DNA of 54,925 nt from Methanosaeta sp. PtaU1.Bin112 (GCA_002067705.1 MVRL01000109.1:1-54925); one strand, 5' to 3'; positions 1 through 54,925 are shown, numbered from the stretch's first letter. A program made the numbers and translations. The notes: generated from the sequence alone by a model not told the origin.

Positions 1-796
1 AGTAGAGGGATCCTGCCGCAGCCAGTGCCGTAGCCAAATCGCTTCCTCTTGCATTGGCATGAAGTGCAAAGGCATCAGTGCTCTCTCCGTTAGTTTCTGC
101 TTTTAAGACGCATGCAGAAGCACTGCTGTGGCCCCCGATGCCCATTGCACCGGCCAGGGCCGCCTGTGCGTCGATGGCAGTTCTGGCTTTATAAGTATCG
201 TCGTGGCGTTCATTTCTTTCTGATTGCAAGCTGCGTGCGTTCAGATTTCCAGATGCCGCCAATACTGTAGCCAGACCATTTCCTCTCGCTGCGGCATCAG
301 TCGCGAAGGCATATGTCTTGTCTCCGTTCGTTCCTGCTGCCATTATGTCAGTCGAAGCGCTGCTGCGGCCACCGAAGCCCAATGCACCGGCCAGGGCACC
401 CTGTATGCCGAGATCGTTCTTATATTTGTAGGTGTAGCCGTGACGGCGGTCGCTGCCAGCCAGGTAGCTGTTCCAGTAGAGGGATCCTGCCGCAGCCAGT
501 GCCGTAGCCAAATCGCTTCCTCTTGCATTGGCATGAAGTGCAAAGGCATCAGTGCTCTCTCCGTTAGTTTCTGCTTTTAAGACGCATGCAGAAGCACTGC
601 TGTGGCCCCCGATGCCCATTGCACCGGCCAGGGCCGCCTGTGCGTCGATGGTAGTTTGGGCTTTATAAGTATCGTCGTGGCGTTCATTTCGTTCTGATTG
701 GAAGCTGCGTGCGTTCAGATTTCCAGATGCCGCCAATACTGTAGCCAGATCTTTTCCTCTCGCAGTGGCATCAGTCGCAAAGGCATATGTTTTATC
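1..796. repeat. 474-bp higher-order tandem repeat inside the left-edge surface gene
   Basis: Bases 1 to about 322 recur at 475 to about 796 with only scattered substitutions; both begin AGTAGAGGGATCCTGCCGCA. The period is 474 bp, or 158 codons, which equals two 79-residue protein units. The frame is kept, so the array can expand or contract without breaking the gene. Confidence 0.9.
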
Positions 797-2398
797 CCAA
801 TTTGTTCCTGCTGCCATTAAGTCAGCCGAAGCGCTGCTGCGGCCACCGAGAGCAAACGCATCTGCCAAAGCACCTTGTACGCCGAGGTAATAGCCGCGAG
901 AATAAGTGTCTTCGCGGCAGCTATCTCGTTTGTACTCATAGCTGCTTGTTTGGAGATTTCCTGCCGCAGCAAATGCCGTGGCCAGACTTCCTCCGCGGGC
1001 TTTTGGATCAGCCGCAAAGGCAAACGTCTGCTGGCCGTTTGTTCCCGCAGCTATAATGTCAGCCGAAGCGCTGCTGTGGCACCCTAAACCCAACGCGGTA
1101 GCCAAGGCACCCTGCACGCCAAGGTAGCCAAACTCTTCCATCAGACGATTATGCCTGGAGCGATAATAGTAACCTTCTGCGTCGTACCCTATGCTTCCTG
1201 CGGCAGCACCAACGAGTGCCAGGCCATTGCTATTGGCCTTGAGGCGGTCTCCCGCAGCCAAAGTTCTACTGCCATCGGTGATTGCGCCAATATAACTTGC
1301 TTTGGCTTTGTTGTTGTCACCAATGCCAGCTGCTACGATGAGAGCACCCTGCAAATCCAGGCGATCTCTGTAGAATGCCATCATAGGTCCAAATTGAGGC
1401 CCGCCAAATGGACCGATTGGCCCAAAACCGTCAGCGCTCTGCAGATTGAAATCGCCCGCACCAGCTGTTACAATGGCAGCATCATCGCCTTTTGCCTTTG
1501 CATTAACCTGATACGCCGAGGTTTCTTGCCCATCGGTTTGGGCCTGAATGTATCTTACAGAGGCTCGGCTGTCCTCGCCGACTCCCACAGTCCCCGTGAA
1601 AGCCCCCTGGCCATCAAGCCCAATGAAATCCGCGAATTGGCTTTCCGACCAGGACCCTTTCAGGGCACCAGCCCCTGCGATAACTCCTGCAGCTTTATCT
1701 CCTTGCGCAGTAATATGGGAACCATAGGCAACCGGATCTATAGCATCAGGAACCTTGATTACTTCGGCGCCCATAAATCCGCTGATGCTTCCCTCATTGC
1801 AGGCACCTGCCACGATGAACGCACCTTGTGCATCAATGAAGTTTGAACCATGTGAGCCGACAAGCGCGTACCCTATGGCAAGAGGATGAATGCCGCTCGC
1901 CTGAAAAGCCTGTGCGGAATAGATGCTCCTGCCCAGGCTTAAGGTCTGTACTGTGCTCAGAATTCCGTTTTCCACGCCTAAATACTGACCAGTGAGCGCC
2001 ATTCCACCATAATAATCCTGCCATCCGGCCAGGAAGGACTGAGAAAAAGAGCCGGCGATATTTGATCTTTGGGTAGCGCTCAGATCAGTTGATGTAAGAA
2101 GAGCGGAACTCTGAACAGATCCCGAATCCGCCTTTACCCCTGATGTAGCTGTATAGCTGTTTGATGAAAATCCTTGCTTTAAATTTATTTTGCCATTACC
2201 AGAAACCTCTCTATAATCACTGATTGTTGTTTGCTGCGGATCTCCTGAGACCTCTTCATAAAAGTATACCTGATCATCAACATCGCTTTTTGTACTGAGA
2301 TCCAGTTCATTCACCGAGAAATCGACTTCGATACCGGAAACCATTTGAAGGATTAATATTAATATAATAACGGTCGCATATATCCGTTTCAACCTCAT
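1..2398 (-). CDS. Large repeat-built secreted/surface protein, N-terminal ~799 residues (runs off left edge)
   Basis: This is an open frame without stops from ATG 2398 to the window edge, preceded by a good ribosome site (GGGAGG, 2403-2408). Residues 1-19 form a signal peptide (MRLKRIYATVI..., ending near SGIEVDFS). Residues 20-120 form a module that also begins the protein at 14147-17281 (IEVxFS, then YREVSGNG, then a Ser/Ala-rich stretch). From about residue 200 the chain consists of units of about 79 residues with the theme QGALAxAxGxGGxSSASA, then AxTNGxxTxAFA, then ARGxxLATxLAAxGxL. At least six units are well conserved and the earlier ones are degenerate. No catalytic motif is seen. Its role is probably in the cell envelope or sheath, which is inference from the signal peptide and repeats. 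The C-terminus and any anchor lie outside the window. Confidence 0.85.
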   Translation of the reverse strand, partial: MRLKRIYATVIILILILQMVSGIEVDFSVNELDLSTKSDVDDQVYFYEEVSGDPQQTTISDYREVSGNGKINLKQGFSSNSYTATSGVKADSGSVQSSALLTSTDLSATQRSNIAGSFSQSFLAGWQDYYGGMALTGQYLGVENGILSTVQTLSLGRSIYSAQAFQASGIHPLAIGYALVGSHGSNFIDAQGAFIVAGACNEGSISGFMGAEVIKVPDAIDPVAYGSHITAQGDKAAGVIAGAGALKGSWSESQFADFIGLDGQGAFTGTVGVGEDSRASVRYIQAQTDGQETSAYQVNAKAKGDDAAIVTAGAGDFNLQSADGFGPIGPFGGPQFGPMMAFYRDRLDLQGALIVAAGIGDNNKAKASYIGAITDGSRTLAAGDRLKANSNGLALVGAAAGSIGYDAEGYYYRSRHNRLMEEFGYLGVQGALATALGLGCHSSASADIIAAGTNGQQTFAFAADPKARGGSLATAFAAAGNLQTSSYEYKRDSCREDTYSRGYYLGVQGALADAFALGGRSSASADLMAAGTNWDKTYAFATDATARGKDLATVLAASGNLNARSFQSERNERHDDTYKAQTTIDAQAALAGAMGIGGHSSASACVLKAETNGESTDAFALHANARGSDLATALAAAGSLYWNSYLAGSDRRHGYTYKYKNDLGIQGALAGALGFGGRSSASTDIMAAGTNGDKTYAFATDAAARGNGLATVLAASGNLNARSLQSERNERHDDTYKARTAIDAQAALAGAMGIGGHSSASACVLKAETNGESTDAFALHANARGSDLATALAAAGSLY

Positions 2399-2582
2399 AT
2401 CGTCCCTCCCAATTAATCGTTGAGATGTACTACTATATCAGTCCTGCGATAGTCCCGAGATATGTCCCAAGTAGCAATCGGCTTAATGAGCAGTATATCC
2501 AGCAAACGTGAGCATCAGCCGATAGGGATCAGATTTATATTCAAAGCCAGGCAATTGTGGCTCTTGCAGTTGAGGTGTAGAG

Positions 2583-3221
2583 ATGAGATGGTGGCCTGGA
2601 TCGTTGGTTCTCGGATTGGTGATAATATCAGTCATCGCCAGCACAAGCATTATTGTTGTTAGTGCCGCAAAGGTGCCCCAGAATCTTACTGAGCATTCCT
2701 GGATATATAGCCAAGGGACCATCGATGATATGCGCATCTACCAGACTGTGGCCGGCTTTCATGGACAGAAACTTGTCACAGGAACGAGGGGTACCGGCAC
2801 GGTCTCCAGAACCATCGATGCAGAGGTCTACGGCGGCTTTGAAGACGGATACAATGAGATCTGGGCGAACGAATGGGGCGTATTCCAGAACAAGCCTTCC
2901 AGATACAGCCCGCCCATAACCAACAGCGAACTCAAGAATGCCCTCTGCGCCAAGAATTATGAGGTTGGGTCGGTCTACTCTGAGAGCTACTCCGGGCTGG
3001 TGGAATTGATCAAGGATACATCCGTCAGCCAGACGGACAACAACTCTGTCTACGATATTCATTCCGAGGTAGAGGGAACAGCCAGAGTGGGTGCTCGTGT
3101 GCAAAAGAGCTCTAGCGCGGTGCCTATCTACGTCATGAGCGGCACCTATTCGGGATACCTGAATATGCATATGTCGCTGGAGAGCGGAAATGCATCCGTA
3201 ATGACTCTGCCCTGCCCCTGA
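2583..3221 (+). CDS. Secreted or membrane-anchored hypothetical protein (212 aa)
   Basis: I do not recognise the family. Residues 5-28 are a strongly hydrophobic segment after MRWWPG, so it is a signal peptide or N-terminal anchor. The rest is a Ser/Thr/Tyr/Gly-rich extracellular-type domain of about 180 residues without enzyme motifs. Two Cys occur in the body (residue 118 and near the C-terminus, LPCP). The ATG at 2583 follows GAGGTG at 2572-2577. It is divergent from the giant surface protein to its left and is followed by another secreted protein, so this end of the window is an envelope-protein locus. It could be a lineage-restricted Methanothrix protein. Confidence 0.7.
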   Translation: MRWWPGSLVLGLVIISVIASTSIIVVSAAKVPQNLTEHSWIYSQGTIDDMRIYQTVAGFHGQKLVTGTRGTGTVSRTIDAEVYGGFEDGYNEIWANEWGVFQNKPSRYSPPITNSELKNALCAKNYEVGSVYSESYSGLVELIKDTSVSQTDNNSVYDIHSEVEGTARVGARVQKSSSAVPIYVMSGTYSGYLNMHMSLESGNASVMTLPCP

Positions 3222-3229
3222 GGGCATGA

Positions 3230-3253
3230 GAATTCTTTTTGTTTTAGGAATTC
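3230..3253 (+). terminator. Possible terminator after the 212-aa secreted protein
   Basis: GAATTC (3230-3235) and GAATTC (3248-3253) can pair across a T-rich loop, CTTTTTGTTTTA. It lies 8 bases after the stop codon. The T-run is what archaeal terminators usually show. Confidence 0.4.
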
Positions 3254-3292
3254 CTGATAAGCTTTATCATCATCGCCATCCTTGGGTACGGT

Positions 3293-4261
3293 ATGAAAAA
3301 TGGGCCCCTAGCAGTTCTACTGATCGTCATATTTGCCCTCGATTCCCTCGCCGGTGCTGTCCACTGGGCGAGCAGCGTCGACACTAACTCGACTCACTGG
3401 TCCATCTTTCGCCAGAGCAGCAATCTCAGCTTTGACCTGTCAAGCTCTATTAATGGCAGCATCTCTGCCATAGACATATCTCCTGCAAAATCGCGCAGCA
3501 GAATCCTGCAACCCTACCAGTCCTATTATGCAGAGGTGGGAAATAATGACGTTCATTTCAGGCAGAGGACAAGCTCTCTCGAAGGCAGCTATAGATCATC
3601 AGACCAGATAATGATGCAGTCTGCAGTCTACCCGGATGAGATTAATATCACAGTTACTAAGCCATCAGGAACTGATCTATTTACAATCGAGTATGGTACT
3701 GAGAGATGGCCAGTCTTTATAAAGAGCAAAAGAACTCTCGCTTACTCTGGCAAGGGAATAAACGACAGAGATTTTGAGGGAAATAATGGCGATTTTGCAG
3801 GCGCAAGCTTTCTATATAACAGAGAACTGTCAAAAGAACAGAAGACTATTATGTGGCTGCAGAGGATGAATGCCACCGTCCAGGCGGCAGATGATTCCAC
3901 CATCTTTGCCGAGCTAAAGCCTACAAAATATTTGGGTTACGAAATCAACTCCAGCAGCACGGGAGTCGCTGATTTGAGCTATCGGTTCAGAGATACACAT
4001 TACGATGCCAAACATCAGAATTATCCGGCATTGAGCATGAGCGAAGAAAGATACTACGGCGCATACGATCTGATGCGAAAGATTAATATGAAGACCGTAT
4101 TTGAGAGAGCCAATAATACCGATGACCAAATAGAGGGCTGGCTGCCATGTTGTTTTGAGGGCTGGAAAGAGATGACACCCTCGGAAAAATTGAGCTTTTC
4201 TGAAGACGCAAAGGAGGTCTTCGATTGTACCTGCTACAAAGAAATCAGGACGCAGAATTAG
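3293..4261 (+). CDS. Secreted hypothetical protein (322 aa)
   Basis: The family is not recognised. Residues 1-21 are a signal peptide (MKNGPLAVLLIVIFALDSLA, cleavage likely after GAV). The mature part has many Asn-x-Ser/Thr sites (NSS, NLS, NGS, NIT, NAT, NNT), suitable for archaeal N-glycosylation. It has no membrane segment after the signal and a Cys cluster near the C-terminus (LPCCFEGW ... DCTCYKE) that may form disulfides or bind metal. A TATA-like AGCTTTATC (about 3261-3269) lies about 30 bases before ATG 3293, and the ribosome site is weak. The C-terminal third is polar and charged. The function is unknown, probably extracellular. Confidence 0.7.
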   Translation: MKNGPLAVLLIVIFALDSLAGAVHWASSVDTNSTHWSIFRQSSNLSFDLSSSINGSISAIDISPAKSRSRILQPYQSYYAEVGNNDVHFRQRTSSLEGSYRSSDQIMMQSAVYPDEINITVTKPSGTDLFTIEYGTERWPVFIKSKRTLAYSGKGINDRDFEGNNGDFAGASFLYNRELSKEQKTIMWLQRMNATVQAADDSTIFAELKPTKYLGYEINSSSTGVADLSYRFRDTHYDAKHQNYPALSMSEERYYGAYDLMRKINMKTVFERANNTDDQIEGWLPCCFEGWKEMTPSEKLSFSEDAKEVFDCTCYKEIRTQN

Positions 4262-4289
4262 AATGATTGGCAGAATGATCACTCGCCAA

Positions 4290-4994
4290 TCATCCTTTAT
4301 CCTCCAGTTCCTCAGCTCTTAAGAAAACTTCCTTCGCCTCAGTTTCCCGGCCCATTTTAAGAAGAGCTGCACCCTTTCGGTACCAGACCTCGGCATTGTC
4401 AGGATTTAGCCTGACGGCTTCATTAAAGCATTTGATGGATTCATCAAAAACACTATCGCCGTTCAAACCGATACGGACTAGGGCGAGGCCCTGGCCAAGG
4501 AGAGCTATCCCTTTGTCGAGCCAGGCCGAGGTAAGATTAGGATTTAGCCTGATGGCCTCATCAAAACACCTCATTGCCTCATCGTACTTATCCTGACCAT
4601 CGAGAGTGATATCCGGGTAATCAAGAGCTGAACCCTGGTTTCTGAGAATTACGCCTTTAATGTCCCAGGCATAAGCGTAATTGGGGGCCAGCCTGATGGC
4701 CTCATCAACACAATTTGCAGCTTCCTCGTAGCTGCCTTGATTATGAAGGACTATGCCTTTGCTGTTCCAGGCATAAGCATAATTGGGATCGAGCCTGATG
4801 GCCTCGTCAAGAACCATTATGGCCTCGTCGAAGCTGCCCTGCTCCCCTAAAGCCAGGCCTTTTTCAATCAAGGATCGGGCATATTGGTCAGGATTGGAGC
4901 CCTGCATGCTCAACCATCCTTCACTATTCTGCTGAGCGCCTGCCGATGCCATCAGCAAGAGTAGATGGATGAAGAATGCATACCTGCGTCTCAT
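4290..4994 (-). CDS. Secreted tetratricopeptide repeat (TPR) protein
   Basis: It starts at ATG 4994 because this puts a signal peptide (MRRRYAFFIHLLLLMASAGA) at the N-terminus and begins 1 base after the stop of the upstream gene. The TTG at 5024 would bury the signal behind ten extra residues and overlap the neighbour. The mature protein has about five TPR units, each carrying the theme FDEAIRLDPNYAYAWNSKG or close to it, with two longer linkers. It is a protein-protein scaffold outside or on the cell membrane with no catalytic domain. It is last in the minus-strand run aIF5A-agmatinase-FMN protein, a position that says little about its role. Confidence 0.85.
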   Translation of the reverse strand: MRRRYAFFIHLLLLMASAGAQQNSEGWLSMQGSNPDQYARSLIEKGLALGEQGSFDEAIMVLDEAIRLDPNYAYAWNSKGIVLHNQGSYEEAANCVDEAIRLAPNYAYAWDIKGVILRNQGSALDYPDITLDGQDKYDEAMRCFDEAIRLNPNLTSAWLDKGIALLGQGLALVRIGLNGDSVFDESIKCFNEAVRLNPDNAEVWYRKGAALLKMGRETEAKEVFLRAEELEDKG

Positions 4995-4995
4995 C

Positions 4996-5415
4996 TCAAA
5001 TTGACTTCTCCCAGCCCTGACCAAAATCGATCAGCGGCCTCACCTGCGTTATCTCGAAGATGGCCAGCACGGCAATCATCCCTGCGGCCTGCTCTCCCAC
5101 AATCTTGGCCATCTGGCTCCTGTACTCGTCCAGCTTCGGCCCGGAATCGAATGCTTCCTTCATCCTCAGATAGACTCGCAACCCTTTCCAATCGGCCAGC
5201 CCTCCTCCTGGCTCCATTATCATGTAAACAGCATGGGGATTATCCTGCAGATTGGCAAAGGTGCGCCCCCTGGCAAACGCTACGATAACCGTCTTTTCAT
5301 CGATCATCCGCGGGGAGCCATAAACGGCACAATCAACCATGCCATTCCTGTTTGATGTGCTTATGACGCCAATCCTCGGTTGCCTGTTGAAGTACTCCAT
5401 CAATCTTTCAGTCAT
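4996..5415 (-). CDS. Pyridoxamine 5'-phosphate oxidase-related FMN-binding protein
   Basis: This is a 139-residue single-domain split-barrel flavoprotein. The N-terminus RIGVISTSNRNGMVDCAV and the following strand pattern with ARGRTFANLQDNPHA match the PNPOx-like (COG3576-type) family, which binds FMN and often acts as a small reductase or oxidase of unknown substrate. The length is usual for the family. It begins 10 bases after agmatinase and ends next to the TPR gene, all on the minus strand, so co-transcription is likely. It is not a true PdxH, because the C-terminal dimerisation domain is missing. The substrate cannot be deduced. Confidence 0.8.
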   Translation of the reverse strand: MTERLMEYFNRQPRIGVISTSNRNGMVDCAVYGSPRMIDEKTVIVAFARGRTFANLQDNPHAVYMIMEPGGGLADWKGLRVYLRMKEAFDSGPKLDEYRSQMAKIVGEQAAGMIAVLAIFEITQVRPLIDFGQGWEKSI

Positions 5416-5425
5416 CTTGCGCCTC

Positions 5426-6301
5426 CTATCGAACTGCTGATACCTTTGCCTTTGCTGCTATGAACTGCCGCGCAAGCCTCGCTGCCAGAAGAGCCGTCTC
5501 ACCGTGATCGTATGCGGGTGTCAGCTCATTGATATCTAATCCCACTGCCTGCGGCGCAATACGATCAACAGCTCTGGACACATCCCAGGAAGAAAGGCCA
5601 AAGGGCTCCGGATTGCCAACTGCCGGGGCAAATGAAGGATCAAGAACATCCAGGTCGATGGACAGATAGAGCCTCTCGCAATTCAGCCACTCCAATGCCC
5701 TGTCCAGAACATCATTTATGCCCCTCTCATCGACATCGCGGGAGGTGTAGTAGGTTATTCCGCCCTCCTTCGCGAATGAGAACTCCTCTCTGCTGCCACT
5801 GCGAATGCCGATGCAGGCATAAGCGCCTATGCCCTTCGTCTCCAGGATCCTCCGGCTGGCGCAGGCGTGGCTGTATCTGGTGCAGCCGAATGCGTCGCGC
5901 AGATCAAGGTGGGCATCCAGAACCAGTATGCCAAGCGAGCCCAGCCCCTTCTGGACCAGACCATCTACAATTGGCGGAGTAATGGAATGCTCACCGCCCA
6001 GAAAGATGGGCACGGCGTCTCGGGGCAGCAGAGCTATCCCTTCTTTAATGGTCTCTTCGGCATAGACGGGATCTGCACCGAGATCCATATTCCCCAGATC
6101 GCAGATGGCCAGCTCAGAGAGATCGATGTCGTAATTGCAGTCATAGCTCTCGAAGTTAAAAGAGGCCAGACGAATGGCATCCGGTCCATCCCGTGCACCG
6201 GATCGAAATGATGCGGTGCCGTCAAAGGGAAGTCCCACTACTGCGTAGCTTGCATCCTGCAAATCTGCATCGGCGTCGGCAAAGCCGCACCTTTGAAACA
6301 T
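5426..6301 (-). CDS. speB: Agmatinase (ureohydrolase family)
   Basis: It hydrolyses agmatine to putrescine and urea with a binuclear Mn centre. At 291 residues it has the usual length. The metal motifs are all present: GGEHS (near residue 101), DAHLDLR (near 129, with D-x-H-x-D) and SIDLDVLDPSFAP (near 215). It lies 20 bases downstream of aIF5A. This pairing fits because in archaea arginine-derived agmatine feeds the polyamine used to modify the aIF5A lysine (deoxyhypusine/hypusine pathway). Arginase and formiminoglutamase share the fold, but the aIF5A neighbour favours agmatinase. It ends in a short run of Ala/Lys. Confidence 0.92.
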   Translation of the reverse strand: MFQRCGFADADADLQDASYAVVGLPFDGTASFRSGARDGPDAIRLASFNFESYDCNYDIDLSELAICDLGNMDLGADPVYAEETIKEGIALLPRDAVPIFLGGEHSITPPIVDGLVQKGLGSLGILVLDAHLDLRDAFGCTRYSHACASRRILETKGIGAYACIGIRSGSREEFSFAKEGGITYYTSRDVDERGINDVLDRALEWLNCERLYLSIDLDVLDPSFAPAVGNPEPFGLSSWDVSRAVDRIAPQAVGLDINELTPAYDHGETALLAARLARQFIAAKAKVSAVR

Positions 6302-6321
6302 GAAAATAATTGGAAGGGTCT

Positions 6322-6705
6322 CTAGCGCAGGTCCAGCTTGGTCCTGCCCATTACAAAGAGATAGGGAACCTCTTTTCCTTCCTCGATCTTATCTTTTTGA
6401 TCCTCATTTATGGGAACATCGACTGTGGCATAGCTTCCCAGGTCCATGAGCTGCACCGAGGTATCGCCTATGGATAGGACCTGCCCTGTCTTGCGCTCTA
6501 CTGTAGGCACATAAATTTTAGTAGTAACCGGCTGAACGATGGACTTCTTCTGGTTGTCGAAGATGCCTATCGCGTCCACTCTGGCCTTGGCGCTGCCATG
6601 TTTGCCAGGCTTGGAATGGGATATGCTCTTGATTATGCATGGCTCTTCGTCAATGATAACGTATCTTCCTTCCTTCAGCTCTCTAACCTCAACCTGCTCC
6701 TTCAT
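6322..6705 (-). CDS. eif5A: Translation factor aIF5A (hypusine-containing)
   Basis: This is the cytoplasmic translation elongation factor that eases peptide bonds at polyproline. The start is ATG 6705: AGGAG at 6712-6716 sits 7 bases upstream, and the resulting 127 residues are the usual archaeal length. An upstream start would add nine residues. The hypusination loop reads SKPGKHGSAK near residues 39-48; the second Lys of PGKHG is the modified residue. An N-terminal SH3-like domain is followed by an OB-fold ending in MGRTKLDLR. It is co-directional with agmatinase downstream and the aminotransferase 35 bases upstream. Confidence 0.96.
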   Translation of the reverse strand: MKEQVEVRELKEGRYVIIDEEPCIIKSISHSKPGKHGSAKARVDAIGIFDNQKKSIVQPVTTKIYVPTVERKTGQVLSIGDTSVQLMDLGSYATVDVPINEDQKDKIEEGKEVPYLFVMGRTKLDLR

Positions 6706-6740
6706 TTCATCACTCCTAAGGGCGAATGCCACTCTCCTAT

Positions 6741-7844
6741 TTAAAGGATGTCTTTCATGCGACGCAATGCTTCCTCAAGCTGAGAGCGCGCTGCGGCATA
6801 AGAGATTCTGATGTGCTCTTTTCCACCCGGACCAAAGGCAGATCCAGGAACGGCAATGACTCCTGCCTTCCCCAGGCGGGCAGCGACCAGGTCGCCATCT
6901 CCCACCCTAGGGAAGAGGTAGAACGCGCCTTCCGGTTCGACTATATTCACGCCCCTCTCCCGGAAGCCCTTTACCAGCAGATCCCGGCGGGATTTGAATT
7001 CGTCTCTCATCTGGGCAACACAATCCTGTGGACCGGTGATAGCTTCCAGAGCCGCAGCCTGGGAGATGGAGCTGGCACATGCCTGGACATACTGGTGAAT
7101 CTTAAGCAGTTGCTCGAGAGCTCCGCCTTTGGCTGCCAGGTATCCCAGCCTCCAGCCGGTCATGGCATAGGTCTTGGAGACGGCATTGACGGTGATGACA
7201 TTGTCTGAGAACTGTCCGGGGCTGACATGTGTTCCCTGATAGATAAAATGCTCATAGACCTCATCAGAGAGCACCCAGATGCCCTTATCCTCGGCGATCT
7301 CCGCAATGGCGCGCATCTGATTCGCCGTTGCCACCGAACCTGTGGGATTGGAGGGCGAATTTACTATTACCAGCCGGGTTTTGTCCGTGATCCTTTCCAG
7401 AACATCCTCCGGCGCGAGGCGAAGATGATCATCAAGAGGAACGCTCACCGGTCTGCCTCCCACCAGGCGGGTCAGCTCGGCATAGGACAGGAAACTCGGG
7501 TCGCCTATCAGAACCTCTTCGCCCCGATCGACCAGAGCGGCTATGACCAGGAAGAGCGCCTCACTGGCACCGCTTGTCACCATTATCTCCTCCGCTGTGC
7601 AGTCGATCCGGTTCTCGGAGCAGAACTTTTCCGCGATGGCAGTGCGAAGCTGCGGCAGGCCACAATTGGGTGTATAGCCGCACATACCCTTTTCAATTGC
7701 CGCAATTGCCGCTTTCTTGATGTGCTCCGGTGTGTCGAAGTCCGGCTGGCCCAGTCCCAAATTGACCGATCCGGGAGCAGCTCCCTCAAAACATTTCCTT
7801 ATACCTGATATCTCAATATTCTCAGTGCAGCTTGCAAATCTCAT
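6741..7844 (-). CDS. PLP-dependent class I/II aminotransferase (aspartate aminotransferase-like)
   Basis: A 367-residue fold-type I aminotransferase. Visible marks are GLGQPDFDTPEHI near the N-terminus, YTPNCGLPQLR, the NSPSNPTGS loop, the DEVYEHFIY region, NAVSKTYAMTGWRLGY with the PLP lysine (about residue 224), and HIRISYAAA, whose Arg binds the carboxylate. This matches the archaeal Asp/aromatic aminotransferase group, and the exact amino donor cannot be told from sequence alone. Its start overlaps the stop of the upstream 167-residue gene by 4 bases (ATGA), so the two are translationally coupled. Confidence 0.9.
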   Translation of the reverse strand: MRFASCTENIEISGIRKCFEGAAPGSVNLGLGQPDFDTPEHIKKAAIAAIEKGMCGYTPNCGLPQLRTAIAEKFCSENRIDCTAEEIMVTSGASEALFLVIAALVDRGEEVLIGDPSFLSYAELTRLVGGRPVSVPLDDHLRLAPEDVLERITDKTRLVIVNSPSNPTGSVATANQMRAIAEIAEDKGIWVLSDEVYEHFIYQGTHVSPGQFSDNVITVNAVSKTYAMTGWRLGYLAAKGGALEQLLKIHQYVQACASSISQAAALEAITGPQDCVAQMRDEFKSRRDLLVKGFRERGVNIVEPEGAFYLFPRVGDGDLVAARLGKAGVIAVPGSAFGPGGKEHIRISYAAARSQLEEALRRMKDIL

Positions 7845-8344
7845 GGCTCTTCTCTCCTGCCGACTGCTTCCGCCAGCTCATCCTTATAAATGACATTGAG
7901 TGTGCCAAAACAATTGAGCCTGGAAAGCTCCTCTTTTATCAGATTCATCCTGATTCTGCCCCCTCTCCAGTAAAGGGTAATCCTGACATCCTCTTTTTCC
8001 GTCTCCTGGGAGATGGACTCCATGAACATCTCCAGAGCCCTGCAATTGGAGAACGGAACGACGAATATTGCCCGGTAATTCTCATTCTTGCGGGCATAGG
8101 AGGTGAGGATGTAGCCGTTGTTTTCAAACTCGCTTATCTTCTCGAAATGACAAAGGACCTCCTTCTCGTGCTCCGCGGTTGCATCCACCTTGGAGATGAT
8201 CAGGAGAATCCTGGCAATAATCGATTTATCAAATTTCTTTCCAAACCAGATATTGATAGCACCCTGAGTCAGGACAATGGAGACCGCCGGTCCGCTAATC
8301 TCAATTGAGACCGGCTCTTGCCTGCTACCTGTGGAGCTGGGCAT
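7841..8344 (-). CDS. Conserved hypothetical protein, 167 aa, coupled to the aminotransferase
   Basis: The family is not recognised. The protein is soluble, with no signal peptide or membrane segment. Residues 15-60 alternate strands and helices (VSIEISGPAVSIVLTQGA), followed by KVDATAEHEKEVLCHFEKISE, a Phe/Tyr-rich middle and a basic C-terminus. No metal or nucleotide motif stands out. It is the first gene of the minus-strand run through aminotransferase, aIF5A and agmatinase, and overlaps the aminotransferase start by 4 bases. It faces the thioesterase gene across a 67-base divergent promoter region. Context suggests a housekeeping or regulatory role only. Confidence 0.65.
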   Translation of the reverse strand: MPSSTGSRQEPVSIEISGPAVSIVLTQGAINIWFGKKFDKSIIARILLIISKVDATAEHEKEVLCHFEKISEFENNGYILTSYARKNENYRAIFVVPFSNCRALEMFMESISQETEKEDVRITLYWRGGRIRMNLIKEELSRLNCFGTLNVIYKDELAEAVGRREEP

Positions 8345-8411
8345 AGCTGCTTAGATCGAGCGCAGCCAATATAACCGTTTCGAGAATAGTCCCCGGTTGA
8401 GGAATCACAAC

Positions 8412-8828
8412 ATGGATGATTGTCTGGCAGCATTAATGAGAGAGTTTTCTGAGGAGCCCTATGCCAGGATCTTCGGCATAGAGATTATAGAGCTTGAAGC
8501 GGGACACGCCACTCTCAAGATGAAGACCTCCGAGAAGATGAACAACCTCTTCGGCGCAACTCACGGTGCTGCCATCTTCTCACTTGTGGATGCCACCTTC
8601 GAGCTTACCGTCAATTCGCATGGCACTGTGGCTGTGGCTTTGAGCGTTGATATGAATTATCTCAATGCTCCTCTTCCCGGCGAGTGCCTGCAGGCAGAAG
8701 GAAGGGAGGTCAACCGCTCCCGGAGGATCTCCGCCTGCCATATATCCGTCACAGGAGAAGATGCAAGGCCCATCGCGACCTGCCAGTGCCTGGCTTACCG
8801 GAAGAAGGACAGACTGCCATTCCTTTGA
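8412..8828 (+). CDS. PaaI-type hotdog-fold thioesterase
   Basis: It probably hydrolyses acyl-CoA thioesters in the cytoplasm. The hotdog signature NNLFGATHGAAIFSLVDATF (residues about 42-61) carries the conserved Asn, His-Gly and Asp of PaaI/YbgC-like enzymes, and a GTVAVALSVDMNYLNAPLPG strand pattern follows. I chose ATG 8412 because GAGG at 8399-8402 sits 9 bases before it; TTG 8397 is in frame but would consume that ribosome site. The length of 138 residues is normal. It is followed by ycaO after 78 bases. Confidence 0.85.
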   Translation: MDDCLAALMREFSEEPYARIFGIEIIELEAGHATLKMKTSEKMNNLFGATHGAAIFSLVDATFELTVNSHGTVAVALSVDMNYLNAPLPGECLQAEGREVNRSRRISACHISVTGEDARPIATCQCLAYRKKDRLPFL

Positions 8829-8873
8829 GCTGTCCTTTTAAACGATCTCATTAGCCCATTGCCCAAAAGCAGA

Positions 8874-8881
8874 GTTTATAT
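8874..8881 (+). promoter_or_regulatory. TATA box of ycaO-tfuA
   Basis: GTTTATAT lies 26-33 bases before ATG 8907. No Shine-Dalgarno sequence precedes that ATG, so the transcript is probably leaderless or nearly so. This supports 8907 over the upstream TTG 8859, which would lie upstream of the predicted RNA start. Confidence 0.5.
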
Positions 8882-8906
8882 CTCATCGCTGATCAAATCT
8901 CCGTCG

Positions 8907-10118
8907 ATGATACTAGCGTCCTGCATAAAGAAGTACAAAGACGATACCCATCGGGCTATATCGCCTGAGGAGACGCTCAAGCGAGCTGACGCTAAATTGC
9001 CTGCCGCCGGGATTACCAGGGTTGCCGATATTACCAATCTGGACAGAATAGGCATACCCGTCTTCTCCTCCATCCGGCCCATGGCCGATCGGGGTGCCAT
9101 ATCTGTCTACAATGGAAAGGGGGCCACGCCCACAGAAGCCAGGGTATCGGCTATGATGGAAGGACTGGAACGCTACTCTGCCGAGATAAGAGACAGACAG
9201 CTCAGTATAGACCGCTTCTCCCATCTGGATGAAGCGCTGGATCCGCGGGAGCTCATACTGCCTGCCGAGGCGGATCCGGATGCTATGATACCCTGGGTCT
9301 CCGGATGGGACATAATGAACGATGAAGAGATCCTGGTTCCGGCCAATGCGGTCTTCCATCCCTTGCCTTCCGAATTCAAACGCCTCTTTAGAACCAATAC
9401 CAGTGGACTGGCTTCAGGCAATGTCATTGAAGAGGCGATATTCCATGGCTTGGCCGAGGTTATAGAGAGAGATGCCTGGGCGCTGGTTGAGGCTTCGAAG
9501 AAGACAGGGGCCTTAATTTCCGACGTTGAGGATGAACAAGCGAAAGGTCTCCTGGACAAGTTCGCAGCTGCAGAGGTGGATGTCTATCTGAGGGATATTA
9601 CCAGCGACATTGGCGTTGCCACCTGTGCGGCTGCGGCGGATGACATCCGGCTGCGCGATCCAACGCTGCTCACGACAGGCATGGGAACTCATACCAGCGC
9701 CGCGGTGGCTGTACTGCGCGCTCTCACCGAGGTGGCGCAGAGCCGCCTTACCCAGATTCATGGAGCGAGAGAGGATACCACTACAGCCGATTTTAGAAGG
9801 CAGATCGGCTATGATAGAACCAAGAGGCTCAACCGGCACTGGTTTGAGGGCTCAGAGACGAAGGCGTTTTCCGATATCGAGTCATTTGAGAGCGACGACT
9901 TCCTCCTGGACATAAGATACATGATAAAGAAGCTGGAGGAAGCGGGCCTCGATAGAGTGATCGTTGTGGATCTGACTCGTGAGGAGATCGGCCTTCCCGT
10001 GGTGAGAGTGATTGTGCCGGGACTGGAGATATCGGCAGTCGACCCGGAAAGGGTGGGCAAAAGGTGCAGAAATGCCAGGAATCGTCGTCTTCCTAGGTCC
10101 AAGCCTCTCTCAGGATAA
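8907..10118 (+). CDS. ycaO: YcaO protein for McrA glycine thioamidation (methanogenesis marker 1)
   Basis: With TfuA this ATP-dependent enzyme converts a backbone glycine of methyl-coenzyme M reductase subunit McrA to thioglycine. The N-terminus SCIKKYKDDTHRAISPEETL and the segment TEARVSAMMEGLERYSAE are characteristic of the methanogen YcaO group. ATP/Mg-binding acidic residues are seen in MEGLERYSAE and GLAEVIERDAWALVEA. Starting at ATG 8907 gives 403 residues, the usual size. It ends in a basic tail, and its last 47 bases overlap tfuA. Confidence 0.93.
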   Translation: MILASCIKKYKDDTHRAISPEETLKRADAKLPAAGITRVADITNLDRIGIPVFSSIRPMADRGAISVYNGKGATPTEARVSAMMEGLERYSAEIRDRQLSIDRFSHLDEALDPRELILPAEADPDAMIPWVSGWDIMNDEEILVPANAVFHPLPSEFKRLFRTNTSGLASGNVIEEAIFHGLAEVIERDAWALVEASKKTGALISDVEDEQAKGLLDKFAAAEVDVYLRDITSDIGVATCAAAADDIRLRDPTLLTTGMGTHTSAAVAVLRALTEVAQSRLTQIHGAREDTTTADFRRQIGYDRTKRLNRHWFEGSETKAFSDIESFESDDFLLDIRYMIKKLEEAGLDRVIVVDLTREEIGLPVVRVIVPGLEISAVDPERVGKRCRNARNRRLPRSKPLSG

Positions 10119-10722
10119 GGCTTTGCAGATACTGGAGGCTGACTATCGGCCTCCGGCGAAGAGAGGTGATATTTACCGGGCGGCAAGGGATGGGGCAGAG
10201 ATCATTCTGCTCATCGATGGCGTCTTCTTTCAGGAGTGCTCGGTGGCCCACAAGGAGGTGATCTATGCCCTTGAGGCTGGAGCAAAGGTGCTGGGGGCTT
10301 CGAGCATGGGAGCGCTGCGTGCCTCGGAGTTGGATGTTTACGGCATGGAGGGCGTTGGCAGGATCTATCAGGCTTACAAGAGCGGCCATCTGGTCTCGGA
10401 TGATGAGGTGGCTTTGGTCTTCGACCCATTCTCCTATGAGCCCACTTCCGAGCCTCTGGTGAACATTCGTTTCAATCTGGATCTGGCCTGGCAGAAGGCA
10501 GTGATCAGCGCGGCCAGCCGGGATCGACTATTTCGCTGTGCTCAGTCCCAATACTTTCCAGACAGAAGCTATGAGCGCATGCTCTCCGATGCCGCAAATT
10601 GGGTGGCGGAAGAAGAGCTGCAGCGTTTTCGCGAGTTTCTGGCAACGGAGGGGCGGGATTTCAAGATGGAGGATGCTGTGCAGGCCCTGGAGCGAGTAAA
10701 GGAAATGAGAAGGCACCTGTGA
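10072..10722 (+). CDS. tfuA: TfuA-like core protein, YcaO partner in McrA thioamidation
   Basis: The start is ATG 10072, giving MPGIVVFLGPSLS, the standard TfuA N-terminus; an in-frame upstream start would only add residues read through the ycaO tail. TfuA is thought to help deliver sulfide from a sulfur donor to the YcaO-phosphorylated McrA backbone. Key segments are FLGPSLSQDKA, PPAKRGDIYRA, LIDGVFFQ, GASSMGALRASEL and DPFSYEPTSEPLVN, all typical TfuA-domain blocks. The gene overlaps ycaO by 47 bases and is therefore translated from the same message. Confidence 0.93.
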   Translation: MPGIVVFLGPSLSQDKALQILEADYRPPAKRGDIYRAARDGAEIILLIDGVFFQECSVAHKEVIYALEAGAKVLGASSMGALRASELDVYGMEGVGRIYQAYKSGHLVSDDEVALVFDPFSYEPTSEPLVNIRFNLDLAWQKAVISAASRDRLFRCAQSQYFPDRSYERMLSDAANWVAEEELQRFREFLATEGRDFKMEDAVQALERVKEMRRHL

Positions 10723-10738
10723 CGGCCTCCAGTGATTT

Positions 10739-10753
10739 CCGGCCTTCTGCCGG
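10739..10753 (+). terminator. Hairpin after tfuA
   Basis: CCGGC-CTTCT-GCCGG forms a perfect 5-bp GC stem 16 bases after the tfuA stop. No T-run follows immediately, so this may be an RNA 3'-end structure rather than a true terminator. Confidence 0.35.
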
Positions 10754-10827
10754 CTTCTAAATGAAAGGCGATGAAATCAGACGAAAGACAAACCACCTTT
10801 AATTATGACGATAATATTCCGTATACC

Positions 10828-10835
10828 TATTTAAA
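10828..10835 (+). promoter_or_regulatory. TATA box of nadA
   Basis: TATTTAAA lies about 41-48 bases before ATG 10876 in an otherwise AT-rich stretch between tfuA and nadA. The predicted RNA start falls near 10858, leaving a leader of about 18 bases that contains GAGGATGGG. Confidence 0.5.
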
Positions 10836-10875
10836 AAGATTGAAATAATAGTTTCTCAGAGGATGGGCCAGTTCT

Positions 10876-11778
10876 ATGTCAGCGATACAAGATATTCTAG
10901 CTTTGAAAGAGGAGCACCGCGCGACCATACTGGCTCATAACTACCAGATGCCAGAGGTGCAGGATGTAGCCGATCTGGTGGGCGACTCCCTGGAGCTCTC
11001 TCGCGCAGCAGCGCGCCTGGATGCAGAGGTCATCGTCTTTTGCGGTGTGGACTTCATGGCAGAGACTGCGGCTATTCTCTCCCCGAGCAAGAAGGTCGTT
11101 CTGCCTGAGAAGGGTGCCTGGTGTCCAATGGCTCATATGATCTCGCCTGAGCAGCTGCGCGACCTCAAGGCACTTCATCCAGAGGCAGCAGTTGTCTGCT
11201 ATGTGAACTCCACCGCAGAGATCAAGGCAGAGAGCGATGTCTGTTGCACCTCTGCAAATGGGGTGCAGGTCGTCTCCTCTCTCTCTGAGAAGGAGGTCAT
11301 CTTTGTGCCGGACAGGAATCTGGCTGCCTATGTGGCCCGCCACACAGACAAGAAGATCATTCCCTGGAACGGCTACTGCTATGTGCATGACCACATGACT
11401 GCTGAGCAGGTAAGGGCCGCCAGGGCTGAGCATCCCCTGGCTGAGGTTCTGGTGCATCCGGAGTGTCGGCCTGAGGTCATCGATGAGGCGGATTTCACCT
11501 ACAGCACCGCCGGGATGGGAAGACATGCCAAGGCCAGCACTGCCAGGGAGTTCATCATAGGCACTGAGGTGGGCATGATCCACCGGCTGAAGAAGGATAA
11601 TCCTGGCAAAGAGTTCTATCCTCTGACCAGCGATGCCATCTGCCACAATATGAAGAAGACTGACCTGTACAAGATCCTGCGGGCGCTGCAGACTCTAGAG
11701 CCGCAGGTTACCGTTCCAGAGGAGATTGCAGGGAAAGCGCGCCGGTCGATTGAGAGGATGCTGGCGGTCAAAGTTTAG
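10876..11778 (+). CDS. nadA: Quinolinate synthase A
   Basis: It condenses iminoaspartate with dihydroxyacetone phosphate to quinolinate in NAD synthesis, using a 4Fe-4S cluster. The 300 residues have the three-fold NadA layout. Marks include ILAHNYQMPEVQDVADLVGDS, VFCGVDFMAETA, KKVVLPEKGAWCPMAHM (first cluster Cys), WNGYCYVHD and VHPECRPEV (second Cys), STAGMGRHA, and DAICHNMKKTDL (third Cys). The gene stands alone; nadB and nadC are not in the window. Degenerate copies of its 3' end lie downstream, on both sides of vapBC. Confidence 0.95.
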   Translation: MSAIQDILALKEEHRATILAHNYQMPEVQDVADLVGDSLELSRAAARLDAEVIVFCGVDFMAETAAILSPSKKVVLPEKGAWCPMAHMISPEQLRDLKALHPEAAVVCYVNSTAEIKAESDVCCTSANGVQVVSSLSEKEVIFVPDRNLAAYVARHTDKKIIPWNGYCYVHDHMTAEQVRAARAEHPLAEVLVHPECRPEVIDEADFTYSTAGMGRHAKASTAREFIIGTEVGMIHRLKKDNPGKEFYPLTSDAICHNMKKTDLYKILRALQTLEPQVTVPEEIAGKARRSIERMLAVKV

Positions 11779-11818
11779 AGATGGAAAAATAGACAGTAGT
11801 ATTTGTGGAACATTTTTT

Positions 11819-12038
11819 CCGAGGGGCGCGCAGCGGGCGGGCGTGTGGCGCAGAAGGTGGGTTGGCACCTTTCAGCGCCGGGCAGGCTTGGACACTCTTG
11901 CTTCTAACGGATGGCCGGGATGGGGCGAATTTGCTCCTGCGGCTGTTCGGGTTAAGGGATTTGAAGAAGACAGACCCGGCCAGGATTCTGTGGACGCTAC
12001 AAATTCATCAGACGCAGGTTGCGGTGTGCGGGGAGATA
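11819..12038 (+). pseudogene. Decayed remnant A: repeat block plus nadA 3'-end-like sequence
   Basis: The block at 11953-12037 reads TTGAAGAAGACAGACCCGGC..., and translates as KKTDPARILWTLQ...QVAVCGEI. It aligns with KKTDLYKILRALQ...QVTVPEEI in intact NadA just upstream. The preceding part (11819-11957, CCGAGGGGCGC ... GGCAGGCTTGGACAC ... CTCCTGCGGCTG) recurs at 12853-12960. No complete gene is present. This looks like a duplicated, decayed nadA tail joined to a short dispersed repeat. Confidence 0.5.
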
Positions 12039-12070
12039 TTTATAAGCCCGTAATGCTATAATACTATAGC
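12039..12070 (+). promoter_or_regulatory. vapBC promoter and probable operator
   Basis: The TATA box TTTATAAG (12039-12046) is followed by a perfect inverted repeat, GCTATA-ATAC-TATAGC (12055-12070), directly before ATG 12072. The palindrome would cover the RNA start, a typical place for VapB/VapBC autorepression. Confidence 0.55.
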
Positions 12071-12071
12071 T

Positions 12072-12266
12072 ATGTCCACAACAATTCAAGTTCAGGATGA
12101 CGTTTATAAAACACTTAGCATATTAAAAAAGGAGCTGAATGCCGACTCCTATAGCGATGTAGTCAAGCATCTCCTGCGAAAATGCAAACGAATGGATGAA
12201 TCGGAATTTGGAAGCATGCCAGGGATCGCACCATTCCGGAGAGAAGAAATTGACCGTTTTGATTGA
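12072..12266 (+). CDS. vapB: VapB-type antitoxin
   Basis: A 64-residue protein: a ribbon-helix-helix-like N-terminus (TTIQVQDDVYKTLSILKKEL, then ADSYSDVVKHLLRKCK) for DNA binding, and an acidic/aromatic tail (PGIAPFRREEIDRFD) suited to clamp the toxin. This matches the archaeal VapB (DUF217-like) family. It is immediately followed by, and overlaps, the PIN toxin. A perfect palindrome at the promoter suggests autoregulation. Confidence 0.88.
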   Translation: MSTTIQVQDDVYKTLSILKKELNADSYSDVVKHLLRKCKRMDESEFGSMPGIAPFRREEIDRFD

Positions 12267-12630
12267 TTCCTGGGCATGGGTGGAGTTCTTTGCAGGCAGC
12301 AAGATTGGAGAAGAGGTCAGAAGCTATGTCATGGACGAGTCAGTTGATATCATCATAAGCAGCATCAATCTGGCGGAGATCTATCGCATAGCTCTGGACC
12401 GATGTGATGAACCGACCGCAGAAAAACGCCGCAGGGCTATGCTGTCCCGATGCTTTCTGGTCCCGGTTGATGAGGAGATTGCAGTCCAGGGAGCCAGGTT
12501 CAGGCACGAGCGCGATTGGGGAATGGGGGATGCTCTGATCTATGCCACAGCCCTGCGAGAGGGAGCGCGGGTCTTGACGGGCGATCATCACTTCAAAGGC
12601 CTCAAGGATACGATCTTTCTGGAAAGATGA
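12250..12630 (+). CDS. vapC: VapC-type PIN-domain ribonuclease toxin
   Basis: The PIN-domain acids are visible: LIDSWAWVEFF (first Asp), NLAEIYR (Glu), WGMGDALIYATA (Asp) and LTGDHHFKGL (Asp), as in Mg-dependent VapC RNases. The likely start is TTG 12250, giving LTVLIDSWAW, after GGAGAG at 12238-12243; TTG 12259 is the alternative. Either overlaps the vapB end by 8-17 bases. An ATG at 12196 in this frame would put 18 unrelated residues in front of the domain, so I reject it. Length is about 126 residues, normal for VapC. Confidence 0.88.
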   Translation: MTVLIDSWAWVEFFAGSKIGEEVRSYVMDESVDIIISSINLAEIYRIALDRCDEPTAEKRRRAMLSRCFLVPVDEEIAVQGARFRHERDWGMGDALIYATALREGARVLTGDHHFKGLKDTIFLER

Positions 12631-12852
12631 GTCATGCCATTTCGCATTGAAGGGGCCTGTTCCTGGACTGCGTGGCTTTCAAGGGGTAATGCATTACGAG
12701 GGATGTGGCGTGATCGTTGGGTCAGTTCCCTTCCGCGCCGAGCGGTCCAAGACAATTGGCAGTCTGCGGTTGATCGCTATGTGCACTCGATGTCCATATC
12801 GACTGTTTCTTGAGACCGTTAGGGGATGGACGCCGCGCGCGAAAAAAACGCG

Positions 12853-13075
12853 CCGAGGGGCGCAAGCCCGCCCTCAACGGCGGACAGGCTTGGACACTTC
12901 TGCTGCTTACGGATGATCGGGCGTGATTGCGCTATGCCTGCGGCTGATCAGGGAACTTGAGCAGTGTCGTCCTTCTGTTCGATAGATTGCTCACTCCTGT
13001 AAGGCCATGCAGGATCTTGAAAGCGCCCTATGGTTTGCGGAGGATTGCGACGCGGGCATTGAGAGAATAGCTTAG
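12853..13075 (+). pseudogene. Decayed remnant B: second copy of the repeat block with a nadA-tail-like end
   Basis: CCGAGGGGCGC, GGACAGGCTTGGACAC, ACGGATG and GCCTGCGGCTG occur in the same order as in remnant A. Near the end, GGAGGATTGC ... GGCATTGAGAGAATAGCT (about 13039-13073) resembles the last codons of nadA (GAGGAGATTGC ... CGATTGAGAGGATGCT). No reading frame survives. The rest of 12631-13195 shows no gene to me. Confidence 0.4.
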
Positions 13076-13157
13076 GGAAAACGAAGGCAAAAGGGCCTCT
13101 GGCAGCAAGATGGCAGGACTGCAACGCCGGCCCGCCGGGCTGAAGCTACGAATACAG

Positions 13158-13165
13158 TTAAATAC
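13158..13165 (+). promoter_or_regulatory. TATA box of tRNA-Leu
   Basis: TTAAATAC inside AGTTAAATACTACTA lies about 31-38 bases before the mature tRNA 5' end. A similar AGTTAAATACTATT occurs at 54131, downstream of tRNA-His. Confidence 0.4.
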
Positions 13166-13195
13166 TACTACTGCATGAGATTGGCTGCCTCTTTT

Positions 13196-13280
13196 GCGGG
13201 GGTTGCCAAGCCAGGTCAAAGGCGCTGGATTCAGGGTCCAGTCACGAAGGTGTTCGTGGGTTCGAATCCCATCCCCCGCA
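13196..13280 (+). tRNA. tRNA-Leu (anticodon CAG)
   Basis: The acceptor GCGGGGG (13196-13202) pairs with CCCCCGC (13273-13279), and the discriminator is A13280. The anticodon arm CTGGA-TTCAGGG-TCCAG gives CAG. A long variable arm and TTCGAAT in the T loop make it a class II leucine tRNA of 85 nt. There is no intron. CCA is not encoded (CCT follows). Confidence 0.95.
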
Positions 13281-13835
13281 CCTACACATATCGGTTTTAG
13301 CCATTTTACTCCCTTAGAATTCTTCTGTGGGTGACTGGATTCTTTTTCAGTGCCACTTCAAGGATGATACAGGATGTCCAAGAAGAGGCTGGATATATGC
13401 TGGAAGAGACCGGCAGGCAAGGAAGACATCAAACCGACAGTCAAACAGCGCACCCCGCAGCAAGCTGCGAGGTATTCATTAAAAATAACAACATAATAAA
13501 TAAAGAAATATATAAGGGAATAATAATTGGGAGTGTGCTTCAGGCTGAGAATCCCGAAGAAATTTATCTCACCCTCTTTTCTGTAAATTCCATATCGTGA
13601 TTCTAAAATGTGCCTATTGATATCGATTGATTGCGACACGACGTTTTGTCGCGATTGTCGGAAATCCCTATTGATAGTGGTTTTAGAATTATCGGAACGA
13701 TGTCAGAGGAGCAGTTCTTCGCATCTCAGGGTGGCCGCATTGAATGTGGAGCATTTAAAGCACAATGATTGTGGAGCTACCCAGGGAAAGGGTAATAGAT
13801 GAGCATGTCTAAGAGATGGCAATAGGAGAACTCGT
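13281..13835. other. 555-bp stretch without a convincing gene; contains a structured element
   Basis: An open frame at 13331-13600 has no homology I recognise and poor composition. The notable structure is at 13599-13690: GATTCTAAAA (13599-13608) and TTTTAGAATT (13681-13690) are inverted. CCTATTGATA is repeated directly (13613-13622 and 13667-13676), and between them GCGACA...TGTCGC forms a hairpin. It may be a small non-autonomous element or an RNA structure. Confidence 0.4.
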
Positions 13836-14018
13836 ATGGCTCTGAAAGTAGAAATCAAGGATAACAAGCTCTTCATAGAAATTGACCTGGAAAAACCAAC
13901 TCCATCGTCATCCGGCAAAACCCTCGTTGTTGCAAGTACACATGGGAATATCGTTACCAGCGCTAGAGTTGATGATAAGCCAATCACCATCGGATTGAAT
14001 GCTTATATTAAGCCTTGA
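13836..14018 (+). CDS. Small conserved hypothetical protein (60 aa)
   Basis: GGAG lies 7 bases before ATG 13836. The protein begins with alternating strands (LKVEIKDNKLFIEIDLE), then PSSSGKTLVVASTHGN, and ends ITIGLNAYIKP. I know this pattern from small bacterial and archaeal proteins of unknown function, where SGKTLVVASTHGN is the most conserved stretch; although it contains GKT, it is too short for a P-loop fold. It has no signal peptide. It stands between tRNA-Leu and the beta-helix surface protein and has its own ribosome site. Confidence 0.75.
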   Translation: MALKVEIKDNKLFIEIDLEKPTPSSSGKTLVVASTHGNIVTSARVDDKPITIGLNAYIKP

Positions 14019-14146
14019 GAATCCAATCAGTGTTAATATTTCACGGGGGGAGCCAAAATAGGTGATCTACATACCACATTTTTATTAGGTATGACCCTAA
14101 GGTTTTTAGTCTGATGCATCTATCATGAATACAGGGTGGATTAAGG

Positions 14147-17100
14147 ATGATTGGATTGCGCTGTATTCTATTTATTTTCCTGTTTGTCTACTTCTTTCAG
14201 GGATCACTAGCTATCGAAGTCTCATTCTCAGCAGAGGATGGCGGGGAATCAGTAGGCATTTCTGATGAATATGATGTCAGCGCAGATGTCTCAGTTTCCG
14301 AGGAGTCCGAGGCAAAATTTGGAAACGTGGAGATGACCAACTCCAGAGAAGTGGCAGGCAGCGGAGATGCAAAAGCAGTACAGAGCTACTCCGGAAGTGG
14401 CTATACGGGGCATGCGTCCTTTATGGCATCAGGAGCTTTGTCAAGCCTGACGGGCTTCGCACAGCTCACGCCGTATTACTTGAATGCTGCACAGAATATC
14501 GTCGTCTCCGGCGATTGGGCCAAATCCTTCCTGGGCGTGATGCAGGGCAATTCTGAGGCATTCACCACTGGTTCCGTGAACGACGGCAGCATGATCGTCT
14601 CCCAGGTAGCATGGACGGGCAGCGTGCATGTCTCAGAAAGCGTGCAGGCCCAGGGCAATAACATAGTTGTGACGACTGAGGCCCGTCAGGGCGCAGAAGA
14701 GTGGAGCAAAATTGAAACAGGAATTGAATCTGCACCCGGATATCCAGGAAGCTTCAGCGGTATATTGACCACGGAAGCAGGCCATTCAACTCATGTAACT
14801 CAGTCTGGGAGCCTCAACGGGGCATACAATGTCCAAGGTGCGAATTCCGAAATGAGCAAAAAAATCGCGGGAATAGCTAGCTTAAACAGGAACTTTGAAT
14901 CTGGAACGGGCATCGAGGGCGCATATCTGGTGGGCTTTACTGGAGTAATCCAAGACATCATCGATGCAGCCGCCCCACAAACGGCAGTGCTTCTTCCAGC
15001 AGGTTACTATGATGAGGATGTGGACTTCTGGAAGAATCTCCGAATTCATGTTGAGAACAACGGCAAGACGACGGTGAACATCCTGGCACTGACCAATAAC
15101 GCTCGGCTCTTAGCCGACTCATCGGGGCTGTTCGCGCCTCAGGTCTACGTCAATCCCGGCAGCCGCATCAATGATGGTTTGAGTTTAGCTTCAAGCTCAG
15201 GAACTGTGAATGTGGCTGCTGGGAACTACAACGAGAATGTCGAAATCAATAAAGACCTAACTCTTAAGGGAACAGGCGATCCAAATGCCAACAGCTTTAC
15301 CTTGAATGGAATACTTGGAACAGATTCTGGCGGTATTACTGCACCAATAATTAACGTGAACCCTACAGCTAGAATTCAGGACGGTGTTACTCTTGCGTCT
15401 TCGGGAGGGACTGTCAATGTAGCTGCAGGAATCTACCTTGAGGATGTCAACATCAACAAAGTCCTGACCTTGAAGGGAACTGGTAATCCAACCGCCACCA
15501 GTTTCACATTGAATGCAATACTTGAAACAGGTTCATGCGGTATAACTGCGCCTCTGATAACTGTGAACTCCGGGTCCAAGATCCAAGATGGAATAACTCT
15601 GGCATCCACAAACGGAAAGGTCAATGTTAATGCGGGAACCTATGGAGATAACTTGGACCAGAGTTTCTACTCAAAAGGCATCACGCTAACTGGATTCAAT
15701 AATCCAGTAACCAACAGTTTCACGCTGAATCAGGATGTAGCTGGAAAGATCAGTGGCATAACCGCAAATACTGTAACAGTGAATCCATATGCCAAGATTC
15801 TGCAAGGAATTGATCTGGCTAATGAAGGCGCAATGGTCAACGTAAATGGAGCTGCTGGATACACTTATAGTGACGACCTCACCCAGAGCTTCTATGCAAG
15901 CGGTATCACGCTAACGGGCATTAATAATCCAGTGACAAATAGCATTTCGCTAAATCAAATTGTGGATGGAAAGATTGGCGGCATCACAGCCAATACAGTA
16001 AATGTCCAAAATAGCAATGCTAAGATCCAAGACGGTGTTAACCTTGTGTCTTCGGGAGGGACGGTCAATATCGCTGCTGATACTTATAATGAGAACCTGA
16101 TTATCAATAAGCTTTTGACCCTATTAGGAGCTGGTAGCGGGGACGATACAAGCTTCAACACTTTAATTAATGCCGCGGATAGGAGCAAGTCAGTTATCTC
16201 TATTGTGACTGGTGGTACATCGGAAGACAATAGGTTAATCGTAAAGGATTTGCAGGCAGCAGGTGCTACATCAAGTAGCGGTATTTCCATTAACGGAGTC
16301 GGTGATATTAGCCATATCACATTGGATAATATAAAATCTTCCGGCAATTATAATGGAGCCGAGTTCTCTGCATTGGGTTCAGGTAATAGCATCTCTGATG
16401 TGATCATTAGTAACTCTCAGTTAACTAATTCTGGCATGGAGGGCGTGAACATAGACGCACGGAATCATGGAAGCATAGTCAATGTCGAAATCAAAGATAG
16501 CACTATCTCTGATTCTGGTGGGAATGGCGTGAGAGTAAATGCTGGTGTTCGCTACAGTTCAGATAGTAGGGTTAGCGGCACCATAGGCAGCATCGAGATT
16601 AAGGGATGCACTATATCTAACTCTGGTGGCAGCGGCGTGGACGTGCGGGCATATTCTGGAAGCACCATAAATAGCGTCGGAATTGCTGGAAGCATCATAT
16701 CTGGAGCCGTTCAAGGTGTGTACGGCGACGCATATTATGGTGGTTCCACCATAGGGAACATTGGGATTACAGGAAGCACCATATCCGACGCACTAATAGG
16801 TGTGAGTATGGGTGCAACGGGTGGCGGCATCAATAATAACATCGCTCTCACAGATAGCACAATATCGAACTCCCTCTGTGACGGGATTTGGGCAGCGGCG
16901 GCATATGGTGGTAAGACTGGTCTCGTGATCACCAGAAGCACCATAACAGGCTCTGGTTGGAACGGCGTAAGCACGAAAACATGGGCTGGCGGATCAATGA
17001 GCAAACTCGAAGCCCATGAGTCAAATATCTACGGTAACAACGAATTTGGAATAATGAACCAAGCAGGAACTGTGTTCGATGCTACTAATAACTGGTGGGG

Positions 17101-17281
17101 TAATGGTGGAACAGGCGTGAATGCTGGCAAACCAGGAGAGGAAGGCAACAACCGTGCAGGGAGTGTGCTCTATACACCCACAGAAGCCTGGCGTAGATCA
17201 TATGGACAAACAACAGCCCAGACTTTAGGAATTGTAACCTACACACCATGGAGCACTTTGAAATTCCTGGAGGCATCTTAA
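14147..17281 (+). CDS. Giant secreted beta-helix repeat protein (1044 aa)
   Basis: Residues 1-23 are a signal peptide (MIGLRCILFIFLFVYFFQGS). Residues about 24-220 contain the N-terminal module shared with the left-edge surface protein (IEVSFSAEDG, then SREVAGSGDAKAV). From about 325 come six units of about 70 residues with the theme ITAPxIxVNPxARIQDGVTLAS, then GTVNVAAGxYxENVxINKxLTLKGxG, a parallel beta-helix pattern. Residues 680-980 are a second, shorter-period right-handed beta-helix (TISNSGGSGVDVRA-like rungs). The end carries the NNWWG motif common in archaeal pectin-lyase-fold surface proteins. No C-terminal anchor is obvious. It probably forms part of the sheath or adheres to surfaces (inference). 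The ribosome site GGTGG precedes ATG 14147. Confidence 0.9.
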   Translation: MIGLRCILFIFLFVYFFQGSLAIEVSFSAEDGGESVGISDEYDVSADVSVSEESEAKFGNVEMTNSREVAGSGDAKAVQSYSGSGYTGHASFMASGALSSLTGFAQLTPYYLNAAQNIVVSGDWAKSFLGVMQGNSEAFTTGSVNDGSMIVSQVAWTGSVHVSESVQAQGNNIVVTTEARQGAEEWSKIETGIESAPGYPGSFSGILTTEAGHSTHVTQSGSLNGAYNVQGANSEMSKKIAGIASLNRNFESGTGIEGAYLVGFTGVIQDIIDAAAPQTAVLLPAGYYDEDVDFWKNLRIHVENNGKTTVNILALTNNARLLADSSGLFAPQVYVNPGSRINDGLSLASSSGTVNVAAGNYNENVEINKDLTLKGTGDPNANSFTLNGILGTDSGGITAPIINVNPTARIQDGVTLASSGGTVNVAAGIYLEDVNINKVLTLKGTGNPTATSFTLNAILETGSCGITAPLITVNSGSKIQDGITLASTNGKVNVNAGTYGDNLDQSFYSKGITLTGFNNPVTNSFTLNQDVAGKISGITANTVTVNPYAKILQGIDLANEGAMVNVNGAAGYTYSDDLTQSFYASGITLTGINNPVTNSISLNQIVDGKIGGITANTVNVQNSNAKIQDGVNLVSSGGTVNIAADTYNENLIINKLLTLLGAGSGDDTSFNTLINAADRSKSVISIVTGGTSEDNRLIVKDLQAAGATSSSGISINGVGDISHITLDNIKSSGNYNGAEFSALGSGNSISDVIISNSQLTNSGMEGVNIDARNHGSIVNVEIKDSTISDSGGNGVRVNAGVRYSSDSRVSGTIGSIEIKGCTISNSGGSGVDVRAYSGSTINSVGIAGSIISGAVQGVYGDAYYGGSTIGNIGITGSTISDALIGVSMGATGGGINNNIALTDSTISNSLCDGIWAAAAYGGKTGLVITRSTITGSGWNGVSTKTWAGGSMSKLEAHESNIYGNNEFGIMNQAGTVFDATNNWWGNGGTGVNAGKPGEEGNNRAGSVLYTPTEAWRRSYGQTTAQTLGIVTYTPWSTLKFLEAS

Positions 17282-17636
17282 ATGAAAGCCATTAATTTGA
17301 GCTTTATTAAGAGCAGTCTTTGCAGGGGCAGATCTCACCAGTAGACTACCGGGGTCAATCCCTCAGTCAGTACCGCTCTTACTGTAAAGAGATCAACAAC
17401 CAAGATTTTTTCCAGCTAATGATTTTTCAAATATGATTATAATCTAATATCCCAAAGTCTATAATATAGGCTAATGCTATCCGGATCGACTATGCGATTG
17501 CAGATTCAAGATTTCTGCCACATCTCAGATACGTTTTTCTCTCCATCTGGGGCATATCATCCTGAACATCAGAGGCAATTACTCTTCCATACACTCCAAC
17601 CATTTTGCATACGCGAAATGAGGCAAGCGTATCTCT
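17282..17636. other. 355-bp intergenic stretch, nothing recognised
   Basis: It lies between the convergent beta-helix protein and the RDD gene. It has AT-rich patches around 17405-17475 but no RNA gene, repeat or supported reading frame that I can see. The open frame starting at 17474 runs antisense into the RDD gene and looks spurious. Confidence 0.5.
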
Positions 17637-18074
17637 TCAAGCCTTTACGACTACAGTCTTGGCTATGCTATCCCCCAGCCTCTGTTGTTTATCAGATCTC
17701 CAGATCAAGACTGCACCGATCAGGTAGGCAAAAAGCCCATCAATAACCCGAAGGATATTTCTCTTGAATGCCTGCTCCATATCAATGGGCGTGCCATCTT
17801 CTCTGACCACCTTAATTTTGGTGATCATCTTGCCGATGGTCTGGCCTCTTGTCCCTTCCAGATATGTGTAGTAGGCGATATAGAATGCAAATGAGAGCAA
17901 GCCCACCGACCAGGTCCCATGTCTCATCATACCGACTCCCAGAACGGTTGCCAGGACCCCAAATATTGCGCTGATAACCAGGCTGTCGATAATTAACGAC
18001 ACAAATCGTATCCCTATTCCCTGATATTCCATACGGACAGCAGGCACAGGCCCCATCTGATCTAAATTCGTCAT
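17637..18074 (-). CDS. RDD-family membrane protein
   Basis: A 145-residue integral membrane protein. The RDD signature region IRFVSLIIDSLVISAIFG has the Arg and Asp of the family near the first membrane segment, and a further Asp occurs in NILRVIDGLFAYLIG. Three to four hydrophobic segments are visible at about residues 24-45, 50-68 and 112-126. TRGQTIGKMITKIKVV between them is the typical cytoplasmic loop. RDD proteins are small membrane proteins, some proposed to be ion antiporters; the function here is unknown. A single-gene unit with GGGGAGA upstream of ATG 18074. Confidence 0.88.
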   Translation of the reverse strand: MTNLDQMGPVPAVRMEYQGIGIRFVSLIIDSLVISAIFGVLATVLGVGMMRHGTWSVGLLSFAFYIAYYTYLEGTRGQTIGKMITKIKVVREDGTPIDMEQAFKRNILRVIDGLFAYLIGAVLIWRSDKQQRLGDSIAKTVVVKA

Positions 18075-18146
18075 ATATCTCCCCTTCCAGGAGATACACT
18101 CGATCTTATTTAGATATGTCGATATCTCAACTCATGAGTACAGCAA

Positions 18147-19283
18147 TCATCTCCCGAAATATGCAGCAACTTTCTTCAATTGTTCTCGGATAGATATGCC
18201 CTGCGGACATTTCTCCTCGCATTCCCCGCATTCCTGACATTGGGATGCAAATCCAGGACTTCCAAACATTCCCCCAAGGAAGCTGTAATTGTACTTGGCA
18301 ACGTCCGGCGACTCAAACATGCAGCCTTGGTTATATATCTCAAAGCACTCAGGGATGCTTACGTTGGCAGAACAGGGCATGCAGTATCTGCAACCTGTGC
18401 ATGGTATTTGGATTCGCTTTTTATATTCATCTTCTGCTTCTTTAAAGAGGGTTAGCTCCTCAGATGATAGCGAATTTGGAAGACCATCTTCCGCAAAGGC
18501 CAGATTCTGCCTGACCTGCTCGAAATTTGACATGCCGGATAGAACGACGGTTACCTCGGGATGGTTCCAAACCCATTTTAATGCCCATTCTGTGGGGCTT
18601 CTCCTGGCCGGAGCTTTCTGCCAGATGCTGTTTATGGAGGGGATCTCTTTGCAGAGCATGCCACCGCGCAGCGGCTCCATGACCACAATTCCAAGGCCCC
18701 GGGCTGCGGCATATCTGAGTCCCTCTGTTCCCGCCTGGTAATGCTCATCAAAGAAATTGTATTGGATCTGGCAGAATGTCCAATCATAGGCATCTACGAT
18801 CTCCTGAAACAAAGCCAGCTCGTCATGAAATGAGAAACCTGCATACTTTATCCTGCCGTCGTCTATTGCGCCATCGAGAAAACTGGTGACATCCAATGCC
18901 TTCAGGTTTTCCCAGATCGGCTTCATGAGCCCATGCACCATGTAGAAGTCAATATGATCTGTTTGCAGCCGTTTTAGCTGCTCATCCAGATAATGATCCA
19001 TATCCGCACGAGATTTAATGAGCCAGGAAGGCAGCTTTGTGGCAAGATGGACCTTCTCTCGATAACCGTTCTGCAAAGCACGACCGACAAAAGGTTCACT
19101 TTGCCCCTTGTGATATGGATAGGCTGTGTCTACGTAATTTACACCATGATCAATAGCATATCTGAGCATCTCCGTTGCTTGCTTTTCGTCGATACTACCA
19201 TCATTCTGGACAGGCAAGCGCATACATCCGAATCCAAGAATGGAGAGATCAGCTGTCAGCTTGTTTATTCTCCGATAGAGCAT
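18147..19283 (-). CDS. Aldo/keto reductase with C-terminal 2x[4Fe-4S] ferredoxin domain
   Basis: The N-terminal 270 residues are an AKR TIM barrel with the tetrad in DTAYPYHKG (Asp/Tyr), ATKLP (Lys) and DFYMVHGL (His). The C-terminal part holds two cluster motifs: CTGCRYCMPC...C near residue 310 and CQECGECEEKCP near 355. Such fused ferredoxin-AKR proteins are common in anaerobes and probably pass electrons between ferredoxin and an organic substrate. The start is ATG 19283, after GGGGTG; a longer in-frame start would add only six residues. The substrate is unknown. A secreted amidohydrolase gene lies 39 bases upstream on the same strand. Confidence 0.9.
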   Translation of the reverse strand: MLYRRINKLTADLSILGFGCMRLPVQNDGSIDEKQATEMLRYAIDHGVNYVDTAYPYHKGQSEPFVGRALQNGYREKVHLATKLPSWLIKSRADMDHYLDEQLKRLQTDHIDFYMVHGLMKPIWENLKALDVTSFLDGAIDDGRIKYAGFSFHDELALFQEIVDAYDWTFCQIQYNFFDEHYQAGTEGLRYAAARGLGIVVMEPLRGGMLCKEIPSINSIWQKAPARRSPTEWALKWVWNHPEVTVVLSGMSNFEQVRQNLAFAEDGLPNSLSSEELTLFKEAEDEYKKRIQIPCTGCRYCMPCSANVSIPECFEIYNQGCMFESPDVAKYNYSFLGGMFGSPGFASQCQECGECEEKCPQGISIREQLKKVAAYFGR

Positions 19284-19322
19284 TGTAGCACCCCAGGGCA
19301 CAAACGCAGATCCGCTTTTTAT

Positions 19323-20660
19323 CTATTTAACATCGTTGCGATAAACAACACCCTCTTTCATGACCAATCTGACGTTCTCTGTAGCCGACATGTTCTCAAA
19401 CGGATTTCCTGCCAGAGCTACCAGATCGGCTCTCTTGCCCAGAGCTATGATGCCGGTATCATTGAGCTGTAGCATCTCTGCTGCCATCGATGTTCCTGCC
19501 TTCAGCGCTCGCAAAGGTGCAATTCCATTTCTTACCATCTCGCTAAATTCTGCCGCGCCGTTTTTAGAATAGTCAAATGTACCCACATCGGTGCCCAGGG
19601 CAATTTTCACATCGCTTTTGGCCAGGTTCCTGGACGATTCGAGAATTTGTGGTGCATATTTGAGATCCTTTTGGCGAGCCCATTCCGGCTCTTTTGGGTC
19701 GAATGTTCCATTGACTGCATCTCTGGCCACAGGCACCAAAGCCATTTGCGTTGGCACCACATAGATCCCATTCTCTGCTATCATCTTAAGCGTCTGAACG
19801 GAAGCCATGCTGGCATGCTCAATGGATCTCACTTTTGCCGCTGCTGCCCGATGAACAGGCTCATCTCCGTAAGCATGCACGAAGACCGGCTTGCCCAGGT
19901 CCGTTGATGCATTTACAATGGCATTCATCTCCTCCTGCGAATAAGATGCATCCTCTGGGCCATCGCTGGGAGACAAAAAGCCGCCGCTACCGGCAACCTT
20001 GATCCAGTCTGCTCCATGACGCACTTCATTATGCACTGCTCGCCTGACTCCATCCACTCCTTCCGCAACGCTCACCTGGTCCAGGGCTGCGCCAGCTCTG
20101 AGCATCCCTCCAAAGTCGAAATGTCCCCCGAGGGCGGAGATCATATGTCCTCCGCAGATGATTCGAGGTCCCCTGATGCTGCCGGAAGCGACCGCTTTCT
20201 TTAGCTCCGGAACCACCCAGGAGTTGATGCTCAAGTCCCCAGCATCGCGGACGGTGGTAAAGCCATTGTGCAAGAGGATCTTGCAGGCGTTTATGCCCGC
20301 CAGCGTCAGCGCAGCATCGCTGTAAGTAGGCAAAGCAGCGATTACGTCCGGATTGATTGTGAGGTGAACATGGCTATCGATAAAACCGGGCATCAAAAAC
20401 ATACCCGACAGGTCGATCACTTTTGCGGCCTCGTTGTGCGTAACGTTCTTTCCTACTTTAGCGATCTTGCCATCAATGATCAGGACTTCTGCAGGCCCCA
20501 ATGGTCCGTCTGCCAGACCGTCCCAATAATTTCCTGCTAAGATCAGCGTTTCATTGCTCTTTTCCCCTAATGAACCGCCAGAAAGCGGCACAAATGCCAG
20601 CATAATAAGAATGCTGAACGAAGATTCGATAAAAGCACGATTCATTATGACCTTTTTCAA
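19323..20660 (-). CDS. Secreted metal-dependent amidohydrolase (Xaa-Pro dipeptidase/imidazolonepropionase-like)
   Basis: 445 residues. Residues 1-30 look like a signal peptide (FSILIMLAFVPLSGGSLG). The amidohydrolase barrel has FIDSHVHL (metal His pair, about residue 97), ADWIKVAGSGG (bridging Lys), VHAYG (His), RSIEHAS (His) and ALGTDVG (Asp). This set matches the prolidase-like COG1228 group, which hydrolyses N-acyl amino acids and Xaa-Pro dipeptides. An extracellular or pseudoperiplasmic place is inferred from the signal. It is 39 bases upstream of the ferredoxin-AKR gene; a shared pathway is possible but not shown. Confidence 0.87.
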   Translation of the reverse strand: MKKVIMNRAFIESSFSILIMLAFVPLSGGSLGEKSNETLILAGNYWDGLADGPLGPAEVLIIDGKIAKVGKNVTHNEAAKVIDLSGMFLMPGFIDSHVHLTINPDVIAALPTYSDAALTLAGINACKILLHNGFTTVRDAGDLSINSWVVPELKKAVASGSIRGPRIICGGHMISALGGHFDFGGMLRAGAALDQVSVAEGVDGVRRAVHNEVRHGADWIKVAGSGGFLSPSDGPEDASYSQEEMNAIVNASTDLGKPVFVHAYGDEPVHRAAAAKVRSIEHASMASVQTLKMIAENGIYVVPTQMALVPVARDAVNGTFDPKEPEWARQKDLKYAPQILESSRNLAKSDVKIALGTDVGTFDYSKNGAAEFSEMVRNGIAPLRALKAGTSMAAEMLQLNDTGIIALGKRADLVALAGNPFENMSATENVRLVMKEGVVYRNDVK

Positions 20661-20883
20661 ATATCGTATTTATCAATTTTCCTTTTGCAGATAATGGGTC
20701 TGCGACAGCATCTACGATGAGCCGAAAACTCTGCAAGTCTACATTATACAGGGCGATCTCGCCAACTCCTCGGAGTCTGAGGGAACTGCAATTCAAAAAA
20801 GAACCTCTGGAAACAGAGCCGCAACTGTAACGAATGGCAACGAATGCGGCTTGTTTATGGATGGGGACGGTTCTTTTTCGTCT

Positions 20884-21072
20884 TCAATTCGCGAGGATAT
20901 TCGCAGATTGGGCTATGATGTCCACCTCGACGAGGCGCCCTTCTACCTCCATGGAATCGCCGAATATGCCTTCCATGAGAACCTTTCCGTTACGAATCAT
21001 GAGCCTCACCACGCCTTCCATTGCCTTTTCTCTGGCATTGCCCTTTAAAATGTAAACCGTAAGTTCGCACAT
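20884..21072 (-). CDS. cooT: CooT-family small nickel-binding protein
   Basis: A 62-residue protein starting MCELTVYI at ATG 21072, just after GGTGG. The Cys at position 2 is the nickel ligand in the CooT family (dimeric Ni chaperone linked to carbon monoxide dehydrogenase). The rest, with VVRLMIRNGKVLMEGIFGD and VEGRLVEVDI, matches the small SH3-like beta-barrel. A methanogen with CO dehydrogenase/acetyl-CoA synthase would need such a protein, but no such genes lie in this window. Downstream on the minus strand of tRNA-Arg. Confidence 0.85.
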   Translation of the reverse strand: MCELTVYILKGNAREKAMEGVVRLMIRNGKVLMEGIFGDSMEVEGRLVEVDIIAQSANILAN

Positions 21073-21099
21073 AGTTCCACCCAAAAATGATAATAATAA

Positions 21100-21176
<77 letters not shown>

Positions 21177-21187
21177 GCAAACTGATT

Positions 21188-21550
21188 TTAGCCGCCCTTG
21201 GGCGGCATCTGACCAAGCGCTGCTTTGAGCTGCTCTTGAAGCTGAGTGAACCGGCCCTGGATGCGTTCTTCCTGATTGGCCATGTTCTTTCTCCGGATCT
21301 CGTTCATATCCTTCTTCTCTTTCAGCTCTTCGATCAGCTTGAGCTTATCAGCCTTGAAGAGGAGTTCCCCGACGCTCTTGTATATAACTGCGTCGTCTGC
21401 GCTCTTCTCCAGCTCCTTGAGCGCCGCCTCAGTCTCTCTTATAAGACCCTCGATCTGGCCCTTCTGGGCCAAGACTGCCTGCGCCTGCTGCTGGAGCTGC
21501 TGGAGCTGAGCCAACTGATTCTGTATCTGTGGAGGCAATTCGCCACTCAT
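21188..21550 (-). CDS. pfdB: Prefoldin subunit beta
   Basis: A 120-residue cytoplasmic chaperone subunit that with alpha forms the hexameric jellyfish that hands unfolded protein to the thermosome. Two long coiled coils rich in Gln/Leu (IQNQLAQLQQLQQQAQAVLA and the C-terminal RIQGRFTQLQEQLKAAL) flank the beta hairpin AVIYKSVGELLFKAD, which is diagnostic. Overlaps the upstream Pcc1 gene by 4 bases. Last gene of the minus-strand ribosome/exosome superoperon, directly before tRNA-Arg. Confidence 0.95.
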   Translation of the reverse strand: MSGELPPQIQNQLAQLQQLQQQAQAVLAQKGQIEGLIRETEAALKELEKSADDAVIYKSVGELLFKADKLKLIEELKEKKDMNEIRRKNMANQEERIQGRFTQLQEQLKAALGQMPPKGG

Positions 21551-21774
21551 ATATTCACCATCTCAAATGCGATGTTAACCAACCTTATCCAGGTATTTAA
21601 GGCTGCCCGGAGAGAGACCGTGTCCTCGCCCCAAATCCTCAATCGAATAGAGCCATCTTCCAGGCCTAAGAATACATTGGACCGGTGCAGCTCGTCATCA
21701 ACTTCAGGAGCCAGCGCCTGATAGATCAATCCGGCATGCTCGCTTTCAAACAATAACTCTGCACAGCCCTTCAT
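21547..21774 (-). CDS. pcc1: KEOPS complex subunit Pcc1
   Basis: A 75-residue small subunit that dimerises KEOPS, which makes the t6A modification of ANN-decoding tRNAs. The chain ALAPEVDDELHRSN followed by IRLRIWGEDTVSLRAALNTWIRL is the typical Pcc1 strand-helix pattern. Its position between Brix and prefoldin beta is the usual archaeal order. It overlaps its neighbours by 4 bases on each side, so translation is coupled. Confidence 0.88.
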   Translation of the reverse strand: MKGCAELLFESEHAGLIYQALAPEVDDELHRSNVFLGLEDGSIRLRIWGEDTVSLRAALNTWIRLVNIAFEMVNI

Positions 21775-22184
21775 ATCTTAAGCCTGAATTTGGCCAGGCC
21801 CTCGTCTACAAATTCGAGAGCATTTGGTGCAACCCAGATTATGCGGCCCCGGGCCGGAGCGATGCTCCCATGCCACTCTAGCTCAAAGAACTTAGCAATG
21901 GCAGTAGCCGCCATCTCCTCGCCGGCGACCTTAGGCACGCACCTCTTTAGCCGTCTTCCTTCAGGGTCTCCTGAAAGCTGAAAGCTCATTTGCTCCGTTT
22001 GATCCCCGGCGCGCTTTATGAGACCGGCCGGATTGCCGTGATCCTCTATTACTATGAGCCAAGTCTCGTCCTCCTCCAGATTTTGCTTTCCCCTATTCAC
22101 ATAGGGCAGAGAGAGAAACGAGGCCAGAGCCCTTGCAAACCTTCTGGCCTTGCTGGAAGGGTCTCGCGAAGTGGTGACGAGCAT
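21771..22184 (-). CDS. Brix-domain rRNA biogenesis protein
   Basis: The start is ATG 22184, giving [20 protein letters not shown], the standard N-terminus; it shares one base with the rpoP stop (TGATG). The frame is open further upstream but there it lies over rpoP. The 137 residues form the Brix half-domain found in archaeal relatives of Imp4/Rpf1, which bind rRNA during subunit assembly. Visible blocks are SLPYVNRGK, LIVIEDHGNPAGL and PEGRRLKRCVPK. Order in the operon: L37Ae, rpoP, this gene, pcc1, pfdB. Confidence 0.88.
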   Translation of the reverse strand: MLVTTSRDPSSKARRFARALASFLSLPYVNRGKQNLEEDETWLIVIEDHGNPAGLIKRAGDQTEQMSFQLSGDPEGRRLKRCVPKVAGEEMAATAIAKFFELEWHGSIAPARGRIIWVAPNALEFVDEGLAKFRLKI

Positions 22185-22321
22185 CAGACGGCTTTCATCT
22201 TTTTGACCGTGGTGGGCCGCTCCTTCATCAGAATCCTGTGCCCACAATATGGACAGCGTATGCCGCTGTACTCATAATCAACCTCAACGGTCTTCTTGCA
22301 TCTGGTGCACTTATATGCCAT
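22184..22321 (-). CDS. rpoP: DNA-directed RNA polymerase subunit P (zinc ribbon)
   Basis: A 45-residue gene easily missed because of its size. Reading the minus strand from ATG 22321 gives [16 protein letters not shown], then [10 protein letters not shown], ending KKMKAV. The zinc ribbon is CTRC...CPYC, as in Rpo12/RPABC4. It is an essential small subunit of archaeal RNA polymerase. It starts 3 bases after the L37Ae stop, and its stop overlaps the Brix start in TGATG. This L37Ae-rpoP-Brix order is the classical archaeal arrangement. Confidence 0.95.
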
Positions 22322-22324
22322 CTA

Positions 22325-22606
22325 CTAAGCCGCCTCAAGGGTCTTCTTCAGAGACCTTATCACTGACCGGCCCAAAGAAGTCTCCGGCAAGAAAGAGCCG
22401 CCTGCAAAGGTATAGCCGCACTTGCTGCAGCTCCAGATGGCTGTGCTTATTCTTGTCACTTTATTCCTATTGCATGATGGGCAGTCATAAGAAGCCTTGC
22501 TCTTATCCTCCATATCTGCCACGAGCTTTCGTGATTTGCGGCCATACCTGGGACCAAACCGGGCTGCCGACCTGCTCTTCCTTCCTTTTGTAGTCTGCTT
22601 TGCCAT
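22325..22606 (-). CDS. rpl37Ae: Large ribosomal subunit protein L37Ae (eL43)
   Basis: 93 residues, usual length. The N-terminus is basic (MAKQTTKGRKSRSAARFGPR) and the zinc ribbon is CPSCNRNKV ... WSCSKCGYTFAGG. It binds 23S rRNA in the large subunit. 15 bases separate it from Rrp42 upstream and 3 bases from rpoP downstream. Confidence 0.96.
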   Translation of the reverse strand: MAKQTTKGRKSRSAARFGPRYGRKSRKLVADMEDKSKASYDCPSCNRNKVTRISTAIWSCSKCGYTFAGGSFLPETSLGRSVIRSLKKTLEAA

Positions 22607-22621
22607 GATCTTAACTTCCGT

Positions 22622-23404
22622 TTATGCTTCCAGAAACTTTTCCCGGATTCCTTTCGCATTCTCACATGCTATATCAATGATGCGGTAGACCTGCTCCGGT
22701 TTGAGCATTCCAGCCCCGCTCTTCTGCGAGCCGCAGATATTGCCGTTCGCCGTAGATATTATGGTAAGACGGGTATTGGCAATGGCCTCTTCATCTACCC
22801 CGGGATCGAACATCAGGACATCATTGAACTCAATCGCAGTCGTTGCTATGGGGATATCCCGTATTGGTAAGACGTAGTCTTCGCCCAGACCGAACCGGGC
22901 AGCCGGCACCTTGGTGGAGAGCAGAGCTGCAATAGCACCCAGTGATGCGGCATCGATGAGATTTCCACAGTCATCCAGGATATGAACATCGATGAATACA
23001 ATCCATACCTGCTTGCCGGGCACGATGCAGAGTGCCTCCAGGTCCACTGCCTTGGATTCGCGGACGCCGCGATCCACAACCCTAGCCAGCTCAATTCCCA
23101 CCTCATTCGGCGGACCCGGCTCAAAGGATGGCGAGGCAAGCGGCACCAGCTCGGCATTGGTTATAATGACTCCCTTATTGGGCGTATCCGGGAAAGGTTC
23201 CCCAGGCTGCATCTTAATGCCCACCAACACCTGGCTGGATCCGATCTTAACAAGCGCACTGCCTTCTGCCTTGCGGATCACATCTCTCTGGATGGAGATC
23301 TCTCGGTACTCATCAAATTTGCGGCCATCTATTCTCTCCCCTTTGAGGAGCAGGTTGTAGATAAAGTCCTTCTTTATCTCGGAGATGACGTTAGTCACAG
23401 ACAT
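22622..23404 (-). CDS. rrp42: Exosome complex subunit Rrp42
   Basis: The non-catalytic RNase PH-fold partner of Rrp41 in the hexameric ring of the archaeal exosome (RNA 3' degradation and tailing). Marks include [52 protein letters not shown] and GGLE-like late blocks. The start is ATG 23404: GAGGGG sits 6 bases before it, while ATG 23410 touches that site. 260 residues. It overlaps the end of rrp41 by 14 bases. Confidence 0.95.
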
Positions 23405-24143
23405 GCACATCCCCTCGCACCGGCTGTTCCACCATCTGGCTGTATTTCTTCACGAGAGCAGCTCTTTGCAGCTCATAGATATTTCTCGCACCCTTCATGG
23501 CCATCTCCACAGCTCTTTGAAACTCGTCCCGTGTGAGATCGCCATCCATTTGCAGCAGAGTGATGTCTCCGCTCGGAGTCATGGCGATGGGCAGGTCAGC
23601 CTGGCCGAAGTTGTCTTCCTCTTTCATCGGATCAAGGACTATCGTATCTGCCACTTTTCCCGCAGCACAAGACGAGATCATGCTCTTCATGGGGATTCCC
23701 GCATCCGCGAGAGCTACCGCCGCGGCATTAATGCCAGCAGTCCTTGTTCCCGCATCGGCCTGAAGCACCTCGATAAAGACATCTATAACCGATCTGGGGA
23801 AAAAGCTGGTCAGAATCACGGGCTCGAGCGCCTCCCGACTAACCTTGGATAGCTCCTGAGATCTTCGGTCCGGGCCCGGCCGTTTTCTATCCTCCACTGA
23901 GAATGAGGCCATATTGTACCGGTAACGCACAATAGCTCTGGTTGCTTCCTGCAAATGCCTGGGATGCACCTCCCTGGGCCCGTAAACCGCCGCAATGACC
24001 TTATTCCCACCCATCTCGATGTAACATGAGCCGTCTGCTCTGGCCAGGACTCCCACCTCTATTTTCACAGGCCGGAGCTGATCTGCCCTTCGGCCATCCA
24101 GGCGCAGTCCATCTTTAAAAAATGATATATCAGTCTCATCCAT
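23391..24143 (-). CDS. rrp41: Exosome complex catalytic subunit Rrp41
   Basis: Phosphorolytic 3'-5' exoribonuclease subunit. RNase PH motifs are [47 protein letters not shown] (RNA/phosphate-binding Arg), [21 protein letters not shown] (phosphate loop) and [12 protein letters not shown] (catalytic Asp). The start is ATG 24143; the in-frame TTG at 24152 overlaps the rrp4 stop. 250 residues. The order rrp4-rrp41-rrp42 is the universal archaeal exosome operon. Confidence 0.96.
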
Positions 24144-24148
24144 AGCGA

Positions 24149-24814
24149 TCAACTTCTGGCCCCTTTCTCCTTCTTCAGGAAGTCCACTATTCTGTCCGTA
24201 AGACCATTGGTATGGGCTTCCTTCTCAATCAGAGTAATGGTCCTCAGAGCCAGATCCATATCCTCTGCACTCCCGTGGATCCAGATTCTGCCGTTCTGAC
24301 CAACGAAGATATTGCAATTTACCTCTTTCTTCAACATGCTGATCATGGAGCCGCCCTTGCCGATCAGCCTGGGAACTCTTGTATGGCTAATCTCAACGAC
24401 CTGCCCGGCCCTGATATGGCCGAGCTTCTTATCATTTAGGGTGAGCTCCACCTTCATAGTAGGATCTACATCTGCGACCCGCGTCATGATCGAACTGCCG
24501 ATGCGCAAATATTTTGGCATCTCCTCCGATTCTATCTTAATCGGGATCTCAGAGATGTGCAGCAGCCCGTCATAAGGCGAATTTATATCCACGATCCAAT
24601 TTGAGAAGGTAACATCCTTCACGACACCTATGACGTTGTCCCCCGGTCCAGGTATATACTTTCCCGCCAGGGGTATGACGTTTATCTTATCCCTAAAGTT
24701 CGCGAGACCATACAGCAAGGAGTAGACGCTGCCATTTTTTACATACGTCCCCTCGCCCGACCTCTTGGCCTCCTCAGAGAGAAGATCACCTGGTATTACC
24801 ACCTTGCGATCCAT
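24149..24814 (-). CDS. rrp4: Exosome complex RNA-binding subunit Rrp4
   Basis: 221 residues: an N-terminal domain ([11 protein letters not shown]), an S1 domain at about 60-135 ([24 protein letters not shown]), and a KH domain with [18 protein letters not shown] (GxxG loop). It forms the RNA-entry cap on the Rrp41/42 ring. 5 bases precede rrp41 and 19 bases follow the SBDS gene. Confidence 0.96.
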
Positions 24815-24833
24815 GCACTTTTTACTCCCATCT

Positions 24834-25532
24834 TCAATGCTTAAGAAGCTTCGTCTCAGCTTCTCCTTTGGTCAGCCGGTTGATCAGGGCATAGAAATCG
24901 GTCTGCATGCCCGCAGGTATCTCGATCACGCCAATCCAAGAGCCATTGTTCTGCCATGCCTCTCGATTGAGCTTGCCAAAGGCGGCAACTTCGCCATAAG
25001 CCTTGGGAGCATATGCGGACGGGATCTTTACCGCCACCTCTACCATCTCGAATCTTATGGGGATGAGAGGTCGAATGGCCTTCATGGCTATCTTGACCAG
25101 ATCATCGGTGGACTTGGTGGGATCGATATTTACGCGAGCTTCAGTCATAGCCTGATCGATCCTTGCCGGAGGGTGAGGCGTCTTGGTCTGAGGATTGATG
25201 GCGTTCCTGGCTATGGTCTCGATGACCTGCCGCCGCTTGTTCTCAATGAAATGCTTTCTCTGCTCGGCCGTAAGGCTGATATCGCCCTTTTTTATAATTA
25301 TCTCGGCAATGGGCAGGACTTCCAGCGTCCCAAAGGCCTTTTTCAAATCCTCTTCCGGGCTTCTGTCTCCGCGGGAGGCATTTTCGAAGATATCCTCTAC
25401 AGCCAGGATATCTTCAAGGTTGACGCAATCCCCTCTCTTCAGGGCCAATGCACCATCAGGATCTACCAGAACCTCAAAGATGGTTCCGTGGGTTTTGAGT
25501 CTGGCAGGAACCGCGTCATCCAGTCTTACCAT
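24834..25532 (-). CDS. sdo1: Ribosome maturation protein SBDS homologue
   Basis: 232 residues with the FYSH domain at the N-terminus (VRLDDAVPARLKTHGTIFEV, then FGTLEVLPIAEIIIKKGDI) and the helical and C-terminal ferredoxin-like domains. Diagnostic blocks are TAEQRKHFIENKRRQVI, TKTPHPPARIDQAM and FEMVEVAVKIP. It releases aIF6 from the large subunit together with an EF-2-like GTPase. Starts 2 bases after the proteasome alpha stop. Confidence 0.95.
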   Translation of the reverse strand: MVRLDDAVPARLKTHGTIFEVLVDPDGALALKRGDCVNLEDILAVEDIFENASRGDRSPEEDLKKAFGTLEVLPIAEIIIKKGDISLTAEQRKHFIENKRRQVIETIARNAINPQTKTPHPPARIDQAMTEARVNIDPTKSTDDLVKIAMKAIRPLIPIRFEMVEVAVKIPSAYAPKAYGEVAAFGKLNREAWQNNGSWIGVIEIPAGMQTDFYALINRLTKGEAETKLLKH

Positions 25533-25534
25533 TC

Positions 25535-26302
25535 CTATGCCTCTCCTTTTTCTCCTTTCTCAACTTTGCCTGCGGCGACGGCAGACTTCATCCTTTCAAC
25601 GTAAGTGGCTACCTCACTCTCAGCCATCTTGTAGAACTTCTTGTCACCCAGTTTGATGATACCAATCTCTGTTGTAGCTGCTTCTACCTTTCCTTCTGCA
25701 GCCTTGTAGAGTGCCTCCAGGCCCATGAGAACGGCCTCGTCCATATTCAGGTCTTCCCGGTATTTCTCTTCGAAGAGCTCCATCACTGCCGATCTGCCAG
25801 CACCGATGCCCGTAGCCTTGTATTCCAATAGAGCGCCGGATGGGTCGGTCTCAAAGAGACGGGTCCTATCCTCCTCCGCGCCTATGATAAGCAGTGCCGT
25901 TCCGAAGGGACGGACTCCGCCGTACTGGGTATATTGCTGCTTGAAGTCGCAGATCTTCTTGGCCAGCGCCTCGACTCCAATGGGCTCATCATAGACCAGA
26001 CGGTTGATTTGGCTCTCTACCCTGGCCCTGTCAATCAGGACTCTGGCATCTGCCACCAGGCCGGAAGTGGCGGCACCGATATGTGTGTCTATTTGAAAGA
26101 TCTTCTCAATGGACTTGGGCTCCATGAGCCTGCTGGTGATCCTCTTGTCTACCAGCACTGCTACGCCATCTTTTGACTTGATGCCCACAGCCGTGGTTCC
26201 TCTACGCACGGCCTCGCGGGCATATTCAACTTGAAATAACCTGCCGTCAGGGCTGAATACTGTAATAGCCCTATCATAACCCATCTGCGGTGCCATCTGC
26301 AT
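25535..26302 (-). CDS. psmA: Proteasome subunit alpha
   Basis: Forms the outer rings of the 20S proteasome and gates substrate entry. The start is ATG 26302, giving [18 protein letters not shown] with GGAGG 8 bases upstream; GTG 26317 would overlap this site. The alpha-subunit signature [20 protein letters not shown] is intact, and the N-terminal YDR gate motif is present. 255 residues; the acidic-basic tail EKGEKGEA is typical. Its first 29 bases overlap the end of the Pop5 gene. Confidence 0.96.
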
Positions 26303-26813
26303 CCTCGTGTCCTCCACTTAAATCAAAAGAGGTCAGCCCCAAGTATTGGGTATCTGATCCTGTGCTCTTATTGCGGTCGTCCGGACAGAGATCGACTTTT
26401 ACACCATGAGTGCGGATAATACACCCGGAAACGTCTCTCAGTTCGATTCTTCTTCCGTCGCTTTCAGCACATATTTTACTCAGTCTTGGTAAATACTTTT
26501 CTGTAGCGGATTTGATTGTTCCACAGACGCCTTTTGTATGGAGAGCAACTCGAATCCCATGAATAGTGTGAATAGTAGCCAATGTAGCCCGCGTCTCCTG
26601 ACCATAGGCATGGGAGAAGCGGATCAGGCCATAACGGCCATTGAAAGCTATCATTTTGAGCCGGTTTTTCGCTGCACCCACATCACCGAAGAGAGAGAGC
26701 TGAGAAGATTTGATCTCAACCATCAGGTCTTTGGGCGAGATCTCGCCTTCGGAGAGAAGCTCGAAGACCATGTACCGCCTTCTCTCCCGCAGGACGGGCA
26801 GTCTGCTCCTCAT
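26274..26813 (-). CDS. rnp2: RNase P protein component 2 (Pop5)
   Basis: Protein subunit that with Rpp30 activates archaeal RNase P in tRNA 5' processing. The start is ATG 26813, overlapping the Rpp30 stop (ATGA), with [19 protein letters not shown], the family N-terminus; a longer in-frame start is inside Rpp30. Further marks are [24 protein letters not shown], with RxxxxxxRxS-like spacing. A tail of about 40 residues after CPDDRNK is longer than usual and overlaps psmA by 29 bases. Confidence 0.9.
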
Positions 26814-27487
26814 AATAGCTCGACCCCGGCAGCGACCCACTTTCTGCGATTGAGCTCTAGCAGCATTCCCGCCCGGCGCAGAGCTTCTTTTGCCTCATCA
26901 GCTTCAAAGCCCGCCACTTCCGCCATGGCGACCAGGTCACGGGGTGAATGCATATCAAGATGAGAGATTGCACTCGCAGTGATGACCGGGTGCAGATCGA
27001 ACTTTCTTACCGTCTGCAGATTGCTCTGAAGAGCTGCCAACCACCGAGAGCGCGAGCTGCCCCGCAGGTGCGCCAGGCCGCCCAGATCAAAGCCTATGCA
27101 AATCTGATTGCTCTTAGCGGCACGCGCCGTGGCAATAGTCAAAGGGCGCTTGGGATCGCAGGGATGCATGAGCAGGTCTACATTAGGGTCCTCGGAGGCC
27201 ACCCGGATGATCTCCTCAGAACCGGCCCGAACCATTAAAAACGGATATCTGGCTCGCAGAGCTGAGATGCGGCTCTTGAGGGCCTTGCCGCCTGATGCCG
27301 TCACCTCTGCGCCGATGGCCACCTCAATACCCTTGATCTTCTCCGCTGCCTGGGGCATGAAGATCCTGGCAGGATCGCGGTTGCAGATGATTACTCCCTG
27401 AAAGCCCAATCCCTTTGCAGTCAGAGCCATACGGCTGGCTGAAGAGGAACCTTCAGGAAAGACGCTGATACATTCGTAAAAGCTCAT
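26810..27487 (-). CDS. rnp3: RNase P protein component 3 (Rpp30)
   Basis: A 225-residue TIM-barrel-like protein that pairs with Pop5 in RNase P. Blocks seen are MALTAKGLGFQGVIICNRDP, IEVAIGAEVTASGGKALKS, VDLLMHPCDPKRPLT, and the C-terminal SPRDLVAMAEVAGFEADEAKE helix typical of Rpp30. It overlaps both neighbours by 4 bases (ATGA), which keeps the RNase P proteins in step. Confidence 0.93.
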   Translation of the reverse strand: MSFYECISVFPEGSSSASRMALTAKGLGFQGVIICNRDPARIFMPQAAEKIKGIEVAIGAEVTASGGKALKSRISALRARYPFLMVRAGSEEIIRVASEDPNVDLLMHPCDPKRPLTIATARAAKSNQICIGFDLGGLAHLRGSSRSRWLAALQSNLQTVRKFDLHPVITASAISHLDMHSPRDLVAMAEVAGFEADEAKEALRRAGMLLELNRRKWVAAGVELL

Positions 27488-27900
27488 AGCAGTTCGCTTA
27501 TAATCTTAAGGGCAGCCTCTCGCCTGGCTGGAAAGGTCTTGACAAGAATTGTTATGTCTAGGGGGTCCTTTGAGTCGGTCAGGCGCAGCAGGCCTTTGTA
27601 GGCAGCTTGTTTGTCCAGGCGCAGGTGAAAATGGCTCTCACCCTCCAATCGGTCCGGGATCTCCCTGCGAAGCCTCTGCAGATCTTCGGCGGGAAGCTGC
27701 TCGCGAAGAATCTGAAAGAAGGCGGCAGCTTCTCTCTTGCGCACCGCCGCCTCCAGTATCTTTATCTCGTTTCCAAAATGGCCCATAGCAGTGACCGCAG
27801 AGATTCTGTCCAGCGGAACGAAGACGGCAAGCGCTTCGCGCACGCGGACTTCATCTTCCGTCGCAGCCACAAAAGCCCGGAAAGAGACCCTGTCAATCAC
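27484..27900 (-). CDS. RNA-binding protein of the COG1325 family (exosome-associated)
   Basis: 138 residues. The theme VSFRAFVAATEDEVRVREAL, then TAMGHFGNEIKILEAAV, and SHFHLRLDKQAAYKG is that of the archaeal COG1325/UPF0201-like RNA-binding proteins encoded between L15e and RNase P genes. The HLRLDKQAAY segment is the most conserved. It is probably an RNA chaperone in the exosome/RNase P setting; the exact role is not established. The start GTG 27900 immediately follows the L15e stop. Confidence 0.85.
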   Translation of the reverse strand: MIDRVSFRAFVAATEDEVRVREALAVFVPLDRISAVTAMGHFGNEIKILEAAVRKREAAAFFQILREQLPAEDLQRLRREIPDRLEGESHFHLRLDKQAAYKGLLRLTDSKDPLDITILVKTFPARREAALKIISELL

Positions 27901-28488
27901 TTACTTTCCTTTTCCATCGTGGGCTCTGATGCCGGGCCTGGTCTTTTCGGTCCCGGAGCCCTTGTGTCTCTGGCCTCTGCCCTTGCGGCCGGCGCTGGTC
28001 TTGCCACGAACAGCTCTGCCGCGATGAACATCATTGCAGACCCAGTTGAGGTCCTTATCACTCATGATGGAGGTTGAACACGGATCCACCAGGATAACTT
28101 CGTAGAACTTCTGCCTGCCGTCCTCAGCCACCCAGTAGGAGTTGAGAACTTCCATGTTTCGGAACCGTCTGCCAGCTCTCTCCTCGGCGATCCTCTGAAT
28201 GGACTTGGCCATGCTCATGGAGTTCACGCCCATCTTGCTGGTCTTTCTGTTCCTCTCGTAGCGGGACTTCTTCCTGCCGCCGCGTCTTACCTTGACACGG
28301 GCCACGATAATGCCCTGCTTGGCCTTGTAGCCGAGCGCCCGCGCCCTGTCCAGGCGGGTTGGCCTATCGATTTTCTGCACGGTGCTTTCCTGGCGCCAGG
28401 CCTTGAGCCTGTCCTGCCGCAGTGCGCCTACATATCCCTCTCTGGGAGAGGACCAGGCATCACTGATATAGCCGTAAAAAGACTTCAT
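27901..28488 (-). CDS. rpl15e: Large ribosomal subunit protein L15e (eL15)
   Basis: 195 residues, very basic. The start [12 protein letters not shown], the [15 protein letters not shown] block and the tail GLRHKGSG-like [16 protein letters not shown] fit archaeal eL15, which binds 23S rRNA domain II. It opens the long minus-strand run to tRNA-Arg. The leader contains a small palindromic hairpin. Confidence 0.95.
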
Positions 28489-28510
28489 CTCTTTTCACCT
28501 TTGCCGGTTC

Positions 28511-28525
28511 GACCCGATGCGGGTC
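28511..28525 (-). promoter_or_regulatory. Hairpin in the rpl15e leader
   Basis: GACCCG-ATG-CGGGTC is a perfect 6-bp stem with a 3-base loop, 23-37 bases before the L15e start. It could be a protein-binding site for autoregulation or a chance structure. Confidence 0.3.
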
Positions 28526-28930
28526 ACATTCCGGAACTAGAGGGGGGACGGGGTGATAGGAGATAAAGGTTTGGGAGGGTTAGATATGGATTGGTCATTA
28601 TCAGCAATTGGAAAATATAACGTTAAAGGAGAACATCAAGCTGGAGAATGGTCCCGAGCCTTTGTAAGGGTGTAGTCTCTGTGCGTTCTTTGTTCACCCT
28701 GTGACCCTGAGGTGAGATCGTTAGTTGTTCGGCTATATCTTTAAGACAATATCAATATCAAACTGCCATTGCTTTCCAAAATCCCGCGTCTGGAAAATCG
28801 CCCGGCCGCAGCATGCAGCCAAGCCCACGCTCGCATATGCCCCCGCTCGAGCGCACGCATGCGGGCCGCTGCTTGTCGCAAAATGCGCCTTCTCCTGGGG
28901 GTCAAAAGCTTAAACAAAAAAGAGAACCGC
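28526..28930. other. 405-bp divergent intergenic region
   Basis: It holds the rpl15e promoter (minus-strand TATA-like CCTTTATCTCC near 28560-28572) and the leader of the acylphosphatase gene. A GC-rich patch at 28800-28880 contains the perfect palindrome CGCTCGAGCG. No supported gene is seen; a 29-codon frame near 28585 is not convincing. Confidence 0.5.
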
Positions 28931-29356
28931 ATGGCCTTCATGCAACGGCTAACCGCTTACGTCTCCGGCAAAGTCCAGAAGACCGGTTACAGAGCCAGAG
29001 TTCTCTCCATTGCTCGTGACTTCGGCCTGAAAGGCTACGTGCAGAACCTGGACGATGGGCGAGTTAAGGTGGTAGCGGAGGGCGAAACAAGCGATCTGGA
29101 GAGCTTGCTGGCGGCTATAGCCATCAAGAACACAATAATCAATGTGGTTGATATCAAGAGCGAGTATTCTTCTGTAACAGGTGATTTTGAAAGAATCGTA
29201 AAGGTTGTGTCAGGCGGAGAAACTGATCAAAGGCTCGATGTCGCTGCAGGTTTGCTCACAAAGCTTATCGTTGTAGACGAAAAGATGCTGGATGAAATCC
29301 GGGCAATTAATCTGGAAATGGCAGCGATCCATGATGAATTGAAGGCTACTCATTAA
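28931..29356 (+). CDS. acyP: Acylphosphatase with a C-terminal extension
   Basis: The acylphosphatase domain fills the first 90 residues: AYVSGKVQKTGYRARVLSIA carries the phosphate-binding loop and catalytic Arg, and LKGYVQNLDDGRVKVVAEGE carries the Asn. It hydrolyses acyl phosphates such as 1,3-bisphosphoglycerate or acetyl phosphate. The last 50 residues (TDQRLDVAAGLLTKL ... NLEMAAIHDELKA) are an extra amphipathic helical tail absent from ordinary 90-residue acylphosphatases. I take ATG 28931 or 28940 as start; the frame upstream is Arg/Ala-rich low-complexity sequence and looks untranslated. Confidence 0.88.
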   Translation: MAFMQRLTAYVSGKVQKTGYRARVLSIARDFGLKGYVQNLDDGRVKVVAEGETSDLESLLAAIAIKNTIINVVDIKSEYSSVTGDFERIVKVVSGGETDQRLDVAAGLLTKLIVVDEKMLDEIRAINLEMAAIHDELKATH

Positions 29357-29482
29357 GACCTCAGAGGATTTCGGAATTCTCGACCATCGATTCTGCAAAA
29401 TCCGCATCCCCAGAGAGCAGTTGTCAATTGTAATGCATAGCTATAAGTTCCTGCAATCAAGAACGCATAGCGGTGTTATATA

Positions 29483-29842
29483 GTGACTAGACTATCGTTT
29501 TTGCTCATAACCCTGGTTTTATTCAGCATGACGGCCATGGCCCAGGAATGGCTGGAGGGTGGCTATGTAGGATTCACGAATAATGGAGAGATCAGGCAGT
29601 ATTTCACTGATCCCATCTTCTTTACAAAAGTCCCAACCGCTCAGCCATTGGGTTTCTATTATCCTTACATTGGAAATGTGGGCTTTTATCCCTTCAATGT
29701 CTATCAGTCGGAATTTAGAAACAAGTCGCTGGCGGCAATGCACTGGGAGCCTCTGCAAAAGAATTGGACGACAACCATGAGCTACGCTCAGGGCAAATCA
29801 TCTTTAAGGGTCTTTGAGGGAGGCTCCTGGAGAAGCCTGTGA
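29483..29842 (+). CDS. Small secreted hypothetical protein (119 aa)
   Basis: The start is GTG 29483. Residues 1-20 are a signal peptide (TRLSFLLITLVLFSMTAMAQ). The mature part is aromatic-rich (GFYYPYIGNVGFYPFNVY) with no Cys and no motif I recognise. It ends 39 bases inside the 3' end of the convergent TPP enzyme gene. Lineage-specific envelope protein is the best guess. Confidence 0.6.
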   Translation: MTRLSFLLITLVLFSMTAMAQEWLEGGYVGFTNNGEIRQYFTDPIFFTKVPTAQPLGFYYPYIGNVGFYPFNVYQSEFRNKSLAAMHWEPLQKNWTTTMSYAQGKSSLRVFEGGSWRSL

Positions 29843-31291
29843 GGGAACCTGCTTAGTGCATCTGCCCAAGGCTACTATTGCCGATGATCCCCGCTTATTC
29901 AGCTCCTCTCTGAGCAGCAGCTCCACCTCATCTTCCGGAGCTGGCAGCTGCAAGCGGACCGTCGGCACCAGCGCCTCCAACAGGCTCGTCAGATCGGGCG
30001 CATCCTGGCCGCCGGTCATGGCAGCCACATCATTCTTTAGCACGACTGCAAGGACCTCGCGCTTCTGCCAGACGGCATTGATCAGGCCCTGCAGGCCCGA
30101 ATGGGCCAGAGCAAAGTCGCCCACCAGGGCGATCCCTTTGCTGGAAAAACCTGAGGCCACGCCCACCGATGATCCCAGCCCGTAGACCACATCCACCGAT
30201 TGGTATGGCTGCCGGGTCGCGCGGATGGCGCATCCCGCATCACCAGCCACGGGAACATCGATTCTGCCCAGCGCTCGGAAGAGCGGTATGAACGGGCAGC
30301 CTTCGCAGACGCCCGGGTAGCCCCTCTCAGCCACGCTTTCGTAAACCTGGGGTTTCTTTTGTGCAGGCGCATGCAGGCCCTCCAGCGCCCGGACGATGTC
30401 CTCCCTTTCCAGCTGCCCCCTGGGCAGATGGCCGGTGAGCTTGCCCTTTATTTTAGGGCTGCAGGCATAGCAGGACTCGATAAAAGGCTCTGGCTCCTCT
30501 GCCACCAGGATCAAGCGGTGGCCATCAATGAAGCGGCGCAGGAGCTTGGCAGGGAGAGGATTGCTGTAGCCGATAGAAAATAGCGAGACGCCAAGGCCCT
30601 GGGCGAGAGCCGCGGGCCGACCGCTGGCTATTATCCCCACGTTTCCAGAGACATCAAGGCGGTTTAAGGTTGAGGACTCAGATGCCTCCTCAGCAAAGGC
30701 GACAATTCTGTCATGGTGCCTCTGATGCTTGCCGCGCATGGTCAAATCCCAGCCATCCCGATCGAAATGCGCGGGGCCGCCCCTGCTGGGTCGGGACGGG
30801 ATTTCAGGTCCCTCGTCAGAGAGAAGGCTTGCTGTCACCCGGACGATAACCGGAACTCTCAGCCACTCTGATACCGTGAATCCCTCCAGAATAGAAGCAT
30901 GCAATGATGCCGGACTGCTGGGGTCGAGCATCGGCAGCTCTGCCAGTGGACCGTAGAAGCGGCTGTCCATCTCTGCCTGAGAGCCCTTCGGCCCCAAATC
31001 GTCTCCGGCGATTATCACGAGGCCGGAGCCGATGGTATGGGTGGACGATATGACCAGCGGATCGGCCAGAATATTCATGCCCACCTGCTTGACGACCACC
31101 AAAGCGCGACGTCCCGTAGCTGATGCACCAAGGGCTATTTCCAGAGCCACCTTTTCATTGACCGAGATCTCAGCCCCGAGCGCAATCGCCAGATCGGTTA
31201 TAGGATAGCCAGGAACATATGTTCGAACCGATGCCCCCGCATCCTGAGCCGCCAGAACTGCAGCCTCCTGGCCGCTTTTAGGCTTCATCAT
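29804..31291 (-). CDS. Indolepyruvate ferredoxin oxidoreductase alpha-like TPP enzyme, without ferredoxin domain
   Basis: 495 residues. It has the IorA plan: a pyrimidine-binding domain (residues 1-170), a central domain, and a TPP-binding domain with GLGSSVGVASGF, VGDFALAHSGLQGLINAV and NDVAAMTGGQD. VCEGCPFIPLF matches the CxxCP motif of IorA. True IorA carries a C-terminal 2[4Fe-4S] ferredoxin domain; here the chain stops before it. It overlaps methanogenesis marker 11 by 4 bases (ATGA). The substrate could be an aryl or other 2-oxo acid; the missing clusters mean electrons must leave through a partner or the reaction is not a simple oxidoreduction. Confidence 0.82.
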   Translation of the reverse strand: MMKPKSGQEAAVLAAQDAGASVRTYVPGYPITDLAIALGAEISVNEKVALEIALGASATGRRALVVVKQVGMNILADPLVISSTHTIGSGLVIIAGDDLGPKGSQAEMDSRFYGPLAELPMLDPSSPASLHASILEGFTVSEWLRVPVIVRVTASLLSDEGPEIPSRPSRGGPAHFDRDGWDLTMRGKHQRHHDRIVAFAEEASESSTLNRLDVSGNVGIIASGRPAALAQGLGVSLFSIGYSNPLPAKLLRRFIDGHRLILVAEEPEPFIESCYACSPKIKGKLTGHLPRGQLEREDIVRALEGLHAPAQKKPQVYESVAERGYPGVCEGCPFIPLFRALGRIDVPVAGDAGCAIRATRQPYQSVDVVYGLGSSVGVASGFSSKGIALVGDFALAHSGLQGLINAVWQKREVLAVVLKNDVAAMTGGQDAPDLTSLLEALVPTVRLQLPAPEDEVELLLREELNKRGSSAIVALGRCTKQVPSQASPGASLKDP

Positions 31292-32187
31292 AAAATGCCA
31301 GGCACAACGGACTCATCCGGTCGGGCGCAGAAGGGCAATGCTGCTACCGCCCCAATCAATCCCTGGCCATTCATCAGGATCTGAACGCCATTCTCCCGCG
31401 CCGCATCCAGAGCATCTTCATACAGAACCCGCTCTCGCTTGCACCTCTGGCCAAAGGGCATAAGGGAAGAAGGATCGAAATCCCGGAAGACCGCCATTCC
31501 CGTCTGCTTGGATACAGAGTACTTGCTTAGCAATGCCTTGAAGTCAGAGAGCATGGCTTCCGCTCTGCCAGGCAGGCAGGCGAACTCCACTGCCGTTGAG
31601 ACGCAGTTCTGCGTCTTTGTCGGCACGGGAAAGAGCTGCACCAGGGAATGAGAGACATAACGTGCCTCAGGCCGATCGACCTTGCTGGAGATGTTGTGAA
31701 TGAGAGTCCATGTGGCTCCAGTCGTCTTGGAATCGGTATCATCTACTCCTATGATTAGCCTCTCTCTTCTCGGCAGAACGATGGTGCCGCGAGCGACGCG
31801 CCCTCCACCGCACTCCGTTACATCGTAACGCAGTACGTCCTCTGCTCCGGCACGGGAAAGGGTGGCCCCCACGCCGCCTCCACCCAGACCGGCGTAAGTC
31901 ACCTCCACCTCCTTGCTGCCTACTACTACCGACTCGATGCCTGCCGATCTTCTGGAGGATACAAGATCCAGATCTGAATTGCCAGGCGTTATCATGTAGC
32001 GGAACCACTCTCCCAGATTGCGGGAACTTTTGACTAAAGGTCCATGAGAGTAATGGTATCTCGCCCAGGCCGATCCCCCGTAGCAATTGGAGCGTTCCAT
32101 GAGCTCTACCCATCGGCCCTCATCATCAACTACAGCATGTATCTGCTTGTATACTACAACATATGGATCTGCTAATTCGAGTTGCAA
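31288..32187 (-). CDS. mmp11: Methanogenesis marker protein 11
   Basis: 299 residues, a family confined to methanogens. The core GVDDTDSKTTGATWTLIHNI resembles the Asp-rich nucleotide site of the TiaS (tRNA-Ile2 agmatidine synthase) family, followed by ETHSLVQ-like RYVSHSLVQLFPVPTKTQNC. It may thus be an ATP-using enzyme; no reaction is established. The start is TTG 32187 after GAGG; no ATG lies before residue 30. It is translationally coupled to the TPP enzyme gene. Confidence 0.9.
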   Translation of the reverse strand: MQLELADPYVVVYKQIHAVVDDEGRWVELMERSNCYGGSAWARYHYSHGPLVKSSRNLGEWFRYMITPGNSDLDLVSSRRSAGIESVVVGSKEVEVTYAGLGGGGVGATLSRAGAEDVLRYDVTECGGGRVARGTIVLPRRERLIIGVDDTDSKTTGATWTLIHNISSKVDRPEARYVSHSLVQLFPVPTKTQNCVSTAVEFACLPGRAEAMLSDFKALLSKYSVSKQTGMAVFRDFDPSSLMPFGQRCKRERVLYEDALDAARENGVQILMNGQGLIGAVAALPFCARPDESVVPGIL

Positions 32188-32210
32188 AGCTCATTCCTCA
32201 GCTAAATCAA

Positions 32211-33461
32211 TTAACTACTATTATCCTGGCTTTTCATATACTCTCTCAATATCACCGTAGCATAGCTTCCCTTAGGCAGATCAAACTCCATCCTAGCCAG
32301 GTTTTCCTCGACCCTGATTTGCGGTTTGACAATACAGAGAGCGGCGCGCCTTGTGCCTCTCGAGCCAAGATCCGGGTTTTCTGCTACTTTAAAGTTCTCT
32401 GGAGATATGCCTTCTTCTTTGAGAATTGACCGCTCTATCTCACCCTGTGCGCCCTGCACTATTTCCGTCTCAAATCCAATCAAAGGCAGAGTGAGAAATG
32501 CCCGGCCTCTTCCGGCCAGCCGGTCGATGGCCTGCTTGTTTTCTGAGGTGACGGTCTGCAGACGATCAACATCCGGCAAACCTCCTTCTGAAAAACAGAA
32601 TATATCGCCTTCCACGGCTTTTTGGAGAGGCATTCCCACCGCCAGGCGGTGGCTGAGAATTCTGTTGAAGAGGTAAGACTGGTAAGCATGAACAAAGAGA
32701 CGTTTCAAATTGGCGGAAAGAACATCAAAAGAGTGAGCATAATCGCCAGGATGCTCTGAGAGATAGTTCAGCATGGCCAGCTCGTAATGCAAGTATTCAG
32801 GAAACTCTTTGAGAGCCGCAGGGATGTCATGAGTCTGCCACAGCTTTTCCCGAGCCGCTCTCGTCTCCTCAAGCTCACCTGGAAAAGGCAAAGCCAAAAA
32901 GATAAAGACAGCTTCTTCGGCCCGGCCTCTGGCCAGAGCTTCACCAACCTTATGGGTGACAGGCCTGCTATCCCCAAACCTCTGTATTCCGAAATAGTTG
33001 GGAACTCCGCCGTATTCCTCTATCTCCGAGGTTATGGCGGCCAGCCGGTCTGCTGGGTCCGGGCAGCTCAGATCCCTGATTGTTATGCGAAAATTGTTTC
33101 CCAGGAGATCTCCCATACCCACCGCCCGATTCGTTTTGCCCAGAACCTTGATCTTCAGATCGGGCAGATTGATTCTGTCAAGAGCCGATTCATCCAGGTT
33201 CATGATGCTCATTCGCTGGACGGTTACCGCCTTTTTGTCCTTGGTGCCAGCCCAGGAGAATCTCTTCTGGCTGATGCGAAGCTTTCTCGCCATCTCCCGG
33301 ATTAGGTGGTGCGTATCCCAGTTGGTCTTCTCCACATCCAAAACCAGGTACCTTCCGCCTTCGTACCTAAGATCCTCGAATACCTCTGTTACCTGAAAGT
33401 CCTCCGCACAGCTCTTGATAATACCACCACAGCCAGGGCTGTCGGTTATATAATATTCCAT
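32211..33461 (-). CDS. truD: tRNA pseudouridine synthase D
   Basis: Makes pseudouridine at position 13 of tRNA. The catalytic block is SWAGTKDKKAVTVQ (Asp near residue 80), with GNNFRITIRDL and NYFGIQRFGDSRPVTHKVG (the conserved NxFGxQRFG loop) further on. A TRUD insertion domain fills the middle. The start is ATG 33461 (MEYYITDSPGCGG), the usual N-terminus; the in-frame upstream frame reaches into the Pth2 gap only. 416 residues. 39 bases after pth2. Confidence 0.95.
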   Translation of the reverse strand: MEYYITDSPGCGGIIKSCAEDFQVTEVFEDLRYEGGRYLVLDVEKTNWDTHHLIREMARKLRISQKRFSWAGTKDKKAVTVQRMSIMNLDESALDRINLPDLKIKVLGKTNRAVGMGDLLGNNFRITIRDLSCPDPADRLAAITSEIEEYGGVPNYFGIQRFGDSRPVTHKVGEALARGRAEEAVFIFLALPFPGELEETRAAREKLWQTHDIPAALKEFPEYLHYELAMLNYLSEHPGDYAHSFDVLSANLKRLFVHAYQSYLFNRILSHRLAVGMPLQKAVEGDIFCFSEGGLPDVDRLQTVTSENKQAIDRLAGRGRAFLTLPLIGFETEIVQGAQGEIERSILKEEGISPENFKVAENPDLGSRGTRRAALCIVKPQIRVEENLARMEFDLPKGSYATVILREYMKSQDNSS

Positions 33462-33500
33462 GCCTAAGGACCGGTCCCGATTGCTTGCCGAGATCATCTT

Positions 33501-33854
33501 TTATACGAGCTTGAGCTTGCCCGTCACCTTGTCCATCTGCTTTCCATATGCCGGACCCAGGCCCAGTGCGGTTATAGTTCCCGCAGGAATTTCGGTCAGT
33601 CCGGCATCTGCTACAATAGCGCTGGCTATTCCCGCCTTATCTGCATCGTCTCTCAGCCGGAAGAGGTCAGGCACCCCCGGTGCTTTCAAGACAACCTTTT
33701 TTTGGCCCTCGGCCTTCCACTCCGAGACGGTGGACCTGTCCATTTTTTCCGCTCTCTCCACAGCCATAACTGCCGCATGAGCAACCTGCACAGCCAGCTT
33801 TCCTGGAGAGAGCTTCAGATCCTCTCTAATTACGATGCATTGCTTATAATCCAT
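33501..33854 (-). CDS. pth2: Peptidyl-tRNA hydrolase type 2
   Basis: Releases tRNA from stalled peptidyl-tRNA. The start is ATG 33854 (MDYKQCIVIREDLKLSPGK); the upstream in-frame ATG adds five residues. PTH2 marks are KLSPGKLAVQVAHAAV (catalytic Lys/His region), GQKKVVLKAPG, IVADAGLTEIPAGTITALGLGP and the closing DKVTGKLKL. 117 residues is normal. Confidence 0.95.
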   Translation of the reverse strand: MDYKQCIVIREDLKLSPGKLAVQVAHAAVMAVERAEKMDRSTVSEWKAEGQKKVVLKAPGVPDLFRLRDDADKAGIASAIVADAGLTEIPAGTITALGLGPAYGKQMDKVTGKLKLV

Positions 33855-33922
33855 CAGAAATAACCTCACTTAATCGATTGCACCAAAAATATTGCTGAGC
33901 TAAAGGAGATGAGGCGAGAATG

Positions 33923-35254
33923 CTACGCCTCTTTGGTTACGACTTTGATGCAGGAAGGACTCTTGGCGATGTTTCCCATTTTAGCGCCAATGAGATATTC
34001 AAGGCCTCTGTCCGCAGCGATGTCCAGGATACGCTGAGTCACGACGCCGTCGAAGATCACACCATTCACGTCTCCATTTGTCTCCTTCAGCTCTCTCGCC
34101 AGGTCTCTCACTGCCACTTCTCTTAAAATGTTTTGATTTCTATCCATTATCCTGGCGGATAGGGTTCCATCCAACTCATCCACATGTTGTCGGAACCATT
34201 CTCTCTTCGGCTGAGGTTCAGGGACAGGTTCTGGCTCAGGAGCAGTTTCAATTGCTTCTTCTACTGCGGGAGCGGGAGCGAACTTGGGCACAACCTCGCG
34301 AGGCACGACCCGACGGGGCGCAATAACCTCTGCCCTTTCCGCAGCATTACGGACGCAAAGGGGCTTCTCACGGATGAGGCTCTTTCTCTTGGTGGTTATC
34401 TCTCTCCGTTTCTTAGGCTGGTTCTTGATCTTGTATTGATCCAGCACCTGCTCTACGGGAATCTTCTGGCGCAGGGCACGGACAATCTCCTTCTGGGTCA
34501 TGTCCTCTACGCTCTTTCCTTCAGGAGCCCTTGCTACAAAGTCGATATCCGCTACCTGAAGAAGCTCCTTTATGATCAGCTCTCCTCCCCGGTCTCCATC
34601 TGTGAAAGCGGTAACGACCTTCTTGGCACAGAGATCGGCGATCGTTGGAGGCACATTGGTGCCACCCACGGCCACAGCATTCTTTATGCCGTACTTGAGC
34701 AGGTTGAGCACATCTGCTCGGCCCTCAACCACCAGAATAGCATCGGAATCAAGGACATTGGGGCCCGCTGGCAAGCTGTCTTTGCCCAGGTGAATTATTT
34801 CCTCTACGCGAACGGACTGCTTGATCTCCTCAGTTATCTCTTCCGTCTCCAGGATGTTCTCATCGAACATCTCCACCAGAATGCGCTTAGCCCGTTCTAT
34901 GACATATCTTCTCTTGGCAGCACGGACATCTTCGATGCGGTTTACGCAGATGCGGGCGATGCATGGTCCCACCCTGTCTATGGTCTCCAGGGCAGCGGCC
35001 AGTATCGCCGTCTCGACCTTATCAAAGCTGGATGGAATGGATATGGTGCCGCTCGCCTTCCCGCTGCTGGATGTTATTTGAACATCGATCCTGCCTAACC
35101 GCCCCGTTTTTTGAAGATCTCTTAAATCGAGGTCGGATCCCAGGAGGCCTTCCGTTTGGCCGAAGATAGCGCCGACCACATCCGGCCGCTCCACTATCCC
35201 CTCCGCAGTTATATCCGCATAAATAACATATTTAGTTGTATCAACATTTTGCAT
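33923..35254 (-). CDS. dnaG: Archaeal DnaG-type primase
   Basis: 443 residues. The TOPRIM core has [15 protein letters not shown] and [17 protein letters not shown] (DxD metal site). The N-terminus [20 protein letters not shown] and a C-terminal region after a Pro/Glu linker ([20 protein letters not shown]) follow the archaeal pattern. In archaea this protein associates with the exosome as an RNA-binding subunit, besides possible primase activity. The start is ATG 35254 after GAGGTG; GTG 35263 is less likely. The exosome genes lie 9 kb to the left. Confidence 0.95.
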
Positions 35255-35662
35255 ATAAGACACCTCTTATTTTAAAATAGATAGATAAAAGTCACACCCA
35301 TATCCAAAGAGCCGACGCTATCTGCGGCCTACAAAGGCCATTTCGCGACTCATTGTCGCAATTGTAGCCATGCCATAGCAAGGCAGGCAGTGAGCAGTGA
35401 ATGATGATGAATATGAGGTTCATCTAACTATTTCAGTGTCCATTTACCAATATCATGGAGCATCTGATAGAAATGCCCACAAATGAGCCATTCTATCTTC
35501 ACAAGCTTATATTTCATCGCCCTTTGTCCAACTCGGGGCTTAATTATCATGAGATTTGCTGCCCAAATGCGCGCTTCTATCAATTAAAATTGTACGAAAC
35601 TAGTTTATGAACCTTGTGGTGGAAATCGAGTCTGCAAACTTATCTGCAAATTACGAAAGTTT
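35255..35662. other. 408-bp intergenic region before dnaG
   Basis: It contains the dnaG promoter region (minus-strand AT-rich stretch near 35268-35290, TATTTTAAAATA) and the 3' side of nmd3. No gene, tRNA or repeat is seen. Confidence 0.5.
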
Positions 35663-36703
35663 CTACAATACTATAAATCCGTCCGCTGTTCTTACTACCG
35701 ATACCTCTTCGCCCGGCTTTACAGCCAAGTCCCTGGGACGAGCCGCGAGAGCTGCCCGGAAGGTTTCTGGGTCCATGATCTCCAGCACATCATCGTCCTC
35801 TGAAATCACCATTGCTGCCTTTGCATCATTTTTATTTCCTAAAACCCCCACGGTCTCCGAACTCTCCTCGCTCATGGAACATCTGCGTCCTTCTCGGAGG
35901 GAGGTGATGATGGTCGTCTTGCCATCAAAGCCTGTGACGAAATAATGGGCGCCGCGGTAGGAGACGATGTCGCCGCGCCTGAGCCTGGGCAGCCTGACCA
36001 AGAGCGTAGAGCGATACAGATCGCGGCTGTCCTTTTTGCCAACCAGCTTAGCGGTTTCCAGCAGCTTGCCGCCATAGCGCTCGACGAAAGCCCGCGCCAT
36101 GCGTCTGCCCAGTTGCGTTGAGCCCAGGATGATATCCAGGCCGCCTTTGACCTCCTTGATCTCCTGGATAAATGAAAGGTAATCTCCACCCCTATATCCA
36201 GAGTCGGCCATGTCCTGGGCGATCTTCTTGCACTCTTCAATCTCCCTTTGCGTCATGGAGCGAACGGCGTTGCCGCGCAGCTGGACGGTGGACTCAAAGT
36301 ACTTTCCTGCCATGCGGCTGCATCTTTCGCAGGCCACCATTTTAATGCGGATGGGAATCTCGCAATGCTCGCTGACGCCCTGGCCTCTGAAGTTCCCCTG
36401 GATGTCAATATCGGCCTGATATCGAGTGGCACCGATTTTTCTAAGATCAACTTCAATATGCGGTTCGGATAGATCCTCATGCAGGCAGAGCGCCTCCTCT
36501 GCCGCCTGATAGGCCAGCTCCTCTACAGAGCTGCTATCTGGAAGCTGCCACCTGCCTTTTATCTGGCGAGAGCCGCAGACCGAACAGATGACCACCTCTA
36601 CCATGTTCGGAAAGCTGGCCAGTTTGGTCATCTCCAGGACGCATTGCGGGCAGAGCCCTTCAACTGTAGGCTGGCCGCACCGGTGACAGATGGCTTGCTT
36701 CAC
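35663..36703 (-). CDS. nmd3: NMD3-family ribosomal export/assembly protein
   Basis: 346 residues. Zinc sites are CHRCGQPTVEGLCPQC and VVICSVCGSRQIKGRW at the N-terminus and MVACERCSRMAGKYFES in the middle. It is the archaeal counterpart of the 60S adaptor Nmd3, acting in late large-subunit maturation. The start is GTG 36703, overlapping the upstream stop as GTGA; the ORF is open for 16 codons further but there it reads through the DUF424 gene. Confidence 0.93.
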   Translation of the reverse strand: MKQAICHRCGQPTVEGLCPQCVLEMTKLASFPNMVEVVICSVCGSRQIKGRWQLPDSSSVEELAYQAAEEALCLHEDLSEPHIEVDLRKIGATRYQADIDIQGNFRGQGVSEHCEIPIRIKMVACERCSRMAGKYFESTVQLRGNAVRSMTQREIEECKKIAQDMADSGYRGGDYLSFIQEIKEVKGGLDIILGSTQLGRRMARAFVERYGGKLLETAKLVGKKDSRDLYRSTLLVRLPRLRRGDIVSYRGAHYFVTGFDGKTTIITSLREGRRCSMSEESSETVGVLGNKNDAKAAMVISEDDDVLEIMDPETFRAALAARPRDLAVKPGEEVSVVRTADGFIVL

Positions 36704-37026
36704 ATTCGCACCATCTGGGCATAGAGAACTCCGCCTACGGAGAGGGTACACTCTCTCTCCACGTAGCCCAGGGAGATAGCATGCTCGACCGTTTTGCAGC
36801 CTACAAAGTTGGCCATTGTGGCTCTTTCAAGTGCTGCAGCGACCTCGGAAGGGGAGACCTTTTCGCCTCCGAAAAAGTCAGCCGTGACCTCTATCTTGAG
36901 GCGGCCCTCGGAAAACTTCTTTCCCAGAATATCGCAGTCACATACGGCAATGAGAGTCTCGGCTCCTTGCTGGTAGCTCTTTAAGTACATCTCTTTCTTT
37001 TCCGACTCTTGAGAAATATCAGACAT
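36700..37026 (-). CDS. DUF424-family protein
   Basis: 108 residues, a small archaeal family of unknown function usually next to translation genes. Blocks: ETLIAVCDCDILGKKFSEGR, IEVTADFFGGEKVSPSEV and FVGCKTVEHAISLGYVE. ATATAAAG near 37055-37062 on the minus strand would start RNA just before ATG 37026, supporting that start; ATG 36990 is the alternative. Coupled to nmd3 through GTGA, which suggests a ribosome-related role. Confidence 0.85.
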   Translation of the reverse strand: MSDISQESEKKEMYLKSYQQGAETLIAVCDCDILGKKFSEGRLKIEVTADFFGGEKVSPSEVAAALERATMANFVGCKTVEHAISLGYVERECTLSVGGVLYAQMVRM

Positions 37027-37075
37027 GACAACCTTGATGATTCTTGATTTCCGGCTTTATATTCCGTTTTGCTAT

Positions 37076-39160
37076 TTAAAGCAGCTTTAGCACTCCAGGT
37101 CTGGGCTCGAATACGCCCCCATCCCGTCTCATGCGGCCAATGATCTCTTCTGCTTTAGCTCTTTCTATGCCCAGCTCTTCAGCTCTATCCAGGACGGCAT
37201 CTATGGGGGCCTGGCCCTGTTGTTCGTGGCTTATATCCTTTATGATATCCATCACGGTTTTAGTTCGATCTCTGGTGCTCTTGGTTGTGCCGGAAGCGAT
37301 GATGTCCGCATCCAAGAAGCCCGTCTCCGGATCGACGCCCACCTTTCGCAGGCAGGCCTCCAGGATTCGCACTACTCGCTTAGCATCGTCCAAAGTGACC
37401 TTATCTGAGAGACGCAGGCGGGCGCTGGCCTCGCCCAGGCGGATGAGCGCTTCCAGCTGCCGGGCGGTGACTGGCACCGGCTTGTTAGTATCCTGCCCCT
37501 GGCTCCTCAGGCCGACATAATAGTTGAGGAAGTACTCCTTGGCCTGATCACTTAGTGAAGGGAAGATGTTCTTGCGTGCGTAGGCGACATACTTGCGCAA
37601 AAGCTCCGGATCGAGAGCAGGCTTAATCACCACCAGGGAGTTTTCGATGTCCTCCTGGGAGATACCATCGTTCCATTCCGCCTGAGTCGCAAGCTCGCCT
37701 GCATAGTTGCTCTTCAGGATGTGCTGGGCGATGGCCGAGTCCCTCTTGGAGTCCGGGTCATCGGTCAGGACAAAGATCAGATCGAAACGGGACATGAGGG
37801 CAGGGGTGAGGTTGATCTGGGGGGCGATGGGCTCGTACTTATCGAAGCGGCCCAGCTTGGGATTGGCAGCGGCGAGCAGAGAGCAGCGGGACTTGAGGGT
37901 GGCCATGACACCGGCCTTGGCGACGCTTATCGTTTGCTGCTCCATCGCTTCATGCAGCGCGCTCTTGTCTTCGTTGTCCATCTTATCCATCTCATCAATG
38001 GCCGCGATGCCCTTGTCTGCCAGGACCAGCGCTCCTGCCTCGATAGTCCAGCGGCCGTCGCCCAGCTCATCCTTAACGGCTGTGGCCGTGAGGCCGGCGG
38101 AGGTGGAGCTCTTGCCTGAGGTGTAGATGCCGCGGGGGGAGATCTTGATCATGTAGCGCAGAAGCTGCGATTTGGCGATTCCGGGATCGCCCACCAGCAG
38201 GATGTGAATGTCACCTCTGATGCGCGCTCCGTCCGGCAGGTGCTTTTCGAAGCCTGAGACAAGCTGCAATCCCAGGGCTTCCTTCACATCGTCGTAGCCG
38301 TAGATGGAAGGAGCGATGGACCCTCTGATTTTATCATAGATCTCAGGGTCCTGGGCCATTTCCAGGATCTCTTTTTCCTCCTCAGGGTCGATCTCAATTT
38401 CCTCGAACTCCTGCTCGGTCATCTCCACGGATATGCCCTTGTGAAATAGATCGAAGTAGGTGCTCTTGCCCTGCTGGGGTGAAGAGCGCTGGAATTGCTT
38501 GAGTATGCCGTTGACGATCACCCGGTCGCCGGGAAATATCTTGCCTGCCAGATCGTCCTCCAGCTCCACATCGAGGGTCTGGGGCTGCGCTCCGCCCCGC
38601 AGGTCCTCGGGAGATTCCTGAACCCGGATCTTCTGGGCATCCACGAATTTGGACTGGTCCAGGAGGAGCTTGAATGGGCCGCCCCGGTCGCAGGCCTGGT
38701 TCATGCACTTGAGATTCTGGTCCTCGAATTTGCTCCCGGTCTGCTCTTTAAAGAAGGTAAAGCCGCACCGCTGGCACTGAAAGGCAGCGGAGACTATCTT
38801 GGGCCGGACCTCAGTGGCAGTGCGCACCAGGCCGTCGATGGCCAGCAATTTGCCAATATGGTCGCTGCGCAGCTCCCGGGTCTTGTAGGCTCTGGGCAGC
38901 TCGATGATGCGCACATGGGCCCGGTCTAGGTAGACATCCATGGGCAGGTCCAGCTCCAGTAGGGCTGCCTGAGCAGCCTCCAGGTTCGTATCCGGGCTTT
39001 CCAGCAGCTCCTCTGCGAAGTCTGGATCGAACTTGTCTATATCCGGAAAGGAGATCTCCAGGCTGCGCTCGTCCGGATAGGAGTCGGCCAGCTCCAAAAG
39101 CTCATCCCAATAGCGAGTGCGGAGGAATTCCTCCCATTTGGCGACAGGATCGGCAGGCAT
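37076..39160 (-). CDS. mcm: Replicative helicase MCM
   Basis: 694 residues. The N-terminal domain has a zinc site (CQRCGFTFF ... CMNQACD) and the DNA-binding hairpin region. The AAA+ core has Walker A GDPGIAKSQLLR, Walker B in KGIAAIDEMDKM, sensor-type AAANPKLGRFD and the arginine finger SRFDLIF. A winged-helix end (GIERAKAEEIIGRMRRDGGVFEP) closes it. It unwinds DNA at the fork as a hexamer. It is the last chromosomal housekeeping gene before the AT-rich accessory locus. Confidence 0.97.
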   Translation of the reverse strand: MPADPVAKWEEFLRTRYWDELLELADSYPDERSLEISFPDIDKFDPDFAEELLESPDTNLEAAQAALLELDLPMDVYLDRAHVRIIELPRAYKTRELRSDHIGKLLAIDGLVRTATEVRPKIVSAAFQCQRCGFTFFKEQTGSKFEDQNLKCMNQACDRGGPFKLLLDQSKFVDAQKIRVQESPEDLRGGAQPQTLDVELEDDLAGKIFPGDRVIVNGILKQFQRSSPQQGKSTYFDLFHKGISVEMTEQEFEEIEIDPEEEKEILEMAQDPEIYDKIRGSIAPSIYGYDDVKEALGLQLVSGFEKHLPDGARIRGDIHILLVGDPGIAKSQLLRYMIKISPRGIYTSGKSSTSAGLTATAVKDELGDGRWTIEAGALVLADKGIAAIDEMDKMDNEDKSALHEAMEQQTISVAKAGVMATLKSRCSLLAAANPKLGRFDKYEPIAPQINLTPALMSRFDLIFVLTDDPDSKRDSAIAQHILKSNYAGELATQAEWNDGISQEDIENSLVVIKPALDPELLRKYVAYARKNIFPSLSDQAKEYFLNYYVGLRSQGQDTNKPVPVTARQLEALIRLGEASARLRLSDKVTLDDAKRVVRILEACLRKVGVDPETGFLDADIIASGTTKSTRDRTKTVMDIIKDISHEQQGQAPIDAVLDRAEELGIERAKAEEIIGRMRRDGGVFEPRPGVLKLL

Positions 39161-39269
39161 TTCTAGAGGAGTGGAATGAAGGCAAAGTATCTAAAGGTAT
39201 GCGGTGCGGGGCGAAGGTGATCATACCCTAGACCTACCTTCCACTCGAAGGCGTCACTATAAAATGCCT

Positions 39270-40715
39270 TTAATGGACAGACAAAGACAATTCACGCAAA
39301 TTCGCCAATTCATGCCCTTCTTGAGAAAGCAGCTCTCTGGGAAAATATCGAATAATTGCTTCAGGGACAGAATACATGATCTTTTCTTGACCATGATATT
39401 GCTGTTCTTCTGCGAGTATCATATCGCTGATGTCCCAGATCTCTTTTGGATTTAGCTTGAGTCCACCTCGAAAAAGGTAAACATCATGATCAAAACCATA
39501 ACGATCATACATAGATTCATTAAATATCTGGGAACTGCGGGCCTTATGCCATAGGCGAGATCCTGGTAATGGAATGTACCATTGTATAGTCGCGCTTATT
39601 CCGTATCTGGAAATAAGCCGGAAAGCAAAATGGATAGTCTTTTCTACTTCTAATCTCGTCTCCCATGGAAACCCCACAATAAAGGAAAAGATTGCTCTTT
39701 CACCGATGTGATTCTCCTCCAATTTGCCAGCTGCTGCCTCTAGTGTTTGGCATGTGATGCCCTTCCCGATATTTTTCAGACCTTCGTTATAACCGCATTC
39801 AGCTCCTACAAAGACGCTACTGGTTATATCCGCAATATTCTCGATAAAGCCGTCTACGAGAAGATCTGTGGCGCGCGAGCAATATCTGATCTTGGGTTTT
39901 ATTCTTCTTTCCCGGATAATGCGAGCTATCTCTATTGCTCTTTTCGGGTCCGTTGAGAACTCGTCATCTACTATCTGAATCTCTTCACTTAATGTGCGAT
40001 CAAGATATTTCATCGTCCCTTCTAGCCGATCAACAAATCTTTCCGCAGAAATCGATCGCCAGCTACGTCGATATGAGGAGCTGCAGAAAGAGCAATCGTT
40101 TGCACAGCCGCGAGAAGACTCGATTGGCAAATAATGATAGACTTTTAGTGGCAGACTATCGTAATCCGGCAAGGGCAAAGAACCCAATTCATCCCCAGAA
40201 ATAGCAGGAGCAATTGGATTGCGGATGATTTCCCCATAATTGCTAATCCAACTCAGATTAGGTACATGCTTTAATCCTTTTGTATTCTCTAAATTGTCAC
40301 AAAGGGAAACCAACGCCCCTTCTCCTTCGCCTCGTATAACATATTGAACAGGGAATTTTTTCAATATGTATCCATCAAACATAGTTGGGTGGATTCCGCC
40401 CAACACTATTGGAACATCATTTCGGATCAGCCGTATCGCTTTTATCACATCAATAGCAGCTGGCCAAGAGAGAGTGCTTGTCCCAATTCCCACTAAAGAG
40501 CAATCATTTATATCGGCAAGATAAGGCCAGAGATTTGCAGAGCCTTGTGCTATGAGATCTGCTAATACCACATCATAGCCCTTGCTTTGAAGTATTGCCG
40601 CCAACAGGCATACACCATATGAAGGACATGCTCTGAGGGCGTCCATACCCTTAGGAATAAGTTGGCCTTCGTGGTTGTAATCCATTATAGGCGCTGCAAT
40701 TAAAACTACTTTCAT
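39270..40715 (-). CDS. B12-binding-domain radical SAM protein
   Basis: 481 residues. The N-terminal 150 form a cobalamin-binding Rossmann domain (MKVVLIAAPIMDYNHEG, YDVVLADLIA, IVLGGIHPTMF). The radical SAM barrel has SRGCANDCSFCSSS (CxxxCxxC), GAECGYNEGLKNIGKG, and the late GFPWET block. The class includes methyltransferases, cyclases and other B12-dependent tailoring enzymes. The start is ATG 40715, which gives the canonical strand. The last of five minus-strand genes starting with the Cys-rich peptide, 69 bases after the second SPASM protein. It could also modify a lipid or protein; product unknown. Confidence 0.88.
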   Translation of the reverse strand: MKVVLIAAPIMDYNHEGQLIPKGMDALRACPSYGVCLLAAILQSKGYDVVLADLIAQGSANLWPYLADINDCSLVGIGTSTLSWPAAIDVIKAIRLIRNDVPIVLGGIHPTMFDGYILKKFPVQYVIRGEGEGALVSLCDNLENTKGLKHVPNLSWISNYGEIIRNPIAPAISGDELGSLPLPDYDSLPLKVYHYLPIESSRGCANDCSFCSSSYRRSWRSISAERFVDRLEGTMKYLDRTLSEEIQIVDDEFSTDPKRAIEIARIIRERRIKPKIRYCSRATDLLVDGFIENIADITSSVFVGAECGYNEGLKNIGKGITCQTLEAAAGKLEENHIGERAIFSFIVGFPWETRLEVEKTIHFAFRLISRYGISATIQWYIPLPGSRLWHKARSSQIFNESMYDRYGFDHDVYLFRGGLKLNPKEIWDISDMILAEEQQYHGQEKIMYSVPEAIIRYFPRELLSQEGHELANLRELSLSVH

Positions 40716-40784
40716 AGTTATCGCACTAATTTTATAGATTTTGTGATATATTCGCAAGCGATACATAGACTACAATAAATAATT

Positions 40785-42128
40785 TTATCCCAGCGGGCGA
40801 TACGATGGTCCAAGCACGCTGGCCCATAGACTTTCAGTATGTATTTGCTTTAATAGTTCGCAATTAGGAGGGCACAGATTCAAAGATCCATAATTATAAA
40901 ATGAAACTGCTTTGCAGCTCCCTATGCAGAAATACCTCACATGACATCTTGCGCAATCTGATGAAACCTTATCTACGTCTAGAAAATTGTACTTCTTGTG
41001 CCCGATATTCAAGATCTCGCGAAGCTCAGATTTCGTCATATTTCCTAGAAATAATTTGGAATCTGTCAGGAGACGACAGGGCGATACCGATCCGTCGGGT
41101 TGAATCGCAAGCTGACCGTAACCAATTCCGCAATGGCTTCGACGAATACCGGGTACAGGCATAATGGTATGATCCGTAGCATCACTATGATCAAGATGCT
41201 TTGAGTTATAAGCGGATGATTCCATGATCTCGTGAGGTTTCAATTCAAGCCAAGGGGCGTTTGTTTTCGATCGATCACCTGATTTAAAGAAGAAAGAGGT
41301 TCCCAAGCGAATATTGTTTTCATCGCAGAATTGCTGCAAGCGCCAGATGCTTTTCTTGTTGATCTGCGTCACCGTCGAGGAGATCGCCACATTAATGCCT
41401 GCATCTATCATCCACTGGACAGCTTTAATGGCTTTCTCTAAGCTGCCTTGACCGCGTGTTCTGGCGTTTTCCTCTGGCACCAGACTATCGATGCTGACCT
41501 GAACTCTGAGCTTTGATATCTTTGATAGGCGCAAGACTAGATCCTCAGTGAAAAGCGTTCCGTTCGTCACGAGCCTGATTTTCAGACCATTTCGGGAGAT
41601 TCCTTCTATGATATCGATTGCATCGGCTCTGATAAGTGGTTCGCCACCCGAGACAGATATCATCGCCTCGGGATTGATTGTAGCGACTTCATCTGCTAGT
41701 TTAATCCAAAACTCGGTATCAAGCTCCTCATCACTTTTACTCATGGACGGAACGCTGTCGTAAAAGCAGAAAGGACAGTTCAAATTACATCGTCTGGTAA
41801 TGTAGAAATGAACAATTCCCAGTGGGTGGACGGGTAACACTTCGGTCTCGGTAAAGAATTGCTCCTGGAGAATAGACTCCGCAGCTTGGAGTAAATGCTC
41901 CAATTTTATTGAGCTATAGCGGAGGGACAGCAAATCAAATATGTCTTTTATGGATCGTTTGCCGTCGCAGAGCCGAATAAAATCTGCATGTAGTTTCGAT
42001 CCGATGAACCACCATGGTCCAAGAGGATTAAGAATAAGGAATTCACCGTTGCGGTCATCTACAAAGAGTCCTTGAACTGCGGGAAGAACTATCTCTTTCG
42101 ATATGCTTTCAACCTGATTTGACAACAT
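40785..42128 (-). CDS. Radical SAM/SPASM peptide-modifying enzyme B
   Basis: 447 residues. Residues about 20-105 are a PqqD/RRE-like region (FLILNPLGPWWFIGSKLHAD, then RLCDGKRSIKDIFDLL). The radical SAM cluster motif is RRCNLNCPFCFYD (near 131), followed by ISVSGGEPLI. The SPASM region has SHCGIGYGQ, GSVSPCRLL, DCARCHVRYFCIGSCKA and PPNC, enough Cys for two auxiliary clusters. This architecture installs thioether or C-C links in peptides (sactipeptides, ranthipeptides, PQQ-type). Likely start ATG 42128; a longer frame is open but overlaps enzyme A. Half its residues match enzyme A. Confidence 0.88.
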   Translation of the reverse strand: MLSNQVESISKEIVLPAVQGLFVDDRNGEFLILNPLGPWWFIGSKLHADFIRLCDGKRSIKDIFDLLSLRYSSIKLEHLLQAAESILQEQFFTETEVLPVHPLGIVHFYITRRCNLNCPFCFYDSVPSMSKSDEELDTEFWIKLADEVATINPEAMISVSGGEPLIRADAIDIIEGISRNGLKIRLVTNGTLFTEDLVLRLSKISKLRVQVSIDSLVPEENARTRGQGSLEKAIKAVQWMIDAGINVAISSTVTQINKKSIWRLQQFCDENNIRLGTSFFFKSGDRSKTNAPWLELKPHEIMESSAYNSKHLDHSDATDHTIMPVPGIRRSHCGIGYGQLAIQPDGSVSPCRLLTDSKLFLGNMTKSELREILNIGHKKYNFLDVDKVSSDCARCHVRYFCIGSCKAVSFYNYGSLNLCPPNCELLKQIHTESLWASVLGPSYRPLG

Positions 42129-42141
42129 AGAGTTCACAATT

Positions 42142-43488
42142 TCACCTATCTGTTTCTGCCAAGAAGGATGATCCGAGCACGCTGACCCAGAGGCCCTTGA
42201 GGTAAATTTGCTTAAGTTCGCTGCAATTTTTCGGAATATGGTGCGTCGTACCATAGTTATGCAAAGAATTGGCCCTGCACCCCCCTCCACAGAAGTATCT
42301 CATGGGACACTTGGAACTGCTGCATGGATCCATCCCATCAACATCGATATAACTGTACCTCTTATATCCAACTTCCGCGAGCTGCTCTATGTTTGATGTT
42401 TGAATATTTCCAAAATACAATGCTGGATCATTTAGATGACTGCATGGCAATACAGATCCGTCGGGACTGATATCAATCTGGCCATAGCCCGCGCCACAAC
42501 CATACCGGCGTTCACCCGGCACCATAGGATGCCCCATAGTTGTTTTATTATCAAAGTTCTCGAGGCAGTATGTTGATGCATCCAAGTAATCGTCACTGCT
42601 TAGTTCAAGCCATTGTGCATTTCTTTTAGACCTTTCACCAGATAGCATGAAAATCGATGACCGAAATTTTATGCTATTTTTGTTACAAAATTGTCTAAAT
42701 TGGCGAATGCTTTTTAGGTTGATCTGCGTTATTGTTGCAGATATCTCCACATCAATAGCTGCATCTCTTATATCTTGAACAGCCTTTAAAGCCTTTTCTA
42801 GGTTCCCTGGTCCTCGAGTTTTGGCATTCTCTTCCGGTATTATGCTATCAATACTAACTTGGATGCTAAATTTATCAATTTTTGAAAGTCTTGAGATAAT
42901 ATCACTTGTAAAAAGAGTGGCATTTGTTATCAGCTTAATCTCTAAATTATTCCGGGAAATGCCTTCGATGATGTCAATTGCATCAGGCCTTATTAGCGGT
43001 TCACCACCCGAAACAATGATTTTGGCTCGTGGATTGATCTTAGCAATATCATTCGAAAGCTTGATCCAAACATCTGAATCGAGTTCGTTCTCATGCTCTT
43101 TGCTCTGCGACGAAGCGCTATCATAATAACAGTAAGGACAACTCAAATTGCACCGCTTAGTGATGTTGAAAAATACGATGGAAAGCGGACGGATTTGAGA
43201 CTTTTCGGTAGCTGTAAAAAAATTCTCATCGAGCAGCGATTTCGTGATTTGAATTAAATTTTCATCGGTCACACCTTTGTATTGAGGTGATAGCGACTCA
43301 AATATATCACGCAAAGAACGTTTGCCGTCACAAAGCCGAACAAAGTCTGCATGTATCTTCGATCCAACGAACCACCATGGTCCAAGTGGATTAAGAACAA
43401 GATAATTTCCAAGTTTCTCATCAACAAAGAGTTCTGGGATCCTTGGAAGAATTGTTTCGCTTGATATATTTTGTCCTTCAGATATCAT
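42142..43488 (-). CDS. Radical SAM/SPASM peptide-modifying enzyme A
   Basis: 448 residues, same layout as enzyme B: PqqD/RRE-like segment (LVLNPLGPWWFVGSKIHADF, RLCDGKRSLRDIFESL), radical SAM motif KRCNLSCPYCYYD, IIVSGGEPLIRPD, then SPASM Cys in YGCGAGYGQ, SVLPCSH, DPCSSSKCPMRYFCGGGCRA and NC. Start ATG 43488: GGTG sits 6 bases before; the GTG at 43497 lies on that site. 27 bases after the C25 protease stop. Enzymes A and B are a tandem duplication that has diverged mostly in the middle of the barrel, which suggests two different residues or two steps on one peptide. Confidence 0.88.
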   Translation of the reverse strand: MISEGQNISSETILPRIPELFVDEKLGNYLVLNPLGPWWFVGSKIHADFVRLCDGKRSLRDIFESLSPQYKGVTDENLIQITKSLLDENFFTATEKSQIRPLSIVFFNITKRCNLSCPYCYYDSASSQSKEHENELDSDVWIKLSNDIAKINPRAKIIVSGGEPLIRPDAIDIIEGISRNNLEIKLITNATLFTSDIISRLSKIDKFSIQVSIDSIIPEENAKTRGPGNLEKALKAVQDIRDAAIDVEISATITQINLKSIRQFRQFCNKNSIKFRSSIFMLSGERSKRNAQWLELSSDDYLDASTYCLENFDNKTTMGHPMVPGERRYGCGAGYGQIDISPDGSVLPCSHLNDPALYFGNIQTSNIEQLAEVGYKRYSYIDVDGMDPCSSSKCPMRYFCGGGCRANSLHNYGTTHHIPKNCSELKQIYLKGLWVSVLGSSFLAETDR

Positions 43489-43515
43489 GATTATCACCTA
43501 AATTCTTAAACTTTT

Positions 43516-45258
43516 TTACTCACCGAGATCAGCGGTTGGGTCACCCAAGAGCAGGTACATTCGTATATTATCTATAGCGCAGTCATTCTTCAAGTTCGAG
43601 AACAGCTTGGTGACTGCCCAATTCATGATGTCACCGGCCTTGGTAAGCCCCTGGTTCACAATTCCATCGAAAATATACTTATTAAACGAATCATTTTCGG
43701 TTGTCCAAGATGGCCTTGAAGCTCCGAAGAAAGTGATCGCTTTCATGTTCTTGATCCACGCTTCACCGAAACATTCACCGTCCATATCGATATCATTATT
43801 CCAACAGGCTAAGCTCCAGACCATGGGTATATTCTTCCCATTATCCAGTTTATGTACGTCTTCATTTCCCAGTCCGTTTCCCGCCCTCCAGGCTGTTGGT
43901 GCGCCATGCCCTCTGTAGTTGATTATGCCCACACCCTTATTGACCGCGTCGATCACATCTGACTTGCTTGCTTGACCATCATACCTTTTAATTACATTGA
44001 AATGATCACCGATAATTCCGGCGATTTCATTGGCACAGTTTTCATATTTCGGAGGCTCTGCATTGCAGGTCGTCAGCAGACAATTGGCGCGCCCAACTCT
44101 TTCGCATTTACCATAAAGGACCGAATTTTTGCAGAACGTCTTCATCATTTCAGGATCAGAAATAGGGATCCTCGAAACGACGATTTCTGGGATTATGTCT
44201 CCTCGCAGATCTGCGTAGAAATGATCAGATGCAATCTCCTGTTCATCAGATGAAGTGGCAATATGTGTGGGAATCTTGTCCACATCTCCCCCTAACACCA
44301 CCCATTGAGGTGTTCCCTGCCAATTATCCATAGCATATGATAAGAAGTCCTTGATCGCCTCGTCCTCTTTTGGATTTGGGAACTCCTGAATGATCTCTGT
44401 TTTAGTGACAAGCTTGACCGTACGAGCAGACAATTGAGCCTTGATAAGCTCGTCAAATGAATCCTTCAGGTCGTCGGTGGTAATGATAAGGTATTCGGCA
44501 TCATTTGTGGGATCCTTTAGGCCTGAGGAGGCCTTATTGGATGTTTTTCTTTTCGGTTCTTCCCCCAGCCATTTAGTCTCATTTAGGCGTTCAGGATCTA
44601 GGATCATCCTCTCAATAAGAAGCCTGCGAGACGTCCTCTTGCGCGGGGATGCGCACATTTCATACCTAGTTTTATATATAATATTAAAATCAATGGATTC
44701 GAGCAAGGACAACTTCTTCGACTTTGGCCGATATTGTGCTGGATAGATCAGGATATGAGCCACCCTCCGACCTGCGACATTTGCGGTGCCAAGCAGTTCG
44801 ACATATTTACCGGGGTATGGCTCGTCGCTTTCATATGTAGCTGTGTCGCGAATGTAGATCTCTTTTTCACCTTCATGGACAGGCTTGCTTGCCGGCAGGA
44901 CAAGGTATTCGCCTTCCAGTTCTTTCTCTTTTTTATCAATGATTTGAATGTCTTTTACCTCGCAATCATCGGGAATCGCAATAAATAATCCTTCTTGTGG
45001 TAAAGCTGGCAAGCCAGGAGCTCTCATAAGCGCTCCATCGGGAGTATTTAAATGATCAAAATCCTCACCTCTAAAAGATAGCTTATCATGCCATACGCCC
45101 TTTAGTTGATATGACACTCTCGTACTGCCAGATGCTCCTTCAGCATTTTTTTCCATTTGGGCATTTGAGAGAGACATCAACGATGCATTCTTTATCGAGC
45201 AAATCCCTGCTCGAGCCTCAGGGACAACTGGAATCCACTTTCTGCGATTCTTATCCAT
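43516..45258 (-). CDS. Gingipain-like (C25) cysteine protease without signal peptide
   Basis: 580 residues. Residues about 50-200 resemble the C25 propeptide (MRAPGLPALPQEGLFIAIP, then VAGRRVAHILIYPAQYRPKS). The catalytic domain starts near 250 (DAEYLIITTDDLKDSFDELI) and shows the caspase-like dyad: His in GIINYRGHGAPTAW and Cys in MVWSLACWNNDIDMDGECFGEAW. The N-terminus is polar (MDKNRRKWIPVVPEARAG), so unlike gingipains it should stay in the cytoplasm. Between the peptide gene and two radical SAM enzymes, the natural role is removing the leader of the modified peptide. C25 enzymes prefer Arg or Lys before the cut, and the peptide has Lys just before its Cys cluster. Role is inference. Confidence 0.85.
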   Translation of the reverse strand: MDKNRRKWIPVVPEARAGICSIKNASLMSLSNAQMEKNAEGASGSTRVSYQLKGVWHDKLSFRGEDFDHLNTPDGALMRAPGLPALPQEGLFIAIPDDCEVKDIQIIDKKEKELEGEYLVLPASKPVHEGEKEIYIRDTATYESDEPYPGKYVELLGTANVAGRRVAHILIYPAQYRPKSKKLSLLESIDFNIIYKTRYEMCASPRKRTSRRLLIERMILDPERLNETKWLGEEPKRKTSNKASSGLKDPTNDAEYLIITTDDLKDSFDELIKAQLSARTVKLVTKTEIIQEFPNPKEDEAIKDFLSYAMDNWQGTPQWVVLGGDVDKIPTHIATSSDEQEIASDHFYADLRGDIIPEIVVSRIPISDPEMMKTFCKNSVLYGKCERVGRANCLLTTCNAEPPKYENCANEIAGIIGDHFNVIKRYDGQASKSDVIDAVNKGVGIINYRGHGAPTAWRAGNGLGNEDVHKLDNGKNIPMVWSLACWNNDIDMDGECFGEAWIKNMKAITFFGASRPSWTTENDSFNKYIFDGIVNQGLTKAGDIMNWAVTKLFSNLKNDCAIDNIRMYLLLGDPTADLGE

Positions 45259-45333
45259 TTACATCACCAATTATCAATATATGACGTTTTCATTACATAA
45301 ATTTTATTATTTATTATATTTAAAACAAATATA

Positions 45334-45371
45334 CAACTTGGATTGAAAGATTATCTTTTCAACCCAAGTTG
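45334..45371 (-). terminator. Strong stem-loop between peptide gene and protease gene
   Basis: On the minus strand CAACTTGGGTTGAAAAGA and TCTTTCAATCCAAGTTG pair over about 17 bp with one wobble and one bulged A, around a TAA loop. A T-rich stretch (TATATTTGTTTTAAAT) follows. It starts 13 bases after the peptide stop. It probably acts as a partial terminator or RNA stabiliser, making the peptide message more abundant than the enzyme part. Confidence 0.7.
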
Positions 45372-45383
45372 CATCGTTTGCCT

Positions 45384-45521
45384 CTAAGGGTCAACCTTTA
45401 CTTGGCAGCCCATTATGCAGCCGCACCCACAGCCGTCTTTGCCCTTAACTTCAGTCGCAAACTGATCAAGCGCCTTTGCCGGGACCTTAATCTTAAAGGT
45501 CATTTCCTTTTCATCTGCCAT
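45384..45521 (-). CDS. Cys-rich 45-aa peptide, candidate RiPP precursor
   Basis: The minus strand from ATG 45521 reads MADEKEMTFKIKVPAKALDQ, then FATEVKGKDG, then CGCGCIMGC, ending QVKVDP and TAG at 45384. GGAGTG lies 7 bases before ATG. A charged, helix-forming leader of about 30 residues precedes a core with Cys at 31, 33, 35 and 39. Five genes follow in the same direction: C25 protease, two radical SAM/SPASM enzymes with PqqD-like parts, and a B12 radical SAM protein. This is the composition of a RiPP operon. I know no described family with this Cys pattern. A small metal-binding protein is the main alternative. Confidence 0.8.
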   Translation of the reverse strand: MADEKEMTFKIKVPAKALDQFATEVKGKDGCGCGCIMGCQVKVDP

Positions 45522-45551
45522 ATTTCTTCACTCCGCACTTTTTTTTATTAT

Positions 45552-45586
45552 TCCTAAGATACACACTTGAAGTTTATATCCTAAGA
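45552..45586 (-). promoter_or_regulatory. Promoter of the peptide operon with flanking direct repeats
   Basis: The TATA box GATATAAACT (minus strand, 45571-45580) would start RNA near 45550, about 29 bases before the peptide ATG. TCCTAAGA occurs on the plus strand at 45552-45559 and 45579-45586, 27 bases apart, one copy overlapping the TATA box and the other near the RNA start. This is a plausible regulator site. Confidence 0.5.
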
Positions 45587-45654
45587 ACAAAACTAAGTAG
45601 TGGAATAAGTAGTATAAATTACTTTGGGCACTCCATCTAGCCATAAGCATCAAT

Positions 45655-47275
45655 AATTTAGGCATATAGTATTTTTTTTTTCAATATCCATAGTAGATAT
45701 CTATTTGTACCATTATGTGCCAAATCGGCACATGAAATCTTTTATTAGAATTAAAAAGATAAAAGGTCATGAATATTTATATGAAATCACCCCATTCTAT
45801 GACAAAGAAAAGAAGCAGATTAGACAGAAAAGTAAGTATCTCGGGAAAAATATTAATGGAGTACCAGTCAAAGTTCGCACTCGAGACCAAATGCCAAAAA
45901 AAATACTGTCTCACGGCGAGTTCGTGCTGCTGAAACAGATAGTGGAAAAGCTAAAACTGGAAGCAGTTCTCTCAGAGATCTTTCCCAGCAATGATGTCTG
46001 GGCAATTTTAACTTTGGCAATGAATTATGCCATACGCCCCAAATCATTAATCCATATCCAGAGCTGGTACGAAGGCACAATCTTATCAGAAGATCACCCT
46101 GATCTTCCGCTATCATTCCACAACCTTTCAAGAATGCTAAGCTCCATCGGAGAGGGAACAACAATTCTCGAATTTTCTCATAAGTTCATTCAACAAGTTT
46201 CCACATCGGAAACTCTGATCTACGACATAACATCCTTATCATCTTACTCTCAGAAAACAAGCTTTACTAAATTTGGCTGCAATCGAGATGACCTTGACCT
46301 ACCTCCGGTCAATCTGGCGCTAATAGTTGATAAAGATCTAGGCATACCGATAATGTACGACCTTTCTCTTGGAGGCATTTCAGATGCAACTGCCCTAAAG
46401 AATACAGTCAAGAAAATGAACGCGCAAGGCGTCAGAAATCGCGGGCTGATAATGGACAGAGGTTTCTTCTCAACCGAAAACATCGATGAGATGGTGTCTG
46501 CAGACCTGCCATTTATCATCCCTCCCACCAACAGTATTAAGAAATTTAAGGAAGCGATATCGAACATTAATAGAACCATAGACAATCCTGAAAATTTAAA
46601 CATTTATGAAAAAGAACCACTGTTTGTAATGCCTATAAGCATCGATATAGGCGAAAATATGGTAGAAGGATATGCATATTACGATCAAAAACTAGAGCAA
46701 CATGAAAGAAACATATTTTATAAGCGATTATACGATTTGATGACCGTACTCAGATCAAAGAAATTGAAGCCCTGGCTAAATCCTGGAGAAGTTTTCAGGG
46801 CCACCGCGAAAAAAGATGCTAAATTCATTGAGTGGAAAGCCGTCGACGGCAAATTTCAAGTTTCACTAAAGAAAAACACAATCTTACAAGCCGTTAATAA
46901 AATGGGCAAATTCATCCTGCTCTATAGAGGGGAATTCTCTTGGATAGATTGCCTTTCGCTCTACAAAAGCAAAGATGTGGTAGAAAAAAGATTTGATGTC
47001 CTGAAAAACGATATCGATATAATTCCGGCTAATGCAACTACCGCCAGCAGTTTAAGAGGTTACATATTCATTGTGTTCCTTGCCCTAATCCTAAGAATGA
47101 AGCTCACAAAGATCATGATAGGTGCTGGTCTGAACAAAAAATATTCTGTAGACGGATTGCTTACTGAGCTGGAAAAAATAAAAATTATGATCTTGCCCAA
47201 TGGCAAAAGAATCACAACTGAAGTGACCAAAGAACAACACGAAATACTGGATGCACTTCATATATGTGCCTAATT
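45655..47275 (+). mobile_element. IS1634-like insertion sequence
   Basis: A single transposase gene lies between imperfect terminal inverted repeats: AATTTAGGCATATAG at the left (45655-45669) and, reversed, AATTAGGCACATATATG at the right (47259-47275). The exact outer ends and target duplication are uncertain. It is apparently intact and sits 70 bases upstream of the peptide-operon promoter repeats. Confidence 0.7.
45732..47273 (+). CDS. IS1634-family transposase
   Basis: A DDE transposase of about 513 residues. Acidic catalytic blocks are in ETLIYDITSLSSYS, NRGLIMDRGFFSTENID and KDVVEKRFDVLKND (Glu followed by the RFDxLK signature). The start ATG 45732 lies inside a perfect hairpin, ATGTGCC-AAATC-GGCACAT (45714-45732), which could block read-through translation from outside. 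The chain is full length without frameshifts, so the element may be active. Marked Ile/Lys-rich composition fits the AT-rich island. Confidence 0.9.
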   Translation: MKSFIRIKKIKGHEYLYEITPFYDKEKKQIRQKSKYLGKNINGVPVKVRTRDQMPKKILSHGEFVLLKQIVEKLKLEAVLSEIFPSNDVWAILTLAMNYAIRPKSLIHIQSWYEGTILSEDHPDLPLSFHNLSRMLSSIGEGTTILEFSHKFIQQVSTSETLIYDITSLSSYSQKTSFTKFGCNRDDLDLPPVNLALIVDKDLGIPIMYDLSLGGISDATALKNTVKKMNAQGVRNRGLIMDRGFFSTENIDEMVSADLPFIIPPTNSIKKFKEAISNINRTIDNPENLNIYEKEPLFVMPISIDIGENMVEGYAYYDQKLEQHERNIFYKRLYDLMTVLRSKKLKPWLNPGEVFRATAKKDAKFIEWKAVDGKFQVSLKKNTILQAVNKMGKFILLYRGEFSWIDCLSLYKSKDVVEKRFDVLKNDIDIIPANATTASSLRGYIFIVFLALILRMKLTKIMIGAGLNKKYSVDGLLTELEKIKIMILPNGKRITTEVTKEQHEILDALHICA

Positions 47276-47303
47276 GATTGGATTGTCACAATCTTTAACC
47301 ATT

Positions 47304-48248
47304 CTATTGATTTTTTAGCGTCTCCCCGATCGCCCTCTGGCTCTCCTCCGGCGTCCCTTTCGTGTTGACCTCGACCACCATCGCCCTTTCGAGGAGCGCC
47401 CGGAAAAAGCGGCTGCGCAGCTTCATCTTGAAGTCGCTTTTCACTAGCAGGTGAGGATTGTAGTAGCCGTTTTTCTCCAGTATCTCCAGCGCTGTAGCCG
47501 CATCAAGCACCCGCACGATCTCCACCTGGCCTGGATCGCGCTTGAGAAGTATCACATTTTCCAGGGTCGTGAGCGGCAGGATGCGGCCTTTGCCTATGGC
47601 CCAGCGCAGGTCCACCACCGCCCGGCCCTTCTCATCAAGGACCGCTTTGTCCACCAGCCCGGAAAACTCCTTCCAGATGTCGGCAAGGTCCGCCCGGATG
47701 TAGAAGTTCTTCTCAGATCCGTAAGCCAGAATATCCTCGCCGAAGATGCGAGCAAAGAACCAGTCATCTGAGACTACGCGCGCCTTGGGCTGTCGCAGAA
47801 GGCCGTAAGTATGAGTGGTCTTGCCTGCTCCCGACCCGCCCAGAATGCAGACCCCACGGCCCCGCATGTCCAGGCAGGCACCGTGAACTGAGTAGATGCC
47901 GTGATCGTCCTCCAGGATGTCTCCTGCCAGGGAGAGGGCGAGGGACTTTATCCAGCCGTAGTAGTCGATGTTAAAGAGAAAGCAGCTCTTGGAATGAGTA
48001 TCGTACAAAACTCGGTTGTCTCCGAACGCACTGTCCTGCAGAACATAGAGCCTTCCATGTGAACGAATGTTCTGAGAGGCAAAATAGAAGCTTTCCTCCC
48101 AGGCGTTCTTGACGGAAAGGCTGCCGGTGAGAAGCTTGATGCAACAGCCATAAATCTCCGACTTGATCTCATAGAGCACCTGGCCTGCGTATCTCTCGAT
48201 CAGCTCTTCCTTCTGCTCCATGGTTATTATCTTTACCGAATAAGCCAT
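47304..48248 (-). CDS. HPr kinase-like P-loop protein
   Basis: 314 residues. The C-terminal half has a PEPCK-type kinase core: SVHGACLDMRGRGVCILGGS, then GAGKTTHTYGLL (Walker A), ARVVSDDWFF with two Asp, as in HPr kinase/phosphorylase. The N-terminal half (ITMEQKEELIERYAGQVLYEIK) is unlike the bacterial HPrK regulatory domain. No HPr or phosphotransferase system is expected in a methanogen. It runs in the same direction as and after phosphoglycerate mutase and PfkB genes, so a link to sugar phosphate metabolism is plausible. Start ATG 48248 (MAYSVKIITME); an upstream frame adds seven residues. Confidence 0.75.
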   Translation of the reverse strand: MAYSVKIITMEQKEELIERYAGQVLYEIKSEIYGCCIKLLTGSLSVKNAWEESFYFASQNIRSHGRLYVLQDSAFGDNRVLYDTHSKSCFLFNIDYYGWIKSLALSLAGDILEDDHGIYSVHGACLDMRGRGVCILGGSGAGKTTHTYGLLRQPKARVVSDDWFFARIFGEDILAYGSEKNFYIRADLADIWKEFSGLVDKAVLDEKGRAVVDLRWAIGKGRILPLTTLENVILLKRDPGQVEIVRVLDAATALEILEKNGYYNPHLLVKSDFKMKLRSRFFRALLERAMVVEVNTKGTPEESQRAIGETLKNQ

Positions 48249-48307
48249 CTTCCTGCTCCCCCAGAACAATCCATTCGATGATTGCGTTCTCTGATCTGGT
48301 TATCCGA

Positions 48308-49027
48308 CTATTTTCGTTCCATGCCACCAATTAACGCGCTTCCCAGATAGCTGCGGCCCACAAGGCACATCTGTTCATCCAGCTCGTAGACCAGCGGCTG
48401 AGCGGTGGCAATCTCCACCTTTTCGATATCATCATCGGAGATGTTCTCCAGATGCTTGGCCAGAGCGCGAATGATGTTGCCGTGCGAGACCACCAGGACG
48501 TTCTTGCCCTTCTCCAGCTCAGGCCCGATCAGAGCCTGCCAGAAGGGCAGCAACCTCTTCTGAGTGTCCTGCAGGGATTCAGTCCTGGGCAGCAGGCTAA
48601 GAGGCACATCCCGGTAACGCGGGTCCTGGCCAGGATAGCGTCTGTCGCTTGTCTCCACCGCCGGGGGCCTCTCCAAAAAGCCACGTCTCCAGCGAGCCAC
48701 CTGCTCTTTGCCGTATTGCTCCTCAACCTCCTTCAGGCTCCTGCCCTGCAGGTCTCCATAGAAACGCTCGTTGAGCCGCCAGCAGGGCAGAGCGGGAATC
48801 CACATCAGATCCATCTCATCAAGCACAATCCAGAGCGTTCTCACCGCCCGCTTCAAAACGGATGCAAAGGCGATATCAAAGGTGAGACCAGAGCTCTTCA
48901 TCAGCCAGCCCGCTTCCCCGGCTTCCGCTCTGCCCCTCTCGGACAGATCGACATCCATCCAGCCTGTGAATCTTCCTTCCAGGTTGTAGCGGCTCTGTCC
49001 GTGACGCAGCAAGACCAGTTTAGCCAT
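48308..49027 (-). CDS. gpmA: 2,3-bisphosphoglycerate-dependent phosphoglycerate mutase
   Basis: 239 residues, histidine phosphatase superfamily. The phosphohistidine motif is LVLLRHGQSRYNLEGRFTGW; the second catalytic His is in VLVVSHGNIIRALAKHL. LNERFYGDLQGRSLKEVEEQYG and RYRDVPLSLLPRTESLQDT are typical for dPGM. It interconverts 3- and 2-phosphoglycerate. Most methanogens use the cofactor-independent enzyme, so a dPGM suggests transfer or a special role. Between PfkB (42 bases upstream) and the HPrK-like gene (59 bases downstream), all on the minus strand. Confidence 0.9.
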   Translation of the reverse strand: MAKLVLLRHGQSRYNLEGRFTGWMDVDLSERGRAEAGEAGWLMKSSGLTFDIAFASVLKRAVRTLWIVLDEMDLMWIPALPCWRLNERFYGDLQGRSLKEVEEQYGKEQVARWRRGFLERPPAVETSDRRYPGQDPRYRDVPLSLLPRTESLQDTQKRLLPFWQALIGPELEKGKNVLVVSHGNIIRALAKHLENISDDDIEKVEIATAQPLVYELDEQMCLVGRSYLGSALIGGMERK

Positions 49028-49068
49028 TTCGCTTCCGTTTTTTATATTTCGATGCTTATCTCATATTG

Positions 49069-50013
49069 CTATTCCGATGATCTCTCAGACAGCACCGTAA
49101 GCTTGACCTGCGGCACAAGCCTATCGAAGTCCTCCTTCTGGGCGAGCGCAGTTCCCTGGTACAGAGTAGTAGCCGTCCCTGCCGCTGCGGCATAGATCAG
49201 GCACTCCTTCAGGCTCCTGCCCTGAACCATGCCGCTCACAAAACCGGCCACCGAGGAGTCTCCTGCGCCAATGGTGCTCTGCACCTGCACATTGGGAGGC
49301 ACTGCCAGATACTCATTGCCTTCCGAGACGAGCAGGATACCCCTTCCACCCATGGATACAAGCACTATTCTCACGCCCTGCTGGTTGATCTCTCTGGCAG
49401 CAGCGCGGATCTCATCCAGCCCTTCCAGCTCCCGGCCAACAAGCTCTGAAAGCTCATGAATGTTGGGTTTGATCACATCGGGCCGGGCCTGGATTCCTGC
49501 GCGAAGAGCTGCGCCATCAACATCCAGCACTACTGTGGATTGGCACCTCTTGACCAGCGATATGATCTTTCTGTAGATCTCGGGAGTGACACCCTGAGGA
49601 AGGCTGCCGCCAATGGTCACCAGATCGCTGCAAGGCAGCCTCTCAAGCCTTTCTACGAACTCCATGAGCTCGGAAGGCCTGACCTCCGGACCTCTGGCAT
49701 TGAAGGCCAGCTGCTTTCCCGTCTCCGTCTCATGAATGATGATATTGGTGCGAGTCTCGCCGGAGACATGAATAAAATCAGTCTGAATTCCATCGTTTAG
49801 AAGCCTGCCCTCCAGCTCCCGGCCTGCAAAGCCGCCCACGAATCCCAGAGCGATGTTGTCAACTCTCAGGTTCTTGAGGACTTTAGAGACATCAACGCTC
49901 TTGCCTCCTGCAAAGCTCCTCTCTTCTATGATTCGATTGGATACGTCATCTCGTACTTTTTTGATCCAGATGGTACGGTCAAGGGCCGGATTGAGGGTAA
50001 TCGTATAGATCAT
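49069..50013 (-). CDS. pfkB: PfkB-family sugar phosphate kinase (1-phosphofructokinase-like)
   Basis: 314 residues. MIYTITLNPALDRTIWIKKV, RSFAGGKSVDVSKVLKNLRV, GPEVRPSELMEF and the C-terminal STIGAGDSSVAGFVSGM (anion hole and catalytic Asp) match the FruK/PfkB group. It phosphorylates a sugar phosphate with ATP. The start is ATG 50013; the long N-terminal frame before it has no homology and lies in the divergent promoter region. First gene of PfkB-gpmA-HPrK-like. Function as phosphofructokinase is likely but the substrate is not provable here. Confidence 0.88.
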   Translation of the reverse strand: MIYTITLNPALDRTIWIKKVRDDVSNRIIEERSFAGGKSVDVSKVLKNLRVDNIALGFVGGFAGRELEGRLLNDGIQTDFIHVSGETRTNIIIHETETGKQLAFNARGPEVRPSELMEFVERLERLPCSDLVTIGGSLPQGVTPEIYRKIISLVKRCQSTVVLDVDGAALRAGIQARPDVIKPNIHELSELVGRELEGLDEIRAAAREINQQGVRIVLVSMGGRGILLVSEGNEYLAVPPNVQVQSTIGAGDSSVAGFVSGMVQGRSLKECLIYAAAAGTATTLYQGTALAQKEDFDRLVPQVKLTVLSERSSE

Positions 50014-50279
50014 GGTAGATTGCTTTCTGCGGCAAATGTATTGACCCTTTTGCCCGGCGGAGGGCAGGACCTGGGGGGAACGGCAGATAGAGTTGCTCAT
50101 GTGTTGGTGCTATTTGCAGCTCAAAGCTGTTCTTACGCTCGCCCTCCGCCAAACCGCAGGATGCAACCCCTGCCTTTCGGACCGACAATCTTATATTCGT
50201 CTAATGTCGTATGAGGTTCAAGCAAAGGTCGAATGAACCCAATCCCTCCCAAGGAATCGACTTTTGCCCCTCCCATTAT

Positions 50280-50287
50280 TTTAAATA
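50280..50287 (+). promoter_or_regulatory. TATA box of the MoxR-GXGXG-VWA operon
   Basis: TTTAAATA lies 25-32 bases before ATG 50312. No ribosome site precedes the ATG, which points to a leaderless transcript. Confidence 0.55.
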
Positions 50288-50311
50288 TCGCCGGCTAGAT
50301 AGCCCTCTTTT

Positions 50312-51574
50312 ATGCCAGATCCCCGTAAAAAGATACAGCACCTCGTATCCGCTCTAGAGGAGCTACGGCTGCATGTGGGCAGAAAGGATGTTGCCATCGG
50401 CATTCAAAAGGTCAATGCAATGCTCTATTTCTCCCTGGCCAATGCCTGCCTGCGGGGGCGATGCGTACTGCTTTATGGCGGCATAGGCGCCAACAAGACA
50501 ACTCTGGTGAATCTGCTCGCTTCATCCTTTCTTTCGATGGACCTGGAGGAGGCTGAAGATCTGATGGTAACCGGTCACCCTGAGCAGACTGAGGAGAAGA
50601 TCGTCGGCTTTCTCGACCCAAGGCAGTGGACCGCTGCCTCTGCTGCGGCTGAATCGACACAGGTCCTCTGGACAAAGTGGGCAAAGTCAAACTGGAAGCT
50701 CATCAATGAGATAAATCGCTTTCCCAGCGGCAAGCAGAACCTGTTCCTGGAGATCCTGCAAAAGAGAAAGATCAGCTATGCCGGACAGGTCTATCTGCCG
50801 GGAGACACATGCTATTTTGCCACCATGAATCCGGAGCTTTCTGCGACATATCCGATGGATGAGGCCCTGCTGGATCGGATCTCAGCCTGCGTTCCTGCCG
50901 CCCAGCCCGATTTCCTGGCCGGACTTCTGCTATCCGAACGCGAGCGAGAGCTTTCTGATCTGGCTAGAATGCTGCCCCGGCTGACGCCCCAAGAGTTTTC
51001 ATCCCTGCCGGAAAAGGTGGCAGAAAAGACGCTCGACAGCCAGGTGGAGCTGTCCATCCTCTCTCTGATAAGGGACTTCACACTCTGCGAAAGAGCGCCC
51101 GCCTTTGACAAGACTCAGCTTTCCGGGAGCAAGCCTTCTTTGGGCCTATGCTCCGGCTGCCACTACCACAACAATCCTGAAGCCATTTGCTGGCAGATAG
51201 ACGAGGGTCTCTCCGACCGGGTGCGGCAAGACCTGAGGATATTCTGCCGGGCTTTTGCCTATCTTCTTGATAGAGAAGCAGACCTGGAGGTGCTCAAAGC
51301 GATAGCCCCTTACATAATCTGGCATCGCGTGACCTCCCTGCGATCGATCCTGGATAGACCACCATATTACGGAGTGGGAAAGCTGGCCCATGTGGCAATG
51401 CTGGTGGAAAAGAGCATAAATCGCACCATGAATGAGAGATCTGAGATGAACATGATATTCTCCAGAGCAGTGGATGGTGAGACGGACATTACCCAGGCCA
51501 TCGAGGCTCTATCGACCTTTGACGATCCAGTCTCCCGTCTGGACTTCATTCCCGCTCTGGAGCAGTTGAGATGA
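50312..51574 (+). CDS. MoxR-like AAA+ ATPase with altered P-loop
   Basis: 420 residues. Residues 20-260 form a MoxR/RavA-type AAA+ module: CVLLYGGIGANKTTLVNLLA at the P-loop, WKLINEINRFPSGKQNLFLE as Walker B, YFATMNPE as sensor 1 and DEALLDRIS as the Arg region. Two departures stand out: the usual GxGKT has Asn for the last Gly (GANKT), and the Walker B reads NEINR instead of DEINR. A Cys pair (LCSGCHYHN) follows near 282. MoxR ATPases work with VWA proteins to mature or insert cofactors into enzymes. The stop overlaps the next gene (ATGA). Confidence 0.85.
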   Translation: MPDPRKKIQHLVSALEELRLHVGRKDVAIGIQKVNAMLYFSLANACLRGRCVLLYGGIGANKTTLVNLLASSFLSMDLEEAEDLMVTGHPEQTEEKIVGFLDPRQWTAASAAAESTQVLWTKWAKSNWKLINEINRFPSGKQNLFLEILQKRKISYAGQVYLPGDTCYFATMNPELSATYPMDEALLDRISACVPAAQPDFLAGLLLSERERELSDLARMLPRLTPQEFSSLPEKVAEKTLDSQVELSILSLIRDFTLCERAPAFDKTQLSGSKPSLGLCSGCHYHNNPEAICWQIDEGLSDRVRQDLRIFCRAFAYLLDREADLEVLKAIAPYIIWHRVTSLRSILDRPPYYGVGKLAHVAMLVEKSINRTMNERSEMNMIFSRAVDGETDITQAIEALSTFDDPVSRLDFIPALEQLR

Positions 51575-52371
51575 AGCTCGTCCGTTTCATGGATGCGGCT
51601 TATCAGGGAAAGACGCCCGGCCGCAAGCTGAAGACGGGCGAGAGGAATCTGATATTCAATCTCGAGGATCTGGCGGATCAGATCGGCGAAAAGCCTTCCC
51701 GGGCCGAGGTGCAGAGTCTTGTGCCCCGAGATAAAAATCAGCTGGAGCTGCTGATCTCTGACCAGCCGGGAAAAAAGCATGCTCTCCTCTGGGGCTATAT
51801 CACCAGCCTGGCTGCGGAATGCGCCACGGCTCCACTGATCCTGCCATTTCGGGATTATGCGGGACTCGAACTCAGTCTGGGAACCATCATCCTCCAGGAT
51901 ACGGCGGGCCATTCAGGCAGCCATGCAGAGAGCCAGGCGGCAAGCCATGTGGGGGAAAGGATGACTGGGGGCAAGATCGTGGTCCAGGGAAGAGCAGGCG
52001 ACTATCTGGGCCAGGAGATGGAAGGCGGCGGAGTAATCGCCTCAGGCTGTCGCGATTATGCCTTCCGGAACATGCGCGGCGGCTACGGAGTGGTGCGGGG
52101 CGATGCCGGAAAGTTTGCCGGCCTTGGCAACTGCTGCGGCAGGATAGCCGTTCTGGGTAGCTGCAAGGAAAGAGCGGGATGGCTCATGTCTGGCGGCAGC
52201 CTTCATGTGCGGGGTGATTGCGGTGAATATCTGGGAATTCTCATGAGCGGCGGCAGGATCACCGTCAAAGGGAAAGCCGGCCGGAGGGCAGGATGGCGCA
52301 TGAAAGGGGGAAGCATTAAGGCGGCAAGCTATGGACCCGAATCAGCGGAAGATCTCCTGGAACTGGGCTGA
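51571..52371 (+). CDS. GXGXG beta-helix protein related to FwdC/GltB
   Basis: 266 residues. From about 120 the chain is built of repeats such as ERMTGGKIVVQGRAGDYLGQ, GDAGKFAGLGNC, LMSGGSLHVRGDCGEYLGIL and MSGGRITVKGKAGRRAGW, the GXGXG repeat of glutamate synthase alpha and formylmethanofuran dehydrogenase subunit C. The N-terminal 110 residues (LVRFMDAAYQGKTPGRKL...) are unlike FwdC. It is translationally coupled between the MoxR-like and VWA genes. It may be a scaffold on which the ATPase/VWA pair acts, or a homologue of a target subunit. Not FwdC itself, as FwdABD genes are absent here. Confidence 0.82.
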   Translation: MKLVRFMDAAYQGKTPGRKLKTGERNLIFNLEDLADQIGEKPSRAEVQSLVPRDKNQLELLISDQPGKKHALLWGYITSLAAECATAPLILPFRDYAGLELSLGTIILQDTAGHSGSHAESQAASHVGERMTGGKIVVQGRAGDYLGQEMEGGGVIASGCRDYAFRNMRGGYGVVRGDAGKFAGLGNCCGRIAVLGSCKERAGWLMSGGSLHVRGDCGEYLGILMSGGRITVKGKAGRRAGWRMKGGSIKAASYGPESAEDLLELG

Positions 52372-53875
52372 TGTCTGGAACAAATCACGGGAAAACTGGC
52401 ACTGGCCGCTCCTCCCCCAGCCCCGCTTGGGATCTCCGGAGGACAGGGGCGAAGGGAAGAGCGGGGGCGATGGCCAGGCCGAGTTTCCTTTCCCCAACTA
52501 CTGCATAACCGTAGATCTGAATGCTCTAGACTGCGGTCCGGATTATCTGGAGAGCCTTTTTGATCATCTCATCGTCCACTACACATTCTGTCCCCGCTCC
52601 CTGGAAGAGGCCAGCCTGCTGGCCATAGCGGCGCTAAAGGGCCTCGATAAGCCCGATCCCCACCGGGCACGCTGCCTGGTCAATGTATTCACAGATATCG
52701 TCGTTGACTCGTTCCGCCTGGAGAGGAGCCCTTGCGATGAGCAGAAGGTGCTGCTGGGCTGGAAGAGGCTGGCCAGGCAGGCTGACCTCGCGCCTCTGGA
52801 TCGGGTGGTTCTCGGATTTCTGAGGGATTACTGGGGGGCGAATCTGCCATCTTGCTCGCGGCCTGAGGTGGACCTGATCGGAAGGATCTTCTCGCCGGGA
52901 ATTCGAGAGCGCAGCCTCTGGCAGAGGCAGTGCCGCCAGACTGCAAAGATCCTTGAGCCGTTCCTGCCCGGAATACTGGGGCGCGGTCAGATCAGATGCC
53001 TGGAGATCCTGAACGGCAGCGGGAAAGATGCGCCTCTGAGCTATGCCTCTGGCCTGGACTTCAGCCAGTTCGAGGAGGTTCTGGCCGTTCTGGGACTGAA
53101 GGGTGACCTGGGAGAGCTCAAGCGCTGGTATCGTGATCAGAGCTACAGCATCAAGATTCAGGAGCGGCCACGCTCTCGCCTGGAGAGCTATCCTTCTGCT
53201 CCGGTCAAGTGGAGGCTGACCGATCCCTGCAGCGAGCTGGACCATGCTTACTCCCTGAGCCTCTCTCCCTGGCTCATTCCGGGAGTGACCACCTACAAGC
53301 GCGGCACCGAAATTGGCGCCATGACACCCGCCGGCACAGCCGTTCCCGATCTACTCGTCGTCCTGGACAGCAGCCGCTCCATGGAAGGGCCGAAGATGGG
53401 GACCAAGACCCATAAAGCCACTCTGGCAGCCTTCAAAGCCTGCTGGTTTGCCCACAGCAAGGGTGCGGAGATCGCGGCCATCAATTTCAGCGAAAAATAC
53501 CTCATCGCTCCCTGGACGAGGGATTTGAATGCGGTAGAAGATGTGCTGGTGGAGTTCATTTCAACCCGCACTCACATACCTGGAAAAGCAATAAGGAAGC
53601 TAGCGGAAGAGCGCCCCGGCTGCCTGATAATCTGCATCACCGACACACATATTCAGAATCTCTATCAGGAATGGGACGACATTAAAAAAGCATCGGAGGC
53701 GGGCAATTTCGTTCTCTTCTGCATCGATCAGCCTTACAGGGACAAGCATGTGCAAGAAGCTCTTGCAAGTCTGGGCCGGGTCTACTACATCAACCGCCTG
53801 GAGGATCTCGTCTCTCTGGTGGTGGAGGCGGCTGGGCGGGCCTATTGCGGGGAAAGTTTTATCTTCTTAGAGTAG
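52331..53875 (+). CDS. VWA-domain protein, partner of the MoxR-like ATPase
   Basis: 514 residues. A helical N-terminal region (to about 330) precedes a von Willebrand A domain: VPDLLVVLDSSRSMEGPKMG holds the MIDAS DxSxS, and CLIICITDTHIQNL its later Asp. It resembles the CoxE/YehP type of VWA proteins that team with MoxR ATPases for cofactor or metal insertion. The start ATG 52331 overlaps the GXGXG gene by 41 bases. Gene order MoxR-GXGXG-VWA with overlaps suggests one complex. No signal peptide, so cytoplasmic. Confidence 0.85.
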   Translation: MDPNQRKISWNWADVWNKSRENWHWPLLPQPRLGSPEDRGEGKSGGDGQAEFPFPNYCITVDLNALDCGPDYLESLFDHLIVHYTFCPRSLEEASLLAIAALKGLDKPDPHRARCLVNVFTDIVVDSFRLERSPCDEQKVLLGWKRLARQADLAPLDRVVLGFLRDYWGANLPSCSRPEVDLIGRIFSPGIRERSLWQRQCRQTAKILEPFLPGILGRGQIRCLEILNGSGKDAPLSYASGLDFSQFEEVLAVLGLKGDLGELKRWYRDQSYSIKIQERPRSRLESYPSAPVKWRLTDPCSELDHAYSLSLSPWLIPGVTTYKRGTEIGAMTPAGTAVPDLLVVLDSSRSMEGPKMGTKTHKATLAAFKACWFAHSKGAEIAAINFSEKYLIAPWTRDLNAVEDVLVEFISTRTHIPGKAIRKLAEERPGCLIICITDTHIQNLYQEWDDIKKASEAGNFVLFCIDQPYRDKHVQEALASLGRVYYINRLEDLVSLVVEAAGRAYCGESFIFLE

Positions 53876-53891
53876 ACTGGATTGGTGGCGT

Positions 53892-53963
53892 GCCGGGATA
53901 GGGTAGTGGTTATCCTGAGGGACTGTGGATCCCTCGAGCTGGGTTCGAATCCCGGTCCCGGCC
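53892..53963 (+). tRNA. tRNA-His (anticodon GUG)
   Basis: Acceptor GCCGGGA (53892-53898) pairs with TCCCGGC, and discriminator is C53963. The anticodon arm AGGGA-CTGTGGA-TCCCT gives GTG. T arm CTGGG-TTCGAAT-CCCGG. The base before position 1 is T, so the G(-1) needed by HisRS is not encoded and would have to be added after transcription. CCA is not encoded. Confidence 0.95.
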
Positions 53964-54305
53964 CCTAATCACCGAGAAATTCATTTGTTTTTCTATTCTG
54001 TCGGACTGAGACTTTCCGGGAGCCTTTTTCCATTTCATTGCCTACTTCAAATGCAGAGGCAATGATGAGACCGAAAAGGTGCTATTCATTCAGGGGAATA
54101 TCATAATTAACATTATTTGAATACAGAAAGAGTTAAATACTATTATGAATACCATGTTTACTATCAGGTAGGAGTGCTACCTCAATACGGCTCAGGCGGG
54201 CTGTTCCCTTCAGCCATCCCTTCTTTCCTGGGCCGTTAGCTCCCTTTTCAAATAATTAAAATAATTACGCATTAAATATATTCTTCGAAAATAGAAGATG
54301 CAAAG
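53964..54305. other. 342-bp stretch without a recognised gene
   Basis: AGTTAAATAC at 54131-54140 looks like a TATA box and AGGTAG-GAGTG-CTACCT (54166-54182) forms a perfect 6-bp hairpin about 30 bases downstream. A small RNA starting near 54163 is possible but nothing else supports it. Confidence 0.35.
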
Positions 54306-54458
54306 ATGACCGCAGAAGCCGCGAGGAAAGCCTTTGGCCTGCCGGCCAGCGCTGAGGGCATCATGGCCTTGTTTGAGTGGGCCCGTTCTGCTATTGTCTT
54401 GAAGGAGGAGCTGGAGAGGAAGCTGGCCGCATTGAACGGCGTTCTGGTGGCCCTGTGA
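54306..54458 (+). CDS. Small hypothetical protein (50 aa)
   Basis: ATG 54306 opens a helical, Ala/Leu/Glu-rich frame: MTAEAARKAFGLPASAEG, then IMALFEWARSAIVLKEELER, ending LNGVLVAL. No family is recognised. AT-rich ATTAAATATATT lies about 24-35 bases before the ATG as a promoter. The neighbouring frames are shadows. It is plausible rather than certain; a frameshifted coiled-coil gene follows. Confidence 0.4.
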   Translation: MTAEAARKAFGLPASAEGIMALFEWARSAIVLKEELERKLAALNGVLVAL

Positions 54459-54573
54459 TGCACTCAATAGGCTGCAGGAAGGCCCGTAGTGCTTGCAGCT
54501 CAGCGCCGTGGGGTCTGGAAGCGATGGAGACAGGTCCGGATATGGGCCTCACTTGCTTTTTGGGGGAGCTACC

Positions 54574-54865
54574 ATGCCAAAGGATATGGCCGTGCAGATA
54601 GCTCAGGCTGTCGAGAAGGCCATCCAGCCTCTCCAGGAGCGCATTTTTTCCCTAGAGGACACAATTAGCCGGCCAGGAGGAGAAAACTGCAGCTATGCAG
54701 GCCACGCTCTTGGATAATCGGTTCACTCAGCTCAAGCTGACTAATGATCTGAAGGAAGCTGCTCAGAAGGCATCTCAGTCTGCCATATCGGCTGCAGCAT
54801 CACCGGGCAAGAAGACCGCCGCCAGGATAGCCAAGCTCAAGGCAATCCTTAAAAACCACTCATGA
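54574..54865 (+). pseudogene. Coiled-coil small protein interrupted by a frameshift
   Basis: GGGGGAGCT precedes ATG 54574, whose frame reads MPKDMAVQIAQAVEKAIQPL, QERIFSLEDT, then loses character and stops at 54717. The other frame takes over at about 54660 with QLAGQEEKTAAMQATLLDNR, then FTQLKLTNDLKEAAQKASQ and ends KAILKNHS at 54865. Joined, they make one helical protein of about 97 residues. A single-base change near 54655-54662 would explain it; a sequencing error or programmed shift are alternatives. Function unknown. Confidence 0.45.
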
Positions 54866-54925
54866 ATCTGCGATTCACACCAGAAACATGAAAGCAGTTG
54901 AGACGCAAAGAAGTTCATGGTATGG

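What the first reader, a model, noticed from the sequence alone, without database searches (positions are those of the whole stretch)
39270..45521. Candidate undescribed RiPP system in a methanogen: Cys-rich peptide + C25 protease + two SPASM radical SAM enzymes + B12 radical SAM
Seen: five same-strand genes starting with a 45-residue ORF that encodes CxCxCxxxC near its C-terminus. They are followed by a caspase-like C25 protease lacking a signal peptide, two radical SAM/SPASM proteins with PqqD/RRE-like N-termini, and a cobalamin-binding radical SAM protein. Known: SPASM enzymes with PqqD-like domains install thioether or C-C crosslinks on precursor peptides, and proteases remove leaders. Inference: the peptide is crosslinked at Cys, perhaps methylated or otherwise altered by the B12 enzyme, then cut after a Lys in VKGKDG. 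I know of no described class with this gene set and Cys pattern.
Basis: partly seen in the sequence, partly recalled or inferred. Interest (0 to 1): 0.88.

Follow-up and report, generated by a model that had tools for sequence, protein, structure and literature searches.

The report
Rare twin-radical-SAM peptide cluster in methanogen
A methane-producing archaeon carries, on a piece of DNA its sister species lack, genes that appear to make a tiny cysteine-rich peptide and chemically remodel it with a matched pair of radical enzymes; the same peptide-plus-pair recurs in two bacteria (and the enzyme pair in a third), so this is a real, very rare and apparently undescribed peptide-modification system.

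Summary
Five minus-strand genes lie at 45521-39270: a 45-aa peptide, a C25 protease, two SPASM radical SAM proteins and a B12 radical SAM protein. One GTDB-wide scan found three further loci with the same SPASM pair, in two Bacillota genomes and one Chloroflexota genome. In both loci with intact upstream sequence the peptide gene sits just before the pair, ending in [ND]-GCGCGC-[IV]-[LM]-G-xx-VKVDP; between the window and L030, 10 of 16 core codons differ synonymously and one nonsynonymously. A strong hairpin follows the peptide gene in all three. Both enzymes have a PqqD-like (RRE) N-terminus and seven SPASM cysteines, and form two orthologous groups. The operon plus an IS1634-family element is an 8.1-kb, AT-richer island; a same-genus relative has 101 bp there. 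No other member turned up in about 1,440 sampled genomes. The conserved core is peptide + hairpin + SPASM pair; C25 and B12 genes and the fourth Cys are not conserved. Best reading: a new family of radical-SAM RiPPs, probably thioether-type, paired like thuricin CD's TrnC/TrnD but unrelated at family level. Product chemistry and function are untested.

The parts
45384..45521 (-). Precursor peptide gene, 45 aa; leader with conserved IK[IV]P, core [ND]GCGCGC[IV][LM]Gxx-VKVDP
   Evidence: synonymous-dominated core changes
45330..45376 (-). Strong hairpin followed by U-rich stretch directly after the precursor gene; probable leaky terminator or processing element (also present in L030 and L031)
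   Evidence: z = -7.2 (L030 -5.4, L031 -3.8)
43516..45258 (-). C25 (gingipain-type, clan CD) cysteine protease with propeptide-like domain and no signal peptide; proposed leader protease; not conserved in the other loci
42142..43497 (-). SPASM1: radical SAM/SPASM enzyme with PqqD-like RRE N-terminus
40785..42137 (-). SPASM2: paralogous radical SAM/SPASM enzyme with PqqD-like RRE N-terminus (GTG start, 4 bases after SPASM1)
39270..40715 (-). B12-binding radical SAM protein, putative tailoring (C-methyl) enzyme; absent beside the pair in L030 and L031
45651..47280 (+). IS1634-family element (transposase 45705-47273, terminal inverted repeats 45651-45668 / 47263-47280), part of the same island
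39216..47312 (.). Acquired island, 8.1 kb, 37-46% GC inside 48-59% GC flanks; the relative G011 has 101 bp here between the same flanking genes

Best explanation
A rare RiPP biosynthetic module. The 45-aa peptide is the precursor: residues 1 to about 29 are a leader, with the conserved IK[IV]P stretch as the likely RRE-binding site, and the last 16 residues (GCGCGC-x2-G-xx-VKVDP) are the core. Two paralogous SPASM radical SAM enzymes, each with an RRE and two auxiliary-cluster Cys sets, bind the leader, probably as a pair. They use 5'-deoxyadenosyl radicals to join the three alternating Cys thiols to carbons of residues in or after the core (sactionine- or ranthipeptide-like thioethers). In this archaeon a cytoplasmic C25 protease then probably removes the leader, and a B12 radical SAM enzyme probably adds a methyl group. 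The hairpin after the precursor gene would keep precursor transcript in excess over enzyme transcript. Shown by sequence: precursor conservation, pairing, RRE, cluster ligands, operon order, island. Inferred: thioether chemistry, complex formation, leader cut, methylation. Unknown: activity of the product.
For: Peptide sits directly before the same SPASM pair in L030 and L031, across two domains of life; core codons change synonymously 10:1 between window and L030. SPASM1 and SPASM2 are separate orthologous groups in all four loci (57-70% within the SPASM1 group, 53-66% within the SPASM2 group, 41-57% between), so both are kept. RRE: hhalign 93.7% vs at most 6.1% in shuffled controls. Both enzymes carry CxxxCxxC and seven SPASM Cys. 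Post-precursor hairpin in three of three loci. The core has no aromatic residue, so known aromatic C-C or ether crosslinks are excluded, leaving Cys as the obvious target (sequence). Precedent that two SPASM enzymes act together through RREs: TrnC/TrnD (PMC12093266). Nearest curated model for both enzymes is a sactipeptide maturase.
Against: No product, mass or activity is known. Only four loci exist to compare, one cut by an assembly gap on the precursor side (L032). Every curated maturase model scores far below its cut-off (133-147 bits against 625 for StsB), so chemistry cannot be transferred. Acceptor residues are unknown. C25 and B12 genes are present in one locus only, so their roles rest on operon position. 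The AlphaFold model was too poor to confirm the RRE fold. No exporter or immunity gene lies in the island, unusual for a bacteriocin.
Confidence: 0.7

Rival explanations
1. The product is an intracellular metal-binding or redox peptide (cofactor or metallophore) rather than an exported antimicrobial: alternating CGCGC thiols, partly crosslinked or otherwise altered, bind a metal or serve as a redox group.
For: No exporter or immunity gene in the 8.1-kb island and none in the minimal L030 module; CxCxC is a metal-ligand-like spacing; PQQ and mycofactocin are SPASM-made non-antimicrobial precedents (own knowledge).
Against: No partner enzyme that would use a cofactor is linked, and such rarity is unlike a cofactor. 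An exporter could be encoded elsewhere.
Confidence: 0.3
2. The SPASM pair does non-thioether chemistry on the peptide (epimerisation, backbone or side-chain oxidation, C-C bonds at Val/Lys), with Cys serving only as cluster or hydrogen-atom donors or disulfides.
For: SPASM enzymes do many reactions; no curated thioether maturase model passes its cut-off; VKVDP is as conserved as the Cys.
Against: Three invariant Cys and no aromatic residue in the core; nearest models include sactipeptide and ranthipeptide maturases (StsB, PapB, AlbA).
Confidence: 0.2
3. The C25 and B12 genes are chance neighbours on the island; only peptide and SPASM pair form the system.
For: Neither is beside the pair in L030 or L031. 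B12 relatives exist elsewhere in this genome and genus.
Against: C25 lies between precursor and SPASM1 on the same strand, 18 bases before SPASM1, and is the only close C25 copy in the genome. L031 also has a caspase-fold-like (weak C13) protease right after the pair.
Confidence: 0.3
4. Artefact: bacterial contamination or chimeric assembly placed a bacterial cluster on an archaeal contig, or the peptide ORF is non-coding.
For: Relatives are bacterial; GC differs from the flanks; the assembly is a draft of 200 contigs.
Against: Both flanks are syntenic with a same-genus genome (MCM side 82%, HprK-like/gpm side 73% DNA identity), with a clean 101-bp site in the relative; the peptide is conserved with synonymous changes.
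Confidence: 0.03

Closest known systems
Thuricin CD / thuricin Z paired sactisynthases (TrnC/TrnD, ThzC/ThzD)
   Same: Two paralogous SPASM radical SAM enzymes encoded with a short Cys-containing precursor; TrnC/TrnD act as a tight complex joined through their RRE regions (PMC12093266).
   Different: TrnC/TrnD serve two precursors with about 30-residue cores. Here one precursor, a 16-residue core with GCGCGC, no exporter, another enzyme family.
StsB-family and streptosactin (GggB) sactipeptide maturases
   Same: StsB model is the best NCBIfam match to both enzymes (133 and 147 bits); streptosactin too is a very short sactipeptide.
   Different: Far below the family cut-off (625 bits); single maturase in streptosactin; different precursor.
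PapB and SCIFF (CteB-type) ranthipeptide maturases
   Same: SPASM enzymes making Cys thioethers; CteB has an RRE.
   Different: No SCIFF or CX3D/CX3E-type repeat in the peptide; PapB model 75-82 bits against cut-off 340.
PqqD-PqqE and mycofactocin MftB-MftC
   Same: PqqD-like domain plus SPASM enzyme; cytoplasmic product class.
   Different: The known targets include a Tyr; this core has no aromatic residue.
ApyD (B12 radical SAM beta-methylase of aminopyruvatide)
   Same: Best NCBIfam match of the B12 enzyme (122 bits); a RiPP C-methyltransferase (PMC10635010).
   Different: Below cut-off 750; ApyD methylates a penultimate Tyr, absent here.
Clo7bot / CcpM Cys-rich peptide system
   Same: Neighbouring cluster in L031, also a Cys-rich peptide with a SPASM maturase.
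   Different: Separate genes with their own precursor (L031:3723-3938) and CcpM (TIGR04068, 542 bits); not related to the pair.

Membership tests
Radical-SAM RiPP (general) | Short precursor gene next to a peptide-modifying radical SAM enzyme, conserved together | tested here: met
   Window, L030 and L031
Radical-SAM RiPP (general) | RRE (PqqD-like) domain for leader binding | tested here: met
   hhalign 93.7% vs shuffled maximum 6.1%; the fold model was too poor to add support
Radical-SAM RiPP (general) | Intact CxxxCxxC and SPASM auxiliary-cluster Cys | tested here: met
Sactipeptide | Cys-S to alpha-carbon thioether in the product | not testable with these tools
   Needs MS/NMR of the product
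Sactipeptide | Maturase passes a curated sactipeptide maturase model | tested here: not met
   StsB 133/147 bits vs 625; AlbA 71.6 vs 850 (SPASM2); GggB not among the best 25
Sactipeptide | Cys donors ahead of acceptor residues in the core (usual hairpin) | tested here: inconclusive
   Three Cys precede ten residues incl. VKVDP; acceptors unknown
Ranthipeptide (PapB / SCIFF) | Maturase passes the PapB or SCIFF model; CX3D/E or six-Cys precursor | tested here: not met
   PapB 82/75 bits vs 340; precursor pattern differs
Thuricin CD-type paired maturases | Two SPASM enzymes acting as one complex | not tested
   Pair conserved in four loci; no complex modelled
Peptidase family C25 | Pfam C25 domain with His-Cys dyad | tested here: met
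   E 2e-59; dyad aligned to gingipain R
B12 radical SAM methyltransferase | B12-binding plus radical SAM domains with CxxxCxxC | tested here: met
   CANDCSFC in the translation
ApyD subfamily | Passes NF050148 cut-off | tested here: not met
   122 bits vs 750

The most novel reading that the evidence does not exclude
A previously undescribed RiPP class whose defining unit is one GCGCGC...VKVDP precursor and an obligate pair of RRE-SPASM enzymes, passed between anaerobic bacteria and a methanogen, with caspase-fold proteases recruited separately for leader removal (C25 in the archaeon, a C13-like one in Anaerobacterium), and yielding a non-exported thioether peptide with a metal or redox role.
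Probability: 0.25. Interest if true: 0.78.

Novelty: new variant of a known kind. Interest (0 to 1): 0.62.

Why it matters
According to PMC12144867, functionally characterised archaeal RiPPs are few and were lanthipeptides; archaeal radical-SAM RiPPs are predicted but uncharacterised. This is a compact, testable module with its minimal form defined by bacterial relatives (three genes in L030). It offers a second, independent case of paired SPASM maturases to test whether two-enzyme cooperation, as in thuricin CD, is a general design. It also gives a documented cross-domain transfer with an empty site, and a possible first role for C25 proteases in leader removal (a 2023 review of RiPP leader proteases mentions neither C25 nor C13: PMC10885120).

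Tried and rejected
Methanothrix-wide system: rejected, nothing above 32% identity for SPASM1 in 60 relatives and no second peptide. Known NCBIfam/Pfam/PHROG precursor family: none. Members on viruses or plasmids: none close. Next-nearest SPASM proteins in Bacillota (E about 1e-50, L074-L082): single enzymes in other gene contexts without this precursor, so a different family. AlphaFold of SPASM1: N-terminal part below confidence, not used except to note a strand-strand-helices order. AlphaFold of the L031 protease: pLDDT 32, discarded; its clan CD nature rests on a sub-threshold Pfam C13 match (20.1 vs 22.8 bits), His-Gly and CHSGG-like motifs and a weak metacaspase match. Reading the C25 P1 preference from the gingipain alignment: the S1-pocket Asp falls in a gap, so undecidable. 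The idea that C25 cuts after Lys and the C13-like enzyme after Asn (L031 has ASN before GCGCGC) fits the sequences but is untested. A search for the L031 protease in the L030, L032 and window genomes found none. dN/dS by NG86 failed because synonymous sites are saturated; codon counts were used instead.

Full report
Observation. The peptide has a Shine-Dalgarno-like GGAGTGA upstream. C25 starts 125 bases after the peptide stop. SPASM1 starts 18 bases after C25 ends, SPASM2 (GTG at 42137) 4 bases after SPASM1, and B12 (ATG 40715) about 69 bases after SPASM2, so the enzyme genes look co-transcribed. Domains were confirmed by Pfam; the gingipain His and Cys align.

Is the peptide real? In 60 relatives nothing similar exists. 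A GTDB-wide scan with the SPASM pair found three loci: L030 (Bacillota reactor MAG), L031 (Anaerobacterium chartisolvens) and L032 (Chloroflexota MAG). In L030 and L031 a 45-46 aa ORF with a good ribosome-binding site sits just before SPASM1. The three peptides share MAD, IK[IV]P and GCGCGC..G..VKVDP, 18 invariant positions. Between window and L030, the 16 core codons show 10 synonymous and 1 nonsynonymous differences. That is purifying selection on protein. In L032 an assembly gap cuts SPASM1 on the precursor side, and no precursor was found elsewhere in that genome.

What is conserved. Core module: precursor, hairpin, SPASM1, SPASM2. The hairpin is strong in all three loci (z -7.2, -5.4, -3.8), as expected of a leaky terminator that favours precursor transcript (inference). 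L030 carries nothing else on that strand: unrelated genes on the opposite strand lie on both sides. L031 adds a 409-aa protein with a weak Peptidase_C13 match and no other long co-directional gene after it in the held sequence. C25 and B12 are thus additions seen only in the archaeon. The fourth Cys is not conserved, and neither is any Lys before the core.

The enzyme pair. SPASM1 proteins are 57-70% identical to each other, SPASM2 proteins 53-66%, and the two groups 41-57%. The duplication is therefore older than the spread of the system, and both copies have been kept. Each has CxxxCxxC and seven SPASM Cys, spaced Cx4C in SPASM1 and Cx2C in SPASM2 at one point. The first 105 residues match PqqD at 93.7% by profile comparison; 60 column-shuffled controls reached at most 6.1%. 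The AlphaFold model was low-confidence in this region.

Spread and origin. A search of 295 genomes of the archaeal phylum found the pair only in the window's own genome. Samples of 391 genomes of the class of L031, 398 of the phylum of L030 and 350 of the phylum of L032 each gave only the known member at family-level scores. Next-nearest proteins (E about 1e-50) have other contexts. In the window the operon and an IS1634-family element fill 39216-47312 at 37-46% GC against 48-59% in the flanks. In the same-genus relative G011 the flanking genes are joined by only 101 bp: a clean empty site, and good evidence that the island is on the archaeal chromosome. Neighbouring genes are archaeal core genes by their translations (own reading of exosome, proteasome, MCM).

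Mechanism. The core lacks aromatic residues, which excludes the known aromatic crosslinks; three invariant alternating Cys make thioether formation the most likely reaction. Both enzymes have an RRE and neither has been lost, so joint action on one precursor, as shown for TrnC/TrnD on thuricin CD (PMC12093266), is the most economical model. C25 as leader protease and B12 as methylase are reasonable from position and family (ApyD is a RiPP beta-methylase, PMC10635010) but rest on one locus. No exporter is present in the island or in the L030 module, so an intracellular role must stay open.

Known or new. No NCBIfam, Pfam or PHROG model covers the peptide; all maturase models score far below cut-off. 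Paper searches found no description of this gene set; a 2025 archaeal RiPP survey reports archaeal sacti/ranthipeptide-type clusters only as predictions and characterises lanthipeptides (PMC12144867). The library holds open-licence papers only, so a description elsewhere cannot be excluded. I file it as a new variant of a known kind: a new family of radical-SAM RiPPs, real and rare, with unknown product.

Noticed in passing
L056 (same genome, contig C180) 3707-12476: Three B12 radical SAM paralogues (33-36% identical to the window's) beside a ParA-like ATPase, a protein that looks like a PqqD-like domain fused to a membrane M50-type protease (by eye), and a SPASM radical SAM protein: a possible second, unrelated peptide-modification cluster in this archaeon.
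   Followed up: partly
L031 3723-8977: A Clo7bot-type Cys-rich peptide cluster (precursor, CcpM, TIGR04066 protein, small carrier-like protein, QhpE-like subtilase) lies directly upstream of the twin-SPASM module in Anaerobacterium chartisolvens.
   Followed up: partly
L030 8628-9467 and 12937-13743: Two CAAX-type (Rce1-like) membrane proteases on the opposite strand flank the L030 module on both sides; possibly immunity or chance.
   Followed up: no
window 45651-47280: IS1634-family element with degenerate 18-bp terminal inverted repeats shares the island with the operon and may have helped its transfer.
   Followed up: partly
L074-L082: Nearest outside SPASM family in Bacillota: single SPASM genes in a recurring context (small membrane protein after it and a response-regulator-like protein before it); function not examined.
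   Followed up: no
L045 (G019 C382): The only other C25-like protease hit among 40 relatives (27% identity, 853-aa frame).
   Followed up: no
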